In this document: piece after piece, positions 1 to 64,000 of the stretch
Layout of the letters: each line of letters opens with the position of its first letter
Position numbering within the stretch: position 1 is the stretch's first letter
Origin: Mycoplasmopsis lipofaciens ATCC 35015
GTDB lineage: Bacteria > Bacillota_I > Bacilli_A > Mycoplasmatales > Metamycoplasmataceae
Assembly (NCBI RefSeq): GCF_000686585.1
Contig: NZ_JMKY01000004.1
Coordinates: 1-64,000, forward strand
Direction of reading: 5' to 3'
DNA length: 64,000 bases
Made by a program: the position numbers and the translations under genes
The notes under the pieces: model-generated
Databases searched by the model: none
What the model was told of the DNA's origin: nothing
Seen by the model: the letters and a program-made list of their open reading frames with translations, nothing else

Positions 1-5
1 ATTAT

Positions 6-239
6 GTTTTAAGTTAGTACAATATTTGTGTAAGATATAACCACAAAACAAACAACAAGACGACAAAGAAGGTTTTAAGTTAGTACAATATTTGTGTAAG
101 ATATAACATGAATTAGCGTCATTTAATTCGTATATTGGTTTTAAGTTAGTGCAATATTTGTGTAAGATATAACGAAGAAACTAAACTTAACATCGGAAAG
201 TGAGTTTTAAGTTAATACAATATTTGTGTAAGATATAAC
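6..239 (+). CRISPR. CRISPR array, trailer end (4 repeats, 3 spacers visible)
   Basis: Four 36-bp direct repeats lie at 6-41, 72-107, 138-173 and 204-239, separated by three spacers of exactly 30 bp. Each repeat begins GTTTTAAGTTA and ends GTAAGATATAAC. The first two are identical; the third has G for A at repeat position 14 and the fourth has A for G at position 12. The GTTTT start and AAC end are usual for type II arrays read in this direction. Drift in the last repeats is typical of the leader-distal end, so the leader, cas genes and newest spacers should lie left of the window. No cas gene and no convincing tracrRNA anti-repeat is visible here. Confidence 0.95.
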
Positions 240-475
240 CTGAACATTTGTAAAGTTGAAAGACGCCTAATGAGGCTATTAACTGACGCATTAAAAAATT
301 TAAATAAAAAATAACCTAGACCTAAAGCTATAAATTTTCAAAACAATAGTTATCCAATTTTAAAAATTTTGCATCGTCTTGTTGTTATTTTTTATGCTGA
401 TGATGAAAAGTTTTGTATTTAATTCTTGTTTTAAATACAATTTAAATAAATCTAAATACATAATTTATTTTTAAT
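240..475. other. non-coding stretch between CRISPR array and gene relic
   Basis: After the last repeat the sequence is AT-rich with stops in all frames. I looked for a complement of the CRISPR repeat that could mark a tracrRNA and saw none. With the relic at 476-708, the whole 240-900 interval holds no intact gene. Confidence 0.5.
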
Positions 476-708
476 TTAAAGCTGCACATCTTCATAAAAA
501 ATGTCTAACTTATCATACTTTTTTAATTTCGAATAATTTTCTATATCTTTTTTACATAAAAAAATACTTTTTTATCTAAAAGTTTTTGATTCACAATTGA
601 AAATTTGGAAATTGCCATAGGTTGAGTTCCTTTTTCAATATTTTGTATTGCAAATAAAAAAACAAACCTAAAATAAGGTTCGTATTTCATTTTTTTATAT
701 ATCAACCA
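476..708 (-). pseudogene. frameshifted C-terminal relic of an unknown protein
   Basis: Reading leftward, one frame gives a coherent stretch containing FAIQNIEKGTQPMAISK and ending ...VFFYVKKI stop. Adding one base in the A-run just before that stop restores a natural continuation (KKDIENYSKLKKYDKLD ... FYEDVQL stop). A single-base slip in a homopolymer therefore appears to have split it. There is no upstream reading frame to supply an N-terminus, so this is a fragment. The GTQP stretch vaguely resembles target-recognition domains of type I specificity subunits, but I cannot assign it. Confidence 0.35.
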
Positions 709-900
709 CTAATTATTTCCATGGCCAAAATATGCTAAATTGTAAATTAAATTTAAAAATTAAACAATTGTTATAATAAAAATGTTTGTCTCAATAACAC
801 TAAATTTTCAAAAAAACAAATAACAAATTTATGTATATAAAAAATTATCTTCATTGTCAAAAATTTTCATTATGTGTTAAAACGCAATTATAAATAGGTT

Positions 901-3276
901 TTATTTTAAATAAAACAAATCATTTTCTTTATCATAATTTCATTTTTCATTTTTAAAATAATAGCTTGGATGAATATTAAATTCAAAATTGTAATTTTTT
1001 AAAATATAAATTTCTAATTCTTTTGCTTGAACAGAAGTATTTAAATTTTGGTTTAATATTTCATACAATGATTGCTCAATCAAGTTAGAAATAAAAAAAT
1101 AATTTTTGCTTTTATAAATCAAAGAAAATTTTCCATCAACATCATTTGATCTAATTTCTTTAATAATTGAATTAGCTTTGATTAAATATAAAAATAAATC
1201 ACTATGAATACTATTTAAAAAGTTAAAACATTCTTTTTCATAAGAATTTTCTATTAAATTATTTTTATTTAAAAAAGAATAAAAATTAATGATTTTTTCT
1301 TCTTCTATTTGATTTATAACTTTTTCAACTAAAGGTTCAAAATTCATTTTTTCTTTTATTTTTGAAACATTAAAAATAGTATTGTTGTCATCAGAAAGCA
1401 AAAAAATTTTTTTAATACTTGGATTTGAAGAAAGCAAAACATTTTTTAAATGAATTGGATCTATTTTGTAATTAAAATTTCGAATCATAAAATTTTCTTG
1501 ATTATTTATTCATTGAGCTATAGCTTTTAAAACAGATTCATATTTGGATAAATAAACATAATATTTAGTTATAGTTATTCCAAAATTATTCATAAATGAA
1601 TTAGAAAGAAGATATTCTCTATACTCTCCAGTAATATTTTTTAAATATTTTTCTTCAAAATAATCTCTTTTAAAAAGATATTCTTTTTGAAAGTCAATTA
1701 CTATTTCTTTTACAATTTTTTCACATTCACTCATTATTATTTGTTCTTCGCTTGACAAATCTTTTAATTTGTAAAAATTGGCCGCTTCTTTAACAAATTT
1801 ACAAATATTATTTCAATATGAAAATTTTCCTAATGAATAATTTTGATCTAAATACTTTCTAAACCTATTAATAGTGAAATTAGGAAAATTTTCTACTTTT
1901 TTGTAAATAAAATCTTTCATGTTGAAATTTATTTTTTTAATCGTTGGATTTCTTCTAAAATCCAATATATTTTTAAATTTTATACTATAAAGTTTTTTAA
2001 TAACCATAAACAATTCTTTTTCATTATAAATATCGTTTTGGTTACAAAAGTCTTCATTATTTATGTAAAAATGCTCTATATTTACGATGCTATCTATGTT
2101 TGTCAAGTATTCTAAAAGCATTTTTTTAAAATCATTAGAAGGATAATTTTCAAAATCGTAAAATTTATATTCATGGTTACCTAAACTTATCAAATTTTCC
2201 ATTCTTGAAAGATGACCTATTATAAGTCTATTTTTTTCGGACATAACATATTCATCAATTTCTTTTGTTTTATAGTCAATATTATATTTGTCGCACCATT
2301 TAACAAAGTCGGGCCAAATTTCTTTCAAATTAAAATATTTCAAAGAATTTTTTTTCGAAAATAAGATAAAAGCATCGCTGAATTTTAATTTTTGAAATTT
2401 TTTATCAACGAAAAATTCATTATTTAATGATGCTATTTTTTTCGCTAATTTTTCGTCATAAATTAAATTGTTATCATAAATATAATCTTTTGAATTTTTA
2501 GAACCTTCTCTTTTTACAAATATTCTAAAAAAAGTATAAAAATTGTAATTTAAGTTTAATACATCAGCTTCATCTTTGCTAAATTTATAACTTTGAGCTA
2601 TTTTTTTATATTTTTCAGTTTCGTCAAAAATTAAACTTTTATCTTCATAGATATCTAAAGCTATTTTTTGTAAGATTTGTCTAATTCTTTCTAAAGAAAC
2701 ATTTTCTAATATTGCTATTTCATTGGTACTCTTGCCACTTAAATATAAAAATAAAATTTTATATTTATCGTTATTTTTATTTAAATTCAATCAAACGTCA
2801 AAATTTATATTTGTTGTTTCTTTATCAATATTGTTAAAAATATTATTGATTTGAAAATCTAAAAAAGGTTTTTTGTTTTCTTGTTGAGTTTTATAAATTA
2901 AATATCAATCAATTAATTCTTTTAATTTGCGAGCGTGCGTTATATTCAAATTATATTTTTCTTTAAGTTCACTTAGTGTATTGCAATAGAAATCATTTAA
3001 TTCATTACTATGTATTAACAATTTTTCTTTTATTATTTTTGAAGACATAAATAAATTTGCAGCATAAATTGACAAATAAGAAGTATCCATATTTTTAATA
3101 ATTTTAATTTTTTTATGAGTTACTTTATTATTACCATAAATTTTTATTAGATTTTTTTCATTTATTTTTAAATTTGCAGATGAGAAATCCTCATATATTC
3201 TTTTTGGTCAATTATCAACACAAGAAGAATTTTCCAACATATTAAAAATAAAAATATTTATCTTGTTTATTTCCAT
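901..3276 (-). CDS. 791-aa protein with sigma-region-4-like helix-turn-helix; last gene of the defence-like cassette
   Basis: One continuous frame runs from ATG 3276 to TAA 901, with in-frame TGA (Trp) codons at about 2905, 2791, 1813, 1510 and 940. Around residues 165-195 the segment YLSGKSTNEIAILENVSLER followed by IRQILQKIA matches the region-4 helix-turn-helix of sigma-70 factors (EIA...VSxERIRQI). The remaining roughly 600 residues are charged and mostly helical, with no nuclease or ATPase motif that I can see. It starts 14 bases after the stop of the 125-aa gene, so it is co-transcribed with it; the Shine-Dalgarno is weak. It could be a DNA-binding subunit, regulator or effector of the system. 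Its function is unknown and the family is not recognised. Confidence 0.85.
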
Positions 3277-3290
3277 ATTTCACTATTTTT

Positions 3291-3668
3291 TTATTCTAAA
3301 ATTTTGCTTATTCATAAACAAGGATTACTTTTGTCAATATCTTTAATTTTTTCGTAAATATCTTCTAAACCAATATTTACTAAAGACTTAAAAGCAACTG
3401 TTGAATGACAATTTTTGTTTATTTTTTGAAATTTTATAATTTCCTGAATTCAACCACCCGGATCAACATTATCAATATTTCAAGTTGTCGGGCCATTATA
3501 ACCTTCATTTAAATTTTTATCTTGATACAATTTATTTTTTATAGCATAAATAGCAGCTATTCTAGCTCCGTCTTGCTTATCAGAAATATAATCAAAATCA
3601 ATTAGTTTTGTTAAACATGTATCACTATTTTTAGTTAAACCCATTTGTTTTATAGATTTATATTCCAC
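3291..3668 (-). CDS. small 125-aa protein downstream of the DndD-like ATPase (possible DndE-like or middle component)
   Basis: The start is taken as GTG 3668 because GGAGGT lies 4-5 bases upstream; an in-frame TTG at 3680 has no such site. The first half contains KNSDTCLTKLIDFDYISDKQ and ARIAAIYAIKNKL, and the C-terminal half has three Trp encoded by TGA. It is soluble, with no membrane segment. In dnd operons a DndE protein of similar size (about 110-125 aa) directly follows dndD, so position and length suggest a DndE-like partner. I do not see a clear DndE signature, and a middle component of an ABC-3C or Lamassu-like system is an alternative. It is coupled to the ATPase gene, whose stop is 12 bases upstream. 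Confidence 0.75.
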
Positions 3669-3680
3669 ATTTACCTCCAA

Positions 3681-5696
3681 TTAATACTCACTAGGCTCTT
3701 TGATGCATTTGATTAATGATTTATATGAAGCATCAACATCATTTTCATCGTAATTTTTATAAATACGGTACTCAGAAACAAGATTGTCGCCAATTGCCGT
3801 TTTTAAAATGTTATTTTTTTCTCCTTCATCACCAAACCACATTAGAATAATTTGTGGAGAAAGATTTTGAAAAACAGTTATTATTTTTTCTTTATGAAAT
3901 TCAGATAAAGTTGAAAAAGGTGCATCTAAAATAATTGAGCCTGTTAAACTAGAATTTTTATGAAGTCCATAAATTAGTGAAATAGCCAATAAACTAACAT
4001 AACCAGTTGATGGTTTAATTACTTTTTCATCGTTACTATCATAAATTGTCACCCCATAATAATCATCAAAAACTATTTTTTTATAATGAGGATTTTGCGA
4101 AATACTTACAAACATTTCGGTAGCGCTTTTTTGCACTTTTTTTCTCATATTTTTTTTATATTCTTCGACAGAATCATTAAAAATATTAGCTAAATCTTCA
4201 GAAAGTTGATGTTTTTCTCTTAAAATTTTTTCGCTTTCCTTTAATTCATCAGTATTTGAAAGATTTATAAAGTTTTTAATATTTTTTTGTTGATTTTCTT
4301 TAATTTCTTCCAGTTTTTCAATTTTTCTTTTTAAGAGTTCTATATCTTTTTCATTATTGACAAGAATTGTTTTATATTTATTAATTTTTTCGCTATCTAC
4401 ACCATTGATATCAAATTGATTTTCATAATTATTTATATTGTCTTCAATTTCCTGAAACTTACGATTACATTCAATGATGTTATTTTCATTTTTTTTGATT
4501 GTTTCTAAATCAAACGAATTGTTATTTTTTAAGAAAAAATCAAAATTTTGAATTTTGTTATTATATTCTTCAACAAGGCTAAAATCTTTTTTTTGATATT
4601 CTTTTAGTAAAGTTAAATTATTTTCAACAACCGCTTTAATCTTATTGAAGTTTTCTTCGCTTAATTTGTGAAAACAAAATTTACATCTTTCATTATTGAG
4701 AATTTTTTCATATTCATCTGTATCTTTTTTTAAACTTAGATATTTAAGATAATCGTTTTTTAATATAGAAATTTCCTCTGGCGTATTTTTTATGATTTCA
4801 CTAATTAGATCTTTTGCATAATTTTTATATGTTTTTAAAATGTTTTTAATATTCGATTTTGCAATAACAATTTCACTTAAATATTTCTCTTTTTCTTGTT
4901 TTAATTCTTTGATTTTTTCTAAAATAGAAGAAATTCTTTGATTTTTTGACAATTCAGTTTTAATTTCTTCATTTTCGTATTCTTTTTGTTTCAATTCTTC
5001 GTATGATTTTTTTATTTCGTTTTCAATATTTTCAAGATCTTCTTTTAATTTTTTATATTCGCCTAGTGATTTATCATTTTTAATAATATTTTTATTGATC
5101 TTTATTATTTCATCCCCATAATATCTATTTATTTTTAATAAATCGTTACTTGAGTTTATTATTGCTGAAATTCCTAGGATTTTATTAATTGAATTTGAAA
5201 TATGGTCATTTCTTTTGGAATCTAGTAAATTTTTATATTTGGTAATAACTTCACCTTCAAAAAGAATAAATTCGATAATATCGCTTGGAATAATACTTCC
5301 AATTATTTCTTTTCTTTCATTTTCATCAACGACTGGATTAAAATTTTTAACTAACCTTGTAGTTATTTGAAAATCATCGTTTGTGGGATTATTAAAATTT
5401 CTCATTGCTTTAACTGATTTTGTTAAAATAAATAAATCTCCTTGATAAGTGAATTCTAAATCAACACTCATTTGATAATCTTTTTCTTTTCAAGCTAATG
5501 AATTAATTTCATTGATTATGTCGAGATAATTTTTCGAATCTCTTAAAACAAATTTAATTGAATCAATTATTGAAGATTTTCCAACACCGTTTTCACCTCT
5601 GATAAGACTTATACCTTGTTTAGTTCCAAAATCTAAAACAGTTTGTTTATAGTAAGGTCTAAAGTTATACAATTTTAATTTATTAATATGTAACAT
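3681..5696 (-). CDS. SMC/Rad50-type ATPase with zinc hook, DndD-like
   Basis: The 671-aa protein starts KLKLYNFRPYY and carries Walker A GENGVGKS at residues 34-41. Long coiled coils follow, broken by a CKFC zinc-hook motif at Cys338/Cys341, the middle of the chain. After a second coiled coil the C-terminal lobe has a signature-like STGYVSLL and Walker B IILDAPFSTLSE. This layout matches Rad50/SMC ATPases, and the size (about 660 aa) matches DndD/SspD of phosphorothioate systems and LmuB of Lamassu. The start is ATG 5696 with GGAG 10 bases upstream; a TTG at 5702 is possible. It overlaps the 66-aa gene by 14 bases. It probably binds DNA ends or loops and couples ATP hydrolysis to the system's action. 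Confidence 0.92.
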
Positions 5697-5883
5697 CTTC
5701 AATTATCTCCTTTAATTTGTTTAAGTCTCTTTCGCTAAATTGTTTATTTATTTCATAATCAATTATTTTATTTATTGCTTTTTTAACTTTGTTTATATAT
5801 TCTTCACCCTTACTATCTAATTTTTGTTCTGCTATTTCATAAAGGATTTTTTTGTATTCTTCTTTTTTTAGATCTAAATTCAT
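5683..5883 (-). CDS. 66-aa acidic/helical small protein of the cassette
   Basis: MNLDLKKEEYKKILYEIAEQ begins a soluble, helical, charged 66-residue protein with no Cys and no Trp. Its ATG overlaps the TAA of the helicase gene (TAATG), and its end overlaps the ATPase gene, so it is translationally locked into the operon and is not a chance frame. Small proteins in the same slot between a DEAD helicase and a DndD-like ATPase occur in other bacterial DNA-modification islands; from memory they are annotated only as system-associated small proteins. The function is unknown; an adaptor is one possibility. Confidence 0.8.
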   Translation of the reverse strand: MNLDLKKEEYKKILYEIAEQKLDSKGEEYINKVKKAINKIIDYEINKQFSERDLNKLKEIIEDVTY

Positions 5884-7169
5884 TATTCTCCTCCTCTGAT
5901 TTTTAGTCTTTCAACATCAAAAACTAATGTTTCTTTATTTTTTGCATCTTGAGCGAAACACTCAATTCTTTTTATTTCTTTTTTAACTACATTATCTATT
6001 TCATATTCATTGTTGGAAATTGTTGCAAAATCATATATATAAGCATAATTTTTATTTAAAAATTTTCTCAAAACCCTCCCTCTTCTCTGAATATATTCTT
6101 TTTCATTTTGAGTTGAAGCAACAATTATAACTCTATCAATACAAGGAATATTAACTCCCTCATCCAAACATTTTATTGCTAACAATATTCCACCATTTAT
6201 TTCATAGTGACTTAATATAAAATTTTTATCTTCTTCTATATCATAGTAATATTCGTAAATTTCGTTTTTAAGATGCGGGATTCTTTCAACAATTTTTTCT
6301 TTATATTTTTTAATTTGATTTTTATTATTTAAATATATAAGTCAATGCTGTTTTGATTTAAATTCTTTTTCTAATCAAGAAATTGTTAGATTTAGTTTAT
6401 TTTTTGCTTCTTTTAAAATATTAGATCTTTTGTTTGTTAAAATCGAAAGTCTATTTTCATCAAAATTTATTTCTTTTTTTCAAATTAAAGCATTAATTTT
6501 AGAAGACAATTTATCGAATTTTTTTTGCTCTTCTATTGTCAATTTCACTTTTAAAAAATGATAATAATATTCACAAAGAAATTTTCTTTCTATTGCATTT
6601 TTTAAAGTAAAAACAGGTTCAATTATTCTATTAAAAAAATCTAAAATTTTTATTGTTCCATTTTCATCAAAATAGCGATTTGGTGTTGCAGAAAGACCTA
6701 TTTTATAATTAATTTTCATATTTAAAAGTTTGCTATTTTCATTTGAACCTATATTATGGACCTCATCACAAACTAATAAAATATGATTGCCAGAGAGTTC
6801 ATAAAATTTTTGTGCTAAAGCGCTTTTATATGTTGACAAAATAATATGTTTATTTTTTCCTTTATTAATATTTTCTGAAGTATAAGTCCATAAATCTAAT
6901 CTACTTATTTTATTGTTATCCCCCAAAAGATGAATTTTTACTTCTTCTGGTAAAAACTTTTTCAATTCATCATTTCATTGATTAAGTAAAATTAAAGTCG
7001 GAACTAAAATAATTGGAACTTGATTATAGGAAAATAAAGATTCTTTAATCGCATAAATAGCTGTTATTGTTTTACCTGAACCGGTACACATTTGAAATAA
7101 TCCACATCTATTATTTTGTTTTCAATTTTCAATTATCTTTTGCTGATAATCTCTTAATTTAATTTCCAA
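5883..7169 (-). CDS. superfamily 2 DEAD/DEAH-type helicase (XPB/restriction-helicase-like)
   Basis: The 428-aa protein opens with a Q-motif-like IKLRDYQQKII. It has Walker A MCTGSGKT at residues 27-34, a DEVH box at 135-138, motif III GLSATP, and in the C-terminal lobe KCLDEGVNIP followed by motif VI YIQRRGRVLRK. These are the RecA-like lobes of an SF2 DNA translocase of the kind found in restriction and defence operons; no nuclease domain is attached. The start is an unusual TTG at 7169, chosen because GGAG lies 7 bases upstream and the first helicase motif follows at once. It overlaps the methyltransferase gene by 11 bases. Confidence 0.92.
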
Positions 7170-8070
7170 TTTTTGTCTCCTTGTTTATTCTTTCTATAGC
7201 TATTTTGTAAAAATCTCTATTTTTTTCAAAACCTATAAATTTTCTTTCTAAATTTATTGCTGCTACTGCTGTTGTTCCAGAACCTAATCAAGGATCAAAA
7301 ACTATATCTCCTTTTTTAGTACAGGCTTTAATGTATTTTTCTGGTAAGTAAGATGGTTGGATTGCTTGATGATTTATTTTTTTATTAGAAGTTGCTCCAT
7401 GAACAATATTTGTTTCACCACTTATAATTTCTCTTTTAAGAGTTTTCGAAACATCATTAAAAATATTTTCAATATTATTGAAATAATTTTTAGGAAGAGC
7501 TCCTTTTGGATTGGGTTTAATTCTTTTTTCTTTTGAAACATATTTAAGACCATTATTTCTTGGTTTATAAACATTTTTTTCATATATTTTTAATGTCTCT
7601 TCTGAATATGTTTCTCTAATTTCATCAATATTTATTTCTCATATAGGTGATTTTGAAAATCACAAATTATATTCATAAGCATCTTGACAAGCAACTCTGA
7701 CACCTGTGGGGACAGGGTTTGTTTTTATTCAGATTTCAATATCAACACAATACAAATTTAGTATTTTTTTCATATAAATCATTAATTCTTCAACAATTAA
7801 AGATCTTTCAGAGGAATACCTACCTTTTTTTGATTTTGTTCTGTTTGATTTAACATTAATTACAATAAAACCATCATCTTTTAATTTTGGAAGCGAATAA
7901 ATCAAAAAAGGTGAAATTTTATCTATATATTTTTCTATTGATCATGAATCATAATTTCGATTTGCATTAGGATAAGGCGGAGAACCATATAATAGTTTTA
8001 TAGATTTATCATTTAATTTTTGTATTTCCTCAAGAGAATCAGAACATTTAATTAAGAGGTTTTGTTTCAT
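7159..8070 (-). CDS. DNA (N4-cytosine/N6-adenine) methyltransferase, beta-type motif order
   Basis: The 303-aa protein has catalytic motif IV SPPY at residues 30-33 and the AdoMet-binding motif I FDPWLGSGTT at 258-267. IV before I is the beta-class order of amino-methyltransferases. SPPY is commoner in N4-cytosine enzymes, whereas DPPY marks most N6-adenine enzymes, so m4C is favoured but not settled. The middle (about 60-240) should be the target-recognition region. ATG 8070 is preceded by AGGAGAG. It is the first gene of the cassette and would mark host DNA so that the helicase/ATPase part can discriminate against foreign DNA. No cognate restriction endonuclease is recognisable nearby. Confidence 0.93.
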
Positions 8071-8170
8071 TTTCTCTCCTTATTAAAAAAACAAAAACAC
8101 AATAAAAAAATAGACATTTTGTATGTCTTATTACTATTATTTATGTTTTTGAATTTGTTTGTTACTAGGT

Positions 8171-8187
8171 TATATATATATATATAT
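8171..8187. repeat. (TA)8 dinucleotide tract in the leader of the defence-like cassette
   Basis: Eight TA units lie about 100 bases upstream of the methyltransferase ATG, in the only likely promoter interval of the leftward operon. TA-rich sequence here could itself supply a -10 element, so a change in unit number could alter promoter spacing. I see no other clear promoter in the 8071-8299 interval. Confidence 0.7.
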
Positions 8188-8299
8188 TACAGGTGTTTGA
8201 ACGATTTATTAACTTTTGTTGCACATAACACCTCCTATATATCTTTTTTTATATTATATAAAAAATTAAAATAATATGCAATTTTTTCATTTTTATATC

Positions 8300-8529
8300 A
8301 AGTGAAAAACAAAAGTGAGAACTTTTATAATTTTTTGGATATGAAAAAATATCAAGAAAATTCAAAAACAGATTATGAATTGAAGAAAGAATATAAAAAA
8401 CCCATCTCGTAGAATTTTGAAGCTATGAGATGGGTGAATCAGAACTATGGTTCATGGAATTATAGTTTTTTTATATAAATTTTAAAAGTAGATTTAAATA
8501 TAAAAAGTTCTTACTTTTGTTTTGCACTT
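8300..8529. mobile_element. MITE-like element, 230 bp with about 30-bp terminal inverted repeats
   Basis: The left end (8300-8329, AAGTGAAAAACAAAAGTGAG then AACTTTTATA) is the inverse complement of the right end (8499-8529), with two mismatches and one extra T. An inner TG...CA boundary at 8303/8526 is also possible. Inside are a hairpin (CCCATCTC ... GAGATGGG, about 8401-8437) and a rightward mini-frame from 8341 (MKKYQENSKTDYELKKEYKK) that stops after 23 codons, like the beginning of an insertion-sequence orfA. No transposase and no clear target duplication are present. It looks like a deleted, non-autonomous insertion-sequence derivative. Confidence 0.75.
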
Positions 8530-8675
8530 CACATTTCTTCCATTTTTGCCTATTAAAGCTATAAATTAAATTTATATTTTGACACAATTAATATATAAAT
8601 AATCTCTTAAATTATTTTTATTTCCTTAATTTGATGTTCTCAAAATGTCTATTGCATTTAATAAAATTAAATTCT

Positions 8676-8912
8676 TTAATTTGTTAATATTTTTTCATCA
8701 ATTTTTATTAATTTTTTAATTGCTTTTTTTACACTATCGTAAGCAGCAGAACGAGTTGTTGCTGTCTCATTAGCAATTTCTTGATAAGAAAGATTTTCGT
8801 AAAAATATAATTGAAAAGCTTGCTTTTGTACTTGAGTTAAAAAAGAATTATATTTTTCAAATAATTTAATATATTTTTCCCTATTTTCAATTTGTAAAAT
8901 ATTTTTATTCAT
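8676..8912 (-). CDS. ylxM: YlxM/p13-like putative DNA-binding protein (UPF0122)
   Basis: The 78-aa protein carries a sigma-4-like helix-turn-helix, NLSYQEIANETATTRSAAYD, after a KQAFQLYFYE helix; both are hallmarks of YlxM. In Firmicutes and Mollicutes ylxM sits beside ffh or ftsY, and here it overlaps the end of ftsY, which supports the call. The role is thought to be accessory or regulatory for the signal-recognition pathway. The start is taken as ATG 8912; an in-frame TTG six bases earlier is possible. Confidence 0.88.
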   Translation of the reverse strand: MNKNILQIENREKYIKLFEKYNSFLTQVQKQAFQLYFYENLSYQEIANETATTRSAAYDSVKKAIKKLIKIDEKILTN

Positions 8913-9954
8913 TATCAATAATTAAATCCTTAGTCATTTCATAAATAAAATTTTCTAAATCAAATTCTTGTAAATCATCAACTGCTTCACCTAATCCAAT
9001 GTATTTGACATTTAAATCAAATTCATCTTTTATTGATAAAACAATACCTCCTTTGGAGGTTCCATCCATTTTGGTTAAAATTATTCCTGTAGGATTTGCA
9101 ACTTCTTTGAAAGCTTTAGCTTGACTCACTCCATTTTGTCCTGTTGTTGCATCTAAAACTAACAAACATTCGTGTGGTGCATCTTCTTGAAATTTTTTAA
9201 TAATTCCGTACATTTTTTCTAATTCACGCATCAAATTAATTTTATTTTGTAGTCTTCCAGCTGTGTCAATTAACAACAAATCGTAGTTTTCTTTTTTGGC
9301 TTTTTCCAATGCTTGATAAACCACACTTGAGGGATCTGCGCCTTCTTTTATAGGTTTTACAATATCTGCACCTACTCTATTAGCTCAAACTTCTAATTGA
9401 TTAACTGCTCCTGCTCTAAAAGTATCAGCAGCAGCGATTAAAACTTTTTTATTTTCTTTAATATACTTGTTGGCTATTTTAGCAATAGAAGTAGTTTTTC
9501 CACTTCCGTTCACACCAATAAATATATAGATATTTAAATTATCATCATCATATTTTAGTGTTGTATCAATAATGCTTTTATTTGTGTAAATAACAAACAT
9601 TTGATCCGCTACTAATTCACCGATATGTTTAGAATCAGTTAGATTTCTAGCTCTTACTTCGTTTTTAATATGCGTAATTATTGCATAAACTAAATTGGCG
9701 TTTATGTCACTCATAATCAAAATTTCTTCTAATTCTTCAAAAAAATCTTCATCAATTTTTTTGTATTTATTTTGTAAATCAAAAATTTTTTTGCCTAATG
9801 AACTAGATTTAGAAAGACCTGCACTATATTTTTCTAATTTTTTTGAATTTAATAATTTTTCTTCTTCTTTTTTTGCTAATTCTTTTTCTTTTAATGCAAC
9901 TTTATCTTTATTTTGTTTAAATAATTTGTTTTTTAAATAACCAAAAAATCCCAT
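8905..9954 (-). CDS. ftsY: signal recognition particle receptor FtsY
   Basis: The 349-aa SRP-receptor GTPase begins with a short basic/amphipathic N-terminus (MGFFGYLKNKLFKQNK) that replaces the long acidic A domain and probably contacts the membrane. An NG domain follows: G1 GVNGSGKTTSIAK, AADTFRAGAVNQLE, DTAGR and LTKMDG, with ...KYIGLGEAVDDLQEF near the end. One in-frame TGA (Trp) lies at 9385. Shine-Dalgarno AGAGGA precedes ATG 9954. It docks ribosome-SRP complexes at the Sec translocon and is co-transcribed with ylxM. Confidence 0.97.
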
Positions 9955-10100
9955 TATTCCTCTTTCAATAATATATTAGTTTAAATTATAAATATTATAT
10001 ACAATTCTTAAATCATATTTAGATAAGATTATTTCTCTATTAATATGAAAAGTAAAAATAAGTTTATATTTTGTAATGCATATAATATTTATCTATATAT

Positions 10101-10134
10101 AAAACCGAAAGATAAACATTGATCTTCCGGTTTT
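10101..10134. terminator. strong stem-loop, probable terminator of the unknown gene at 10154
   Basis: AAAACCGAAAGAT and ATCTTCCGGTTTT form a 13-bp stem with one mismatch and an 8-base loop. The better T-run is on the + strand (ATATATATTTTTTT), though no + strand gene ends here; on the - strand it follows the gene ending at 10154. Confidence 0.7.
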
Positions 10135-10153
10135 ATATATATTTTTTTATTTT

Positions 10154-11266
10154 TTATATGATATTCATATATTTTTTATAAATTTTGTCCATATTTTTAT
10201 TAATAAAATCAACTATTTCATATTTATTTAACACATTTGCATTTTTAATTGATTCACGAAGAGGAATAACAATTAATTTTTTAATATTATCCATAATAAA
10301 ATTTATATTTTCCTCTTTAATTTCATTTGTATTTAATTCAACAAATCCAATATAATCCATTGTTTCTGAGTTTTGAATCAAATTTTCTGTTTTTAAATAA
10401 AAATCAAATCTTGTAATTTTGTCATTTGAAAAATTACATTTATTTTTAATCATTCCGTAGTAATAACGAATATATTTTTCTTGCAATATTTCTTTAACAA
10501 TTTTTTTATTAAATGATGAAGAATATCCATAATGAATTACTCATTCGTGTTCCGGTTTTTCGAACGAATCTATTTCATCATTTAATATAGCATATTCGTT
10601 GTCAGTAATAGGTGTTTTAATTTGAAAATCATTACATTTTAAAATAGCTAATTTTTCATTTTGTTCAATCACAGTAGCAATTTCCAATTCTGCGAATTCG
10701 TCACAAGACATTTCTTTTAGTGGACATGAAGTGTATGGCATAAATTTTAATTCTTTTTTATTTAGTTCAAAATTACTATAAACATAACGATTACTTAGTT
10801 CTGAAAAATTAAAATTGTATTTAAATCCTTTTTCTTCGAACACCCTATTTGCAATTTTTAAAGCATGTTTTTGTGCAAAATCTTTTCATTCCATGAACAT
10901 TTCTTCTCTTTGTTGTTCATAAAATAATATTTCTTTATTAACATTGTTTAAAAATCTCGATGTTAATTGTTTTAAATCATCATAAGTTTTACTCTCAAAA
11001 GTAATAACATCAAATTTTATTTTCCCCGCGATTTTTCATTCATTATTGTTCTCAAATTTTTTAATATTATTTTTATTTAATACAACTCAATCATATTTAA
11101 CGCCATAACGCTTATTAAAATTCATTGATTGTAAAATTAATAATTCTAAAATATCTTCGGATTTTATTGCATGAAAATCATTATCAATTATGGTTTCATT
11201 TCTAAAACCGGATTTGGTAGGTTTTACATATTTTAGTTCTAATAAATAATTATTTTTTGCTTTCAT
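10154..11266 (-). CDS. hypothetical protein, 370 aa
   Basis: One frame runs from ATG 11266 (Shine-Dalgarno GAGGAG, 4 bases before) to TAA 10154, with several TGA-Trp codons. The protein is soluble, with no signal peptide or membrane helix. Three regions stand out: an N-terminal beta-rich part ([20 protein letters not shown]), a middle part with two cysteines ([13 protein letters not shown]), and a C-terminal helical part rich in Lys/Asn. I do not recognise the family. It stands alone between ftsY and the divergent prfA, with its own terminator, and its base use is like its neighbours. Confidence 0.85.
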
Positions 11267-11339
11267 ATATCTCCTCAAGTAAATGTAAATTTATATACAA
11301 TAATTATAATTACTTTACTTTAAAAAATAATGTTTTTAT

Positions 11340-11345
11340 TATAAT
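11340..11345 (+). promoter_or_regulatory. -10 box of prfA, TATAAT seven bases before ATG
   Basis: TATAAT ends seven bases before the prfA ATG at 11353 and there is no Shine-Dalgarno sequence, so transcription should start at or next to the start codon (leaderless mRNA). Confidence 0.65.
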
Positions 11346-11352
11346 AAGATAC

Positions 11353-12429
11353 ATGGAAAAAAATATGTATAACTCTTTGTCTGATATAAAAGACAAATAT
11401 TTGAAATTAGAAGAAAAATCTATGGAGGATGAAGTTATTCAAAACATTAAGGAATATTCAAAAATCTGTAGAGAAAAAAATAAAATAAAAGATATAGCTG
11501 AGGCTTTTATCCAATATGAAAATTTAAATAACGATTATTTAGAAGCTAAACAAATGATTAATTCCAAAGATCAAGATGAAGTTATGCTAGCTAAAACAAT
11601 AATTGAAGAAAATGAAATGAAGTTAGCCAAATTAGAGGAAGAATTAAAAATTTTAATTTTACCAAAAGATGAAAATGATGATTTAAATGTTATTATGGAA
11701 ATTCGTGGTGCTGCTGGAGGGGATGAAGCTAACATTTTTGCAGGTGATTTATATAAAATGTATACAAAATTTGCTGAAAGTTTAGATATGAAAATTCGTT
11801 TAATTTCGTCTTCTGCGGCTAATACAGGCGGATTTTCGCAAATAGTTTTTTCAGTTAAAGGCGAAAAAGCCTATTCAAAATTAAAATTTGAAAGTGGGGT
11901 TCATAGAGTACAAAGAATTCCTGTCACTGAAAGTTCAGGCAGAATTCATACTTCTACAGCAACAGTTACTGTTATGCCTGAAATAGATGATACTGTGGAA
12001 ATTGAAATCAAGCCATCTGATTTACAGATTGATACATATCGTTCAAGTGGCGCAGGGGGCCAATCAGTTAATACAACAGATTCAGCGGTTAGAATTACAC
12101 ATTTACCAACAGGAATAGTTGTTACATCTCAAGATGAACGTAATCAACTTGCAAATAGAGAAACAGCACTAACTGTTTTAAAATCAAAATTATATGATTT
12201 AGAAATTCAAAAAAAACAAGCTGAAGAAGCAGGATATAGAAAACTTGCTGGTCACGGAGATAGAAGCGAAAAAATTAGAACTTACAATTATCCACAAGAT
12301 AGAGTTACAGATCATAGAATTGGTTTTTCAACAAGTCTGAAACAAGTGGTTGAAGGTAAATTGCAACCAATTATCGAAGCATTATTAACTGAAGAACAAA
12401 ATCAAAAAATTAAAGAAAGTGGTTTTTAA
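11353..12429 (+). CDS. prfA: peptide chain release factor 1
   Basis: The 358-aa RF1 has the GGQ peptidyl-hydrolase motif in [18 protein letters not shown] and the usual helical N-terminal domain. RF1 reads UAA and UAG; no prfB is present here, consistent with UGA being a Trp codon. The start is ATG 11353 because the -10 box sits seven bases ahead; a second in-frame ATG lies at 11365, and the frame stays open further upstream only through promoter sequence. The stop overlaps the prmC start (TAATG), so the factor and the enzyme that methylates its GGQ glutamine are made together. Confidence 0.97.
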
Positions 12430-13142
12430 TGCCAACAAAAGAAGATCTCCTAAATGAAAAAAGAAAATATGGTTTAAAAGAGATTATTAATTTAGAAGAG
12501 TTAAAACTTCTCGAACAAAATGTACCTATTCAACATATTATGGGATATGTTGATTTTTTAGGTATAAACATTAAAGTAAATAAAAATGTATTAATTCCCA
12601 GATACGAAACAATGGAATTAGTTGATTTGTTTCTTAAAAAATATGCTAAAAATAATACAAAAATATTGGATTTGTGCACAGGATCAGGATGTATAGGTAT
12701 AAAAATTAAAAAAGATTTACCAGGTTCTGAAGTTATATTAAGTGATATTTCATTAGAAGCTTTAAAAATTGCAAAGGAGAATTGTTTAAACAATTTGAAT
12801 GCAGATGAGTTGAAAGGAATATCTATTTTACATAGCAATTTATTTGAAAAAATTAATAACAAATTTGACGTTATTATTTCTAACCCGCCATATTTAAATA
12901 AAAAAGATACGGATATTGATGAAAGTGTAAAGCAATTTGAACCACATATTGCGTTGTTCGCAGATGATAATGGTTGAGCAATATATGAGCAAATATTAAG
13001 TGATTATAAAAAATTTCTTAACAAAAATGGAATTTTAATAATGGAAATTAATCCTAAACATGAGTCCAAATGAAAAAACATAAAGAATGCACATTTAATT
13101 AAAGATATTAATAATAAATATAGATTTGTCGTTTTTAAATAA
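12429..13142 (+). CDS. prmC: release factor glutamine methyltransferase PrmC
   Basis: The 237-aa protein shows PIQHIMGYVDFLG and VLIPRYETMELVD, typical of HemK/PrmC, then AdoMet motif I LDLCTGSGCIGI and the catalytic NPPY in IISNPPYLNKKD. It methylates the Gln of the GGQ loop of RF1. TGA codons in the last third encode Trp. It is translationally coupled to prfA and slightly shorter than the usual 270-290 aa, mainly in the N-terminal domain. Confidence 0.96.
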
Positions 13143-13150
13143 TTTTTATT

Positions 13151-13156
13151 TATAAT
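13151..13156 (+). promoter_or_regulatory. -10 box of acpP, TATAAT seven bases before ATG
   Basis: TATAAT is followed by exactly seven bases and then the acpP ATG, with no Shine-Dalgarno between. This is the same spacing as for prfA and cysS. Confidence 0.6.
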
Positions 13157-13163
13157 ATAAATT

Positions 13164-13388
13164 ATGAATTTACAAGATTTAATAATAAAAAAATTTCAAA
13201 AATTAACATCTAAAAAAGTAACTCTTCAATCAAGTTTAGCAGAATTAAAAATTGATTCGCTTTCATTAGCAGAATTAGTATATGAAGCAGAACAAGAATT
13301 AAATATAAGGGTTACAGATGAGGATTTATTAAAAATAAACACGATAGAAGAAGTTATAGAAATTATTCAAAAAGCTCAAAATAAATAA
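13164..13388 (+). CDS. acpP: acyl carrier protein
   Basis: The 74-aa protein has the phosphopantetheine attachment site KIDSLSLAEL (Ser32) and the expected three-helix acidic pattern ending IEEVIEIIQKAQ. In mycoplasmas, which lack full fatty-acid synthesis, ACP probably serves acyl transfer in lipid or lipoate-type metabolism. It follows prmC by 21 bases but appears to have its own leaderless promoter, and is followed at once by a terminator. Confidence 0.93.
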   Translation: MNLQDLIIKKFQKLTSKKVTLQSSLAELKIDSLSLAELVYEAEQELNIRVTDEDLLKINTIEEVIEIIQKAQNK

Positions 13389-13401
13389 ATTTTTGAAATT
13401 A

Positions 13402-13421
13402 AAACAGGACAAAACCTGTTT
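13402..13421 (+). terminator. rho-independent terminator after acpP
   Basis: AAACAGG and CCTGTTT form a 7-bp stem around a 6-base loop and are followed by a run of T. Confidence 0.85.
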
Positions 13422-13442
13422 TTTTAATTCAGATTCAATTGC

Positions 13443-13690
13443 ATTATGAAAAAAATTAAATTTAATATTAGGAACCAATATTGCACTTATTTTATTTGTG
13501 GTGAATTAATCTGACACTAAGAGTTTTTTGAATAAAAACAAATTAGTTTTTGAAGCAGAAAATAGTGAAATTATTGTTGCAAATAATACTGGATATAGCC
13601 ACGAAATAAAATAAGGATTTAGGAACCCTTATCCTTATTTTATTCTACTGACAGATGATTTAAATGAAAAGCATTAAAAGTAAAAATAAT
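13443..13690. other. gene-poor interval with possible coding relics and a hairpin
   Basis: Between acpP and the importer operon there are only short open stretches, such as a 19-codon frame from 13446 and EAENSEIIVANNTGYSHEIK ending near 13613. They look like decayed coding sequence but I cannot name a source. An 11-bp perfect stem (13608-13618 with 13631-13641, AAAATAAGGAT / ATCCTTATTTT) is a further terminator-like element. Confidence 0.4.
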
Positions 13691-13691
13691 A

Positions 13692-13720
13692 AAAAAACAG
13701 GGAGTTATCCCTATTTTTTT
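13692..13720. terminator. bidirectional terminator of the importer operon
   Basis: AGGGA-GTTA-TCCCT is flanked by A-runs on the left and T-runs on the right, so it can act on either strand. It lies about 50 bases beyond the stop of the last importer gene (leftward). Confidence 0.7.
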
Positions 13721-13772
13721 TTAAATCATTTTAATTAAATAATTTTGCCACCGTTTTCTTTTTTAGCTCTCG

Positions 13773-14717
13773 TTATCTTTTAGATTTATCATAAATGATT
13801 CCTGCTGCAGCAGGAGCTCTAGTTTTTTTACCCATAATAATAACCATTATTAAAGTACCTAGATATGGAATAGTTCTAAATAAATATGCAAAAGCTTCAA
13901 CACTCTTAACATAACCTGATAAATCAGCTAAACCAAATAATAATGAATAAACAAATGAAGATAATGTGATTAATCAAACATTTCATTGTCCCATAATCAT
14001 AATAGCTAAAGCTAAATAACCAAGACCGTTAACTTCACCTGTAAAAGATAATCTAGATGATTGAGCGAAAAATGAACCGGCTAAACCTGATAAAAAACCA
14101 GAAATTAAAACACCTTGTCACTTTATCGAATTTACATTTATACCTGCAACATCAGATGCATTTGGGTTTTCTCCCACACTTCTAAAGCGCAAACCTCAGG
14201 CTGTTTTGTATAACATTAAATAGGAAATAATAACTATTAAAATTGTAATAACTAATTTTAGTGAAATAATTTCAAATTTAGTTCCTGAAACCTCCACATA
14301 AGCTGCCATTTCTGTAACATTGTTATTTGGTGTATTTGTATTATTACCAAAAATAATAAGAAGTATTAAAGCAATACCAAATGCTAATAAATTTATTGCA
14401 AAACCAGAAATTGTATGATCACTTTTTAATTTTATGGTTGCAAAACCTAAAAGTGTTGAGAACAACATACCAACTAATCCACTTATTGGAAATAGAAGAA
14501 GTTGTCAAAACATAGATTTTTGTATATCTATAGGAAATATTTTGGACATTATCTGTGTAATTACTAAATATGTAACAGCGCCTATTATCATAACACCATT
14601 AATTCCTATATTAACAATACCTGAACGCTCAGTAAACATACCGCCAATAGCACTAACAGCAAAAATACAGAAATATATTGAAATTACAATTGAAAATGCA
14701 CCTCACGCAACAATCAT
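13773..14717 (-). CDS. BMP-type nucleoside ABC transporter, permease subunit 2 (NupQ/YufQ-like)
   Basis: The 314-aa integral membrane protein has about 8-9 hydrophobic helices. Family features are GGMFTERSGIVNIGINGVMI near the N-terminus and WGLRFRSVGENPNASDVAGI in the cytoplasmic coupling loop. TGA-Trp codons occur throughout. Its ATG overlaps the stop of permease 1 (TAATG). It is last in the leftward operon lipoprotein-ATPase-permease-permease and forms the membrane channel with permease 1 for uptake of nucleosides, which these organisms cannot make. Confidence 0.92.
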
Positions 14718-17005
14718 TATTCCACTTCCTTTCTATATTCTTTTGGCATTAAGATATAATTATTTAAATAGAATTCATAAATTTTATTGGTTTCTAATTT
14801 AAATAAATTCTTATTTTCTTTCAGTTGTGCTTTATATTGTAATTTAATATCCTGTTTTTCAGATTTTTTTAATTTTCTTAATTGATCATTAAGAGCTCTA
14901 TGTTGATCCGAAATTTTTGAGAAGTTTTCTATTGTTTCATCATTATTTTTAGAATTTAAAGCTATTTTAAGAAAATCATTTTTATGTTTTTTGTAATTTT
15001 TGTTTGCTAATTTTATTTGTTTTTTAAAGCTTGTTGTTTCAATTTCAAATTGATTAATATCAAATATATATGATGTCTGTTCATTTAATTTTTTAATATT
15101 TTCTTGATCAAAGGATTTTAAATTTAATTCCAAATAATTTTTTGCATATTTTTTATTTTTGTCTCATTGTTTTAATGATAGTTTACAAATATTTTTGTGG
15201 TGATTTACCATATTTTGATAAATAATTTTGTTTTCTTTTAAAATATGTTTTTTATTTTTAATTATTTCATTTAAACAGTTGAAACTATTAATTCGTTTTA
15301 GTTTATTTTGTTCAATGACATCATTAATAAATTGCTTACCTTTTTTGCCAATAACCTCATTTAATAGATCTTTTTGCAGATTAATTTCTTGTAAGTATAA
15401 GTCTATTTTTTTATTTAATTCGCTTAACTTATATTCATCTTTTTCTTTTAATGTTTGTTCATAATTTTTATTGATTAATTTAATTAAATGCTTAATTTTA
15501 TCGATGTTATTTCTTTGTTCTTTGTTTTGAAATTTATATTCTTTTCTTAATTTATTTATTTCATTTATTAAATCTATAATAGGTTGCATCAACTCTACTT
15601 TTTTAAGGTAAAAAAGTTCTTTAGCTTCAATTTGTTTTATTTTAGTTTCATATTTTAATTTGTAATCGATATATTTATTTAAATATAATGCTTTAGTTTC
15701 TATTGTTATATTTTGTTGAATACTACTCTTATGCAATCTATATTTTTTTAATACTCTTTGTTTTTTCTTTCGCAATCAATATATATGCATTTTAGCTCTT
15801 CAACTTTTACGCGATAACAAAATTATTTTTTTTCAGACATATTTACCGGGGGTAAATTGTAGAAGAATTTGTGATATTGAAGCAAAATATAAAATTATTG
15901 ATGTTATAACATTCAAATCTTCTTTTAAAATGTTTAAAGATCCTGTTGTTGTATAAATTCTGCTTGTATAAAGAATGGAATAGAACAATGAAATTAACAT
16001 AACACCCAAAGGAGCATTTAATGCCAATAATGCAATAGCAATAGATTCAAAACCAATAACTAATGGAGATTGAATTCCAATAAATTTGGTTTCAAAAATC
16101 ATGTAGTAAAAGAAACCACCTATTCCTGCTAATAACCCAGAAAAACCTAAAATAAGTGATGTAAGTAATTTATCATTTACTCCAATGTATTGGCCATTGG
16201 TTTTAGATAAACCTAACATTCTTAATTTATAACCTAGTGTTGTAAATTTATACATGATTCATAGACCAATACCAATTACTATAAGAGATAAAGATAGAAT
16301 TAACGAAAATAATTCTTTTATTTCTTTTTGAATATATAATGGTCCCCCTAATACACCTCCACCATTCAATGGATCAATGTATTTAGCAGTAAGTGGTCCA
16401 AAAGAATTACTTTGTAGTTGAAAAATGTAACTTGCAATACCAACTAATATTCAGTTCATTAGAATTGTGCTAATTACTTCATGAATATTTAAATATGCTT
16501 TTAAAATTCCTGAAAACAATCCTAATAAGAATCCTACAAATGCGTAAATAATTAAATAAATAATTAAATGAGCTAATTTTATATCTCCTAAATCTTTGCT
16601 TGCAATTATAGAAAAACAAATAATTGAGCCAGCAGTCATTTGCCCACTAATACCTATATTAAATAACCCTGATCTAAAGCCAATAGCAGAAGCTAAACCA
16701 GTAAATCCAAATATTATAAAATAATTGCCAAATCTCTGAATCGAATTAGAATATTTAAAAACCTCACCGAAGGCTGCAAAAAATAAAAATGGATTTCGAG
16801 GTGTGTGTGTTGGTGATGTAATTGCTGTTGATATAAATATATAAATCATAGCAGCGCCAAGACCAAATATTAATGATCATACTGATGCCATTATTCTATT
16901 TTTTGCTTTTTTATTTTTTTCTAATTTAAAAAAAGTTGATATTTTTTGTAAATTATTATTCACTTTCGATTTGAAAGAAGGTTCTATTATGGTTTTATTT
17001 TTCAT
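14717..17005 (-). CDS. BMP-type nucleoside ABC transporter, permease subunit 1, with long coiled-coil C-terminal extension
   Basis: One 762-aa frame. Residues 1-390 are the permease, with RSGLFNIGISGQMTAGSI and YKFTTLGYKLRMLGLSKTNG typical of the NupP/YufP family and about 9 membrane helices. From residue 391, at a TGA-Trp after ILLQFTPGKYV, about 370 highly charged Lys/Glu/Asn-rich residues follow, predicted to be long coiled coil, probably cytoplasmic. Bacillus relatives stop at about 350 aa. The joint has no stop or frameshift once TGA is read as Trp, so it is a true fusion or extension. The start overlaps the ATPase stop, and the stop overlaps the next permease start. Confidence 0.9.
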
Positions 17006-18558
17006 TACTCTCCTTTCATTTCTAAATTGGCATTAGAAGACATATATTTACCAATTTCATTTCTTGTTATGTTTTTAGCATCTTTAATTGTTAATAATTT
17101 TCCTTCATTTATAACCGCAATCGTGTCAGCTAAAGCAAAAACCTCATCAAGTTCATATGAGATAAGCAAAATTGCTTTTCCATTTTTCTTTTCCTCTAGT
17201 ATTTGATTATGAATATTATTAATTGCCCCTATATCTAAACCTCTTGTCGGTTGAATAATAATGATAAAATCATGTTCAGTCATCATTTCGCGACCTACAA
17301 TAAATTTTTGTTGATTTCCTCCCGATAGTGAACGAGATAGAGCAGTTCCCTTACGAGAACCTCGAACATCATAGTTATCAATAATTTGATTTGAAAAATT
17401 TTTAATTTTTTTTGTTTTAATAAAACCTAATTTTTGATATTTCTTATCTCATAATCTTCTTAATATGGCATTATCTAAAATTGTATAATCAAGAATTAGA
17501 CCATGGTGGTGTCTATCAGCGGGAATAAATGAAATATTTCTTTTACTTCTTTTTAAAACACCTTCTTTTGTAATGTCTATTAATTCATAATTTTGTTCTT
17601 TATTTTTTGTTCTTAATTTAATTTGACCGGCACTAACTTTTGTCATTCCCGAACAAACTTTTTCTAACTCATTTTGACCATTACCTTCGACACCCGCTAT
17701 AACAAAAATTTCACCCGCATGAATTTTAAAGGAAATATCATTTAAATGAATTATCCCTTTATTAGTTGATACATTGTTTAATTCAAAAATAACATCTTTT
17801 CTTTCAGTATTCAAAGTATTTTTAATTTCTTCAACTTTAGATCCAACCATAGCTTGAATTATTTCTTCTTTAGAAGTTTTTTTCATATCAAAAGTACCTG
17901 AAACTTTACCTCTACGTAAAACCGTTGCATAGTCAGCTACTTGAATTATTTCTTTTAATTTATGAGATATAAAAATAATTGTTTTACCAGCTTTTCTAAA
18001 CATTTCAAACGATCTTAGTAAACCTTGAATTTCTTCATCAGTTAAAACAGCAGTTGGTTCATCAAAAACTAAAATATCGTTATCTTTATATAACATTTTC
18101 ATAATTTCTACTTTTTGTTGAGTAGAAACTGTTGCTTGACCGCTTAATTGATTTAAATCAAATCTTAAGTCATATTTTTCTTGTAATGCTTTAATTTTTT
18201 TAATTGCGATGTTTTTATCTAAAAAACCATTTGTGTTTCATTCTGAACCTAAAATGATATTTTCTAAATTAGTATACACGTCCACTAATTTAAAATGTTG
18301 ATGTACCATGCCTATTTTTGCATTGTTTGCATCGTTAGGTCCCTTAAAAAACACTTTTTTGCCATTAACAAAAATTTCTCCTGACGTTGGCTCATACAAT
18401 CCAAACAATATTGACATTAATGTGCTTTTACCAGCGCCATTTTCACCAATTAGTGCATGGATTGAACCTTTGAGAATATTAAAGCTAACGTTATCGTTAG
18501 CTTTAATTCCTGGGAATTCTTTTGTTAAATTAACAAATTGAATTGCGTTTTGATTCAT
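17005..18558 (-). CDS. BMP-type nucleoside ABC transporter, double ATP-binding subunit (NupO-like)
   Basis: The 517-aa protein has two ABC domains. The first has Walker A GENGAGKST and Walker B ILVFDEPTAVL, but its signature region reads TVSTQQKVEI instead of LSGGQ. The second has a degenerate Walker A (GVEGNGQNELEKV, lacking GK[ST]) but a good signature SRSLSGGNQQK and Walker B FIIIIQPTRGLDIG, with Gln in place of the catalytic Glu region. This asymmetric split, with one intact composite site, is known for nucleoside/BMP and sugar double ATPases. It drives import through the two permeases that follow. Confidence 0.94.
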
Positions 18559-18560
18559 AT

Positions 18561-19904
18561 TTATTTTTTAAGTAAATCATTTAAAGCATTTAATCTTGAT
18601 TGAAGATCAGTGTTTTCATCTGCATCTGATAAATTAACTTTTCCAGAATGTAATCAATTTAATTCTTCAGTAGTTAGAGATTTGAATTTAGACATACCTT
18701 CAGCAAGGGCAGCTTCAGCTTTTGTACGTTCTGAACCAGTTAATGTTGTATCAGCAAGTCCAATTCAGTTATCATTAATACCTTTTTGTAAAAGTCCTGA
18801 TTTAGCATTATTTTCACCAAAAGCAACATATCCACCTAAATTTTGGTTTAATAATTTACCTGAAACTAATGCACCTAAAGTATCATATGTAGCTTGTCCA
18901 ATTCTTTTTAGAATACTTGTGAAAAATCTATTCTTGTTTTTTGAAGCTGATTTAGATTGATCTGTATCTACACCAACTAATAAAACATCATCATTCATTG
19001 ATTTAGCAACTTCATTTGTTGCAATTCCTGCTACAGCCATAACTAATTTTGGATTGTTTGAAAGTGCTTTAGTTACAGAAGTTGCCATAGGATCTTTAGC
19101 TTCGAAGCCAGATGTTAAATCAACGGTAGCTGTTGTTGATTTAACTTTATTTGAAGGGTTTTTAGTATTTCAATAAATTGCACCTTTATAAAAACCTTCG
19201 TTAAAGTCAGTTACACCTGGGAATGTTCCACCACCAAATGTAGCAAAATCTCTATCATTTTCATTAGCTTCTTGAGATAGATATTTAGCAGCTGCATATC
19301 CTGCTGCAAATCCACCTTCTTTAGTATTAAATAACAACGAAATTCCGGCACCTTCATCTAATTGAGCACCATATTCACCTGTTACTAAAAAGTCTATTCC
19401 AATAATAACTATTCCTTTTTTTTGGAATGTTTCTTTGTTATCTTTATAGAATTTTTTAATTGGGTCTAAATGTAAGAAACCTGGTAATACCCAGTATTTG
19501 AAATTTTTATTTAATGCAGCTTCATAAGCTTCATCAAATTTTTGATGTTGAACTTCTAGAACGTCATAAAGATCTGTTTTGATCTTTTGATCTTTTGCAA
19601 CTTGCAATAAACCTTCTCAAGCTGATTGATTAAATGAACCATCATTTATATTTCCACCATCAGTTATTACACACATACCGAATGCTTCAGTTGGAGTTTC
19701 TGCATTTTGAAATTCTGGATTAGAAACAATTCCTGCAACCTTGTTTGCTTCAGCAATTTCTTTTGGGTGATTTTCATTTCCTGTATTTTGTTTTTTTGTA
19801 ATTGGGCTAATTTTACTACTACATGCTGATGAAACCATAGGTATCGCTGCTATTGTTGTAGCAATAGAACCTAAAGTTAAAACCATTTTTGAACTTTTTT
19901 TCAT
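18561..19904 (-). CDS. BMP family nucleoside-binding lipoprotein
   Basis: The 447-aa precursor has a signal peptide with lipobox VSSAC; Cys28 would be lipidated. The mature protein has the BMP/PnrA pattern: VITDGGNINDGSFNQSAWEG, GFAAGYAAAKYLS, FATFGGGTFPGVTDFNEGF and MAVAGIATNEVAKS. Shine-Dalgarno AAGGAGA precedes the ATG. It is the first gene of the importer operon, ending 2 bases before the ATPase start. It captures nucleosides at the outer face and may be a surface antigen. Confidence 0.94.
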
Positions 19905-20023
19905 TTTGTCTCCTTAATTTTATACAAACCGATATTTAATTAATAATTTTGTAAATATCATAGTTTATATTGTATTTTAAATTTATGAAAATATTGATAA
20001 AATCTTGCTTTTTTCCACATTAA

Positions 20024-20053
20024 AAAACATCCTATTTTTTAAAAGGATGTTTT
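20024..20053. terminator. rho-independent terminator after frr
   Basis: AAAACATCCT and AGGATGTTTT form a 10-bp stem with T-runs on both sides. A second, weaker A/T hairpin (about 20084-20106) lies nearer the frr stop. Confidence 0.8.
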
Positions 20054-20120
20054 TGAAATTTTGATTTATAATTAAGATATTAGCGCTTTTTTAAAAAAGT
20101 GTTTTTTTTATTTCTATATT

Positions 20121-20672
20121 TTACATTGTCATTAATTCTTTTTCTTTTTTAGTTGTCATTTTGTTGATGTGCTCAATAGCTTTATCCACTTCTTTTTGAA
20201 TTTCGTCAAGATATCTTTTTTCAATATCTTCTGAAAGATCTTCATCGTTTTTAATCATTTTATTAACATTTTGGCGAGCGTTTCTAATACCCACCTTGGC
20301 ATTTTCTGTATGTTTACTTAAATTTTTAATCATTTCTTTTCTTCTATCAGTTGTTAATGCAGGAAATGTTAATCTAACTTGATTGCCTTCATCAGAAACC
20401 GAAATATTCAAGTTTGCATTTAAAATAGATTTAGCTATTTCATGTGTTGTAGATACATCAAAAGGTTTAACAAGAAGTTGTTGCGGTTCAGGAACAGTTA
20501 CATTTGCTAATTCTTCTAATGGTGTCAAAGTATCATAATAATTTATTTTTATACCTTTGATAAGTTGAGGATTAGCTCTACCAGTTGAAATTTTTGAAAG
20601 TTCAAAAGCATAATGATTTTTGGCTTTTTCAGCCTCATCTAAAAAATTTAATATATATAAGTCTAATTCCAT
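20121..20672 (-). CDS. frr: ribosome recycling factor
   Basis: The 183-aa protein has normal RRF length. The N-terminal helix contains FELSKISTGRANPQLIKGI and the middle beta domain VTVPEPQQLLVKPFD. NVNKMIKNDEDLSEDIEKRY in the final helix is the classic tail. Its ATG overlaps the pyrH stop (TAATG). pyrH-frr adjacency is conserved across bacteria. Confidence 0.97.
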   Translation of the reverse strand: MELDLYILNFLDEAEKAKNHYAFELSKISTGRANPQLIKGIKINYYDTLTPLEELANVTVPEPQQLLVKPFDVSTTHEIAKSILNANLNISVSDEGNQVRLTFPALTTDRRKEMIKNLSKHTENAKVGIRNARQNVNKMIKNDEDLSEDIEKRYLDEIQKEVDKAIEHINKMTTKKEKELMTM

Positions 20673-21388
20673 TATTTAGTAACCTCCGTATATTTAATTT
20701 TTCCATTTAAAGCTTTTAAAATAGCATCTTTTTCAGCTATGTTAAACACAATTAAATTTATATTATTATCTCTTGCCATGCTTGTAGCAGTTAAATCCAT
20801 TACTTGCAATTTTTTATCTAAAATTTCATCGTATGTAATTTTACTATAATGTTTTGCATTTGGGTTTTTCTTTGGATCAGAATCATAAATTCCTTCTACA
20901 CCATTTTTACCCATTAAAATAACTTCGGCTTTAATTTCACTGGCAAATAATGTTGCAGCTGTATCTGTTGTAAAATATGGTCTGCCTGTTCCTCCAGCAA
21001 AAATCACAACTTCACCATTTGCTAAATATTTTAAAGCTTTTTCATTTATATAATTTTCTGATACTTTTTGATCAATGTTAATTGATGATTGAACTCTAGC
21101 TTTAATTCCTACTTTTTCAAAACCACTTTGAAGTGCTAATCCATTCATCATTGTTGCAAGCATTCCGATATAATCAGCTCTATTTCTTGGAATTCCATTT
21201 TTTTCTGCACTTGCACCTCTTCAAAAATTACCTCCACCAACAACAACGCTTACTTGAGTGCCACTCTCAACTATTTGTTTTAATTGATATGCTATATCTT
21301 CAACTAATCTATAGTCAATAGCCAATCGTTTTTCTTTGTTTACTAAACCTTCTCCTGAAAGTTTTACCAATATTCTTTTGTATTTCAC
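20672..21388 (-). CDS. pyrH: UMP kinase
   Basis: The 238-aa protein phosphorylates UMP to UDP. VKLSGEGLVNKEKRL at the start, VVVGGGNFWRGA, ADYIGMLATMMNGLAL and IFAGGTGRPYFTTDTAA are hallmark stretches of bacterial PyrH. The start is GTG 21388, with GAAAGG 7 bases upstream; an ATG six bases earlier is out of frame. One Trp near the N-terminus is TGA-coded. Confidence 0.96.
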
Positions 21389-21723
21389 AACATAACCTTT
21401 CGTTTTATAATTCTAAATATTTAATTCAAATTATAAATTATTATGATTATTAATATAAATATTATTATATAAAAGAATTGAATGAAATTTTTAAAGTACA
21501 TAATTTAAAGGTATAAAATTCAAAATAAAAATTATCATCCTACCAAGAATACAAACTATTTCATCATTAATAATAATTAAAGACATTTTGATTTTAATAA
21601 TATAAAAGTATTAAAAAACAAAATGTAATACAATATAAATAATCTATGTGTTGTTTTATTTTTTATTTAATTTTTATTTATTAAAATATATTTGTTCTTT
21701 TAAAAATTACAATAAGGAGATAT
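21389..21723. other. 335-bp divergent intergenic region
   Basis: This AT-rich sequence separates leftward pyrH from the rightward membrane-protein gene and should hold both promoters. I see no RNA gene, strong hairpin or repeat in it; an AAGGAG ribosome site sits at its right end. Confidence 0.4.
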
Positions 21724-22566
21724 ATGAATAAAAAATCAATTTTTATATTTGATAAAACACAAAAATTAAAATCGACAACGTTTTTAGCTGGAATTACAAT
21801 TATTTTATGTTTAAATATTGTTTTTATAAGTAATTTTTCATTGATTGCAACAAATATTAAAAATTTATTAGCAAATTTAAGCATTGCTGAAAAACAATGA
21901 TTAATCAACAATAATTTACAACCAAAAGTTATTCCATCTTTTTGGGAATCAACAATTACTTTTACGTATATTTCAAATTTTTTATCTGGTTTAAGTTTAA
22001 TTTTTTTTAGTTTAAACACAAAAAAAGAATTTAATCAAAAATTTTTGTTTTGTTCGACAATTTACATAACTATTACATTTATTGTATTTTGATCTTTAAT
22101 TTTTCCACAAATATTTTTGAATAATGGTTATAATCCTAAACATTTTGTACTATCAACTATTGTTCATTTTTTGAATCCCTTAATTGCAATAGTGTTTGCT
22201 ATACTAAATAGAAAAAATATATTTATTAATAAAAAAACAATTTATATTGCTTCGTTTTTTGTAATTATTTATTTTTGTTTAGCAATGATAATGTATTTTT
22301 CAGGTTTAAAAATAACGGATGAATTTATTAAAGATAATATTAAAAATTCCAAATATGATATTTATATAAATACAAAAATAGTCATTTATGGTTTTTTAAA
22401 TTTTCAGAAACCTTTATTTTATGGTGGGGGAAATATTTTTATAGTGATTCTATTGGATATGTTTATGTTTTTATTAGCATTTATTTTACCCGTTGGAATT
22501 GGTTATTTTTGAAAATTTGTTTTAAAAATAAAAAATGTATCAACTATAAATGAAGTCATTAATTAA
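21724..22566 (+). CDS. multi-pass membrane protein, 280 aa, unknown function
   Basis: AAGGAG lies just upstream of ATG 21724. The protein has about six hydrophobic helices (for example FLAGITIILCLNIVFISNF and IVILLDMFMFLLAFILPVG), a hydrophilic insertion around residues 165-210, and conserved-looking NNGYNPKHF in a loop. The profile resembles Mycoplasma-specific conserved membrane-protein families (DUF1600/MAGa3780-type), but I cannot confirm membership. Two hairpins follow as terminators. Confidence 0.85.
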
Positions 22567-22576
22567 TTTAATTTTT

Positions 22577-22598
22577 AACACATTTATAAAAATGTGTT
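22577..22598 (+). terminator. hairpin after the 280-aa membrane-protein gene
   Basis: AACACATTT / AAATGTGTT stem followed by a short T-run; the first of two terminator candidates between convergent genes. Confidence 0.6.
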
Positions 22599-22604
22599 TT
22601 AAAT

Positions 22605-22634
22605 AAAAAACACCAACTAAGTTGGTGTTTTTTT
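22605..22634. terminator. bidirectional terminator between convergent membrane-protein gene and rplA
   Basis: A-run plus CACCAAC, a 3-base loop, then GTTGGTG plus T-run. It is symmetrical, so it can serve both strands. Confidence 0.9.
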
Positions 22635-22641
22635 AGATAAA

Positions 22642-23337
22642 TTATCTTTCAATTTTTACTTTAACAGCAGGTCCCATTGTTGCAGTTACAACTATGTTTT
22701 GCATATATGTACCTTTAACTGCAGCAGGTTTTAATCTTTTTATTAATGAAATAATTGTTTGAGCATTTTCAACTAATTTAGTTGTGTCCATGCTTACTTT
22801 TCCAATTATTGTATGAACTATACCAGCTTTATCTGTTCTATAGTTTGCTTTACCCTTTTTAAGTTCTTCAACAGCTTTTTCAGGAGTTGGAGTAACAGTA
22901 CCTGTTTTAGGATTTGGCATTAAACCTTTAGGTCCAAGTTTTTTACCATATTTTCCTAGAATAGGCATCATTGTTGGATCTGCCACCATAACATCGAAAT
23001 CAAAGTCATCTTCTTTGATTTTTTGTTCTAGTGCTGCGCCATCTACAACTTGATCAGCGCCGGCTGCTTTACATGCTTTTTGTTTTTCTACATTATTTGT
23101 TACAACTAAAACTCTTACGCTTTTACCTGTACCATTTGGTAATAATACAGCACCACGTAATTGTTGATCTGCTTTACGTACATCAAGATTTAATTTAAAT
23201 ACTAATTCTAAAGAACCGTCAAATTTTGAATATGAAGTTCTCTTAGCTAAATCGATTGCTTCTTGTAAGTCATAAACTGCATTTTTATCAAATGATTCTC
23301 TTGCAGCTCTTATTTTTTTTCCACCTTTTAGAGACAT
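22642..23337 (-). CDS. rplA: 50S ribosomal protein L1
   Basis: The 231-aa L1 has full family length. KYGKKLGPKGLMPNPKTGTV is the L1 signature, and KFDGSLELVFKLNLDVRKAD and LRGAVLLPNGTGK are also typical. It forms the mobile L1 stalk, binds 23S rRNA, and in many bacteria represses its own operon by binding the leader. ATG overlaps the rplK stop (TAATG). Confidence 0.98.
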   Translation of the reverse strand: MSLKGGKKIRAARESFDKNAVYDLQEAIDLAKRTSYSKFDGSLELVFKLNLDVRKADQQLRGAVLLPNGTGKSVRVLVVTNNVEKQKACKAAGADQVVDGAALEQKIKEDDFDFDVMVADPTMMPILGKYGKKLGPKGLMPNPKTGTVTPTPEKAVEELKKGKANYRTDKAGIVHTIIGKVSMDTTKLVENAQTIISLIKRLKPAAVKGTYMQNIVVTATMGPAVKVKIER

Positions 23338-23939
23338 TATTTATCCTCTCCTTCAGCTTCTTTTTCTTCATCAGAAATTGTTGTTACATCGATTGCTTTT
23401 CCTTTAGATTCTTTAAGTGCTTCTTCAGCAGCTTCAATTTCAGCTTCTTTTTGAGCAGCATATTGTTCATCTTTTAATGCTTCAGCAGCAGCAGCTTTTT
23501 CAGCTTTAACATCATCAAATCCTTCAATAAGAATTCCCATGTTTTTAGCTGTACCAGCTACTATCTTCATAGCTACTTCAACATTATCAGTATTTAAATC
23601 TGGTAATTTGTATTCAGCAATTTCTCTAAGTTGTTCTAACTTAATTGTTGCAACTTTTGTTGTTTTTGAGTTTGCACTACCTTTGTCAAGTTTTGCAGCT
23701 TGTTTTAATTTGTAACTTGCTGGTGCAGTAAATAATTTGAAATCGAATGATTTATCTTTATAAACGGTAATTTGTACCGGAACTGGTTCATTACCTCTAT
23801 CACGTGTTGCATCATTGAATGCACGTGTGAAATCTGGCATATTGATTCCAACACCTGCTAAAGCTGGACCAGGTTTAGCTTGACCAGCTTTAAATTCTAA
23901 TTTACGAACACGGACAATATCAGCTTTTGATTTTGCCAT
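23337..23939 (-). CDS. rplK: 50S ribosomal protein L11 with Ala/Glu/Lys-rich C-terminal extension
   Basis: Residues 1-140 are L11 (LEFKAGQAKPGPALAGVGIN at the start; the C-terminal RNA-binding domain ends KNMGILIEGFDD). About 60 residues beyond the usual 141 aa form an Ala/Glu/Lys-rich helix and an acidic tail (SDEEKEAEGEDK). Extensions of this kind occur in other mycoplasma L11 proteins. Shine-Dalgarno AAAGGA precedes the start. It is the first gene of the rplK-rplA operon, with a structured leader upstream. Confidence 0.97.
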   Translation of the reverse strand: MAKSKADIVRVRKLEFKAGQAKPGPALAGVGINMPDFTRAFNDATRDRGNEPVPVQITVYKDKSFDFKLFTAPASYKLKQAAKLDKGSANSKTTKVATIKLEQLREIAEYKLPDLNTDNVEVAMKIVAGTAKNMGILIEGFDDVKAEKAAAAEALKDEQYAAQKEAEIEAAEEALKESKGKAIDVTTISDEEKEAEGEDK

Positions 23940-23957
23940 TTGTTATTTATCCTTTCG

Positions 23958-24004
23958 ATAGTGTGGTACTAGCGATACTTTTTATAGTTTCTCCCACTAG
24001 CTAG
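23958..24004 (-). promoter_or_regulatory. structured rplK leader, candidate L1 autoregulatory site
   Basis: The leader RNA (leftward) contains TAGTGGGAG at 23999-23991, whose TAGTG can pair with CACTA at 23963-23959, with GG opposite CC inside. A competing CTAGC/GCTAG pairing is also available. An RNA stem with an adjoining GGGAG internal loop is what ribosomal protein L1 binds in known rplK-rplA leaders. Placement just before rplK agrees; pairing was judged by eye only. Confidence 0.45.
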
Positions 24005-24029
24005 AGGCAATTTTTTAAATTGCTTTTCT

Positions 24030-24035
24030 ATTATA
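24030..24035 (-). promoter_or_regulatory. -10 box for the rplK-rplA operon
   Basis: TATAAT on the - strand, about 90 bases upstream of the rplK start, leaves room for the structured leader; a small GCAATTT/AAATTGC hairpin lies just downstream. Confidence 0.55.
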
Positions 24036-24160
24036 TACTAATATTAATTTTAACCATATTATATATTATTATTTCATTAATTGACTAAAAGGACTATTTT
24101 ATAGAATCAAAAGCACTAATGTTTAAGATAAATTAAAAAATTTTTACACTTTTTATGGTA

Positions 24161-24166
24161 TATAAT
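24161..24166 (+). promoter_or_regulatory. -10 box of cysS, TATAAT seven bases before ATG
   Basis: TATAAT, seven bases, then the cysS ATG; no Shine-Dalgarno. This predicts a leaderless mRNA. Confidence 0.65.
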
Positions 24167-24173
24167 TATATTT

Positions 24174-25409
24174 ATGTTAAAGATTTATGTGTGTGGTCCA
24201 ACAGTATATAATGAAGCTCATATTGGCAATTTAAGACCAATATTAACTTTTGACTTAATTTTAAAAGGCTATAGATTTTTAGATGAAAAATTTATATTTG
24301 TTCATAATATTACTGATATTGATGACAAAATTATTAATAGAGCAATTGAACAAAATAAAAACGAATTAGAAATAAGTAAATTTTATGAAGAAAAGTATTT
24401 TGAATGTCTTAAAAAATTGAATGTTGATACTATTTCATATGTTGAAAGAGTAACTAACAATATGGAATTAATAACTAATTATATTAACAAAATATTTTTA
24501 AGCAAAAATGCATATAAAGATATTGATGGAAATATTTGGTTTGATGTTAAAAAAAATTCTCAAAATTATGGTTTAGTATCTAATCAAAATTTAAATAAAA
24601 TGATTTTTGAAGAGGAAAACAAAAATAAAAAATTTGAAGCTGATTTTGCGTTATGAAAAAAAACAAACAAAGGTATTCAATTTCAATCTCTATTCGGTCC
24701 AGGAAGACCAGGATGACACACTGAATGCTGTGCTCTAATAGATAAACATTTTGGTCAAAATGGTGTTGATATTCATGGAGGCGGAATGGACTTAACTTTT
24801 CCACATCATGAAAATGAAAATATTCAACATTTTGCTTTATATTCAAAGCATCTTGCAAAAAAATGAATAAGAACTGGACAAATTAATTTAGACGGAATAA
24901 AAATGTCTAAGTCACTAGGTAATACAATTTCAATAAGTGAATTTTTAGAAAAAAATTCTCCAGATTTATTAAAATTGATAATTTTAAATTCAAAACTAAC
25001 CGCCCCAATAAATATTACAGACGAGTGAATTGACTATATTAAATCAATTGAAGATAAATATCAAAAATTAATTTTTAAATTTTTTATAACTTTTGATTTA
25101 AACGAATTTAAAAATATAGAAAAAAATAATGAACAAAAACAAATTTTTGAAAGTCTTAAAAATTGTGATTTTTCGCAATACAATTTTTTATTAAATGAAC
25201 AAATTAAAAGTTTTAATAAAACTCAAAATATCAATTTTGCTAAAAATATATATCAAGTCTTAAACATTATCCACCCAGATATTACCAATGAATATAGATA
25301 TAAAGATGCATTGACTAAATTTCACCAATGACGCTTATTTATAGATAAAAAAGATTATAAAAAAGCAGATATTATTAGAGATGAATTAATTAAAAACAAG
25401 TTTTATTAA
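24174..25409 (+). CDS. cysS: cysteinyl-tRNA synthetase
   Basis: The 411-aa class I synthetase has [16 protein letters not shown] (zinc Cys plus HIGN), WHTECCALI and [14 protein letters not shown] (other zinc ligands), and KMSKS in [10 protein letters not shown]. The start is at residue K3 of the motif region, so the short N-terminal leader of other CysRS proteins is absent, and the C-terminal domain is trimmed; usual length is about 460 aa. Trp codons are TGA in the catalytic half. It charges tRNA-Cys in the cytoplasm. Confidence 0.96.
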
Positions 25410-25431
25410 CAATATTTTTATTGTTATTTTT
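25407..25431 (+). terminator. weak terminator after cysS
   Basis: AACAAT-ATTTTT-ATTGTT stem followed by seven T. The next gene is close and has its own ribosome site, so read-through is likely. Confidence 0.5.
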
Positions 25432-25454
25432 TTAAAATTAAGGAGAAAACAAAT

Positions 25455-26153
25455 ATGAAAAAATTAATATTGTGTGGAAGAAACACGGTTATGGATGCAA
25501 TACAAAATAATTTGCCTATTGATAGCATTGTTGTAAATAGTGATTCTTTTGCACAAAAATTGAAAACTAAATATAAAAAAATAAACATCTCTATAAAAGA
25601 TTCGACTTTTTTTAACGAATATAAAAATGATAATCATCAGGGAATAATTGCAATATTAAAAGATTTTCCCATTTTCCCATTAGATCAAATATATAAAGAC
25701 AAACCTGATAATGTTTTGATTTTAGATCATATTCAAGACCCACATAATCTTGGAGCTATAATAAGAACAGCAAATGCTTTTGGAATTAAACACATTGTTT
25801 TAACTAAGGATAAATCATGCGATATAACTTCAACAGTTTTAAAAGTAAGCTCTGGCGGTTTTGTTAATATGAAAATTATAAAAGTATCTAATTTAGTTGC
25901 AACAATAAAAAAAATGAAAGAGTGAAATTATTGAATATATTCTTCGGCATTAAATGTTAATGCAAAACGCTTTGATTCAATTGAATATAATAAACCAACT
26001 TGTCTAATAATTGGAAATGAAGGAAATGGAGTATCTTTACCAGTTTTAAAACAATCTGATGAAATTATTTATATTCCTCAAAAAGGAACAGTTCAGTCAC
26101 TAAATGTGTCTGTTGCTTCAGGCTTGTTAATACATCAAATAACAAAGGATTAA
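25455..26153 (+). CDS. rlmB: SpoU/TrmH-family 23S rRNA 2'-O-ribose methyltransferase (RlmB-like)
   Basis: The 232-aa protein has the knotted SPOUT motifs in order: motif 1 DPHNLGAIIRTANAFG, motif 2 IIGNEGNGVS and motif 3 SLNVSVASGLLIHQ. The N-terminal substrate-binding domain begins LILCGRNTVMDAI, which points to RlmB (G2251) over TrmH. Shine-Dalgarno AAGGAG precedes it. In Bacillus the order is rlmB-yacP-sigH-rpmG-secE-nusG, and the same neighbourhood is kept here without yacP. Confidence 0.92.
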
Positions 26154-26154
26154 A

Positions 26155-26745
26155 ATGAATTTATATGAAAAATTCAATTATTTTAATAAAAAATCAAATC
26201 TAGAATTACAATTATTTTTTCATTCATTATCTAAAAACCAAATAATAAAAATTATTGATAAATTTTATTACCAATCTTTAATAACTTGTATTAATTTAAA
26301 TTTAATAAATTATAATAACTTACCAATTAATAATTTGGATATCTATAATGAGTTTTTAGCAGATTCAGCGATTTTTGTTAACAAATATAATCCAAAAATA
26401 AATAACGCTTCATTCAAAACTTTTCTTATAGGTTGTTGTAAGAAATTTTGTTTAAATAAAATTAAGTATTGATTGGCAAAAAGTAGATCATTTAGTTCAA
26501 AATTAATTTCTTTTGATAATGAAAGTTTTTACTTTTTAGAGGACAAAAATGCTAAAAAAGAAATTTTAAAATACAATGATATTTGTGACATTAAAGAAAT
26601 GAAAAGAAAGTTAAATAATAATGAACTTATTATTTGAAACCAATTAGAAAATGAAAATATTACTTGTAATTTTTGAACTGCACAAAAAATAAACAATACC
26701 AAAAATGAATTATTTAAAAAAGCTAATTGATTTTTTGGATATTAA
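26155..26745 (+). CDS. highly diverged sigma-factor-like protein in the sigH position
   Basis: This 196-aa protein starts one base after the rlmB stop. The segment YNPKINNASFKTFLIGCCKK then FCLNKIKY resembles sigma-70 region 2 (D/NP....FKTF....I...I.D.I). A region-4-like helix-turn-helix may lie at the end (NELIIWNQLENENITCNFWT), but it is poor. Its place between rlmB and rpmG-secE-nusG is where Bacillus carries sigH, and some mycoplasmas have a diverged alternative sigma factor (MG_428 of M. genitalium). I infer a sigma-H-derived factor; sequence support alone is weak. Several Trp are TGA-coded. Confidence 0.6.
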
Positions 26746-26825
26746 TTAAAAATATTTGCCATTCTAATTATTAGGGTGGTTTTTACTTATTTATAATAAT
26801 ATGTATTAAATATATAACTTTACTT

Positions 26826-26831
26826 TATAAT
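26826..26831 (+). promoter_or_regulatory. -10 box of rpmG-secE-nusG, TATAAT seven bases before ATG
   Basis: TATAAT followed by seven bases and the rpmG ATG, with no Shine-Dalgarno between. Confidence 0.65.
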
Positions 26832-26838
26832 ATAAACT

Positions 26839-26988
26839 ATGCAAAAACGAAAAGTTGCACTTTGTTGCGAAATATGTCAAAGTTTAAATTATGTTACACC
26901 TAAAGGATTAACCAATCAAGATAGAATTATGATAAAAAAATTTTGTCCTAGATGTCGAATTCACACCCTACATAAAGAGGAAAAATAG
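26839..26988 (+). CDS. rpmG: 50S ribosomal protein L33
   Basis: The 49-aa protein has two Cys pairs, CCEIC near residue 9 and CPRC near residue 37, the zinc-binding form of L33. Length matches the family. It precedes secE by one base, in the conserved rpmG-secE-nusG order. The leaderless promoter sets the start. Confidence 0.95.
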   Translation: MQKRKVALCCEICQSLNYVTPKGLTNQDRIMIKKFCPRCRIHTLHKEEK

Positions 26989-26989
26989 C

Positions 26990-27190
26990 ATGAAAAACAA
27001 GAAAGATAAGAAACAAAAAAAATATTTAATGAGACGTTTTGTAAAAGAAATTAAAAGAGTGAGATGACCTTCATCAAAAAAAAATTGAACCTCATTCTTT
27101 CAAATAATTTTTTTTGCATTAATATTTACAATTGTTGTTATTATCTTCGCGACATTAGTATCATTAATTTGAACAAAATATAAAATTTAA
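26990..27190 (+). CDS. secE: preprotein translocase subunit SecE
   Basis: The 66-aa protein has a basic amphipathic N-terminus with the family motif FVKEIKRVRWPS (Trp as TGA), then one membrane helix IIFFALIFTIVVIIFATLVS. It clamps SecY in the membrane. It sits between rpmG and nusG as in most bacteria. Confidence 0.95.
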
Positions 27191-27201
27191 TAGAGGTTAT
27201 T

Positions 27202-27807
27202 ATGGAAAATAGAAAATATTTATGATATATGATTAGTACTGTATCTGGAAAAGAAATGCAGGTTGTCGAAGCATTAAAAAATAGAATTATCAGTGAACAA
27301 GTTGATCATTGTTTTGACCAAAATGCAACAGAAGATGGACCATTTAAAATTTTTATGAAGCCAACCTTAACACCTAAGGAAGCAGAAAAAAAGAATAATG
27401 GAGAACCTTATAAAGTTAAATACGTAAATATGTATAGTGGATACATATTTATTCATATGGATATGACAGATGATGCATGATTTGTAATTCGTAATACTCA
27501 ATATGTTACAGGTTTAATTGGTTCATCAGGAAAAGGTGCAAAACCTACACCAGTTACAGCACACGAAATTAAAAAATGTTTTAAATCTGAAGCAAAATTG
27601 CAAAAAGATTTTGATGAAGGTATAACTAAATCTAAATTTGCAATAGGTGAAATAATAAGAATTATTGATGGCCCTTTTGTTGGACAAACAGGTATGATTC
27701 TTGAATGTAATGATAAAAATAAAACAGCTGTTGTAGAACTTGAATATTTTGGTAAAAAAGTTCCAACTGATTTTGAATATTCTGTATTAGAGAGTGAAGA
27801 AAAATAA
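27202..27807 (+). CDS. nusG: transcription antitermination/termination factor NusG
   Basis: The 201-aa protein has the NGN domain (KYLWYMISTVSGKEMQVVEA; KYVNMYSGYIFIHMDM; VTGLIGSSGKGAKPTPVT) and a C-terminal KOW domain (FAIGEIIRIIDGPFVGQTGM). About 30 residues are inserted near position 40-65 (QNATEDGPFKIFMKP), where most NusG are shorter. TGA encodes Trp8. It binds RNA polymerase and links it to the ribosome. Confidence 0.96.
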
Positions 27808-27830
27808 TCTGCAAAAGCAGATTATTTTTT
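27807..27830. terminator. terminator between convergent nusG and the dCMP deaminase gene
   Basis: AATCTGC-AAAA-GCAGATT stem with a following T-run; it directly abuts the stop codon of the opposing gene. Confidence 0.85.
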
Positions 27831-28321
27831 TAACTTTTATATTTATTATTACCAACATTAACCTCAACACTAGTATTAATATCGATTTTGCGAGTGCTAA
27901 TATTTGATATTTTTAAAATTTTTCTTGAAATTGCTGCATCTTCTGTGTCATGATATTTGTCTTCTTCATAAACAACTTCTTTAATTCCTGATTGAGCAAT
28001 TGTTTTAGCGCAAGAAGAGCAAGGAAATAACGAGGTATAAATTATGCAATTTTCAAATTTTTGATATGCATTTAAAATAGCATTCATTTCTGCGTGTACT
28101 ACATAAGCATATTTGGTGTCTTTGGGACTAGAGCCTTCTCTAGTTCATGGAAATTCGTCATCTAAACCTTTTGGCATTCCATTATATCCGAGAGAAATTA
28201 CTCGTTTATTTTGGTTGATAATGCATGCTCCCACTTTTGTTGAAGGATCTTTTGATCTCATAGCAGAAACCTTAGCTAAAGCCATGAAATATCCATCTCA
28301 ATATAAAGCTTTATTTTTCAT
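27830..28321 (-). CDS. deoxycytidylate (dCMP) deaminase, ComEB-like
   Basis: The 163-aa zinc deaminase has RSKDPSTKVGACIINQNKRV at the substrate loop, HAEMNAIL with the zinc His and catalytic Glu, and PCSSC with two zinc Cys. It converts dCMP to dUMP, the substrate of thymidylate synthase, whose gene lies 2 kb away on the same strand. Shine-Dalgarno AGGAG precedes it. One Trp in YWDGYF matches the dCMP deaminase family. Confidence 0.93.
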
Positions 28322-28333
28322 ATATACTCCTAA

Positions 28334-28735
28334 TTATTTATTGTTATCAATTTCGTAAATTTCATTAGCAATTTTCGAGACTTTAAATGCTTCTGGTTCA
28401 TTCAAATATGATTCTTTTAATGACTGTAGTTTTCTTAATTTAGATAAGTTTGATTCTTTTGATTGTTTAAAGTTGAAAAATAGTAATAAAGATTGAATAA
28501 AAACAATGATAGCTGAAATAATAGCTATTGTTAAAAATATTAATTTTAGATTATAACTATCATTTCATCTAATAGCAAATAAGTTAAATAATATTTGTAA
28601 AGAAGATATAACTAAAATAATTAATCCAATAAAAATATAAATAGACTTTGAAATTAAGTATTTTTTACGATATTCTTTAAATTTTGTTTCTGCTTCTTTA
28701 ATTAATTGCAAATTAACATTATTTTCCTTGTTCAT
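28334..28735 (-). CDS. small membrane protein 3 of 3, two-helix type
   Basis: The 133-aa protein has a charged N-terminus, two hydrophobic helices (YIFIGLIILVISSLQILFNL and LIFLTIAIISAIIVFIQSLLL) and a long helical C-terminal tail. GGGAGG gives a strong ribosome site, inside the end of the preceding gene. It shares architecture with its two upstream neighbours and resembles the SLATT/DUF4231 type of two-TM proteins. Function unknown. Confidence 0.8.
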
Positions 28736-29147
28736 TTTTAGCCTCCCATTTTAAATTACAAATTTCACATATTTTTTTAAAATATTCAATATTTTTATTT
28801 TTCGATTTATAAATTCCTAATGATTCCTCTCATAGTAATTTTTCTAATTCAATTTTTTGCAATCTTCCTTTGTATTTTTCAATTATTTGTGATAAATAAA
28901 AAAAGGATATTAATGATGCAAGAAAAGTTGTAAGAGCTGATATTCCTGTAGTAACTAGTAAATATCTATTTCATTCGCCAAAAGCTTTAAAGTTATGAAA
29001 AACTTGAATACTTGAAAGAATTGAGATTGTAAGTGAAACCATAAGTAATAAAATATTTAAAGTAAAATATCAAAAAGAATATACATAAACAATTCTTTTC
29101 ATTTTGTTTTCAAGTGTCTTAATAAAATCTAAAGGATTAGTTACCAT
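28719..29147 (-). CDS. small membrane protein 2 of 3, two-helix type
   Basis: The 142-aa protein has two membrane helices (FTLNILLLMVSLTISILSSI and LVTTGISALTTFLASLISFF) and then a coiled-coil-like YLSQIIEKYKGRLQKIELEK. It overlaps the gene before it by 11 bases and the one after by 17 bases, so all three are translationally coupled. TGA-Trp codons confirm table 4. The paralogous layout suggests tandem duplication followed by strong divergence. Confidence 0.8.
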
Positions 29148-29637
29148 TTTTATTTCCTTCCGAAAGAATATTTAAAATAATGTCTTTAATTTTTTGATTA
29201 GGTTTGTTCATACCAATTTTTTCAATTTCATCCATATTTTGTTTATATTTATCTTCATTAAAATCAGCATCATTTACATATAATGTAGTAACATACTGAA
29301 TTGATTCAAACATTTTTTTATAATTATATGTTTTAGCTTTTGATTTAAAAATAGATTGAATTATTGCTAGAACAAATAATGCAATAGTAAAAGCAGCAAC
29401 AGCAACAGTAATATAAATATTTTGTTGATTGGATGAAACTCCTTTCTTAATTTCATTAACACCCAATTTAATAGCTATTGAACTCAATACAATAATACTA
29501 ATGTTAAGTAAAATAACCATTGTTGTAAAAATAATTTGCAATACTGTTTCAACTCTAATTTTTTTAGATAATTTTTTGCTAGTTTTATCTAAATAATTAA
29601 GCAAAATATTATTTTGTTTTTTTGTATTTGTTTCCAT
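29137..29637 (-). CDS. small membrane protein 1 of 3, DUF4231/SLATT-like
   Basis: The 166-aa protein has membrane helices at about residues 31-55 and 74-98, flanked by charged helices; the C-terminus ends NILSEGNKNGN. The two-TM hairpin plus helical flanks is the plan of DUF4231/SLATT proteins, some of which are pore-forming effectors in nucleotide-signalling conflict systems. No cyclase or sensor gene is adjacent, so a defence role is only a possibility. A -10 box seven bases upstream suggests a leaderless transcript for the trio. Confidence 0.8.
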   Translation of the reverse strand: METNTKKQNNILLNYLDKTSKKLSKKIRVETVLQIIFTTMVILLNISIIVLSSIAIKLGVNEIKKGVSSNQQNIYITVAVAAFTIALFVLAIIQSIFKSKAKTYNYKKMFESIQYVTTLYVNDADFNEDKYKQNMDEIEKIGMNKPNQKIKDIILNILSEGNKNGN

Positions 29638-29644
29638 AATTCTA

Positions 29645-29650
29645 ATTATA
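29645..29650 (-). promoter_or_regulatory. -10 box of the small membrane-protein operon, seven bases before ATG
   Basis: TATAAT on the - strand, then TAGAATT, then ATG 29637; no Shine-Dalgarno. Confidence 0.6.
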
Positions 29651-29726
29651 AATTGTTATTTTAAAATTAAAAAGAATAAAAAAACACATAAAACAATGTG
29701 TAATTTTTTATAACTATATTTTTTGT

Positions 29727-30194
29727 CTAAATGACTTTTTTATAGTATTCTACAATAAAATCTTTTTTATTTGTAGTTGCAAATAATTCATATTTAGATA
29801 AATCTAAATTTAAATAAATATCCCCTTTGTATTCATTTTTTATTTTCGAAATAATTAATTCATCTGCATAATGATAATATTTTTCATAAATAAATTTACC
29901 ACCAGCAATAAATAATATCTCTTTGGATGTTTTGTAAAAATTAAACAATTCTAATAATTCTTTTTCATTATGTATTGTTCTATCACAACCTGATAAAGTT
30001 TCACCCGACAAAACATAAACAATTCTATTTTCTAATTTTTTTGGTAGACCTAAAAAAGTGTTTTTTCCGAACAACAAAGCATTATTTAATGTTGTTTTTT
30101 TAAAGTGAATAAATTCCTCTTTAATATTTCAAGGCATTTTATTCCCATTACCAATTAAATTATTTTTATCTAAAGCAACAATCAATTTAATCAT
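29727..30194 (-). CDS. folA: dihydrofolate reductase
   Basis: The 155-aa protein begins [20 protein letters not shown] followed by PWNI, the substrate-binding start of DHFR. LFGKNTFLGLP matches the NADPH-binding GRxTFxSLG stretch, and EILFIAGGKFIYEKYY is the second cofactor motif. Its ATG overlaps the thyA stop (TAATG). It regenerates tetrahydrofolate consumed by ThyA, so the pair works as a unit. Confidence 0.94.
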
Positions 30195-31063
30195 TAAACA
30201 GCAACCTTTGCTTCTATTTTTGAATGGTGATTGTAATTTTCTAATTTAATATCCTCTAAATTAAAATCAAAAATAGATTTTTTATTAGTATTTAAAATTA
30301 ATTTAGATAGTGGTAATGGTTCTCTTTGAAGTTGTATATTTACTTGATTTATGTGATTAGAATAAATATGAGCATCTCCTATTGTGTGGATAAATTCTCC
30401 AACTTTAAGATTACATTCATGTGCTATTAAAGATAAGAGCAAAGAATAAGAGGCTATGTTGAAAGGAACTCCTAAAAATAAGTCACCACTTCTTTGATAT
30501 AACTGCAAAGATAATTCTTTTTTAGAATTAACATAAAATTGAAAAAAAGAATGACATGGCGGTAATGCCATTTTTTGAATTTCTGTTGGGTTTCATGCAC
30601 TAACAATATGTCGTCTAGAATAAGGATTATTTTTTATATTTTCAATTACATTTTTGATTTGATCCACACCTAAAAAATTTCTTCATTGCTTACCATACAC
30701 GGGTCCTAGGTCACCATATTTTTTTGCAAAATTATTGTCAGTTTTAATTTTTTCAATAAATTCTTTAATATTTTCATTTTTAAAATCTGAAGATTTTTTA
30801 TAAATTTCATATGGTCATTCATTTCAAATATTAACATTGTTATCAACTAGAAATTTTATATTTGTATCCCCTTTTAAAATTCATAATAATTCTATAACAA
30901 TGGATCTTCATGCCATTTTTTTAGTTGTTAAAAGAGGGAAACCTTCTTTTAAATTATATCTAGTTTGTGTTCCAAAATAACTTATAGTTCCCGTTTTAGT
31001 TCTGTCATCTTTTTTTATTCCTTTATTTTTAACTAATTTTAATAAATCTAAATATTGTTTCAT
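30194..31063 (-). CDS. thyA: thymidylate synthase
   Basis: The 289-aa protein contains the nucleophile site [14 protein letters not shown], and [20 protein letters not shown] then [13 protein letters not shown] for dUMP and folate binding. GPVYGKQWR and [14 protein letters not shown] are further family blocks. It makes dTMP from dUMP supplied by the nearby dCMP deaminase. Shine-Dalgarno AGAGGT lies before ATG 31063. Confidence 0.97.
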
Positions 31064-31330
31064 ACTACCTCTAAACTTTTTTGAATATAAATATTTTTAT
31101 TATATATATTAGTTAAATAGTAGTTTATAAATAATTATAAAAATGAAAAAATTGCATAATATTTTAAATAAACAATTTAAGTATCTCCAATATACATGAT
31201 GATTGAAAATTAAAAAATTATGAAAGAAACAAATACAATAAAATCAAAACATTGTAAGATGGATTTAATTTTAATAAAATTAACTATAGAAAATGTTAGG
31301 AATTGTTTTAATAAAACAAATGAATTATAA
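31064..31330. other. intergenic region upstream of thyA
   Basis: This AT-rich region without a supported gene presumably holds the promoter for thyA-folA. Only short open frames and no RNA-like structure were seen. Confidence 0.4.
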
Positions 31331-31363
31331 AAATATCAAGTAAAAACAATTAACTTGATATTT
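31331..31363 (-). terminator. rho-independent terminator after cdsA
   Basis: AAATATCAAGT / ACTTGATATTT, an 11-bp stem around an 11-base loop, followed on the - strand by ATTTTTATA; it begins about 20 bases past the cdsA stop. Confidence 0.75.
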
Positions 31364-31384
31364 TAATTTTTTTTATGATTAATT

Positions 31385-32317
31385 CTAAATAAATATAAAA
31401 ATTATAAAAAATAAAAAACCAATAAATGATAAGCTATCAAACCTATCTAAAATACCTCCATGACCTAAAAGAAGCCGTGAATAATCTTTTATACCGTTTA
31501 TTCTTTTAATATATGAAAAGTATAAGTCGCCTAAAGCTGAAATTAAAGGACCAAAAATAATTAAAAAACTTTTCTCAATATTGCTATAAAAATTATTTGT
31601 ATCACTGAATAAATTTAATGAAAAAGATAATATTGTTGCAATTATCATACTAGCAATAATTCCAAAAATAAAACCCTCTCATGTTTTGTTAGGTGAAATT
31701 TTTGGTGCAAGTTTTTGTTTAAAAAATTTATGTCCTAATGTTTTTCCTCCCATAAAAGCGCCTATATCATGCGCAACTGGTATTAAAAAGAATACTAATA
31801 GGTATTTTCAATTTAATATTAGAAACATATGTGCTATCCTAGTGCTAATTGACAATATATATAAAGAAATAAAGGTGAGAATCATTCTTATAACTCTATC
31901 ACTTATCATCATATTTGTTCGGTATATAAATTCAATGATAAAAATAAACAAACTAACAGAGAATATAAATAATATTGATACTCAATCTTTAGCAATTTCT
32001 CTAACCATTTGACCTATAAATTGTGGTGATGAATCGAATTTTGAATTATTTAAATCAGTTAATAATTTAAGATTAACAATTGGCAACATAACTGAAAAAA
32101 TCATTGGTAACATAAGTAAAAATACATATGGTAGTGGAATTCTTTGTCCTTTTAAATATTCATAAGAAATTAATGAAATAAAAATACCAGAAAATATAAA
32201 CGAACAAATTCTAGCTATTGGTTGACTTGGACCAAAAATACTTAAAGGTATAATTATTCCAAGAATAATAAGAGTAAAAATTATTCCGGGTAGTATTCTT
32301 TCTTTAAACAATTTCAT
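31385..32317 (-). CDS. cdsA: phosphatidate cytidylyltransferase
   Basis: This 310-aa protein has about eight membrane helices. The family signature is near the end: KDYSRLLLGHGGILDRFDS, with VAHDIGAFMGGKTLG and KISPNKTWEG before it. It makes CDP-diacylglycerol from phosphatidate and CTP for phospholipid synthesis in the cytoplasmic membrane. It is a single gene with no partner; TATAAT lies nine bases before its ATG with no clear ribosome site. Confidence 0.95.
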
Positions 32318-32444
32318 AATTATGAAATTATACTAGTTTTTTAATCATAAATATAATTTAATATTTTTTTTACCTTTAAACCTATCAATTAAGATAATTC
32401 GTAAATTCAAATTTATCAAAACATTGCTTTAATTTTAATTATAA

Positions 32445-32450
32445 TATAAT
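32445..32450 (+). promoter_or_regulatory. promoter -10 for tatD-rsmA
   Basis: TATAAT with TTGCTT 15 bases upstream (32424-32429); an overlapping TATAAT at 32440-32445 is an alternative. Unlike the leaderless genes, an AAGGAG site follows. Confidence 0.45.
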
Positions 32451-32483
32451 GTATGAATACTAAATTTAGTTTTAAGGAGATAA

Positions 32484-33257
32484 ATGTCTATTAAATATAT
32501 TGATTGTCATACACATCCATTGAAATCTTATTATAAAGATAATTTTCATGTTATTGAACACTCTAGAAGTAAAAATATTGTAGCTATGATGGTTACAGGT
32601 TGTGATCCTAAAGAAAATGAAGAAGTTAAAAAAATTTGTAAACAATTTGATTATACTTTTCCAGTTATAGGTATTCATCCTAATTGTTCTAGTGGTAAAA
32701 AAGATGGTGAAATTTTAGAAAATCAAATTGATGAAAATATTAAAGCAATTGGCGAAATTGGATTAGATTTTCACTATCCAAACACAAACAAAAAAAATCA
32801 AATTGAGAGTTTGATAGCGCAAATTAATGTTGCAAAAAAATATAATTTACCAGTTGTTATTCATATGAGAGATGCTTATGCAGAATTATATGAAATTTTA
32901 AAAAATTATCCTGATGTTCAATTTATGATTCATACATATAGCGGAAATTTAGAATGAGCTAAAAAATTTTATGAATTAGGTTGCTATTTTAGTTTTAGTG
33001 GTGTTGTAACATATAAAAATGCTAACAAAACTATCGAAGTATTAAAGTGACTACCTATCGATAAAATTTTAACTGAAACCGATGCTCCTTATTTATCTCC
33101 TAGTCACAAAAGAGGCGAACTAAATTATTCTAATTATGTAATTTATACAGTACATTATATTGCAGGTATTAAGCAGATGTCTGTTGAAAAATTTGCTGAT
33201 CAAATATTAAAAAATGCAAAGGAGTTATTTAAAATAAATGTATCAAGAAAGCACTAA
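32484..33257 (+). CDS. tatD: TatD-family metal-dependent hydrolase/DNase
   Basis: The 257-aa TIM-barrel hydrolase shows metal ligands in DCHTHPL, GEIGLDFHY, VVIHMRDA, MIHTYSG and TETDAPYLSP, the full TatD set. It is likely a 3'-5' exonuclease or general phosphohydrolase. Shine-Dalgarno AAGGAG precedes it. The last 20 bases overlap the start of rsmA; tatD-(rnmV)-rsmA order is common in Firmicutes, with rnmV missing here. Confidence 0.93.
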
Positions 33258-34014
33258 AATAAAGGCTAAAAAAAAATTTGGACAAAATTTTTTAGTTGAT
33301 GAAAATATAATTCAAAAAATCATTGAAATCATTAATCCTAAAAATAAAAATATTATCGAAATAGGACCTGGTAGAGGAGCAATAACAAAATTTTTAACAA
33401 AGGAAGCTCAAAATTTAATAACGTTTGAAATTGATGATGACATGATAGAGTACTTATTGAATAATAATATTTTGCTTAATTCTCAAATTGTTAAAGGTGA
33501 TTTTTTAGAAGCTAATTTATCTCAATATAAAAATTATGAAATTGTTGGTAATATTCCTTACTATATCACAAGCGAAATAATATTTAAGTTGTTAGAAAAT
33601 AGACATTTGTTTAAAAGAGCTATATTATTAGTTCAAGATGAAGTTGCAAACCGTTTAGTTGCAAAAAAGAATGAAAAAGATTATTCAAAATTAACAATAA
33701 CTGCGAACTATGTGGCGAATATAAAAAAGGAACTATTTGTAAAAAATAAATGTTTTGTACCTTCACCCAAAGTTAATTCAGCTATCGTTACATTAGAATT
33801 TAAAGACAATGTAGAAAATTTTAATGAACTAAAAAATTTCTTCAAATTATGTTTTTTATCTAGACGCAAAAAATTAATATGAAGTTTAAAAACCAAATAT
33901 CCAATTGACAAAATTCAAAATGCATATCATAAAAATAATTTAAATGAATTCACTAGAATACAAGAATTATCATTGGAACAAATTGTAGATTTATATTATA
34001 GTCTAGAAAAATAA
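33238..34014 (+). CDS. rsmA: 16S rRNA (adenine1518/1519-N6) dimethyltransferase
   Basis: The 258-aa protein has KKFGQNFLVDENIIQKI and IEIGPGRGAITKFL (AdoMet motif I), the catalytic block IVGNIPYYITSEI and CFVPSPKVNSAIV. All are diagnostic of KsgA/RsmA. It dimethylates two adenines of helix 45 late in 30S assembly. It overlaps tatD and should be co-transcribed with it. Confidence 0.96.
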
Positions 34015-34027
34015 AAAAAGAGGTAGT

Positions 34028-34417
34028 ATGTTTGAATATATTTATGAATATGATTATAAAGAATTAAGAGATAACTATTTACATTTTCCAAAAATTTACA
34101 ATAAAACAAAAAGAACTAATCTAATACTTAGTGAAATATTCTTCTTTATTAGTTTAATTTTATTTTTATCTTTCATTTTAATTTCTGTGTTTGTAGGTTG
34201 AAAAATATTTGGAATAATTGGAACTATATTAGTTTGAATTGGTGGAACAATTCTATTAATTTTTGGAATTCTACAATTACTTGCGCATCAACAAATTGTA
34301 AAAAGTATGAAAGAAGCAGATTTAGGCAATGAAAAAAAATCTTTGAAACATTTTAAAAATTTTATGAAATTAACATTGAATTTTGCATCATTAAAAAAAG
34401 TTGAAAAAAATAAATAA
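34028..34417 (+). CDS. small two-helix membrane protein, 129 aa
   Basis: AGAGGT precedes ATG 34028. The protein has an acidic N-terminus (MFEYIYEYDYKELRDNYLHF), helices at about residues 32-56 and 60-86, and a basic tail. It lies between rsmA and gpsA with 10-13-base gaps, so it belongs to that operon. The layout recalls the trio near 29 kb, but I see no residue-level match. Function unknown. Confidence 0.8.
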
Positions 34418-34426
34418 GGAGAAAAT

Positions 34427-35419
34427 ATGGCTAAAATTACTTTTATTGGAACGGGAGCATGAGCAAGTGCATTAGCTACAGTATTAACAAAAAATGAAAA
34501 CGATGTTGTAATGTGAGGTATTGATAATAATGAAATAAATGATATTAATAAAGGAATTAATTCTAAATATTTCAATAGTTTAAGATTTAATAAATCACAT
34601 TTTTTAAGAGCAACTAACAATTTAAGTGAAGCTTTGAAAGAATTTGATTTTCTAGTGTTGGCTGTTCCATCTAATCATATTGTTCCAGTATTAAAACAGA
34701 TAAGCACAAAATTAGATGGGAGAAAAATAAATTTAATTAATGTTGCAAAAGGTATAGATGAAAAAACAAACAATTTTTTTTCTGAAGTTTTAACGAATGA
34801 ATTTCAAGAAAATATTAAAAATTATTGCACTTTAATTGGGCCCTCTTTTGCTATAGAAGTTTTTGAAAATAAATTGACTATGATAAACATTGTTGGTCCT
34901 AATAAAAACTTTTTAAAAGATGTTCAAAAAATATTTAACAACGATACATTTAGATTGGTAATAAATAAAAATGAAAGAGGTTCTGAATTATTCGCTGCAC
35001 TAAAAAATGTTTTAGCGATAGGAATTGGTATGATAAATTATTATCATCCATATAATAATCCTCAAGCTGCATTATTGTCAATAGGAGTGAAAGAAATTCA
35101 TACAGTTTATAAAACATTATACCCACATTCTAGTGATAATATAGGCTTTGAATTAGCAGGAATTGGAGATATATTTTTAACTTGTTCTAGTCCTAAAAGT
35201 AGAAATTTTTCATTTGGTAGACAAGTTGCAGAAATGGGTATTAAAAAAACTTTAAAAATAAACAAAAAAACAATTGAAGGATATTATGCAGCTGAAAATT
35301 TAAATGAAATAATTAAAAATAATAATAAACTTCACATTCCTTTTTTAAAAAGTATAATCGATGTTTTATTTAATAATAAAAACGAAAAAAAATTATTAGA
35401 TTTTATTCAAACATATTAA
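34427..35419 (+). CDS. gpsA: glycerol-3-phosphate dehydrogenase [NAD(P)+]
   Basis: The 330-aa protein begins with the dinucleotide fold ITFIGTGAWASALATVL. LVLAVPSNHIVPVL, INVAKGID and LIGPSFAIEV follow. The active-site Lys lies in ELFAALKNVLAIGIGM, and ELAGIGDIFLTCSSPKSRNF is the GpsA signature. It makes sn-glycerol-3-phosphate for phospholipids. AAGGAG lies before the start; Trp codons are TGA. Confidence 0.96.
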
Positions 35420-35484
35420 ATTGCTTTTTTACATATAAAAATATAATAAAAAACATTTTAAAATTTCTTAAAGATTAATTTACA

Positions 35485-35514
35485 AAAAATCACCATTTGT
35501 TACTGGTGATTTTT
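35485..35514. terminator. terminator between convergent gpsA and serS
   Basis: AAAAATCACCA / TGGTGATTTTT, an 11-bp stem with an 8-base loop and T-runs on both strands; its right arm runs into the serS stop. Confidence 0.9.
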
Positions 35515-36782
35515 TATTGTTTTATTATTTTATCTACTCCCATATATGGAATAAGTTTTGTAGGAATTGAAACTGAACCGTCTGAATTTTGATAATTTTC
35601 TAATATAGCCGCTATTAAACGATCAATAGCCAATCCAGAACCATTCATGGTGTGTGCATATTCAGTTTGACCGTTTTCGTTTCTATATCTAATTTTTGCC
35701 CTACGTCCTTGAAAATCACCCATATATGACACAGAACTAATTTCTCTATATTGAATTTCTGAAGGCAATCAAACTTCCAAATCAACTGTTTTTCTACTTG
35801 AAAAACCTAAGTCACCCGTGCATAATAATAATTCTCTATATGGTAATTCTAATTCTTCTAAAACCAATTTAGCTTGTTCTAACATTTGATTATATTCATC
35901 AATAGCATCATTAGCATTTGTTAATTTAACTAATTCAACTTTTTTAAATTGATGCATTCTAATAATACCTTTTGTATCTCTACCTCCGCTACCGGCTTCA
36001 GATCTAAAACACTCAGTATATGCTGTAAAACGCAGCGGTTTAGATAAATCAATAATTTCATTATTATAAATATTTGTCACAGGAACTTCTGCAGTAGGAA
36101 TTAAATACATTCCATTAGTTAATTTAAATAAATCTTCTTCAAATTTGGGTAATTGTCCAGTTCCAAAAAGTATTTCTGGTTTAACAATTACAGGAACTGC
36201 ATACTCTTCATAATTATTTTTTGTATGCAAATCTAATAAAAATGATTCTAATGCTCTAGTTAATTTGGCACCTAAATTCTTATAAATTACAAAACGAGAA
36301 CCTGAAAGTTTTACACCTCTTTCAATATCTAAAATACCTAATTCTTGCGCAATTTCGTGATGTGGTTTAACATTTGTAACTAAACCTCTACCTAATTTAT
36401 CGTGACATTTAATAACCTTATTTTGGTGTTCATCCTCCCCTAAAGGTATTTCATCTAAGGGTAAATTGGGAATTTGGAATAGTAAATTGTTGACTTCAAC
36501 TTCAACTTGATTAGCTTTCTTTTCAAATTCTTGTTGTTCCTTTTTTATTTTTGAAATTTTGGTTTTTAATTCATTTAATTTATTTTTATCATTTTTAAAT
36601 TTAATAAAATCAGCACCACATTTTGATAATTCAGCTTTTTTTTGTTGAGCACTAAACATCAATTGTCCACGTTGAGAAGCTAATTCAAAAAACTTATCAA
36701 ATAATGTCATATCGAAATTTCTTGATTCCAATGCTTTTCTAATTTTTTGTTCATTGTTTAAAATGTATTTTATATCTAACAT
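35514..36782 (-). CDS. serS: seryl-tRNA synthetase
   Basis: The 422-aa class II synthetase has an N-terminal coiled-coil arm (residues about 30-100, [20 protein letters not shown] region). Motif 2 lies in [20 protein letters not shown] with FKKVELVK, then [20 protein letters not shown]. Motif 3 is [17 protein letters not shown]. The frame is open up to 36899, but ATG 36782 with GGGGA nearby gives the standard start ([10 protein letters not shown]). One TGA-Trp lies at 35769. Confidence 0.96.
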
Positions 36783-37006
36783 ATTCCAATTCCCCTTTTT
36801 TGTAGTAATTTTAGTAAAAAATAATTTTCTTTTTTCAAAAATAATTACTAAAAATATTTGCGATTTATATTTTATTACATTTTTAATTTTCATAAACATA
36901 AAAATTAGATATTAAATTTAAGTTTTAATATATAATAATAAAGCGTTTTAACTTTTTGATATTTATATTACAGTTAAAACTTAACAAAAATATTTAAGGA
37001 GAAATT

Positions 37007-37156
37007 ATGAGTTTAAGAACATACCAACCAAACAAAAGACAACATGCAAAAACACATGGTTTTAGAGCAAGAATGTCAACAGCAAATGGTAGAAAAATTT
37101 TAGCTGCTAGAAGAGCTAAGGGTAGAGCAAGACTTACAGTATCAGATTCTAAATAA
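37007..37156 (+). CDS. rpmH: 50S ribosomal protein L34
   Basis: The 49-aa protein [20 protein letters not shown] continues [20 protein letters not shown], a complete L34. Shine-Dalgarno AAGGAG precedes it. It heads the rpmH-rnpA-yidC cluster. Confidence 0.97.
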
Positions 37157-37179
37157 TCAAATTTTAAGTTGGATTTAAA

Positions 37180-37509
37180 ATGAAAAAAAAATATCGTCTT
37201 CAAAAAACTTGAGAGTTTGATAATGTTATTAAAAACAAAAAGCAAGTTATAAATAAATTCCTTGTTATTTACTACAAGGAAAGTGAAGACTTTAAAATAG
37301 GCATTACAGTTCCTAAAAGTTTTTGTAACGCAGTTCATAGAAATTATTATAAAAGACAATTAAAATCTATTGTTCATTCTTTAAATATTTATGACATGAA
37401 TTATCATTTTGTATTTATTTTAAGAAAAGAATTTTTAAATCAAACTTACCAGGTTAAATTAGAAACTACACGAAAGTTATTTAACAAAATAAGAAATGAA
37501 ACCAAATAG
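37180..37509 (+). CDS. rnpA: ribonuclease P protein component
   Basis: This 109-aa basic protein has FKIGITVPKSFCNAVHRNYY then KRQLKS, where the usual RNRxKR motif reads RNYYKR. It binds RNase P RNA to mature tRNA 5' ends. It is shorter and more diverged than Bacillus RnpA, but position between rpmH and yidC fixes the call. It overlaps yidC by 14 bases. Confidence 0.92.
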
Positions 37510-39421
37510 ATCAGATAACTTTGATTATTTTCAAAAAGGTTCTCCTCAACAAAAAAGGAAATCTCTTTTTAAAAAAATTTGATATTGATTTAAATTAGTA
37601 ATTTATATATTACTTTTTGGTCTTGCCCTTACAGGATGTGTACAAACATTTGTTATTAAAAATTCTTCATACACCGGTAACGGTACCGAGTTTTACACAT
37701 CTAAAAAAAGAATTAGTCCTTCAGTTGCAACATTCAAAAAAGACAAATCAGAAACATCAAAATCTGATGAATTTTATAATGTTGAAGAATTGCCAGAGGC
37801 TAACTACCACTTAAATTATGAAACACATGCTAATGTTATAGCAGAATTAAGAAAACAAGCTGGTGCAGATAATTATGGAAAATATAATTCATATTCATCA
37901 TCAATCAGACTATTAAATTCAGATAATTCTGAAGTCGATGGCCAACCTATTTTTAGGGGTGATAATGGAAAATACCTTTTTAAATCGTATGCATCGAATT
38001 CTTATAATTCTGTGTTTAATAATTTAGAAACAATTAAATTTCTTGACCCAGATTTCTCTTTTGAGAAATTCTATGTTAAAGAAAAAGGAAAAAACGAATA
38101 TTCAATAAACAAAAATATTCAAGCTTTCCAAATATTAGGAGAAAATAAAACACATGTTTATAAAACAGCTTCTATTTTTAGTTTAAATAATACTTATAAT
38201 GACTCAAATAGAAGATATTCAAGAGATGTTGTAGAATTATTCTATAGACAAATATTCTTACCAAAATATGGTAATAAATTCTATGATCGTGTTTTAAAAA
38301 GTGTTGGTTTTTCTTCTTATGAAGAATGAATTCAAGCAACAATTGATTATGGTAAAAATGGAACAGGTGACGCTAGAGTTGAATCATTAACTGATGAACA
38401 AATGCTTGCTATGTCAAATTACAATAAAATAATTGTTAATTTTATAAAAAAATCTGCTTTATATGAATCAACCAGCTTAATACCTAGAGTAGATGAAAAT
38501 GGTAATATTTTAAAAAATAAAAATAATGAAATTCAATACACTTCATTCTTTAGTGAAAATAGTGTATTAGGTGATAAAGATACAACCGATTCTGGAAGAC
38601 GTATTTTTACACATTCAGAAGCACAAAAAGCTATTTATAGTTGAGCAGGGGCTTGAAAATTAGGACCATTTTTCGGATTAATGGTTTGACCTATCGCTTG
38701 ACTTACTTCAAGTGTTCGTGAACCTTTACCTGCTGCAGGTGGTTGAACAACAATATTAGCAATTGTTATAGCTGTTATATTAACACGTTTAATTGTTTTA
38801 GCATTTACATGAAAAGCAACTGTTAATCAATCAAAACAAGAAGACTTAAAAGCTAAAAAAATTAAAATAGATGCTAAATATGCTGAATTTAAAGGTAATA
38901 AACAAATGAAGGCAAGACAACAACAAGAAATTGCTGAATTATATCGTAAAAATAATATTAATCCTTTAGATGCTTTTTTAACAATAATTATTTCTATACC
39001 TGTATTTATTGCTATGTGAAGAGTTATACAAAGTGTTCCTGATATGAAATCAACACATTGATTGGGAATGGACTTTGCAGCAACTTCATGAAGAAGATTA
39101 TTTTTTGAAGCTGAATGACAATATTTATTTATATTAATTACTGCAGCAATCACTCAAGTATTTTCACAAATAACGCCTAGATTATTAAATAGAAAGAAAT
39201 TTAAGGAAAGAACAACACTTGAAGAAGCAGCGGCAATTAAGAAAAATAATAAAACTCAAAATATTATATTAGTTGTATTTTTGGTTCTTACACTTGCATT
39301 TAGTTGTGGTGTTCAAGTTTATTGAATTTTTAGTAGTGTTTGAAATATTATTCAAACTATTGCAATTCATTACTTTAAGAAAACAAAATATTATAGAGAA
39401 AAATATAAAATTAAAGCTTAA
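37496..39421 (+). CDS. yidC: membrane protein insertase YidC, with large extracellular domain
   Basis: This 641-aa protein has one N-terminal helix ending in a lipobox, LFGLALTGC (Cys48), then about 330 polar residues presumably outside the cell. The insertase core starts near residue 383 (WKLGPFFGLMVWPIAWLTSS) and contains NNINPLDAFLTIIISIPVFI, the conserved YidC/Oxa1 block, and 5 membrane helices. Gram-positive YidC proteins are lipoproteins but lack so large an insert (about 260 aa in all). Many Trp are TGA. It inserts membrane proteins with or without SecYE. Confidence 0.94.
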
Positions 39422-39429
39422 TAATTGTA

Positions 39430-39456
39430 AATCAGGTTTCATACCTGATTTTTTAT
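39430..39456 (+). terminator. rho-independent terminator after yidC
   Basis: AATCAGGT-TTCAT-ACCTGATT followed by TTTTTATA. Confidence 0.88.
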
Positions 39457-39508
39457 ACCTTTATAACTATTTTTGGTATATTTATAACATAAAAAAATAA
39501 GGAGTAAA

Positions 39509-40489
39509 ATGAAAATTTTTAGAATTAAAGAAACATCTCCATACACAACTTTATCATTAGAAAATATTATTATGAATGATACGGATTTTACAGGAGATAT
39601 ATTATTGATATATCAACATGATAACGCTATAATTGTGGGTAATAATCAAAATACTTTTGAAGAAATAAATCATGAATATGTTAAACAAAATAACATTTGT
39701 TTAGCTAGAAGAATGTCGGGCGGTGGCGCTGTATATCATGATTTAGGTAATATTAATTTCAGTTTTATTAGCAATAATAATAAAACTAATAGTTATGAAA
39801 GATTTTTAGAACCGGTTATTGCTTTCTTTAAATCATTAGGCTTAGATGCTCAATTTCATGGTAGAAATGATATTTTATTAAACGGCTGCAAAATAAGCGG
39901 TAATGCTCAATATATATCAAAAAATAGAATAGTCAGTCATGGTACATTGCTTTTTAACGTTGATTTAACAAAATTATCAAAAGCTCTAAATCCAAATAAG
40001 ATTAAATATGAATCAAAAGGAATACAATCAATAAGAAAAAGAGTTACTAATATTTATGACGAGTTAAAAATAAAAATGTCTACTGAAGAATTTATCAATA
40101 AATTATTAGATTTTTTTGTTAAAGAATATAAGGGTGAAATAATTGAAATACCATACAAAAAATATGAAGAAAAATTAAATAAACTCAGAACTAAATTTAG
40201 TTCTGATGAATGAATTTTTAATAAAAAAGCAACTTTTACATTCCAAAATGGTGAAAAATTTACTGGGGGAATTTTAAATATAAAAGGTAATATTGAAAAA
40301 GGTGTTATTAAAAATGTTGTTTTCGAAGGTGATTTTTTAAGTAAAAATAATGTTAAAAACATTGAACCATTATTTATTGAAAAAAAATTAAATGAAAGTT
40401 CAATTAAGGAAGTTTTAGATTCTATAAATATGAACGAATATTTTGGAACAATCACAAAAGAAGAAATAATAAAATTGCTTTTAGGATAA
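39509..40489 (+). CDS. lplA: lipoate--protein ligase
   Basis: The 326-aa protein has the catalytic domain with RRMSGGGAVYHDLGNINFSF and GRNDILLNGCKISGNAQYIS, and a C-terminal accessory domain (residues about 245-326) including FTGGILNIKGNIEKGVI. Both domains are typical of LplA. It attaches lipoate to E2 or H-type proteins. AAGGAG lies before ATG; it is first gene of a four-gene operon. Confidence 0.95.
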
Positions 40490-40490
40490 T

Positions 40491-41324
40491 ATGATTAGAA
40501 AAGAAATAAAAATATTTAATGAAACAATAAGTTATTTATCTGAAGATATTGATATAAATAAACCTATTTTATTATTTGTACATGGTTTTAGCGATGAGGC
40601 AGCAAGAGTAATTTCTTTATATAGATTAGAAAGAAATTATAATTTATTTGCTTTAGACTTACCTGGTTGTGGTAAATCTAGTAACCATATTAAAGAACCA
40701 ACATTGGAATATTATTCGCAAATAGTAAGTGAATTTATTAAAAAAATGTTTGGTAATAAATTTATTTATTTACTTTCTCATTCAATGGGTTCAGTTCCCT
40801 CATTATTTGCAGGTTTAAATAACAATATAAACAAAATAATAATGTGTGCACCATTAAACTATTATTTAATAGATGATAAAAAACATTATCTTGAATTATT
40901 AAATTGGCTATTACCAAATAATTCTGAAGAATTTTATGAAAGTCAGTTAAATTTATTATCTGATTATGATAATGCAAAATTCTTAGAAAAATCTGTTAAA
41001 GATAATATATTAAAAATAGATAATGAAGTGTTAAATTTAAGAAAAAGAAAATTTAATAAAATTGTTACTCAACAGATTTTAAATCAGGAATACGTTAATA
41101 AAAAAATAAAACCTTTATTTGATAAAAACAATTGTTTTACAATAGTTTTTGCAAAACAAGATAAATATGTATTAGAAAAAGAAATACAAAAAATTATAAA
41201 AGAACAAAATTGTGATTTTGTTGAAATTAATGAATGTGGGCATGCAATGTTCTACAAAAAATATAAAGAAATTAACAATATTATAAATAATATTATAAAT
41301 AATGATAGGAGCAAAAATGTTTAA
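40491..41324 (+). CDS. alpha/beta-fold hydrolase
   Basis: This 277-aa protein has ILLFVHGFSDEAAR (oxyanion region), ALDLPGCGKSSN, a nucleophile elbow SHSMGS with Ser98, and a probable catalytic His251 in CGHAMF. Substrate is unknown; mycoplasma relatives are annotated as esterases, lysophospholipases or prolyl aminopeptidases. It begins one base after lplA stops and overlaps the next gene. No signal peptide, so cytoplasmic. Confidence 0.9.
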   Translation: MIRKEIKIFNETISYLSEDIDINKPILLFVHGFSDEAARVISLYRLERNYNLFALDLPGCGKSSNHIKEPTLEYYSQIVSEFIKKMFGNKFIYLLSHSMGSVPSLFAGLNNNINKIIMCAPLNYYLIDDKKHYLELLNWLLPNNSEEFYESQLNLLSDYDNAKFLEKSVKDNILKIDNEVLNLRKRKFNKIVTQQILNQEYVNKKIKPLFDKNNCFTIVFAKQDKYVLEKEIQKIIKEQNCDFVEINECGHAMFYKKYKEINNIINNIINNDRSKNV

Positions 41325-42063
41325 AGCATTTGGATTACAAGAAGGAGGATGAATATGAGCTGGATGGATGGCAATATTTTTTGGAATTGTTTCATCTATA
41401 ATAACAGCTATTGTAACACTTCCTCAACTTATAAAATTAATTAAAACTAAAGAAGTTGGAAATGTAAAATATTATTCATTTTGAATATTTTTTGTTGCTT
41501 TACTTCTGTGAATAATAATAGGTTCATTTGATCAAAATTGAGAAAGAAAAATTACTGCAAGTTATTTTGCTAACGTTGTATGTAGTTTAATTTATTCGTT
41601 AGTTTTATTTTTTATGTATAGATATTCAAAAAATAAATATAGAAATAAAATGCAATGAATAGTTTTAGGATTAACATTATTTTTATCCTTAGGTCTTTCA
41701 TCAGCAGGAGCTGTAGGAATATGAGCAAATAATGGACAATATCATGTTGATAAATATACTATGTCAATATTAATGCAAATAGCACCTATGTTAACAACGT
41801 TCGCATTTTTACCACAAATATTAAAATCTTTTGAAAATAAAGATTTTAGCGGATTATCAAAATTCATGATTTTTCTATTTGTTGTAGCTAATATATTATG
41901 AGTTTGTTATTGAATATCAATGGCTTTATATAATAAAGAATTAAGTACAACATTATTAACAGCAACAATATGACAATTAATGTCATTAGGTATCTATATT
42001 TCAACATTATCATATATGTTAAAATCAACTAAAAAAGAGAAAGAGGTACAAAATAATGTATAA
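41317..42063 (+). CDS. PQ-loop (SWEET/MtN3-like) membrane protein
   Basis: The 248-aa protein has about seven helices and two PQ-loop repeats: TLPQLIKLIKTKEVGNVKYY near residue 35 and FLPQILKSFENKDFSGLSKF near residue 164. PQ-loop proteins of this size carry sugars, amino acids or cystine; the substrate here is unknown. It overlaps both neighbours by 8 bases, so it is made together with the hydrolase and AsnA. Trp codons are nearly all TGA. Confidence 0.9.
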
Positions 42064-43036
42064 AAATAAATTAGATGTTCGTAGTACACAATTAGCAATT
42101 CAAAATTTAAAATTTACTTTTACTAAAAAATTAAGTCAAGAATTAAATTTAATCAGAGTTTCAGCACCTTTATTTGTAGAAAAAGAAACAAAAATTAATG
42201 ATGGTTTGAATGGTGAAAAACCTGTTAATTTTAACCCTAAATATTTAAACAAAGAATTAGAAGTTATTCATTCTTTAGCAAAATGAAAGAGATATGCTCT
42301 TAAAAAATATCAATTCAAAAAATATGAAGGTTTATGAACTGATATGAACGCAATAAGACAAGAAGAGGAATTTGATAATATCCATTCTATTTATGTCGAT
42401 CAGTGAGATTGAGAAATGATTATTTCTAAAAAAGATAGAACTTTAGAATATTTAGAAAAAACAGTTTTAAAAATTTATAACACGATAAGATATGTTGAAA
42501 ATAAAATTAATTTTGAATATCCTCAATTATCTTCAAAATTACCAAAAAATCTTGTTTTTATTTCATCTGAAGAATTATTAGAAAAATATCCAAATTTAAA
42601 TCAAGAAGAAAGAGAAAATGAATTTGCAAAATTAAACAAAGCTTTTTTTGTTTATAAAGTTGGATACCCATTAAAAAATGGTAAACCTCAAAGTGAAAGA
42701 GCTTTCGATTATGATGATTGAAATTTAAATGGTGATTTAATATTTTGAGATAAAGTTAATGAAAAAGCAATTGAAATTAGTTCAATGGGAATTAGAGTTG
42801 ATTCTGAATCTTTATTAAAACAAGCTAAATTTAAAAATATAGATGAGTTATCGTTTGGAGATTATCATAATAAAATTTTAAAAAATGAAATGCCTTTTAC
42901 AATAGGTGGTGGAATTGGACAAAGTAGATTATCAATGTTTTTATTAGAAAAAAAACATATTGGAGAAGTTCAAGTTGGAATTTGACCTGACCATATTATT
43001 GATAAATGTAAAGAAGAAGAAATTATCTTACTTTAA
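42056..43036 (+). CDS. asnA: aspartate--ammonia ligase (asparagine synthetase A)
   Basis: The 326-aa class II synthetase-like enzyme contains [52 protein letters not shown] and the final [20 protein letters not shown]. This is the AsnA family, ammonia-dependent. It makes Asn from Asp, NH3 and ATP. It is last in the lplA operon and followed by a strong terminator. Confidence 0.96.
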
Positions 43037-43049
43037 AATTCATTATTGT

Positions 43050-43084
43050 AAAAATGATTCCTAGATTATGCAGGAATCATTTTT
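43050..43084. terminator. terminator between asnA and the dnaN-rlbA operon
   Basis: AAAAATGATTCCT / AGGAATCATTTTT, a 13-bp perfect stem with T-runs on both sides. The rest of the 43037-43195 gap shows nothing else. Confidence 0.92.
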
Positions 43085-43195
43085 AATTTTGTAATTATTT
43101 TAATTTTTATAATATTTTATGTTTTAAGATAACAAATATATTTTTAAATATTAAAATAGCTTTTACTGTTTATTTTATTTTAATTAGATTAAAAA

Positions 43196-43408
43196 TTAGT
43201 TAGTTATTTTAAATAATTTATCATTAATTCAAACAATATCTTCGGGGAATACTTTCGTAGATCTTCCTTGAGGCTTTTTATTATTTATTTTGATTTCATT
43301 TGTTTCTAAAAAAATTTTAGATGTTCCACCTGTATCAATTTCACCAATTAATTTAAGTAATTTTCCAATGGTAATAAATTCACCTTTAATTTTTACAATT
43401 GAATTCAT
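43196..43408 (-). CDS. rlbA: S4-domain RNA-binding protein (RlbA/YaaA-like)
   Basis: This 70-aa protein is almost entirely an S4 domain: FITIGKLLKLIGEIDTGGTS, ...NEIKINNKKPQGRSTKVFPE. In Bacillus yaaA/rlbA follows dnaN, exactly as here, with one base between dnaN stop and the rlbA start. It is thought to act in ribosome maturation. Confidence 0.9.
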
Positions 43409-43409
43409 A

Positions 43410-44513
43410 TTATCTTCTTATAGGTGTAATTAATTGTTTTACATTTTCATTTGATTTAGATATTATTAAAATTTTTTGAATTTTATCATCAATTAACATA
43501 AATACATTATCATTAAAAACATTTAAAGCATCTTTGGTGAAATTATAATTTAAATCCATTTCAAAAGCTTTTCCATCAAATTTAAAGTTTTTTGTTTTTG
43601 CAATTGAAGTTCCAATTTCGTCAATTCTATTTAACATAGTTATTTCGTTTTTATTAATTGTTAATTCTAATCTATTATATTTATCATTTGATATAAATCA
43701 AACTTTATTCATTAAATCAAGAAATTCATTTTTGTCAATTTCAATTTTATATTGAATATTCATATTATTGATTAATGATTCTGGTTCATGAAATGGAAGA
43801 TCTATTATTTGTGAAATTATAAAAGTATTTTTGTATTCAACACCTATTTTTACATTATTATAAAACATAACAACTTTTTCTGGTGCATCACTAGGAATTA
43901 AATCTTTAACATTTTTAGCAATAACTGACAAGTCTCATTCTTTTATAAAATTATGTTGTATATTCATTTTACTATATGCAAGTCTATAGCTATCAGTTGC
44001 AGCCATTCTTACAGTATTTCCTTTAAATTTTAAATTAATACATTTATAAATTAACGAATTATCATTACTTGTTGCAAAAGCAACATTTTTAACACATTTT
44101 TTAAATTCTTCAGTATTTATTTCAAATTTTGTGACATTATAACTATCTTCGATATTTGGAAATGAATCAATTGGATTTGTAGTTAGTGTATATTCAAAAT
44201 TATTTTGAACTATTTTTAAAGAATTGTAACTTAAAGATAATGTTACTTCTCCTGATAATTTTTTAATAACATTTTTTAAAATGTTAGCTTGTATTAAACA
44301 ATTTCCTTCTTTTTCAACTATAACATTAACATTATCAACATCAATTTTTTTAATAATACTTATTACACCATCTGAAGCCTTAAAGATGATTTTTTCTTTT
44401 GTTATTTCAATATAAATACATCTTAACGCATACATTGAATTTATTGAGTCTGAATACCTTGAAACAATATCTAAAGTTTCATCTAATATTGATTTTTGAA
44501 TTTTAAATTTCAT
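43410..44513 (-). CDS. dnaN: DNA polymerase III subunit beta (sliding clamp)
   Basis: The 367-aa protein fits three repeated clamp domains: MKFKIQKSILDETLDIVSRY opens the first, and FKGNTVRMAATDSYRLAYSK in the second is the most conserved block. The C-terminus ends KQLITPIRR, a diverged form of the usual M/LPIR(M/L). Trp codons at 43698 and 43935 are TGA. AAAGGAG precedes the ATG; follows dnaA as usual. Confidence 0.96.
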
Positions 44514-44651
44514 TTTTTCTCCTTTTATTTTAATAATATATGTTGTTTATTTGTGAATAATTATTAAAAAGTATATTTTCTTATATAAAATTTGTTTATT
44601 ATTTATTTTTTTGATATTTTTTATTGTTTATAAAATATTAATAAAATGTGT
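44514..44651. other. dnaA-dnaN intergenic region, AT-rich, one degenerate DnaA box
   Basis: The sequence is very AT-rich and contains TGTGAATAA at 44552-44560 (one mismatch to the inverse DnaA box). It could contribute to origin function or simply hold the dnaN promoter. Confidence 0.4.
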
Positions 44652-46046
44652 TTATTTTAATTTGTAAATATCATCACTAATTATTGAAATTGTTCTCTTT
44701 AGTGTATTGTCTGGATTATCACTATCTTTTTCAATTTTATTTATTGCATTTAAAATTGTTGAATGATCTCTATTCCCGAAACACCTACCTATTTCATCTA
44801 AAGATAAATCTAATTGTTTTCTTATTATATATATAGCAATATGTCTTGCTAAAACAACTTCTTTTTTTCTAGTTTTTCCCAAAACCTCTTTTTTAGGTAT
44901 TTTATAATATTTCGAAACATATTCGATTATTGAATCAGGTGTGATATTTTCTTTGTTTTTTTGTAAAGTATCTAAAATTTGATGCACAACTGTTAATGTA
45001 TATTGTGAATTTGCTCTTTTTTTAATTTCAGAACTAAAAAATTTTATTCTCGTTATAGCTCCTATTAGAGTTCTTATTGATGTTGAATAATTTCTAGTTA
45101 CAAATTTTTTTGCATCTTCTTCTCAATTATTAGGATTTAAATGATTGATATCTAATAAAAAATTTAAAACTTTTAGTAAATCATTTTGTTCTGGTTGTTT
45201 AATTTCTAATTGTAAACCCATATTTAGTCTTGAAACAAGTCTTTCATCAAACATTGCAGATAATGCGAAAATAGGTTTATCAGAACAAAAAATAGTAATT
45301 TTATTGTTTTGAATTCTATTATCTAAAATATTATAAATGGTTAAAATAGTTGATTTTTTATTACCTAATCCATAGTTTTGAAAATCATCAAACATTAAAA
45401 TATCTACATTATCAAATTCATCTTTCATTGTTTTTAGTTTTTTTTGATCATTTTCTTGAAGAAGAAAAGAAATATCTCTTGCAAAAGTAATTGGATTGAT
45501 CAATTTAACTGTTTCTTTTTTATTTAACAATTCATTTGCAATAGCATGTAATAAATGTGTTTTACCAAGACCGGATTTTGCATAAATAAATATAGGATTA
45601 TATTCTTTTCCGCCAGCTATTATATATTGTGCAATTTTAATTACTTCCTCGTTAAAATTTCCTTTTACATAATTTGAAAAAGTAGATTCTTTTTTTATTA
45701 AATTATTTTCTATTTCTATTTTTTCAGAATTTTTTTTATTTTTTTTAATTTGCGTTTCTTCTTTAATTGTTATAAAACTATAATCACAATGTTTTTCAAA
45801 AGTGTCTTCCAATGCTTTTGAAATATGAGTCCCAAACAAATTTTTTAGAACTAAAATACTTGAATCTGCTAGTGTTGTTGAAATAGTTACATGATTATTT
45901 TGATCAACATCATATATTTCTAATGTTGAAAAAAAATTTTTATATAACATTCTATCAGGAATATCACTATTTATTGAGTTTAAAAAAGTTGCAGTTCAAG
46001 ATTTTAATAATGCATTTTTTTCAGATGTTTTTTTATTTACTTTCAT
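44652..46046 (-). CDS. dnaA: chromosomal replication initiator protein DnaA
   Basis: The 464-aa protein has domain I (SWTATFLNSINSD), AAA+ domain with Walker A AKSGLGKTHLLHAIA and Walker B ILMFDDFQ, sensor-type FDERLVSRLNMGL, and domain IV with the DnaA-box-binding helix-turn-helix GNRDHSTILNAINKI. Two TGA-Trp codons. The start is ATG 46046, with TATTAT seven bases upstream and no Shine-Dalgarno. Confidence 0.97.
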
Positions 46047-46282
46047 ATTAATAATAATATTAAAAAAATAAAACATAATTTGTACAATATTTCATTAAAA
46101 GTTTATAAAACACAGTTATCCACATTATTATCAACAACCAAAACACTTATATTATAGTGTTTTATGATCGAAAATAACATTTATTTACATATGTTAATAA
46201 CTATGTGGATAAATATAAAAAAAACGGTTTTTGTCACTATATTATTAATTATTTAATATTTAAAATTATAATTTTTTAATAT
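46047..46282. other. probable replication origin (oriC) with DnaA boxes
   Basis: Between divergent dnaA and recD2 there is a perfect DnaA box TTATCCACA at 46116-46124, a perfect inverse box TGTGGATAA at 46204-46212, and a one-mismatch box TTATCAACA at 46128-46136. The flanks are long A/T runs suited to unwinding. An inverted repeat AAACACT ... AGTGTTT spans 46141-46162. Only three recognisable boxes is few, but mycoplasma origins are often minimal. Confidence 0.75.
46054..46059 (-). promoter_or_regulatory. possible -10 box of dnaA, seven bases before ATG
   Basis: TATTAT on the - strand with the same seven-base spacing as the other leaderless genes. It is less certain because the surrounding sequence is a run of TTA. 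Confidence 0.4.
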
Positions 46283-48430
46283 ATGAATAGTAATGATAAA
46301 AATACAGATAAAAAATACGTTGGAAATTTTATGAAAATCTTTGCTGGCGGTGAATCTAAAAAATGAGATTATACTTTAACAGTTTTTAGGACGAAAGAGG
46401 ATGAAGTTATCAAAGTTTTTATGACAAAAAAACAAATTGAACTTTATCCTGTTACATATGAAATTACTTTAAAAGAAAATAAAAATTCTAAGTATAAAGA
46501 TACTAAAATATTGGAAACAATAAAAGTAAGTGAAATAAAAGATAAACAAGAATTAGAAAACTTATTAGTTATGCAAGTTAAAGGTCTTGGTAAGAAAACT
46601 ATTGAAAAAATTAAAAAAGCGAAAGGTGAGGATTTTTTTGAGTTATTTATCGCAAACCCTCTAGAATTTAAAACATTATTAAAACCAGAAGTATTTGAAA
46701 ATTTATTGACTTTTTCAAAGAAATATAAGGATGAAAATTATGCTTTTTTTGTTGAACATAATCTAACACTCTTTTATTCTAAATTAACCGATATATTTGG
46801 AAGATTAAATTTTGTGGATTTGTATAAAACAAAGGACCCGTTTGATTTATATGTTAATAATAATTTAAACTTTGAAGAGGTTGATTTATTCGCAAAAGCT
46901 TTGAAAATTATAAATTACGAAAGAAAAAAATTAAGAGCTCTAATTTTTTATTATATTAATACAAAATTTTTTATGGAGAATAATACTTTAATAAATATTA
47001 ATGATTTGTCAAATATTATTATTACTAAACATAATTATTCATTGGATAATGTTTTTGAGGCTATTTGAGAATGTATTAATAATGGAGAATTATACTTTTC
47101 TGATGAAACACATTTGATTACAACGATGCAAATGTATAAGAAAGAATTATATATTGTAGATAAAATAAAAACAATTTTGAACAAGGAAAAGAAAAATATA
47201 AATGATTATGTTATAGATTCTAAATATTCAAAATTACAAGTCCAGGCTTTTCAAAATGCAATTAATCATTCAGTTTCAATTATTTCGGGTTTTCCGGGAA
47301 CAGGAAAATCTTATTTGATAAAACAAATATATGAAACATTTGTTTTAAAATCAAATTATAAAAAAGAAGAAGTAGAAATTTTAACACCAACTGGTAGAGC
47401 AGCAACAATTATTAGTAATAAATATGGCATTCCCGCAAGAACAATTCATAGTTTTTTAAAATTACCAAAAGATGATGAAAATATAATTTTAAAAGGTGAA
47501 TTTGCTGAAAAAACTAAAGTCATAATTATTGATGAATTTTCAATGGTTAATATAAATTTGTTTTTTGTTGTTTTAGAATCTTGTCCAAATATTGAAAGAA
47601 TTATTTTTGTTGGAGATGCAAACCAATTACCATGCATTGGACCCGGCAATATGTTAGAGGATTTTATAAATTCACAAAAAATTCCAACTACAATATTGGA
47701 AGAAGTTTTTAGAACAGAAAAATTGGACATTTGTAATCATTTTTTAAATATTAAAGAGCATATTAGGCCAGATTTAAATTCCGATTCAGTTGAATTTTGT
47801 GAAATGAACAATGATGAGTTTTTAAGAAATATAGAATCATATTATCAGGAATTGGTTTTGGATTATGGTATAGACAATGTTGCATTATTAATTCCAACCT
47901 ATAAAACCTCTGTTGGAATTAAAGAAGTTAATAAAATTCTTCAAAATTGAAATCTAAATTTTCAAAGTAGTGGTGAAACTAAACCCTTAGTAACTTTTAA
48001 TTGAGGGGGTGAAATAAAACATTTTTATTGTAATGACAAAGTTGTTCAATTAATAAATGATTATGAAAAAGATGTTTATAATGGTGAAATAGGTTATGTT
48101 AAAAAACTTAATAGCAGCAATAATTTATTAGTTGATTTTGGAAATAAAATAGTTGAATATACACCATCAGAATATAAAGAAAATTTATCATTAGCATATG
48201 CTATTACTATTCATAAATTTCAAGGTAGTGAAGCTTCAGCAGTAATTTTTCCTATATTAGATTCTTATAATTATATGTTAAAGAATAAGCTGCTTTATAC
48301 CGGTATATCTAGAGCAAAGGAAAAGTTAGTAATTTTAGGAAGTTCTAGATTATATTTTGAAAAAATTGAAAATGCGTCGACTAATTTAAAAATAAGAACA
48401 TCAATAAAAGTATTATTAGAAAAGGATTAA
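46283..48430 (+). CDS. recD2: RecD2-like ATP-dependent DNA helicase
   Basis: The 715-aa SF1 helicase has an N-terminal domain with helix-hairpin-helix-like VMQVKGLGKKTIEKIKKAKG. Walker A is GFPGTGKSYLI (about residue 336), then TPTGRAATII, VIIIDEFSMV (motif II), GDANQLPCIGPG (motif III) and SLAYAITIHKFQGSEASAV and LYTGISRAKEKLVI near the end. This is the RecD2/YrrC group, without RecBC partners. TATAAT lies ten bases before the ATG. It is divergent from dnaA across the origin. Confidence 0.94.
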
Positions 48431-48433
48431 ATT

Positions 48434-48991
48434 ATGAAATTAATAGTTGGATTAGGTAACCCAGGTTTAGAATATAAATTTACTAGACATAATGCAGGTT
48501 TTTTAGTTATAGATAAAATTCTTGAAAAACTAAATTTAAAATTGAATAAAGAAAAATTTAATGGAAAATTTGTGGTAGCTGAAGACATGATAATTGCAAA
48601 ACCATTAACATATATGAATAATTCAGGAGATTTTGTACAAGCCATTTCTCATTTTTATAAAATAGATCCAACGGATATTATGGTTATTCATGATGAAAAG
48701 GATTTTAATTTAGGGCATGCTGCTATTAAAATTGGAGGTTCTTCTGCAGGACATAATGGTATTCAAAGTATTGTAACTAAGTTAAATAATAATGAATTTA
48801 AAAAAATGAGAATAGGCATTGGTAGAGATAAAAAAATTGAATTAAAAAAATATGTTTTAATGCCTTTTAAACCAGAAGAAATGCCTATTTTTGAATCAAT
48901 AGCAGAGATTTCTGCTGATGCTGCAATTTCATTTGTATATAATGATTTTAGAACTGTTATGGAAAAATATAATATAAATCGAAAAAAATAA
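48434..48991 (+). CDS. pth: peptidyl-tRNA hydrolase
   Basis: The 185-aa protein begins KLIVGLGNPGLEYKFTRHNA, with catalytic His in RHN. KPLTYMNNSGDFV, VIHDEKDFNLG and GGSSAGHNGIQSIV are the other signature blocks. It recycles peptidyl-tRNA from stalled ribosomes. It starts three bases after recD2 stops. Confidence 0.97.
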   Translation: MKLIVGLGNPGLEYKFTRHNAGFLVIDKILEKLNLKLNKEKFNGKFVVAEDMIIAKPLTYMNNSGDFVQAISHFYKIDPTDIMVIHDEKDFNLGHAAIKIGGSSAGHNGIQSIVTKLNNNEFKKMRIGIGRDKKIELKKYVLMPFKPEEMPIFESIAEISADAAISFVYNDFRTVMEKYNINRKK

Positions 48992-49040
48992 TATGTTAAT
49001 AATAGATGATTATTCAACTTTTGATTTATTTATATTACTA

Positions 49041-49046
49041 TATAAT
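49041..49046 (+). promoter_or_regulatory. -10 box for ftsH
   Basis: TATAAT about 30 bases upstream of the ftsH ATG; an AAAGGAG ribosome site follows. Confidence 0.5.
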
Positions 49047-49075
49047 TTTAAAATTATATTTATAAAGGAGACATA

Positions 49076-51061
49076 ATGAAAAATAAAAAATCACTTGTAG
49101 TAGTGACAACTATTTTATCTTTAATTGCTATTGCTTTATTTACATATTTTTTGTATGAAAGATTAAAGCCATCTGCAAAAGTTATTAATATTGCAGAATT
49201 TCAAGAAAAGATAAAAAATGCTTCACAAAGTATTACCGATAATATATATTTGAGGAATGTAAGAGGAGATGAATATTTAGGCACAATTAACTTTGAATAT
49301 GTAGAAAATTCTTCAGTCGTTTCATATATTGCTCATATTGGCAGAACTAATGTTGCAGAATATTTAAAAATTAGTGACTTAAAAAATTCAGGAACGTTAG
49401 CAAATAATTTATTTAATGCTGCAAAATATGATGGAGCATTGCCATCAATTGAATCAATTCCATTAGAGATTAATAAACCTTCATTTTTAAAAAGTTTAAT
49501 TCTTTCAATTCTACCAACATTGATTTTATTTGTACTATTATTCTTTTTCTATAGATCAATGATGAAAAAAAGTATGAATATGATGGGAGCAGTTGGTGAT
49601 GACAAAAATCCTGCTAAAAAAGTAAAAAGTGATAAAACATTTAAAGATATTGCAGGAAATAAAGAAGCAATTGAAGAAATTCAAGAAATTGTTGATTATC
49701 TTAAAAATCCTAAAAAGTATGCGATAGCGGGTGCTAGAATGCCACATGGTATATTACTGGGTGGTCCTCCAGGAACAGGAAAAACATTACTCGCAAAAGC
49801 AACAGCAGGAGAAGCAAATGTTCCATTCTTCTTTATTTCTGCTTCTAATTTTGTAGAAATGTATGTTGGTTTAGGAGCTAAAAGAGTACGTACAGTTGTA
49901 GAAGAAGCAAGAAAAAATGCACCTGCGATTATTTTTATTGATGAGTTAGATGCTATTGGTCGTACCCGTGGTGCAGGTTTAGGTGGAGGTCACGATGAAC
50001 GTGAACAAACACTTAATCAATTACTAGTTGAAATGGATGGTATGAAAGAAAATAATGGTATTTTATTTTTTGCAGCAACAAATAGAACTGATGTTTTAGA
50101 TCCAGCATTAACACGTCCAGGTCGTTTTGATAGAACTATTACTGTTGGATTACCTGATGTAAAAGAACGTCAAGAAATTTTAGAATTACACGCAAAAGGT
50201 AAAAGAATTTCGCCAGATATTAATTTAGCACAAGTTGCAAAAAGAACTCCTGGTTATTCTGGAGCACAACTTGAAAATGTTATAAATGAAGCAAGTTTAT
50301 TAGCTGTTAGATCAAATAACGCATATATAACTCGTGAAGATATTGATGAAGCTATTGATAGAGTTATGGCGGGTCCTGCTAAAAAAAATAGAGTTATTAC
50401 TAAAGAAGAATTAACAATGGTTGCCTACCATGAAGCGGGTCATGCGGTTGTTGGATTAAAAGTACCTGGTGGTAACAAAGTACAAAAAATTACTATTATT
50501 CCTCGTGGTCAAGCAGGTGGATACAATTTAATGACTCCTGAAGAAGAAAAATATAATGCAACTAAAAAAGAATTAATTGCGATGATAACTAGTTTCATGG
50601 GTGGTCGTGCAAGTGAAGAAATCATTTATGGTAAGGAAAACATATCAACTGGCGCAAGCAATGATATTTCTAAAGCAACTAAAATTGCAAGAAAAATGGT
50701 TACAGAATTTGGTATGTCTTCATTAGGACCTATTCAATATGAGGAAGATGAAGGTAGTCCATTTTTAGGTAGAGACTATTTAAAATCAGCAGGTTTTTCA
50801 AGTCAAGTAGGTCATGAAATTGATTTAGAAGTTCGTAAAATTATTTTAGAGGCTCAAGAAAATGCACATAAAGTAATTAATGAAAATAGAGAATTATTAG
50901 AATTAATTAAAACTGCTCTTTTAGAAAAAGAAACTATTGTTGCAGAAGAAATTGAATATATTAATAAACATATGGAATTACCTCCTAAAACCGAGGCAAA
51001 AAAAATTCATGAGGATAATCAATTTTCATTAGATGAACTTTTTGAAGAAAAAACAAATTAA
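49076..51061 (+). CDS. ftsH: ATP-dependent zinc metalloprotease FtsH
   Basis: This 661-aa protein has two membrane helices (about residues 5-24 and 141-161) flanking an extracellular domain. The AAA+ domain has [19 protein letters not shown] near residue 229, [15 protein letters not shown] and [18 protein letters not shown]. The M41 protease has HEAGH near residue 452. It degrades damaged membrane and regulatory proteins. Confidence 0.98.
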
Positions 51062-51068
51062 TAATACT

Positions 51069-51088
51069 AAGGTCCAAAATTGGACCTT
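51069..51088 (+). terminator. rho-independent terminator after ftsH
   Basis: AAGGTCCA-AAAT-TGGACCTT then TTATATATTTTT. Confidence 0.88.
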
Positions 51089-51118
51089 TTATATATTTTT
51101 ATATTATTTAACTTTTAT

Positions 51119-51124
51119 TATAAT
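51119..51124 (+). promoter_or_regulatory. -10 box for the permease/ATPase operon
   Basis: TATAAT about 40 bases before ATG 51167, with AAAGGAG between. Confidence 0.45.
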
Positions 51125-51166
51125 TAGTGAATATTATTTTACTTTAAATAAAAAAGGAGTTTAGAT

Positions 51167-54100
51167 ATGTGAAGATTATTTAAAGAAGTTTTTAAGTCAC
51201 TCTCAAAAAATAAAGTTGTTGTTATAGGTCTTAGCTTTTTAGTTTTTTTAACATCAGCAATTTTTACTTTATTATCAAGTATGAGAACAACTTTAGTTGG
51301 AGGATTTGAAAATTACAAACAAGTTTCTAAATTACATGATGTTTCTGTTGATTTAAATTTACCAACGCAGGGCAATGCATATAATGAAGGATATTTTGTT
51401 AATGGAGAAACAGCAGATTCTCTAAAATCAAATAATCAAAAATTTTATACTCCAATTTCATATAGTATAAATTATGATAAATCTTTTGGTTTATCCTCTA
51501 CTCCAATAAACAATAAAAAAGAATATTTTGGTTCAGAATCAAATATTTTATACATCACAAACAATGATGGTTTTATTAAATTGTCAGAAATTGGTGAACT
51601 GAATCCAGTTTTTTCTGATTATTATATTAAAAAAGATGATTTAGTAAACTTTTATACTTCTTACAGAGGTGAAAAAAATAACAATATTGAAATATCAAAT
51701 TCTGAGTTTTATTTAGACGATATAGATGGATTAGGCTTTAATTTTAAGCATGAAACTAAAGTAGAAGTTTTTGAAAAGACAAGTAGTAATAAATATATAA
51801 ATTTAACTAAAAAATTTGTTTTGGAACCAAATGATTCAAATCAATTATTTTTTGATAAACAATATTCTATTGGTGACATAATGAGTTTAGAAATAATAAA
51901 TGTTGGTAATGATACAGAAATATACGGTAAACAATTAAGTTCACTTTATGTTAATTTAAAAGATAAATTGCTAACATTTGATTTTACTTTGGGAAATCAA
52001 TGAGTTGATAGTGGTATTGGAATTGGATTAACACCAACTCAGGTTGCAAATTTATTATCTTTTAATCATATTGAAAAAAGTAAATTTATTTTTAAACAAA
52101 ATAATATTAATAATAATCTTTCTAAATTTATTGATTATGAAGGTTCATTTCAACAATTAAATGAAAATTTAAAATTAAATAGCTTTTGATATGCAAAAGA
52201 TATTTTTGGATTGAATAATAATCAGGAAACCATTCAAAAACAACATTATACATTTGAAGCAAATAAAAAGTACTTACTTAAAAAAGAATGAATAGCCAAA
52301 GAATATAATGATATCGAATTTTTAAGATGAAATTACTTCACAAGTTTTGTTGACAAAAATAATGCTAAAAATAAATGAAGTGGAGCTTTTAAAACATTTA
52401 TTCAAACACTCGGCGATATGAATTCAATCAATAGAGATGATTTGTGAGACAAATTAGAAAGTTTTTCTTATTGAAAAAAAAGAAAAACAAATATTATTGT
52501 TCCTTATGATGCAAATGGAATGTTACAACAAAACAATAAATTAATTAAACAATTATTGTTACCTTTAAATGATTCAAATAATTATTTTGAAACAGAGAAT
52601 TTGTATTTATATACAACTGATTCAAGAAGGATGCCTAATAAGAGTGATACACCATATAGCATTTCTTTACAAAATGCACAAACAATTTGAAATATCGAAA
52701 AAGTTTTTAATAAAAATGTTACAAAATTAAGCCATAAAGACTTTTTAACAGAAATTTCAGATGAAAATATTAAGAATACAAGATTTAATTTTATTAAAAA
52801 TAAAGCTTATGTAACAACACAAAACGAAATTATTAATAGAATAAAAAATCAAAAAAACAATTCTTTTGGTGTTGGAGAAGATAACATTGGTATTCGTGAA
52901 ACTTTAACAGTAGATGGAATAAATGAAACAACTAATAAAAAAAATGTTTTTCATTTTATTAATACTGGAAATGAAAAAAACGAAATAGATGGAATTCAAA
53001 TTAATGTAGGTAAATTATATGAAGAATATTATGAACCAACATTATTAAATAGAAATAATTCATCAAAAACAAATATTTTTAAAACTGCTCAAATAAATCC
53101 ACATGTTGCTTCAATGATTATTCAATCAATTGGTAAAAATTTATATACTGATCCAGATTATATAAAACCTTATTATCATTTTGCCAAAGTGGTTGACAAT
53201 AATCCTTTTTTAAACAGAAGCAAAACACTAAATAATATTAAAATATTACCTTTAATTGGTTTTGATTTAACTAAACAAACACCTACTTTAGAAGAGATTG
53301 ACCAATTTAATCTTGGTGTAATATTTGTTGGAAACAAATTTAAAATTGTAACCCGTTTAAAAAATAATAACCAGTTTGTAACCCCTGAAGAATGATTTGT
53401 TTTGTATAACGATTTTTTCACAAGTGAAGGTTTAGATTTTGGATTATTTAATCAATGAATGATAAAAAATAAATTGACAATAGGAACTGAATTTATAAAA
53501 ACTGATGAATTAGGTTGAGTTAAAAAAGACAAACTTTTTGAAAATATTTATTATATTCCTTTGTTATTCTTATCACCAAAAACAGAATTAATACAAGATG
53601 CTTTAAATAATAACAAAATTGATTTTTTAATAAATTCTGTTGAAAAATTTTTATTAAATTATGATTTAGTAAAAGAAAAATATTTAACCGCAGAGCAAGT
53701 TTATAAATTATCTAAAATATTGAAAAAAGTATTAAATCAAAATAACTTTGCAACTGTTTTTAGTTCTGGAAATTTTAATAAAGCTATTTTACCTAAAATA
53801 GGTTTCGATTTAGTTTATGAACTTAGTCATGAACAATCTGGTGATTTATTAAAATCTATTTTATTTAGTATTATTCAACAAATTAAAATTACGCTTTCTG
53901 ATAAAGGAGATTTAGAATCTCAAAAGCAATATTTAAAAAACGAAACAAATAATTTATTTAATTTAATTTATGACTTAACAGCTCTTGATTTGAATAAATA
54001 TATAACAGCCAACTCACTTGTAGAGCTTTCAAAAGATCCTAAAATTTTTATTAGTAGTTTATATGATTTCATTAGTTCTATAAATTTTGCTAAATTGAGT

Positions 54101-57100
54101 GAACAAGCTAAATTATGATTTGAAAATGAAAATAATTCAGAAGTTGTTGTTAATTCAAAAACTTATTATAAAAAATTAACATCAGCGCAAATAATCAAAT
54201 GAGTCTTTGGTTCTTTAAATCAACAACAACTTAAATTAGCTTTATCAAAACTTATAGATAATTTCAATTTTTCAGTACTATTAGACTTAAATAATACAGA
54301 TGGGGTTTTATATAATTTTTTACAAAAATGGAATCCTTCTTTAATTTCTGTTTTAACACCTATTATTAGTAAACTTAATAATTCGAATAATCTAGAAGCT
54401 TTTGATAATGTAAAAACATCTTTGATTAATATAATTAAAAGCATTGATTTTGATATTTTATATGAAGAATTAGTAAAATCTATAAAAATTAAGAATTATG
54501 AATTTAAAAAAGAAGTTTTAAATTCGCAAACTAATCTTATCGAAAATAAATCATTTTTCGTTAGTGTAGAACAAATAGAATTTCATGATGGAATAATAGC
54601 ATTTCTCAAATCAATTTTTAAGAAACCGGGTTCAAATAGAGCATTTAAACAAAATTTAATTACGATGTTTAATTTATCAAATGAAACACAAGAATTAAAT
54701 ATTACAAGTCCTTCTGGTAAAAAAGAAATTATTTTTATTCCAGCAAACGATCCAAATAAATTAGGTTTCTTTGATTTTGCAAACATTTTTTCAAAATTAT
54801 TGTCAGCACCACAAAACACCATTTATTCTAATTATGATGCAAGTATTCAACTAGAAAATATACTAAAAAAAGTATCATCAAGTAATTCTCAGGAATCAGC
54901 TCTGATTGATTTAAACATTTTTAGTGAAAAAGATAAAAACTTCCTAAATGAATTTGATTTACTAAATAAAACAGATACAAAGAAACAATTTTTAGATAAT
55001 TTAATTAAATTTCAATTGTTTGTAAATCAAACAAAAGGTGGAACTTCTTTAATAATTGATGATAATAAAAAAACAGGTGCTGATTTATTAAATGATTTAC
55101 AAAATTTTGATAGCGGTTTGTCATTTTGACAAACTCTTAAGAAAGCAATTTCTTCAGTTTCCAATCCAATAATTTCAAATGAGTTTGCTTTAGGAGCACA
55201 AGCATTTAATATTTATTTACCATGAATAAAAATGTTTGATAATAAGTTAGCTAATTTTGAAGAATCGAAAAAATTTGTAAATGATTTTTTAAATTTAGCA
55301 ATTGATAATGAAATTTTGGCTTTAGCACATAAAAAAGCAAAAGGTCAAAATATACCATTTTTCGAGACAACTAATTTTTGATTAAGCGAATTTTTAGCTA
55401 ATCCTTCACAAATTACTTTATTTGATTTAAAATCAAACGGTAAATATGATAATTCTAAAATACAAAATTTAATTGATAGTAATCCTAAATTTAGTGAATG
55501 AGTACAACAAAATAAAAATATGTTAATTTTACAATTAGGATACATAGCATCAAGTAAATATTATTCATATAATTCAGAAAATCCTAATGGTATTTATTAC
55601 ACTACTATTAATAAATTTGTAAAACGTTATTTACAAAAAGATTCATTCTATTCAATAAGAAAGCAAGCAATTAAATTAATTCAAAAATCATCAATTAGTT
55701 TTCCTGTAGAAATATTCGGTATATCAGAGGCGATAATAAATCCTATTTTAAGATTTATTTTTCCTGAAATTTCTATTTCATACCTTGCAACACAAAAACA
55801 ACAACCAGGAAAAATTAATGGTAATTTATCATATTTATTGTTAAATAGATTGGTTAATTTTGAAGCTCTTTTTGAAGAAGATTCTGAATTATTTGTGCGA
55901 TTTAAAACATTTTTATATAAATCTACAAAATCATTAGATACTTCTAGTATTCCTATAAATATAGATAATTTTGAAAAACTAAATATAGATGGCGCCTATA
56001 TTAATAAATTAAAAGAAATATCTAAATCAAATAAAAACAATATTTTTGGTTTTAATTTTATTTCTTTGGTTACAGATTTAATTGACACAATTATTGAACC
56101 TAAAGAATTGAAAGATGTTGTATTTAACAATACAAATAGTTATTTAGCTAAAGTTAATTATGCTTATTTAAAAAATAATAATAAAAGTATTTATGCTGGT
56201 GACATACCAACTAATCCTATTGAAATGAATCAATTAATTAATAGTTTAAGTGATGAATTTATAATCAATGTTAATGGAGTTAAATTCATAATAATAGGAC
56301 AAGAAACAACAGTTGATTATATGTATCCCGTTATTGATGAAAACAATTTACAAGTTGATATTACTAATCAAGCTTTAATTTATGTTAATAAATTAGGCTT
56401 TGATAGAATTCATAACGCATATATTGGAAATGTTGTTAAAAAAGCTTTATTAGTAAAAAATTCTACAAAACATTCAAATGTAGAATTAAAAAATCATATT
56501 ACTAAAATAGTGAATAGTTTAATTAAAGATAGTGGAAAATTACAACGTGTATTTCTAACAACTGAAATAGATGCTATAAATCCAGAGAGATCATTAAGAA
56601 TAACAGCGGTTCAAAAAATAATTTCATCTATTTCATTCTTTACCATTGCAATTATGATTGTTTTTACATTTGTTGTGGCAATATCAATTATTTTTATTAT
56701 TCAAAGATATATAAAAAATAAAAATAAAGTTATTGGTATATTGGTTGCACAAGGTTATAAACCTTCTCAAATTTCTTTATCATTTACTATTTTTGCAATG
56801 GTAACAGCGGTAATTGGTGGTATCTTAGGTTATGTTATTGGTAATCAAAGTCAATATTTAGTTTTAAGTATATTTAATTCATATTGAACTGTGCCAAAAT
56901 CTAAATTACCATTTGATATTATTTCATTGTTTTTCACAGTATTCTTGCCTTTTATAGGTATGAGTATGCTAATTTATATAGTCTCTTTAATTTCGTTGAG
57001 ACACAAAGCAATTGATTTAATTTCTGGAGTAAATGACGTAAGTAGCTCTAAATTATTTAAAAAATATCAAAAATGAACAGCTAAAAAGAATGTAAAGAAA

Positions 57101-59182
57101 AGATTTGCATTCACATTAGCGTTTAATAGTTTTTGAAAATTAGTTTCATTCGGAATTAGTGTTATGTTAACAGGTGTAGCTACTTTGTTTGGAGTAGCAA
57201 GTAATAACATTTTTAATCACACGATTAATAAAACATATGAAAATAGAAATTATACATTTAAGGTGGATTTGGAAACGCCAACAATAGAAGGTGGTTTATA
57301 TAAAACGTTTAATGGATCAAATTTATATAATAATTTATATATGCCAGTTGGTGTATTAAATGAAAATAATAGAGAGATTAAAGATTATTTAAAACCAGGT
57401 TTTTCTTCGGTATTAAATGAAACGAATGCCAATGGTAATCCAGGATATAGAGATAGTCATATCATGACTCAGTTTTCATCTAATTTAACAGTTGCAGCAG
57501 GTGTTGCGGTAGATCCATGAACAATAGCTTATAATAGTATGCCTGACTCTCAAAAAGCTAAAATTGATAAAATACGTGATAGAGTGGGTTATGAATTAGA
57601 AAAAACCCAAGGAAATTATTACAACAAGGCTATTAAAAATAAATGAGTAGTTGATCCAAAAACAAATAATATTGGTTTAAAAAATGAAAAAGATGAATTT
57701 ATCAGCTTCTTCAAATACTATAAATCTCCTTTTGAAAAGGTTGGTAATTTCAAATATGCATTATTTGACGGAACAGAATATAAAATGTTAAATATAACTA
57801 CTGATTCATTTAGAACAGAATATAGAGAATTTTTAATTAATGGATACAAACAATTAAATGAAAGAATTCAAAAAGAAGCTTTAGAACCGAATTTAATTAA
57901 ATTAGGTAGTTTAAAAATACCTGTTGTTAATAATTGATTAGAAAATGTTGAATTATTTGGACCAACAATTAACGATTATTTCATAAGTTTTGGTGGTGTT
58001 TTATTTAATGATAAAACAGACGAAAAATATACATATATAAAAGGTAACTTACAAAATAATAGTTCTATAAAAATATATGGTTATAAACAAAATAGTGAGT
58101 TAATTAAACTTGTTGATGCAAATAAAAACAATCTATACGACAATTTATATAATTACGTTATTAAAGATGATATATATCCAATTGTAATTAATCAAGTAGT
58201 TGCTGATAAATATCATTATAGTGTTGGTTCTAAATTTACGATTGATGTACAAAATTATGTTGATCGTTATTTAAACAAACTTAATAATCAAAATATTAAA
58301 CATATTGCAACATTTGAAGTTGTTGGAATTAATCCGACATATATAAACGAAGAATATATTACTACACAAACAGCAGCAAATAAATTGATTGGCTTAGATA
58401 AACTTCAAGATCCAAATCAACCAAAAATAAATCTATTTAATGGTGTTGCAACAAATAATAAAACTCCAATACAAGTAACAGATTCAACTTCCTTATATTC
58501 ATTAAGTGGATATTGATCTGGATATGGATCATTTGATTTAGAGTCTTTAGATGAAGCTGTTTTAAAGAGCATGTATAATCAAATATTTGATTTAAATTCA
58601 GGTTTATTAAAAGATTTTATGAAGATAGATAAAATTCAAGATTTTGTTAAAAATAAAGATGTTAAAACTGCATTAAGTGAATATGCTAATTTATATGAAA
58701 ATAAACTTTATATAGCATTAGGTGCTTCGATTAATTCAAAAGATATTGAAGTTGGCTTTACGAGCCAAGTAGGTAATACTATAGGACAAATTACCATAGG
58801 TGTTATTGCATTAAGCTTTATAATTGCTTTAATTATATTAATAATTATGGCAACTATTATGATTAGTGAAAATGAAAAAAACATTGCTATTTGATCAATA
58901 TTAGGATACACACAAAAAGAAAAATTAACAATGTTTTTTGGAGTGTTTATTCCTTTCATTTTATTCTTCTTCATGCTATGTGTTCCAGCTGTATTTGCTT
59001 TAATTGCATCATTTAATGCTGCGCTATTATCCTCGAGTTCAATTGCTCTACCTCTGACATTAAAATGATGACATGTGTTATTAACTTTTATATTTATCAT
59101 TACTATTTTTATAATTACATCTCTAACAACATGAATTAGTATAAATAAAATGAAACCTGTTGATTTGCTGAAAGGAAAGTAA
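51167..59182 (+). CDS. giant FtsX/MacB-type ABC transporter permease, 2671 aa
   Basis: One uninterrupted frame of 2672 codons with TGA read as Trp. There is an N-terminal helix (KVVVIGLSFLVFLTSAIFTL), then an 1800-residue polar region, presumably extracellular. A first FtsX-type helix cluster lies near residues 1820-1960 (GYKPSQISLSFTIFAM within it). A short cytoplasmic link leads to a second helix near 1990 and about 530 extracellular residues, and a second cluster (about 2535-2665) contains ILGYTQKEKLTMFFGVFIPF. The duplicated FtsX plan with a paired LolD-like ATPase matches the mycoplasma MG_468/MG_467 pair. It could export or shed lipids, lipoproteins or peptides; substrate unknown. Confidence 0.92.
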
Positions 59183-59186
59183 TAAT

Positions 59187-60167
59187 ATGAAAAACAACAA
59201 GAAACCAAAAATGAAAAAATCTTCTAAACTTGCTGCAATAACGCAAGAAGAAAAAATTTTAGAAGAACAACAATATACATTGGAAATAGATAAAAAAATT
59301 AAAATTACTAAAGACAATGTTTTTGAACTCTTAGATCAAGATTCTAATAAAAAAAATATTGTGGTTCCTAAAAAAATTCAAAGGTTATTAACCAAAGTAA
59401 GTAAGAAAAAAAGAAAAAAAGATGCTAATTTTAATTTAAAAAATTCTGATGATAATATTATTGAAGTAAAAAATGTTAGCAAATATTATATTAATGGAAA
59501 CGTAACAACAAGAGTTTTAAAAGATGTTTCAATGTCTGTCAAAAAAAATGAATTATTATTAATTTATGGTGTGTCTGGTGGTGGAAAGAGTACTTTATTA
59601 AATTTAATTTCTGGTCTTGATAGACCATCTAAAGGTCAAGTTATAGTTTGTGATAAAAATTTACCTTATTTATCTAATTCTCAATTAACATTATTTAGAA
59701 GAAAACACGTAAGTTTTATTTTTCAAAATTACAATTTATTAAATAATTTAAATTCATTTGATAATGTTCAAACAGGAGCTTATTTACAAAAAGATCCTAA
59801 ACGTAAAGTAGATGTTGTGAAACTATTTGAACAATTTGAAATGAATGAGGAAATTAATAAGTTCCCATCTCAAATGTCTGGGGGACAGCAACAAAGAGTT
59901 TCTATTATGAGAGCTTTAGCTAAGAATTCTGAAATTATATTTGCCGATGAACCTACAGGAGCATTAGACGAACAAACCACTAAAATAGTTTTAAAGACTT
60001 TATATAATATAAATAAAACAACTGATGCAACAGTTGTTATGGTAAGCCATAATCCAGCAATGGCAGCAATGGCTGATCGTGTAGTTCATGTGGTTAAGGG
60101 AAGAATTGAAAAAATTGTAGTTAATCCAAATCCTGTATCACCTGATCAAATTGATTTATATAGTTAA
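59187..60167 (+). CDS. ABC transporter ATP-binding protein, MacB/LolD type
   Basis: The 326-aa protein has about 90 basic N-terminal residues before the ABC domain: Walker A GVSGGGKSTLLNLISG, Q-loop FIFQNYNLLNNL, signature PSQMSGGQQQRVSIMRALA, Walker B IIFADEPTGALDE, and MVSHNPAMAAMADRVV. It starts 4 bases after the giant permease ends and should energise it. The charged N-terminal extension is absent from standard LolD. Confidence 0.94.
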   Translation: MKNNKKPKMKKSSKLAAITQEEKILEEQQYTLEIDKKIKITKDNVFELLDQDSNKKNIVVPKKIQRLLTKVSKKKRKKDANFNLKNSDDNIIEVKNVSKYYINGNVTTRVLKDVSMSVKKNELLLIYGVSGGGKSTLLNLISGLDRPSKGQVIVCDKNLPYLSNSQLTLFRRKHVSFIFQNYNLLNNLNSFDNVQTGAYLQKDPKRKVDVVKLFEQFEMNEEINKFPSQMSGGQQQRVSIMRALAKNSEIIFADEPTGALDEQTTKIVLKTLYNINKTTDATVVMVSHNPAMAAMADRVVHVVKGRIEKIVVNPNPVSPDQIDLYS

Positions 60168-60175
60168 AATCTAAA

Positions 60176-60205
60176 CAAAAAAGCAGTAGAAACACTGCTT
60201 TTTTG
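60176..60205. terminator. terminator between convergent ABC ATPase gene and mnmE
   Basis: CAAAAAAGCAGT / ACTGCTTTTTTG, a 12-bp stem with a 6-base loop and T-rich tail. Confidence 0.92.
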
Positions 60206-60251
60206 TTTTTGTAAAAAACATAAAACTTTAAGTTGGTTTTATTAAAAATGT

Positions 60252-61598
60252 TTATTTACCCAAACAAAAATTTTTAAACATTTCATCTAATAATTTTTCA
60301 TTATCTGCTCTACCCGAAATATCTTGTAAGTTTTTTCATGCTTCTCGTATATCAACAATTACAACATCATAGCCATATCCAAAATCAAGATTAACAATAG
60401 CTTCTTTAATATTGATTTGGGCTTGTTTAATGAGTGATAATTGTCTTGTGTTAGATAAATAATCATCATTATTTATTTTTATATCTTTAAAATGATTTTT
60501 TAACTCTATCTTTAGATTTTCAATATCATTATTAATTGCACTAACATAGCAGTAATGAGAATTTTTTATAAAATTTTGTGCTATATCAATTTTATTTATT
60601 ACTTTAATAACGGGTTTATTATATTTTTGAGCAACTTCCTCGATTAATTTATTGTCATTTGAATCTTTTTTATTTATTTCTTTTACATAGATAACAACAT
60701 CTGATTCTTTTATTTGTTTTATTGATTTTTCGATACCTATTTTTTCAATTTTATGTTTTGTTTGCCTAATTCCCGCTGTATCAATCAATTTAAATAACAT
60801 TCCTTCAAATTGTCATGAAGCTTCGACAATATCGCGTGTTGTTCCAGCAATATCTGTAACAATAGCTTTATCTTCTTCTAGTAGACAATTTAATATTGAA
60901 GATTTACCTACATTAGGTCTACCTATAATTGCTACTTTGATGCCATCAAAAATTAATCTACTATTCTCGCTGTTTTTTATAATAGTATCTAATTTTTTTG
61001 AATAGTTTAATAGTCTTGTTTTTAAATCTTTATCAAATATTTGTTCAATGTCATCATATTCTGGATAATCTATATTTACTTCGATTTGTCCTATTAAATA
61101 AGATAATTCGTCAATTAGAGACTGAATCATTTTGCTAGTATTTCCATTAAATTTTTTAATTGCTAAATTAGTTTGAGAGATAGTTTGTGCATGAATTAAA
61201 TCATTTATAGCCTCTGCTTTAATTAAATCCATCTTACCATTTAAAAATGATCTTCTACTAAATTCACCTGGTAAGGCTAGTCTGGCTCCATTAGCAAGAA
61301 GTAATTCTAAAATTTGATTTGTTACTATAACTCCACCATGGCAATTAATTTCCACAGTGTCTTCACCAACAAAATTATTGCTTCCAATATATCACATAAC
61401 TAACACTTCGTCAATAATTTCATTTTCACTAAGATTGTTTATTATATGCCCATAGGTTATTTTTTGATTTTCTCCTGTTTTACCTTTAAATATTTTTTTT
61501 AAAATTTTAATACTGTCTGAACCGCTCATTCTAATTATTGAAATAGCTTGATTTATTTTTCCGCCAGACGATATTGCTACAATTGTGTCATTTATCAT
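60252..61598 (-). CDS. mnmE: tRNA modification GTPase MnmE
   Basis: The 448-aa protein opens [20 protein letters not shown]. The N-terminal domain has [20 protein letters not shown] and [20 protein letters not shown]. The G domain has G1 [19 protein letters not shown] and DTAGIRQT. The C-terminus FCLGK carries the essential Cys. With MnmG it modifies wobble U34. Three TGA-Trp codons. Start set by TAAAAT seven bases before the ATG and by the standard MnmE beginning. Confidence 0.97.
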
Positions 61599-61605
61599 AA
61601 ATATT

Positions 61606-61611
61606 ATTTTA
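61606..61611 (-). promoter_or_regulatory. -10 box of mnmE, TAAAAT seven bases before ATG
   Basis: TAAAAT, then AATATTT, then ATG 61598 on the - strand; no Shine-Dalgarno. Confidence 0.55.
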
Positions 61612-61853
61612 CATTAAATAAAACGCATGTGAATAAATCAAATGATGTTAACTATAAATTATTAATTTTTTGTGTTGTTTAAAATATAGTATTTTCAATT
61701 AATATAGCTTTTTTTGAGTTTATTAATTTTTTATGATTTTGTTTTTAATGTTGTTATAGTAAAAGACATTTTAAAATTTTTAGTAATTTAAATGTTTTAG
61801 AAACATAAATAATAATTAAAACTCACTATATTCGAATTTTCTAAATAAAAAAC

Positions 61854-61871
61854 TAGTGCTATAAGGCACTA
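61854..61871 (-). terminator. terminator after the surface lipoprotein gene
   Basis: TAGTGC / GCACTA stem, flanked by A-run and T-run; on the - strand it follows the lipoprotein stop by 17 bases. Confidence 0.75.
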
Positions 61872-61887
61872 ATTTTCGTAATATTAT

Positions 61888-62943
61888 TTAGCTGCTTGTT
61901 TTGTTGAAACCTTTTATTGTTCTTGTTATTAAATCAGTAGCTATGTTATCGTAATGCATTGTGAACGAAACTTTAACAGTTCCTTCTGCATCATCAGCAA
62001 CAAATTCACCTTCAAAAAGAATAACTATTCCTTTTACTTGAAAATGATATGAAAGGTTTGTTCTATTAAATTCTGAAGCTTTTATTCTATAAGTATTTGA
62101 TTTTATAGAAAATGCATTAGCGAATTCAGTCAATTCTTTTTTTTGTTCAGACGGAACTTTTGACATTAAATTATTTATATTAGTTGTTGCGTCATTATAA
62201 ACTTTTGGCGTTTCAAAATCAATTGTTATTTTAGAAAGTGAAACACTTAATCATTTTTGAGTAGCTCTTCACTTGTGTTCGTTTGCTCCGTATCCGTATA
62301 AATCATCTCTTAATTGTCTTGCTTCATTTAACACTGTTTCATAATTTGCTTTTGAATTATTAAGTTCATTCTCTTTGTTTTCTTCGAGATTGTTATTGGC
62401 ATTTTCAATATCAGTCGTAGCTTTTTTATAGTTTGCTATTGTTTGATCAGCTTCTTGTTCCACTAAAGCTTTAGCAACATCTGTTTCTATTGTATATGTA
62501 TTCAAGGTTTCAGGGTAATCTGTTAAATTATCTTTTTGTCCTTGAATTTCTGCTAAAGCACTATTATATGCTTCTTTAGCTTTCTTAAGTTCTTTCGCAT
62601 TTCTAGATTCAGTGGTTTCAAGATCAGATAAATTAATGCTTCTTTCTTTCGAAGTTATATTATCTTTAGTTAATGTTACTTTAACTGTTAATGTTCCTAA
62701 ATCATCATTTATATTTTCTAAAATTATAGTTGCTTTATAATCACCTAGGTTTGTAAATATAATATCGTTTTTAGTAAATTCTGATGGTAATTTATTTTCT
62801 GTATTAACATTGTATTTTAATTCTTGAACTTTTTTATCTACAATGTCTTGTGTAACAGCTTTGTTACAGCTAGTTACAATAGTTGTTGTACCAACTAATG
62901 TTGTTGATAATAACATGGTTGAAAATTTAAGTTTTTTATTCAT
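61888..62943 (-). CDS. surface lipoprotein with Lipoprotein_17-type domain
   Basis: This 351-aa precursor has a signal peptide with lipobox TIVTSC (Cys26). Residues about 50-110 (KLPSEFTKNDIIFTNLGDYK ... DDLGTLTVKVTLTK) fit the mycoplasma Lipoprotein_17 domain (PF04200). A charged coiled-coil segment follows (about 115-210), then a beta-rich C-terminal domain. TGA-Trp codons at the junctions. Likely a variable surface antigen or adhesin; function unknown. Confidence 0.88.
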
Positions 62944-63074
62944 TTTTGCCTGCTTTCACATTTCTATTTGTGGAAATATTGTAATTTATTTCTTATTTTA
63001 ATTATACTACTTACACAAAGATATATATTAATCTATAAATTACAGGTTAAATTTCATATTTTTTAATTGTTTGT

Positions 63075-63080
63075 TATAAT
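63075..63080 (+). promoter_or_regulatory. -10 box of tRNA-Thr
   Basis: TATAAT 15 bases before the mature tRNA 5' end. Confidence 0.55.
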
Positions 63081-63095
63081 TTTAATCGCTAAAAT

Positions 63096-63171
63096 GCCAT
63101 CATAGCTCAGTCGGTAGAGCACATCCATGGTAAGGATGGGGTCGCAGGTTCGATTCCTGTTGATGGCACCA
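63096..63171 (+). tRNA. tRNA-Thr (anticodon GGU)
   Basis: The 76-nt gene has acceptor arms GCCATCA / TGATGGC, D-arm TAGCTCAGTCGGTAGAGCA, and anticodon stem CATCC / GGATG around loop ATGGTAA, giving anticodon GGT. The T-arm contains GGTTCGATTCC, and the 3' ACCA is encoded. It reads ACC and ACU. Confidence 0.97.
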
Positions 63172-63273
63172 TATACTAAAAAGTATCAAAATATTTATAA
63201 ACTTTTTAATGTTGTAATATGATTTATAACATTAAATTTTTTATTTTTATAAATTTATAACGAAAGGAGAGCG

Positions 63274-64000
63274 ATGGATAAAAAACAAGCTAAACAAGAA
63301 CGGGCGGAACTATTATTTGGAAAAACACCTATAAAAAAAGCCATATGAATTGTTGCTATACCAAGTTTAATGTCTGCGATGATGGTTGGATTATACACAT
63401 TTGTTGATCAAGTATTTATTCAAAACTTTGTTCCTAGAAATACTTTTATTTTTGATGATTTAATTTTAGGTAGACATGGTCAAATTTATGATTATTTATC
63501 TAGTGGTATTGCAAAGTTAAATGAACAAGAATACAAAATATTATTTGATAATTATAATGGATTGGGAGGTCAACAAATAGCTTATTTAACACCTAATAGC
63601 GTGGTTTCTTCTACAAGTGTTGCATTTCAACCATTGATAATTTTTTCCAACTCAGTTGTTTTTTTGATTCCTGTTGGAGCATCTGTTTACTATACAAAAT
63701 GTGTAAGTAAAAATTTAGAAAAAAGTGGAAGAGATTTATGAGCTACTATGTTTTGGTGCACAGCAATAGTGTCCTTATTTGCAACTTTAATGTCATTTAT
63801 ATTTGTATGATCTGGTTTAATAAAAATGTTTGCCGGTCATAGTATTTTAGATGTAAAACCGGGCTTTTCAGAACATGAAACTTTGCAAGCATATTATGAT
63901 GCAAGTTATAAAATGGTAATTAATTGAGCAAGTAAATATGTTTATATATATGCAGCAGGTACAATAATGCAAGGAATATCATTGTTGTTATCATATTTTA
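63274..64000 (+). CDS. MATE-family efflux transporter, 5' part
   Basis: The gene starts at ATG 63274 after AAAGGAG and runs off the window. The start FGKTPIKKAIWIVAIPSLMS then AMMVGLYTFVDQVFIQNFVP is the first helix pair of MATE/NorM proteins, with the second helix FSNSVVFLIPVGASVYYTK. A polar insertion of about 60 residues after helix 1 is larger than usual. Probably exports drugs or metabolites using a cation gradient. Confidence 0.9.

What the first reader, a model, noticed from the sequence alone, without database searches (positions are those of the whole stretch)
901..8070. Six-gene DNA modification/defence-like cassette: methyltransferase, SF2 helicase, 66-aa protein, zinc-hook SMC ATPase, 125-aa protein, 791-aa sigma-4-HTH protein
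The genes overlap or abut (11-, 3- and 14-base overlaps, 12- and 14-base gaps), so they form one operon next to a CRISPR array. Seen: SPPY methyltransferase, TGSGKT/DEVH helicase, Walker A plus CKFC hook ATPase. Known: DndD/SspD (phosphorothioation), LmuB (Lamassu) and Rad50-like defence ATPases share the ATPase plan. Inferred: a modification-linked restriction system that combines a base methyltransferase, in place of the DndC sulfurtransferase, with a DndD-like ATPase and a helicase. The combination with a sigma-4-HTH protein does not match Dnd, Ssp, BREX, DISARM, Lamassu or type I-III R-M as I know them.
Basis: partly seen in the sequence, partly recalled or inferred. Interest (0 to 1): 0.88.

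Follow-up and report, generated by a model that had tools for sequence, protein, structure and literature searches.

The report
Methylase-linked PbeABCD defence, nuclease domain missing
A mycoplasma carries a methylation-linked version of a known antiviral gene set (PbeABCD), but the DNA-cutting domain that every comparable relative keeps is cleanly missing and a large DNA-binding protein has been added, so it can test whether this kind of immunity needs to cut DNA at all.

Summary
The six genes are real and form one operon in a TGA=Trp mycoplasma genome. They are not an unnamed system. PADLOC models identify the helicase as PbeA and the ATPase as PbeC. The 66-aa gene sits where PbeB does, and the small gene after the ATPase has a DndE (PbeD) fold. 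The set is the methylase-linked PbeABCD / CxC-DndE type already described (PMC6459918, PMC10853773). All 25 methylase relatives found in about 85,000 species lie beside pbe genes, except two cut off by contig ends.

Three features are unusual. (1) PbeA lacks its N-terminal HKD nuclease domain, present in all 24 distinct comparison proteins; the shortened gene has its own ribosome-binding site, and no PbeA-type HKD domain was found elsewhere in the genome. (2) MTaX1 and the second methylase, present in 20 relatives, are missing; the window and three other such loci group together in trees. (3) A sixth gene encodes a sigma-4-HTH protein, shared with one other mycoplasma in the same gene order.

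Best reading: methylation-gated immunity that blocks invading DNA by translocation without cutting. The identification is strong; the no-cutting mechanism is inferred. New variant of a known kind.

The parts
7159..8070 (-). beta-class N4/N6 DNA methyltransferase, 303 aa, SPPY motif IV and DPWLGSGTT motif I, probably m4C
   Evidence: PF01555 E 2.3e-39; 61% identical to L015 copy; relatives lie beside pbe genes in 23 of 25 loci
5883..7169 (-). PbeA helicase part only, 428 aa; N-terminal HKD nuclease domain absent; TTG start seven bases after AAGGAG
   Evidence: PADLOC PbeA E 4e-121, aligned to model positions 250-666 of 672; HKD motif in all 24 distinct comparison PbeA; sequence
5683..5883 (-). 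PbeB-like small charged protein, 66 aa
   Evidence: position between pbeA and pbeC; a 63-84 aa ORF sits there in 22 of 22 related loci; 32% identical to L015 copy; no convincing family hit
3681..5702 (-). PbeC: CxC-type (DndD-like) ABC ATPase with CxxC zinc hook, 673 aa
   Evidence: PADLOC PbeC PDLC02744, 1427 bits, residues 4-636 on model 1-633; C340 and C343 conserved in three species
3291..3680 (-). PbeD: DndE homologue, two ribbon-helix-helix units, 129 aa
   Evidence: AlphaFold model pLDDT 84; best 17 PDB matches are all DndE, 7x4e TM 0.61/0.68, 4lrv
901..3276 (-). sigma-70-region-4-like HTH protein, modelled as a chain of winged-helix-like domains, 791 aa
   Evidence: 30% identical to L015 copy; 12 of 16 family members match Sigma70_r4; model pLDDT 75, pTM 0.47
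6..244 (.). end of a CRISPR array, 36-nt repeats at 66-nt spacing (neighbour, probably type II-A)
   Evidence: cas9-cas1-cas2-csn2-like genes at end of contig C5
8298..8534 (.). repeat element with 39-nt terminal inverted repeats just upstream of the operon (neighbour)
   Evidence: inverted arms 8295-8333/8496-8534; partial copies elsewhere in the genome

Best explanation
The operon is a methylation-linked PbeABCD (CxC ABC-ATPase/DndE) immunity cassette. The methyltransferase marks host DNA at a short motif, probably as N4-methylcytosine. The PbeC ATPase with its two-ribbon-helix-helix partner PbeD scans DNA and detects sites that lack the mark. It then engages the PbeA helicase, which translocates on the DNA and blocks replication of the invader. 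PbeB is a small regulator or assembly factor. The 791-aa sigma-4-HTH protein is a DNA-binding accessory that takes over target recognition or discrimination from the missing MTaX1/second methylase. In this copy PbeA has no HKD nuclease, so the most likely action is non-cleaving arrest. Shown here: gene identities by profile or fold, conserved order, the missing domain. Inferred: mark, scanning, arrest, role of the sixth gene.
For: Identity: PADLOC PbeA E 4e-121 and PbeC 1427 bits; the PbeD model's first 17 PDB matches are all DndE; a PbeB-sized ORF lies between pbeA and pbeC in 22 of 22 loci. Linkage to methylation: relatives of this methylase lie directly upstream of pbe genes in 23 of 25 loci across Bacillota and Bacteroidota, the other two being contig ends; no DndC in the genome. 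Nuclease loss: alignment begins at position 250 of the PbeA model; HxK..GSxN present in 24 of 24 distinct comparison PbeA; no PbeA-type HKD elsewhere, the only PLD domains form a two-domain pair at C2:37071-38009; own Shine-Dalgarno and TTG start; helicase motifs intact. Mechanism: PbeABCD of Haloterrigena blocked SNJ1 replication with no sign of DNA cleavage (PMC6459918). Sixth gene: same position in L015, modelled winged-helix chain; three of the four MTaX1-less cassettes carry an HTH gene directly after pbeD.
Against: No experiment on this or any methylase-linked Pbe system was found. Rakesh et al. 2024 argue that Pbe systems act by cleavage because most keep HKD. The nuclease-less copy is a single case and could be an early step of decay. 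Selection could not be measured, since only one genome per species is held. The sixth gene's role rests on three loci and on a model with low confidence over residues 1-160. The target motif and methylated base are unknown.
Confidence: 0.6

Rival explanations
1. The cassette is a decaying remnant: the nuclease domain was lost, restriction no longer works, and the methylase and other genes persist for a while.
For: Only this copy lacks HKD; the operon is patchy, 2 of 61 genomes in the genus; a repeat element lies just upstream.
Against: Six intact ORFs in a very AT-rich genome, intact helicase motifs, a clean start with a strong Shine-Dalgarno directly before the helicase domain.
Confidence: 0.25
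2. A conventional cleaving system: cutting is done by another nuclease supplied in trans or hidden in the sixth gene.
For: The vast majority of Pbe systems carry HKD and are predicted to cut (PMC10853773); residues 1-160 of the sixth protein are poorly modelled.
Against: No nuclease-domain match in any of the six proteins beyond generic restriction-helicase motor hits; the second mycoplasma has the sixth gene as well as an HKD PbeA; no PbeA-type HKD elsewhere in the genome.
Confidence: 0.2
3. Not defence: a methylation-dependent chromosome-maintenance or gene-regulation module, with the sigma-4-HTH protein as a regulator.
For: Sigma70_r4 and RNA polymerase alpha-CTD domains in the sixth-gene family; some family members lie in chromosomal neighbourhoods without recognised defence genes.
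Against: Patchy distribution and different insertion sites in the two mycoplasmas; adjacency to a CRISPR array; the Pbe family has experimentally shown antiviral action.
Confidence: 0.08

Closest known systems
PbeABCD (phosphorothioate-linked, Haloterrigena jeotgali; Xiong et al. 2019, PMC6459918)
   Same: Helicase, small 66-aa protein, DndD-like ATPase and small DndE-like protein in the order A-B-C-D.
   Different: Modification is a base methylase instead of DndCDEA; PbeA lacks the N-terminal domain; a 791-aa sigma-4-HTH gene is added.
Methylase-linked CxC-DndE systems with MTaX1 (Rakesh, Aravind and Krishnan 2024, PMC10853773)
   Same: N4-type methylase upstream of HKD-SF2 helicase, small protein, CxC ATPase and DndE; 20 such loci seen here with two methylases and MTaX1.
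   Different: Here one methylase, no MTaX1, no HKD domain, and a sixth gene after pbeD.
DndABCDE / DndFGH
   Same: DndD-like ATPase paired with a DndE-fold protein.
   Different: No DndC in the genome; no phosphorothioation expected.
Hma (helicase, m5C methyltransferase, ATPase; PMC8565338)
   Same: Helicase plus methylase plus ATPase plan.
   Different: No Hma model was reported for the helicase (all 20 hits shown) or among the best 25 for the other two; methylase is of the N4/N6 class; DndE present.
sigma-4-HTH / ParB-like / SNF2-helicase cassettes of Bacilli and Enterococcus plasmids (seen here)
   Same: Share the family of the sixth gene; at least L021 and L106 also carry a PLD/HKD-helicase.
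   Different: No PbeC, PbeD or Pbe-type methylase recognised; often a Dam-type methylase; no name found.

Membership tests
PbeABCD / CxC ABC-ATPase-DndE system | PbeC: DndD-like ABC ATPase with CxC/CxxC zinc hook | tested here: met
   PADLOC PbeC 1427 bits over the full model; C340/C343 conserved
PbeABCD / CxC ABC-ATPase-DndE system | PbeD: DndE homologue with two RHH units next to the ATPase | tested here: met
   model pLDDT 84; top 17 PDB matches are DndE, probability up to 1.00, best E 0.033
PbeABCD / CxC ABC-ATPase-DndE system | PbeA SF2 helicase module | tested here: met
   PADLOC PbeA E 4e-121
PbeABCD / CxC ABC-ATPase-DndE system | HKD endonuclease domain fused to PbeA (vast majority of members, not all) | tested here: not met
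   alignment starts at model position 250; no HxK..GSxN; not found elsewhere in the genome
PbeABCD / CxC ABC-ATPase-DndE system | PbeB small protein between pbeA and pbeC | tested here: inconclusive
   right position and size, no profile match
PbeABCD / CxC ABC-ATPase-DndE system | Antiviral activity dependent on the DNA mark | not testable with these tools
   needs experiment
Methylase-linked MTaX1 subtype | MTaX1 gene with the methylase | tested here: not met
   absent in window and L015, present in 21 relatives
Dnd phosphorothioation | DndC PAPS-reductase-like sulfurtransferase | tested here: not met
   PF01507 absent in the genome, 14 of 14 control genomes positive
Hma | HmaA helicase, m5C methylase, HmaC ATPase | tested here: inconclusive
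   helicase has no Hma hit among all 20 families; methylase is PF01555, not m5C; ATPase and methylase lists were cut at 25

The most novel reading that the evidence does not exclude
A naturally nuclease-free, methylation-gated immune system: self/non-self is read from base methylation, and the invader is stopped by ATPase and helicase action alone, with a winged-helix array protein as the recognition part. It would show that cutting is dispensable in the Pbe/CxC-DndE class and settle a published disagreement on how PbeABCD works.
Probability: 0.35. Interest if true: 0.75.

Novelty: new variant of a known kind. Interest (0 to 1): 0.52.

Why it matters
Two papers disagree on PbeABCD: one saw replication block without cleavage, the other argues for cleavage because most systems keep the HKD nuclease. 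An operon that has cleanly lost HKD but kept the other genes is a natural experiment on that question. It also suggests that base methylation can replace phosphorothioation as the self mark, and that the recognition module (MTaX1 or an HTH-array protein) can be exchanged.

Tried and rejected
Dnd proper: no DndC in the genome. Hma: no Hma model was reported for the helicase. Lamassu and Rad50: the ATPase scores far lower with LmuB and Rad50 models than with PbeC. HKD domain displaced elsewhere: none found. Sixth gene as a nuclease: no family match; PDB matches were weak and no plausible nuclease stood out among the top 50. Sixth gene in phages or plasmids by direct search: none with the window protein; found on Enterococcus plasmids only through the L086 relative. 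Sequence profile of PbeD against PDB gave no DndE; only the fold comparison did. Viral-contig scans with the ATPase and sixth gene gave nothing. The first genome-contig scan with PbeC gave nothing. Paper search for the sigma-factor-like HTH name in defence gave none.

Full report
Observation. Window 901-8070 lies in a mycoplasma-type genome that reads TGA as tryptophan (778,716 bases, 6 contigs). With code 4 the minus strand carries six tightly packed ORFs: methyltransferase (303 aa), SF2 helicase (428 aa), 66-aa protein, 673-aa ATPase, 129-aa protein and 791-aa protein. Four of them are preceded by clear Shine-Dalgarno sequences. A CRISPR array starts the window; cas9-cas1-cas2-csn2-like genes with a matching repeat end contig C5, so the operon probably flanks a type II-A locus. 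The contig junction itself is not shown.

What the genes are. The methylase belongs to PF01555, with SPPY before DPWLGSGTT, the beta-class order; the closest solved relatives include MboIIA and the m4C enzyme of PvuII. The helicase matches PADLOC PbeA (E 4e-121), but only from model position 250 onward. The ATPase matches a PADLOC PbeC model over its full length with 1427 bits, which suggests that this protein or a near copy is already in that library. It carries a CxxC hook. The 129-aa protein has no family match. Its AlphaFold model (pLDDT 84, strand-helix-helix twice) finds DndE structures as its first 17 PDB matches (7x4e, 4lrv, 5wtu). It is therefore PbeD by fold and position. The 66-aa protein is PbeB by position and size.

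Literature. Xiong et al. 2019 (PMC6459918) defined PbeABCD and reported that 155 of 320 solitary pbeAC pairs lie near methylase genes. They saw inhibited replication of virus SNJ1 without DNA cleavage. Rakesh et al. 2024 (PMC10853773) re-described the set as CxC ABC-ATPase/DndE systems with an HKD-SF2 PbeA, noted versions with cytosine methylases and MTaX1, and argued that cleavage is part of the action. The window's operon belongs to this methylase-linked type.

Conservation. A scan of about 85,000 species with the methylase alignment gave 25 loci (L060 is the same contig as L051). PbeA lies downstream in 23; the other two loci end at the methylase. PbeC is present in 21 and PbeD in 19, the rest being cut by contig ends. 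A small ORF lies between pbeA and pbeC in 22 of 22 testable loci. The same six-gene order, including the sixth gene, occurs in one other species of the genus (L015; identities MTase 61, helicase 44, small protein 32, ATPase 34, PbeD 29, sixth gene 30%). There it sits beside ATP-synthase genes rather than beside ylxM-ftsY (gene names from my own reading of the translations). Only 2 of 61 genomes of the genus have the methylase. The set is mobile and patchy.

Feature 1, no nuclease. All 24 distinct comparison PbeA proteins from the methylase-linked loci carry HxK..GSxN in the N-terminal domain; the window's does not. Of five further PbeA proteins, four have the motif and one (L059) has HEK without GSxN but keeps the domain. 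The window's gene starts with TTG seven bases after AAGGAG, directly before the helicase domain, and overlaps the methylase by 11 bases. A search with the L015 nuclease domain found nothing in the genome. The only PLD domains are a two-domain pair at C2:37071-38009, probably cardiolipin synthase.

Feature 2, no MTaX1. In 20 loci a second methylase and an MTaX1 gene or fusion (PF20296) accompany the set. The window, L015, L060 and L077 have a methylase abutting pbeA and no MTaX1; in L077 the contig starts just before the methylase. These four form one group in trees of PbeA (96/98), PbeC (84/84) and MTase (90/95). Long branches make this tentative.

Feature 3, sixth gene. Relatives of the 791-aa protein form a broad family of about 740-1,310 aa in Bacilli: 12 of 16 match Sigma70_r4 and 5 match the RNA polymerase alpha C-terminal domain. 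The model (pLDDT 75, pTM 0.47) is good from about residue 160 and shows repeated helix and beta-hairpin units consistent with winged helices. PDB matches are weak and of mixed kinds, several of them tandem winged-helix proteins. Family members precede a ParB-like gene and a SNF2 helicase in seven loci, and AIPR and Z1 genes in another (L086). In L077 the gene after pbeD, overlapping it, encodes a different HTH protein (HTH_73). I infer that the sixth gene supplies DNA recognition in place of MTaX1. This is the weakest step.

Mechanism. Methylase marks self; PbeC-PbeD scans; PbeA translocates; replication of unmarked DNA stops. In this copy no cutting domain is left, so arrest without cleavage is the most likely action if the system is active (about 0.45). 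Decay (0.25) and an unseen nuclease (0.2) remain open. The identification as methylase-linked PbeABCD is about 0.93 certain.

Verdict. The novelty is a nuclease-less, MTaX1-less variant with an HTH-array accessory.

Noticed in passing
window 8298-8534: A 237-bp repeat with 39-nt terminal inverted repeats lies just upstream of the operon; partial copies (about 10 clear ones, up to 88% identical over 230 bp) occur on contigs C1 and C3. It looks like a MITE or insertion-sequence remnant.
   Followed up: partly
L021:5227-11427; L104:8110-13847; L105:8314-13845; L106:1049-8125; L107:7081-14176; L108:4817-12591; L111:3822-9922: A conserved cassette of a sigma-4-HTH protein, a ParB-like 400-430 aa protein (DGNRR motif in L021) and a SNF2 helicase (PLD/HKD domain found in L021 and L106), sometimes with a Dam-type methylase. 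It occurs on Enterococcus plasmids; no name found in PADLOC (L021 proteins tested) or Pfam.
   Followed up: partly
L086:1525-8377: A 914-aa sigma-4-HTH protein precedes AIPR and Z1 genes in another genome of the same order.
   Followed up: partly
L077:5855-7216: In a Gallicola MAG the gene after pbeD encodes a 453-aa HTH_73 protein with a weak match to PADLOC PDC-S18 at its C-terminus.
   Followed up: no
L060:15721-16968: A 415-aa AAA plus M41-peptidase (FtsH-like) gene follows pbeD in a Bacillota MAG that lacks MTaX1.
   Followed up: no
L119:5463-10961 (contig C5): cas9 (1146 aa), cas1, cas2 and a csn2-like gene at the end of contig C5, with a matching repeat after cas9; probably continuous with the array at the start of the window.
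   Followed up: partly
window 8109-8121 and 8641-8653: A perfect 13-nt inverted repeat (AATAGACATTTTG) brackets the intergenic region upstream of the methylase.
   Followed up: no
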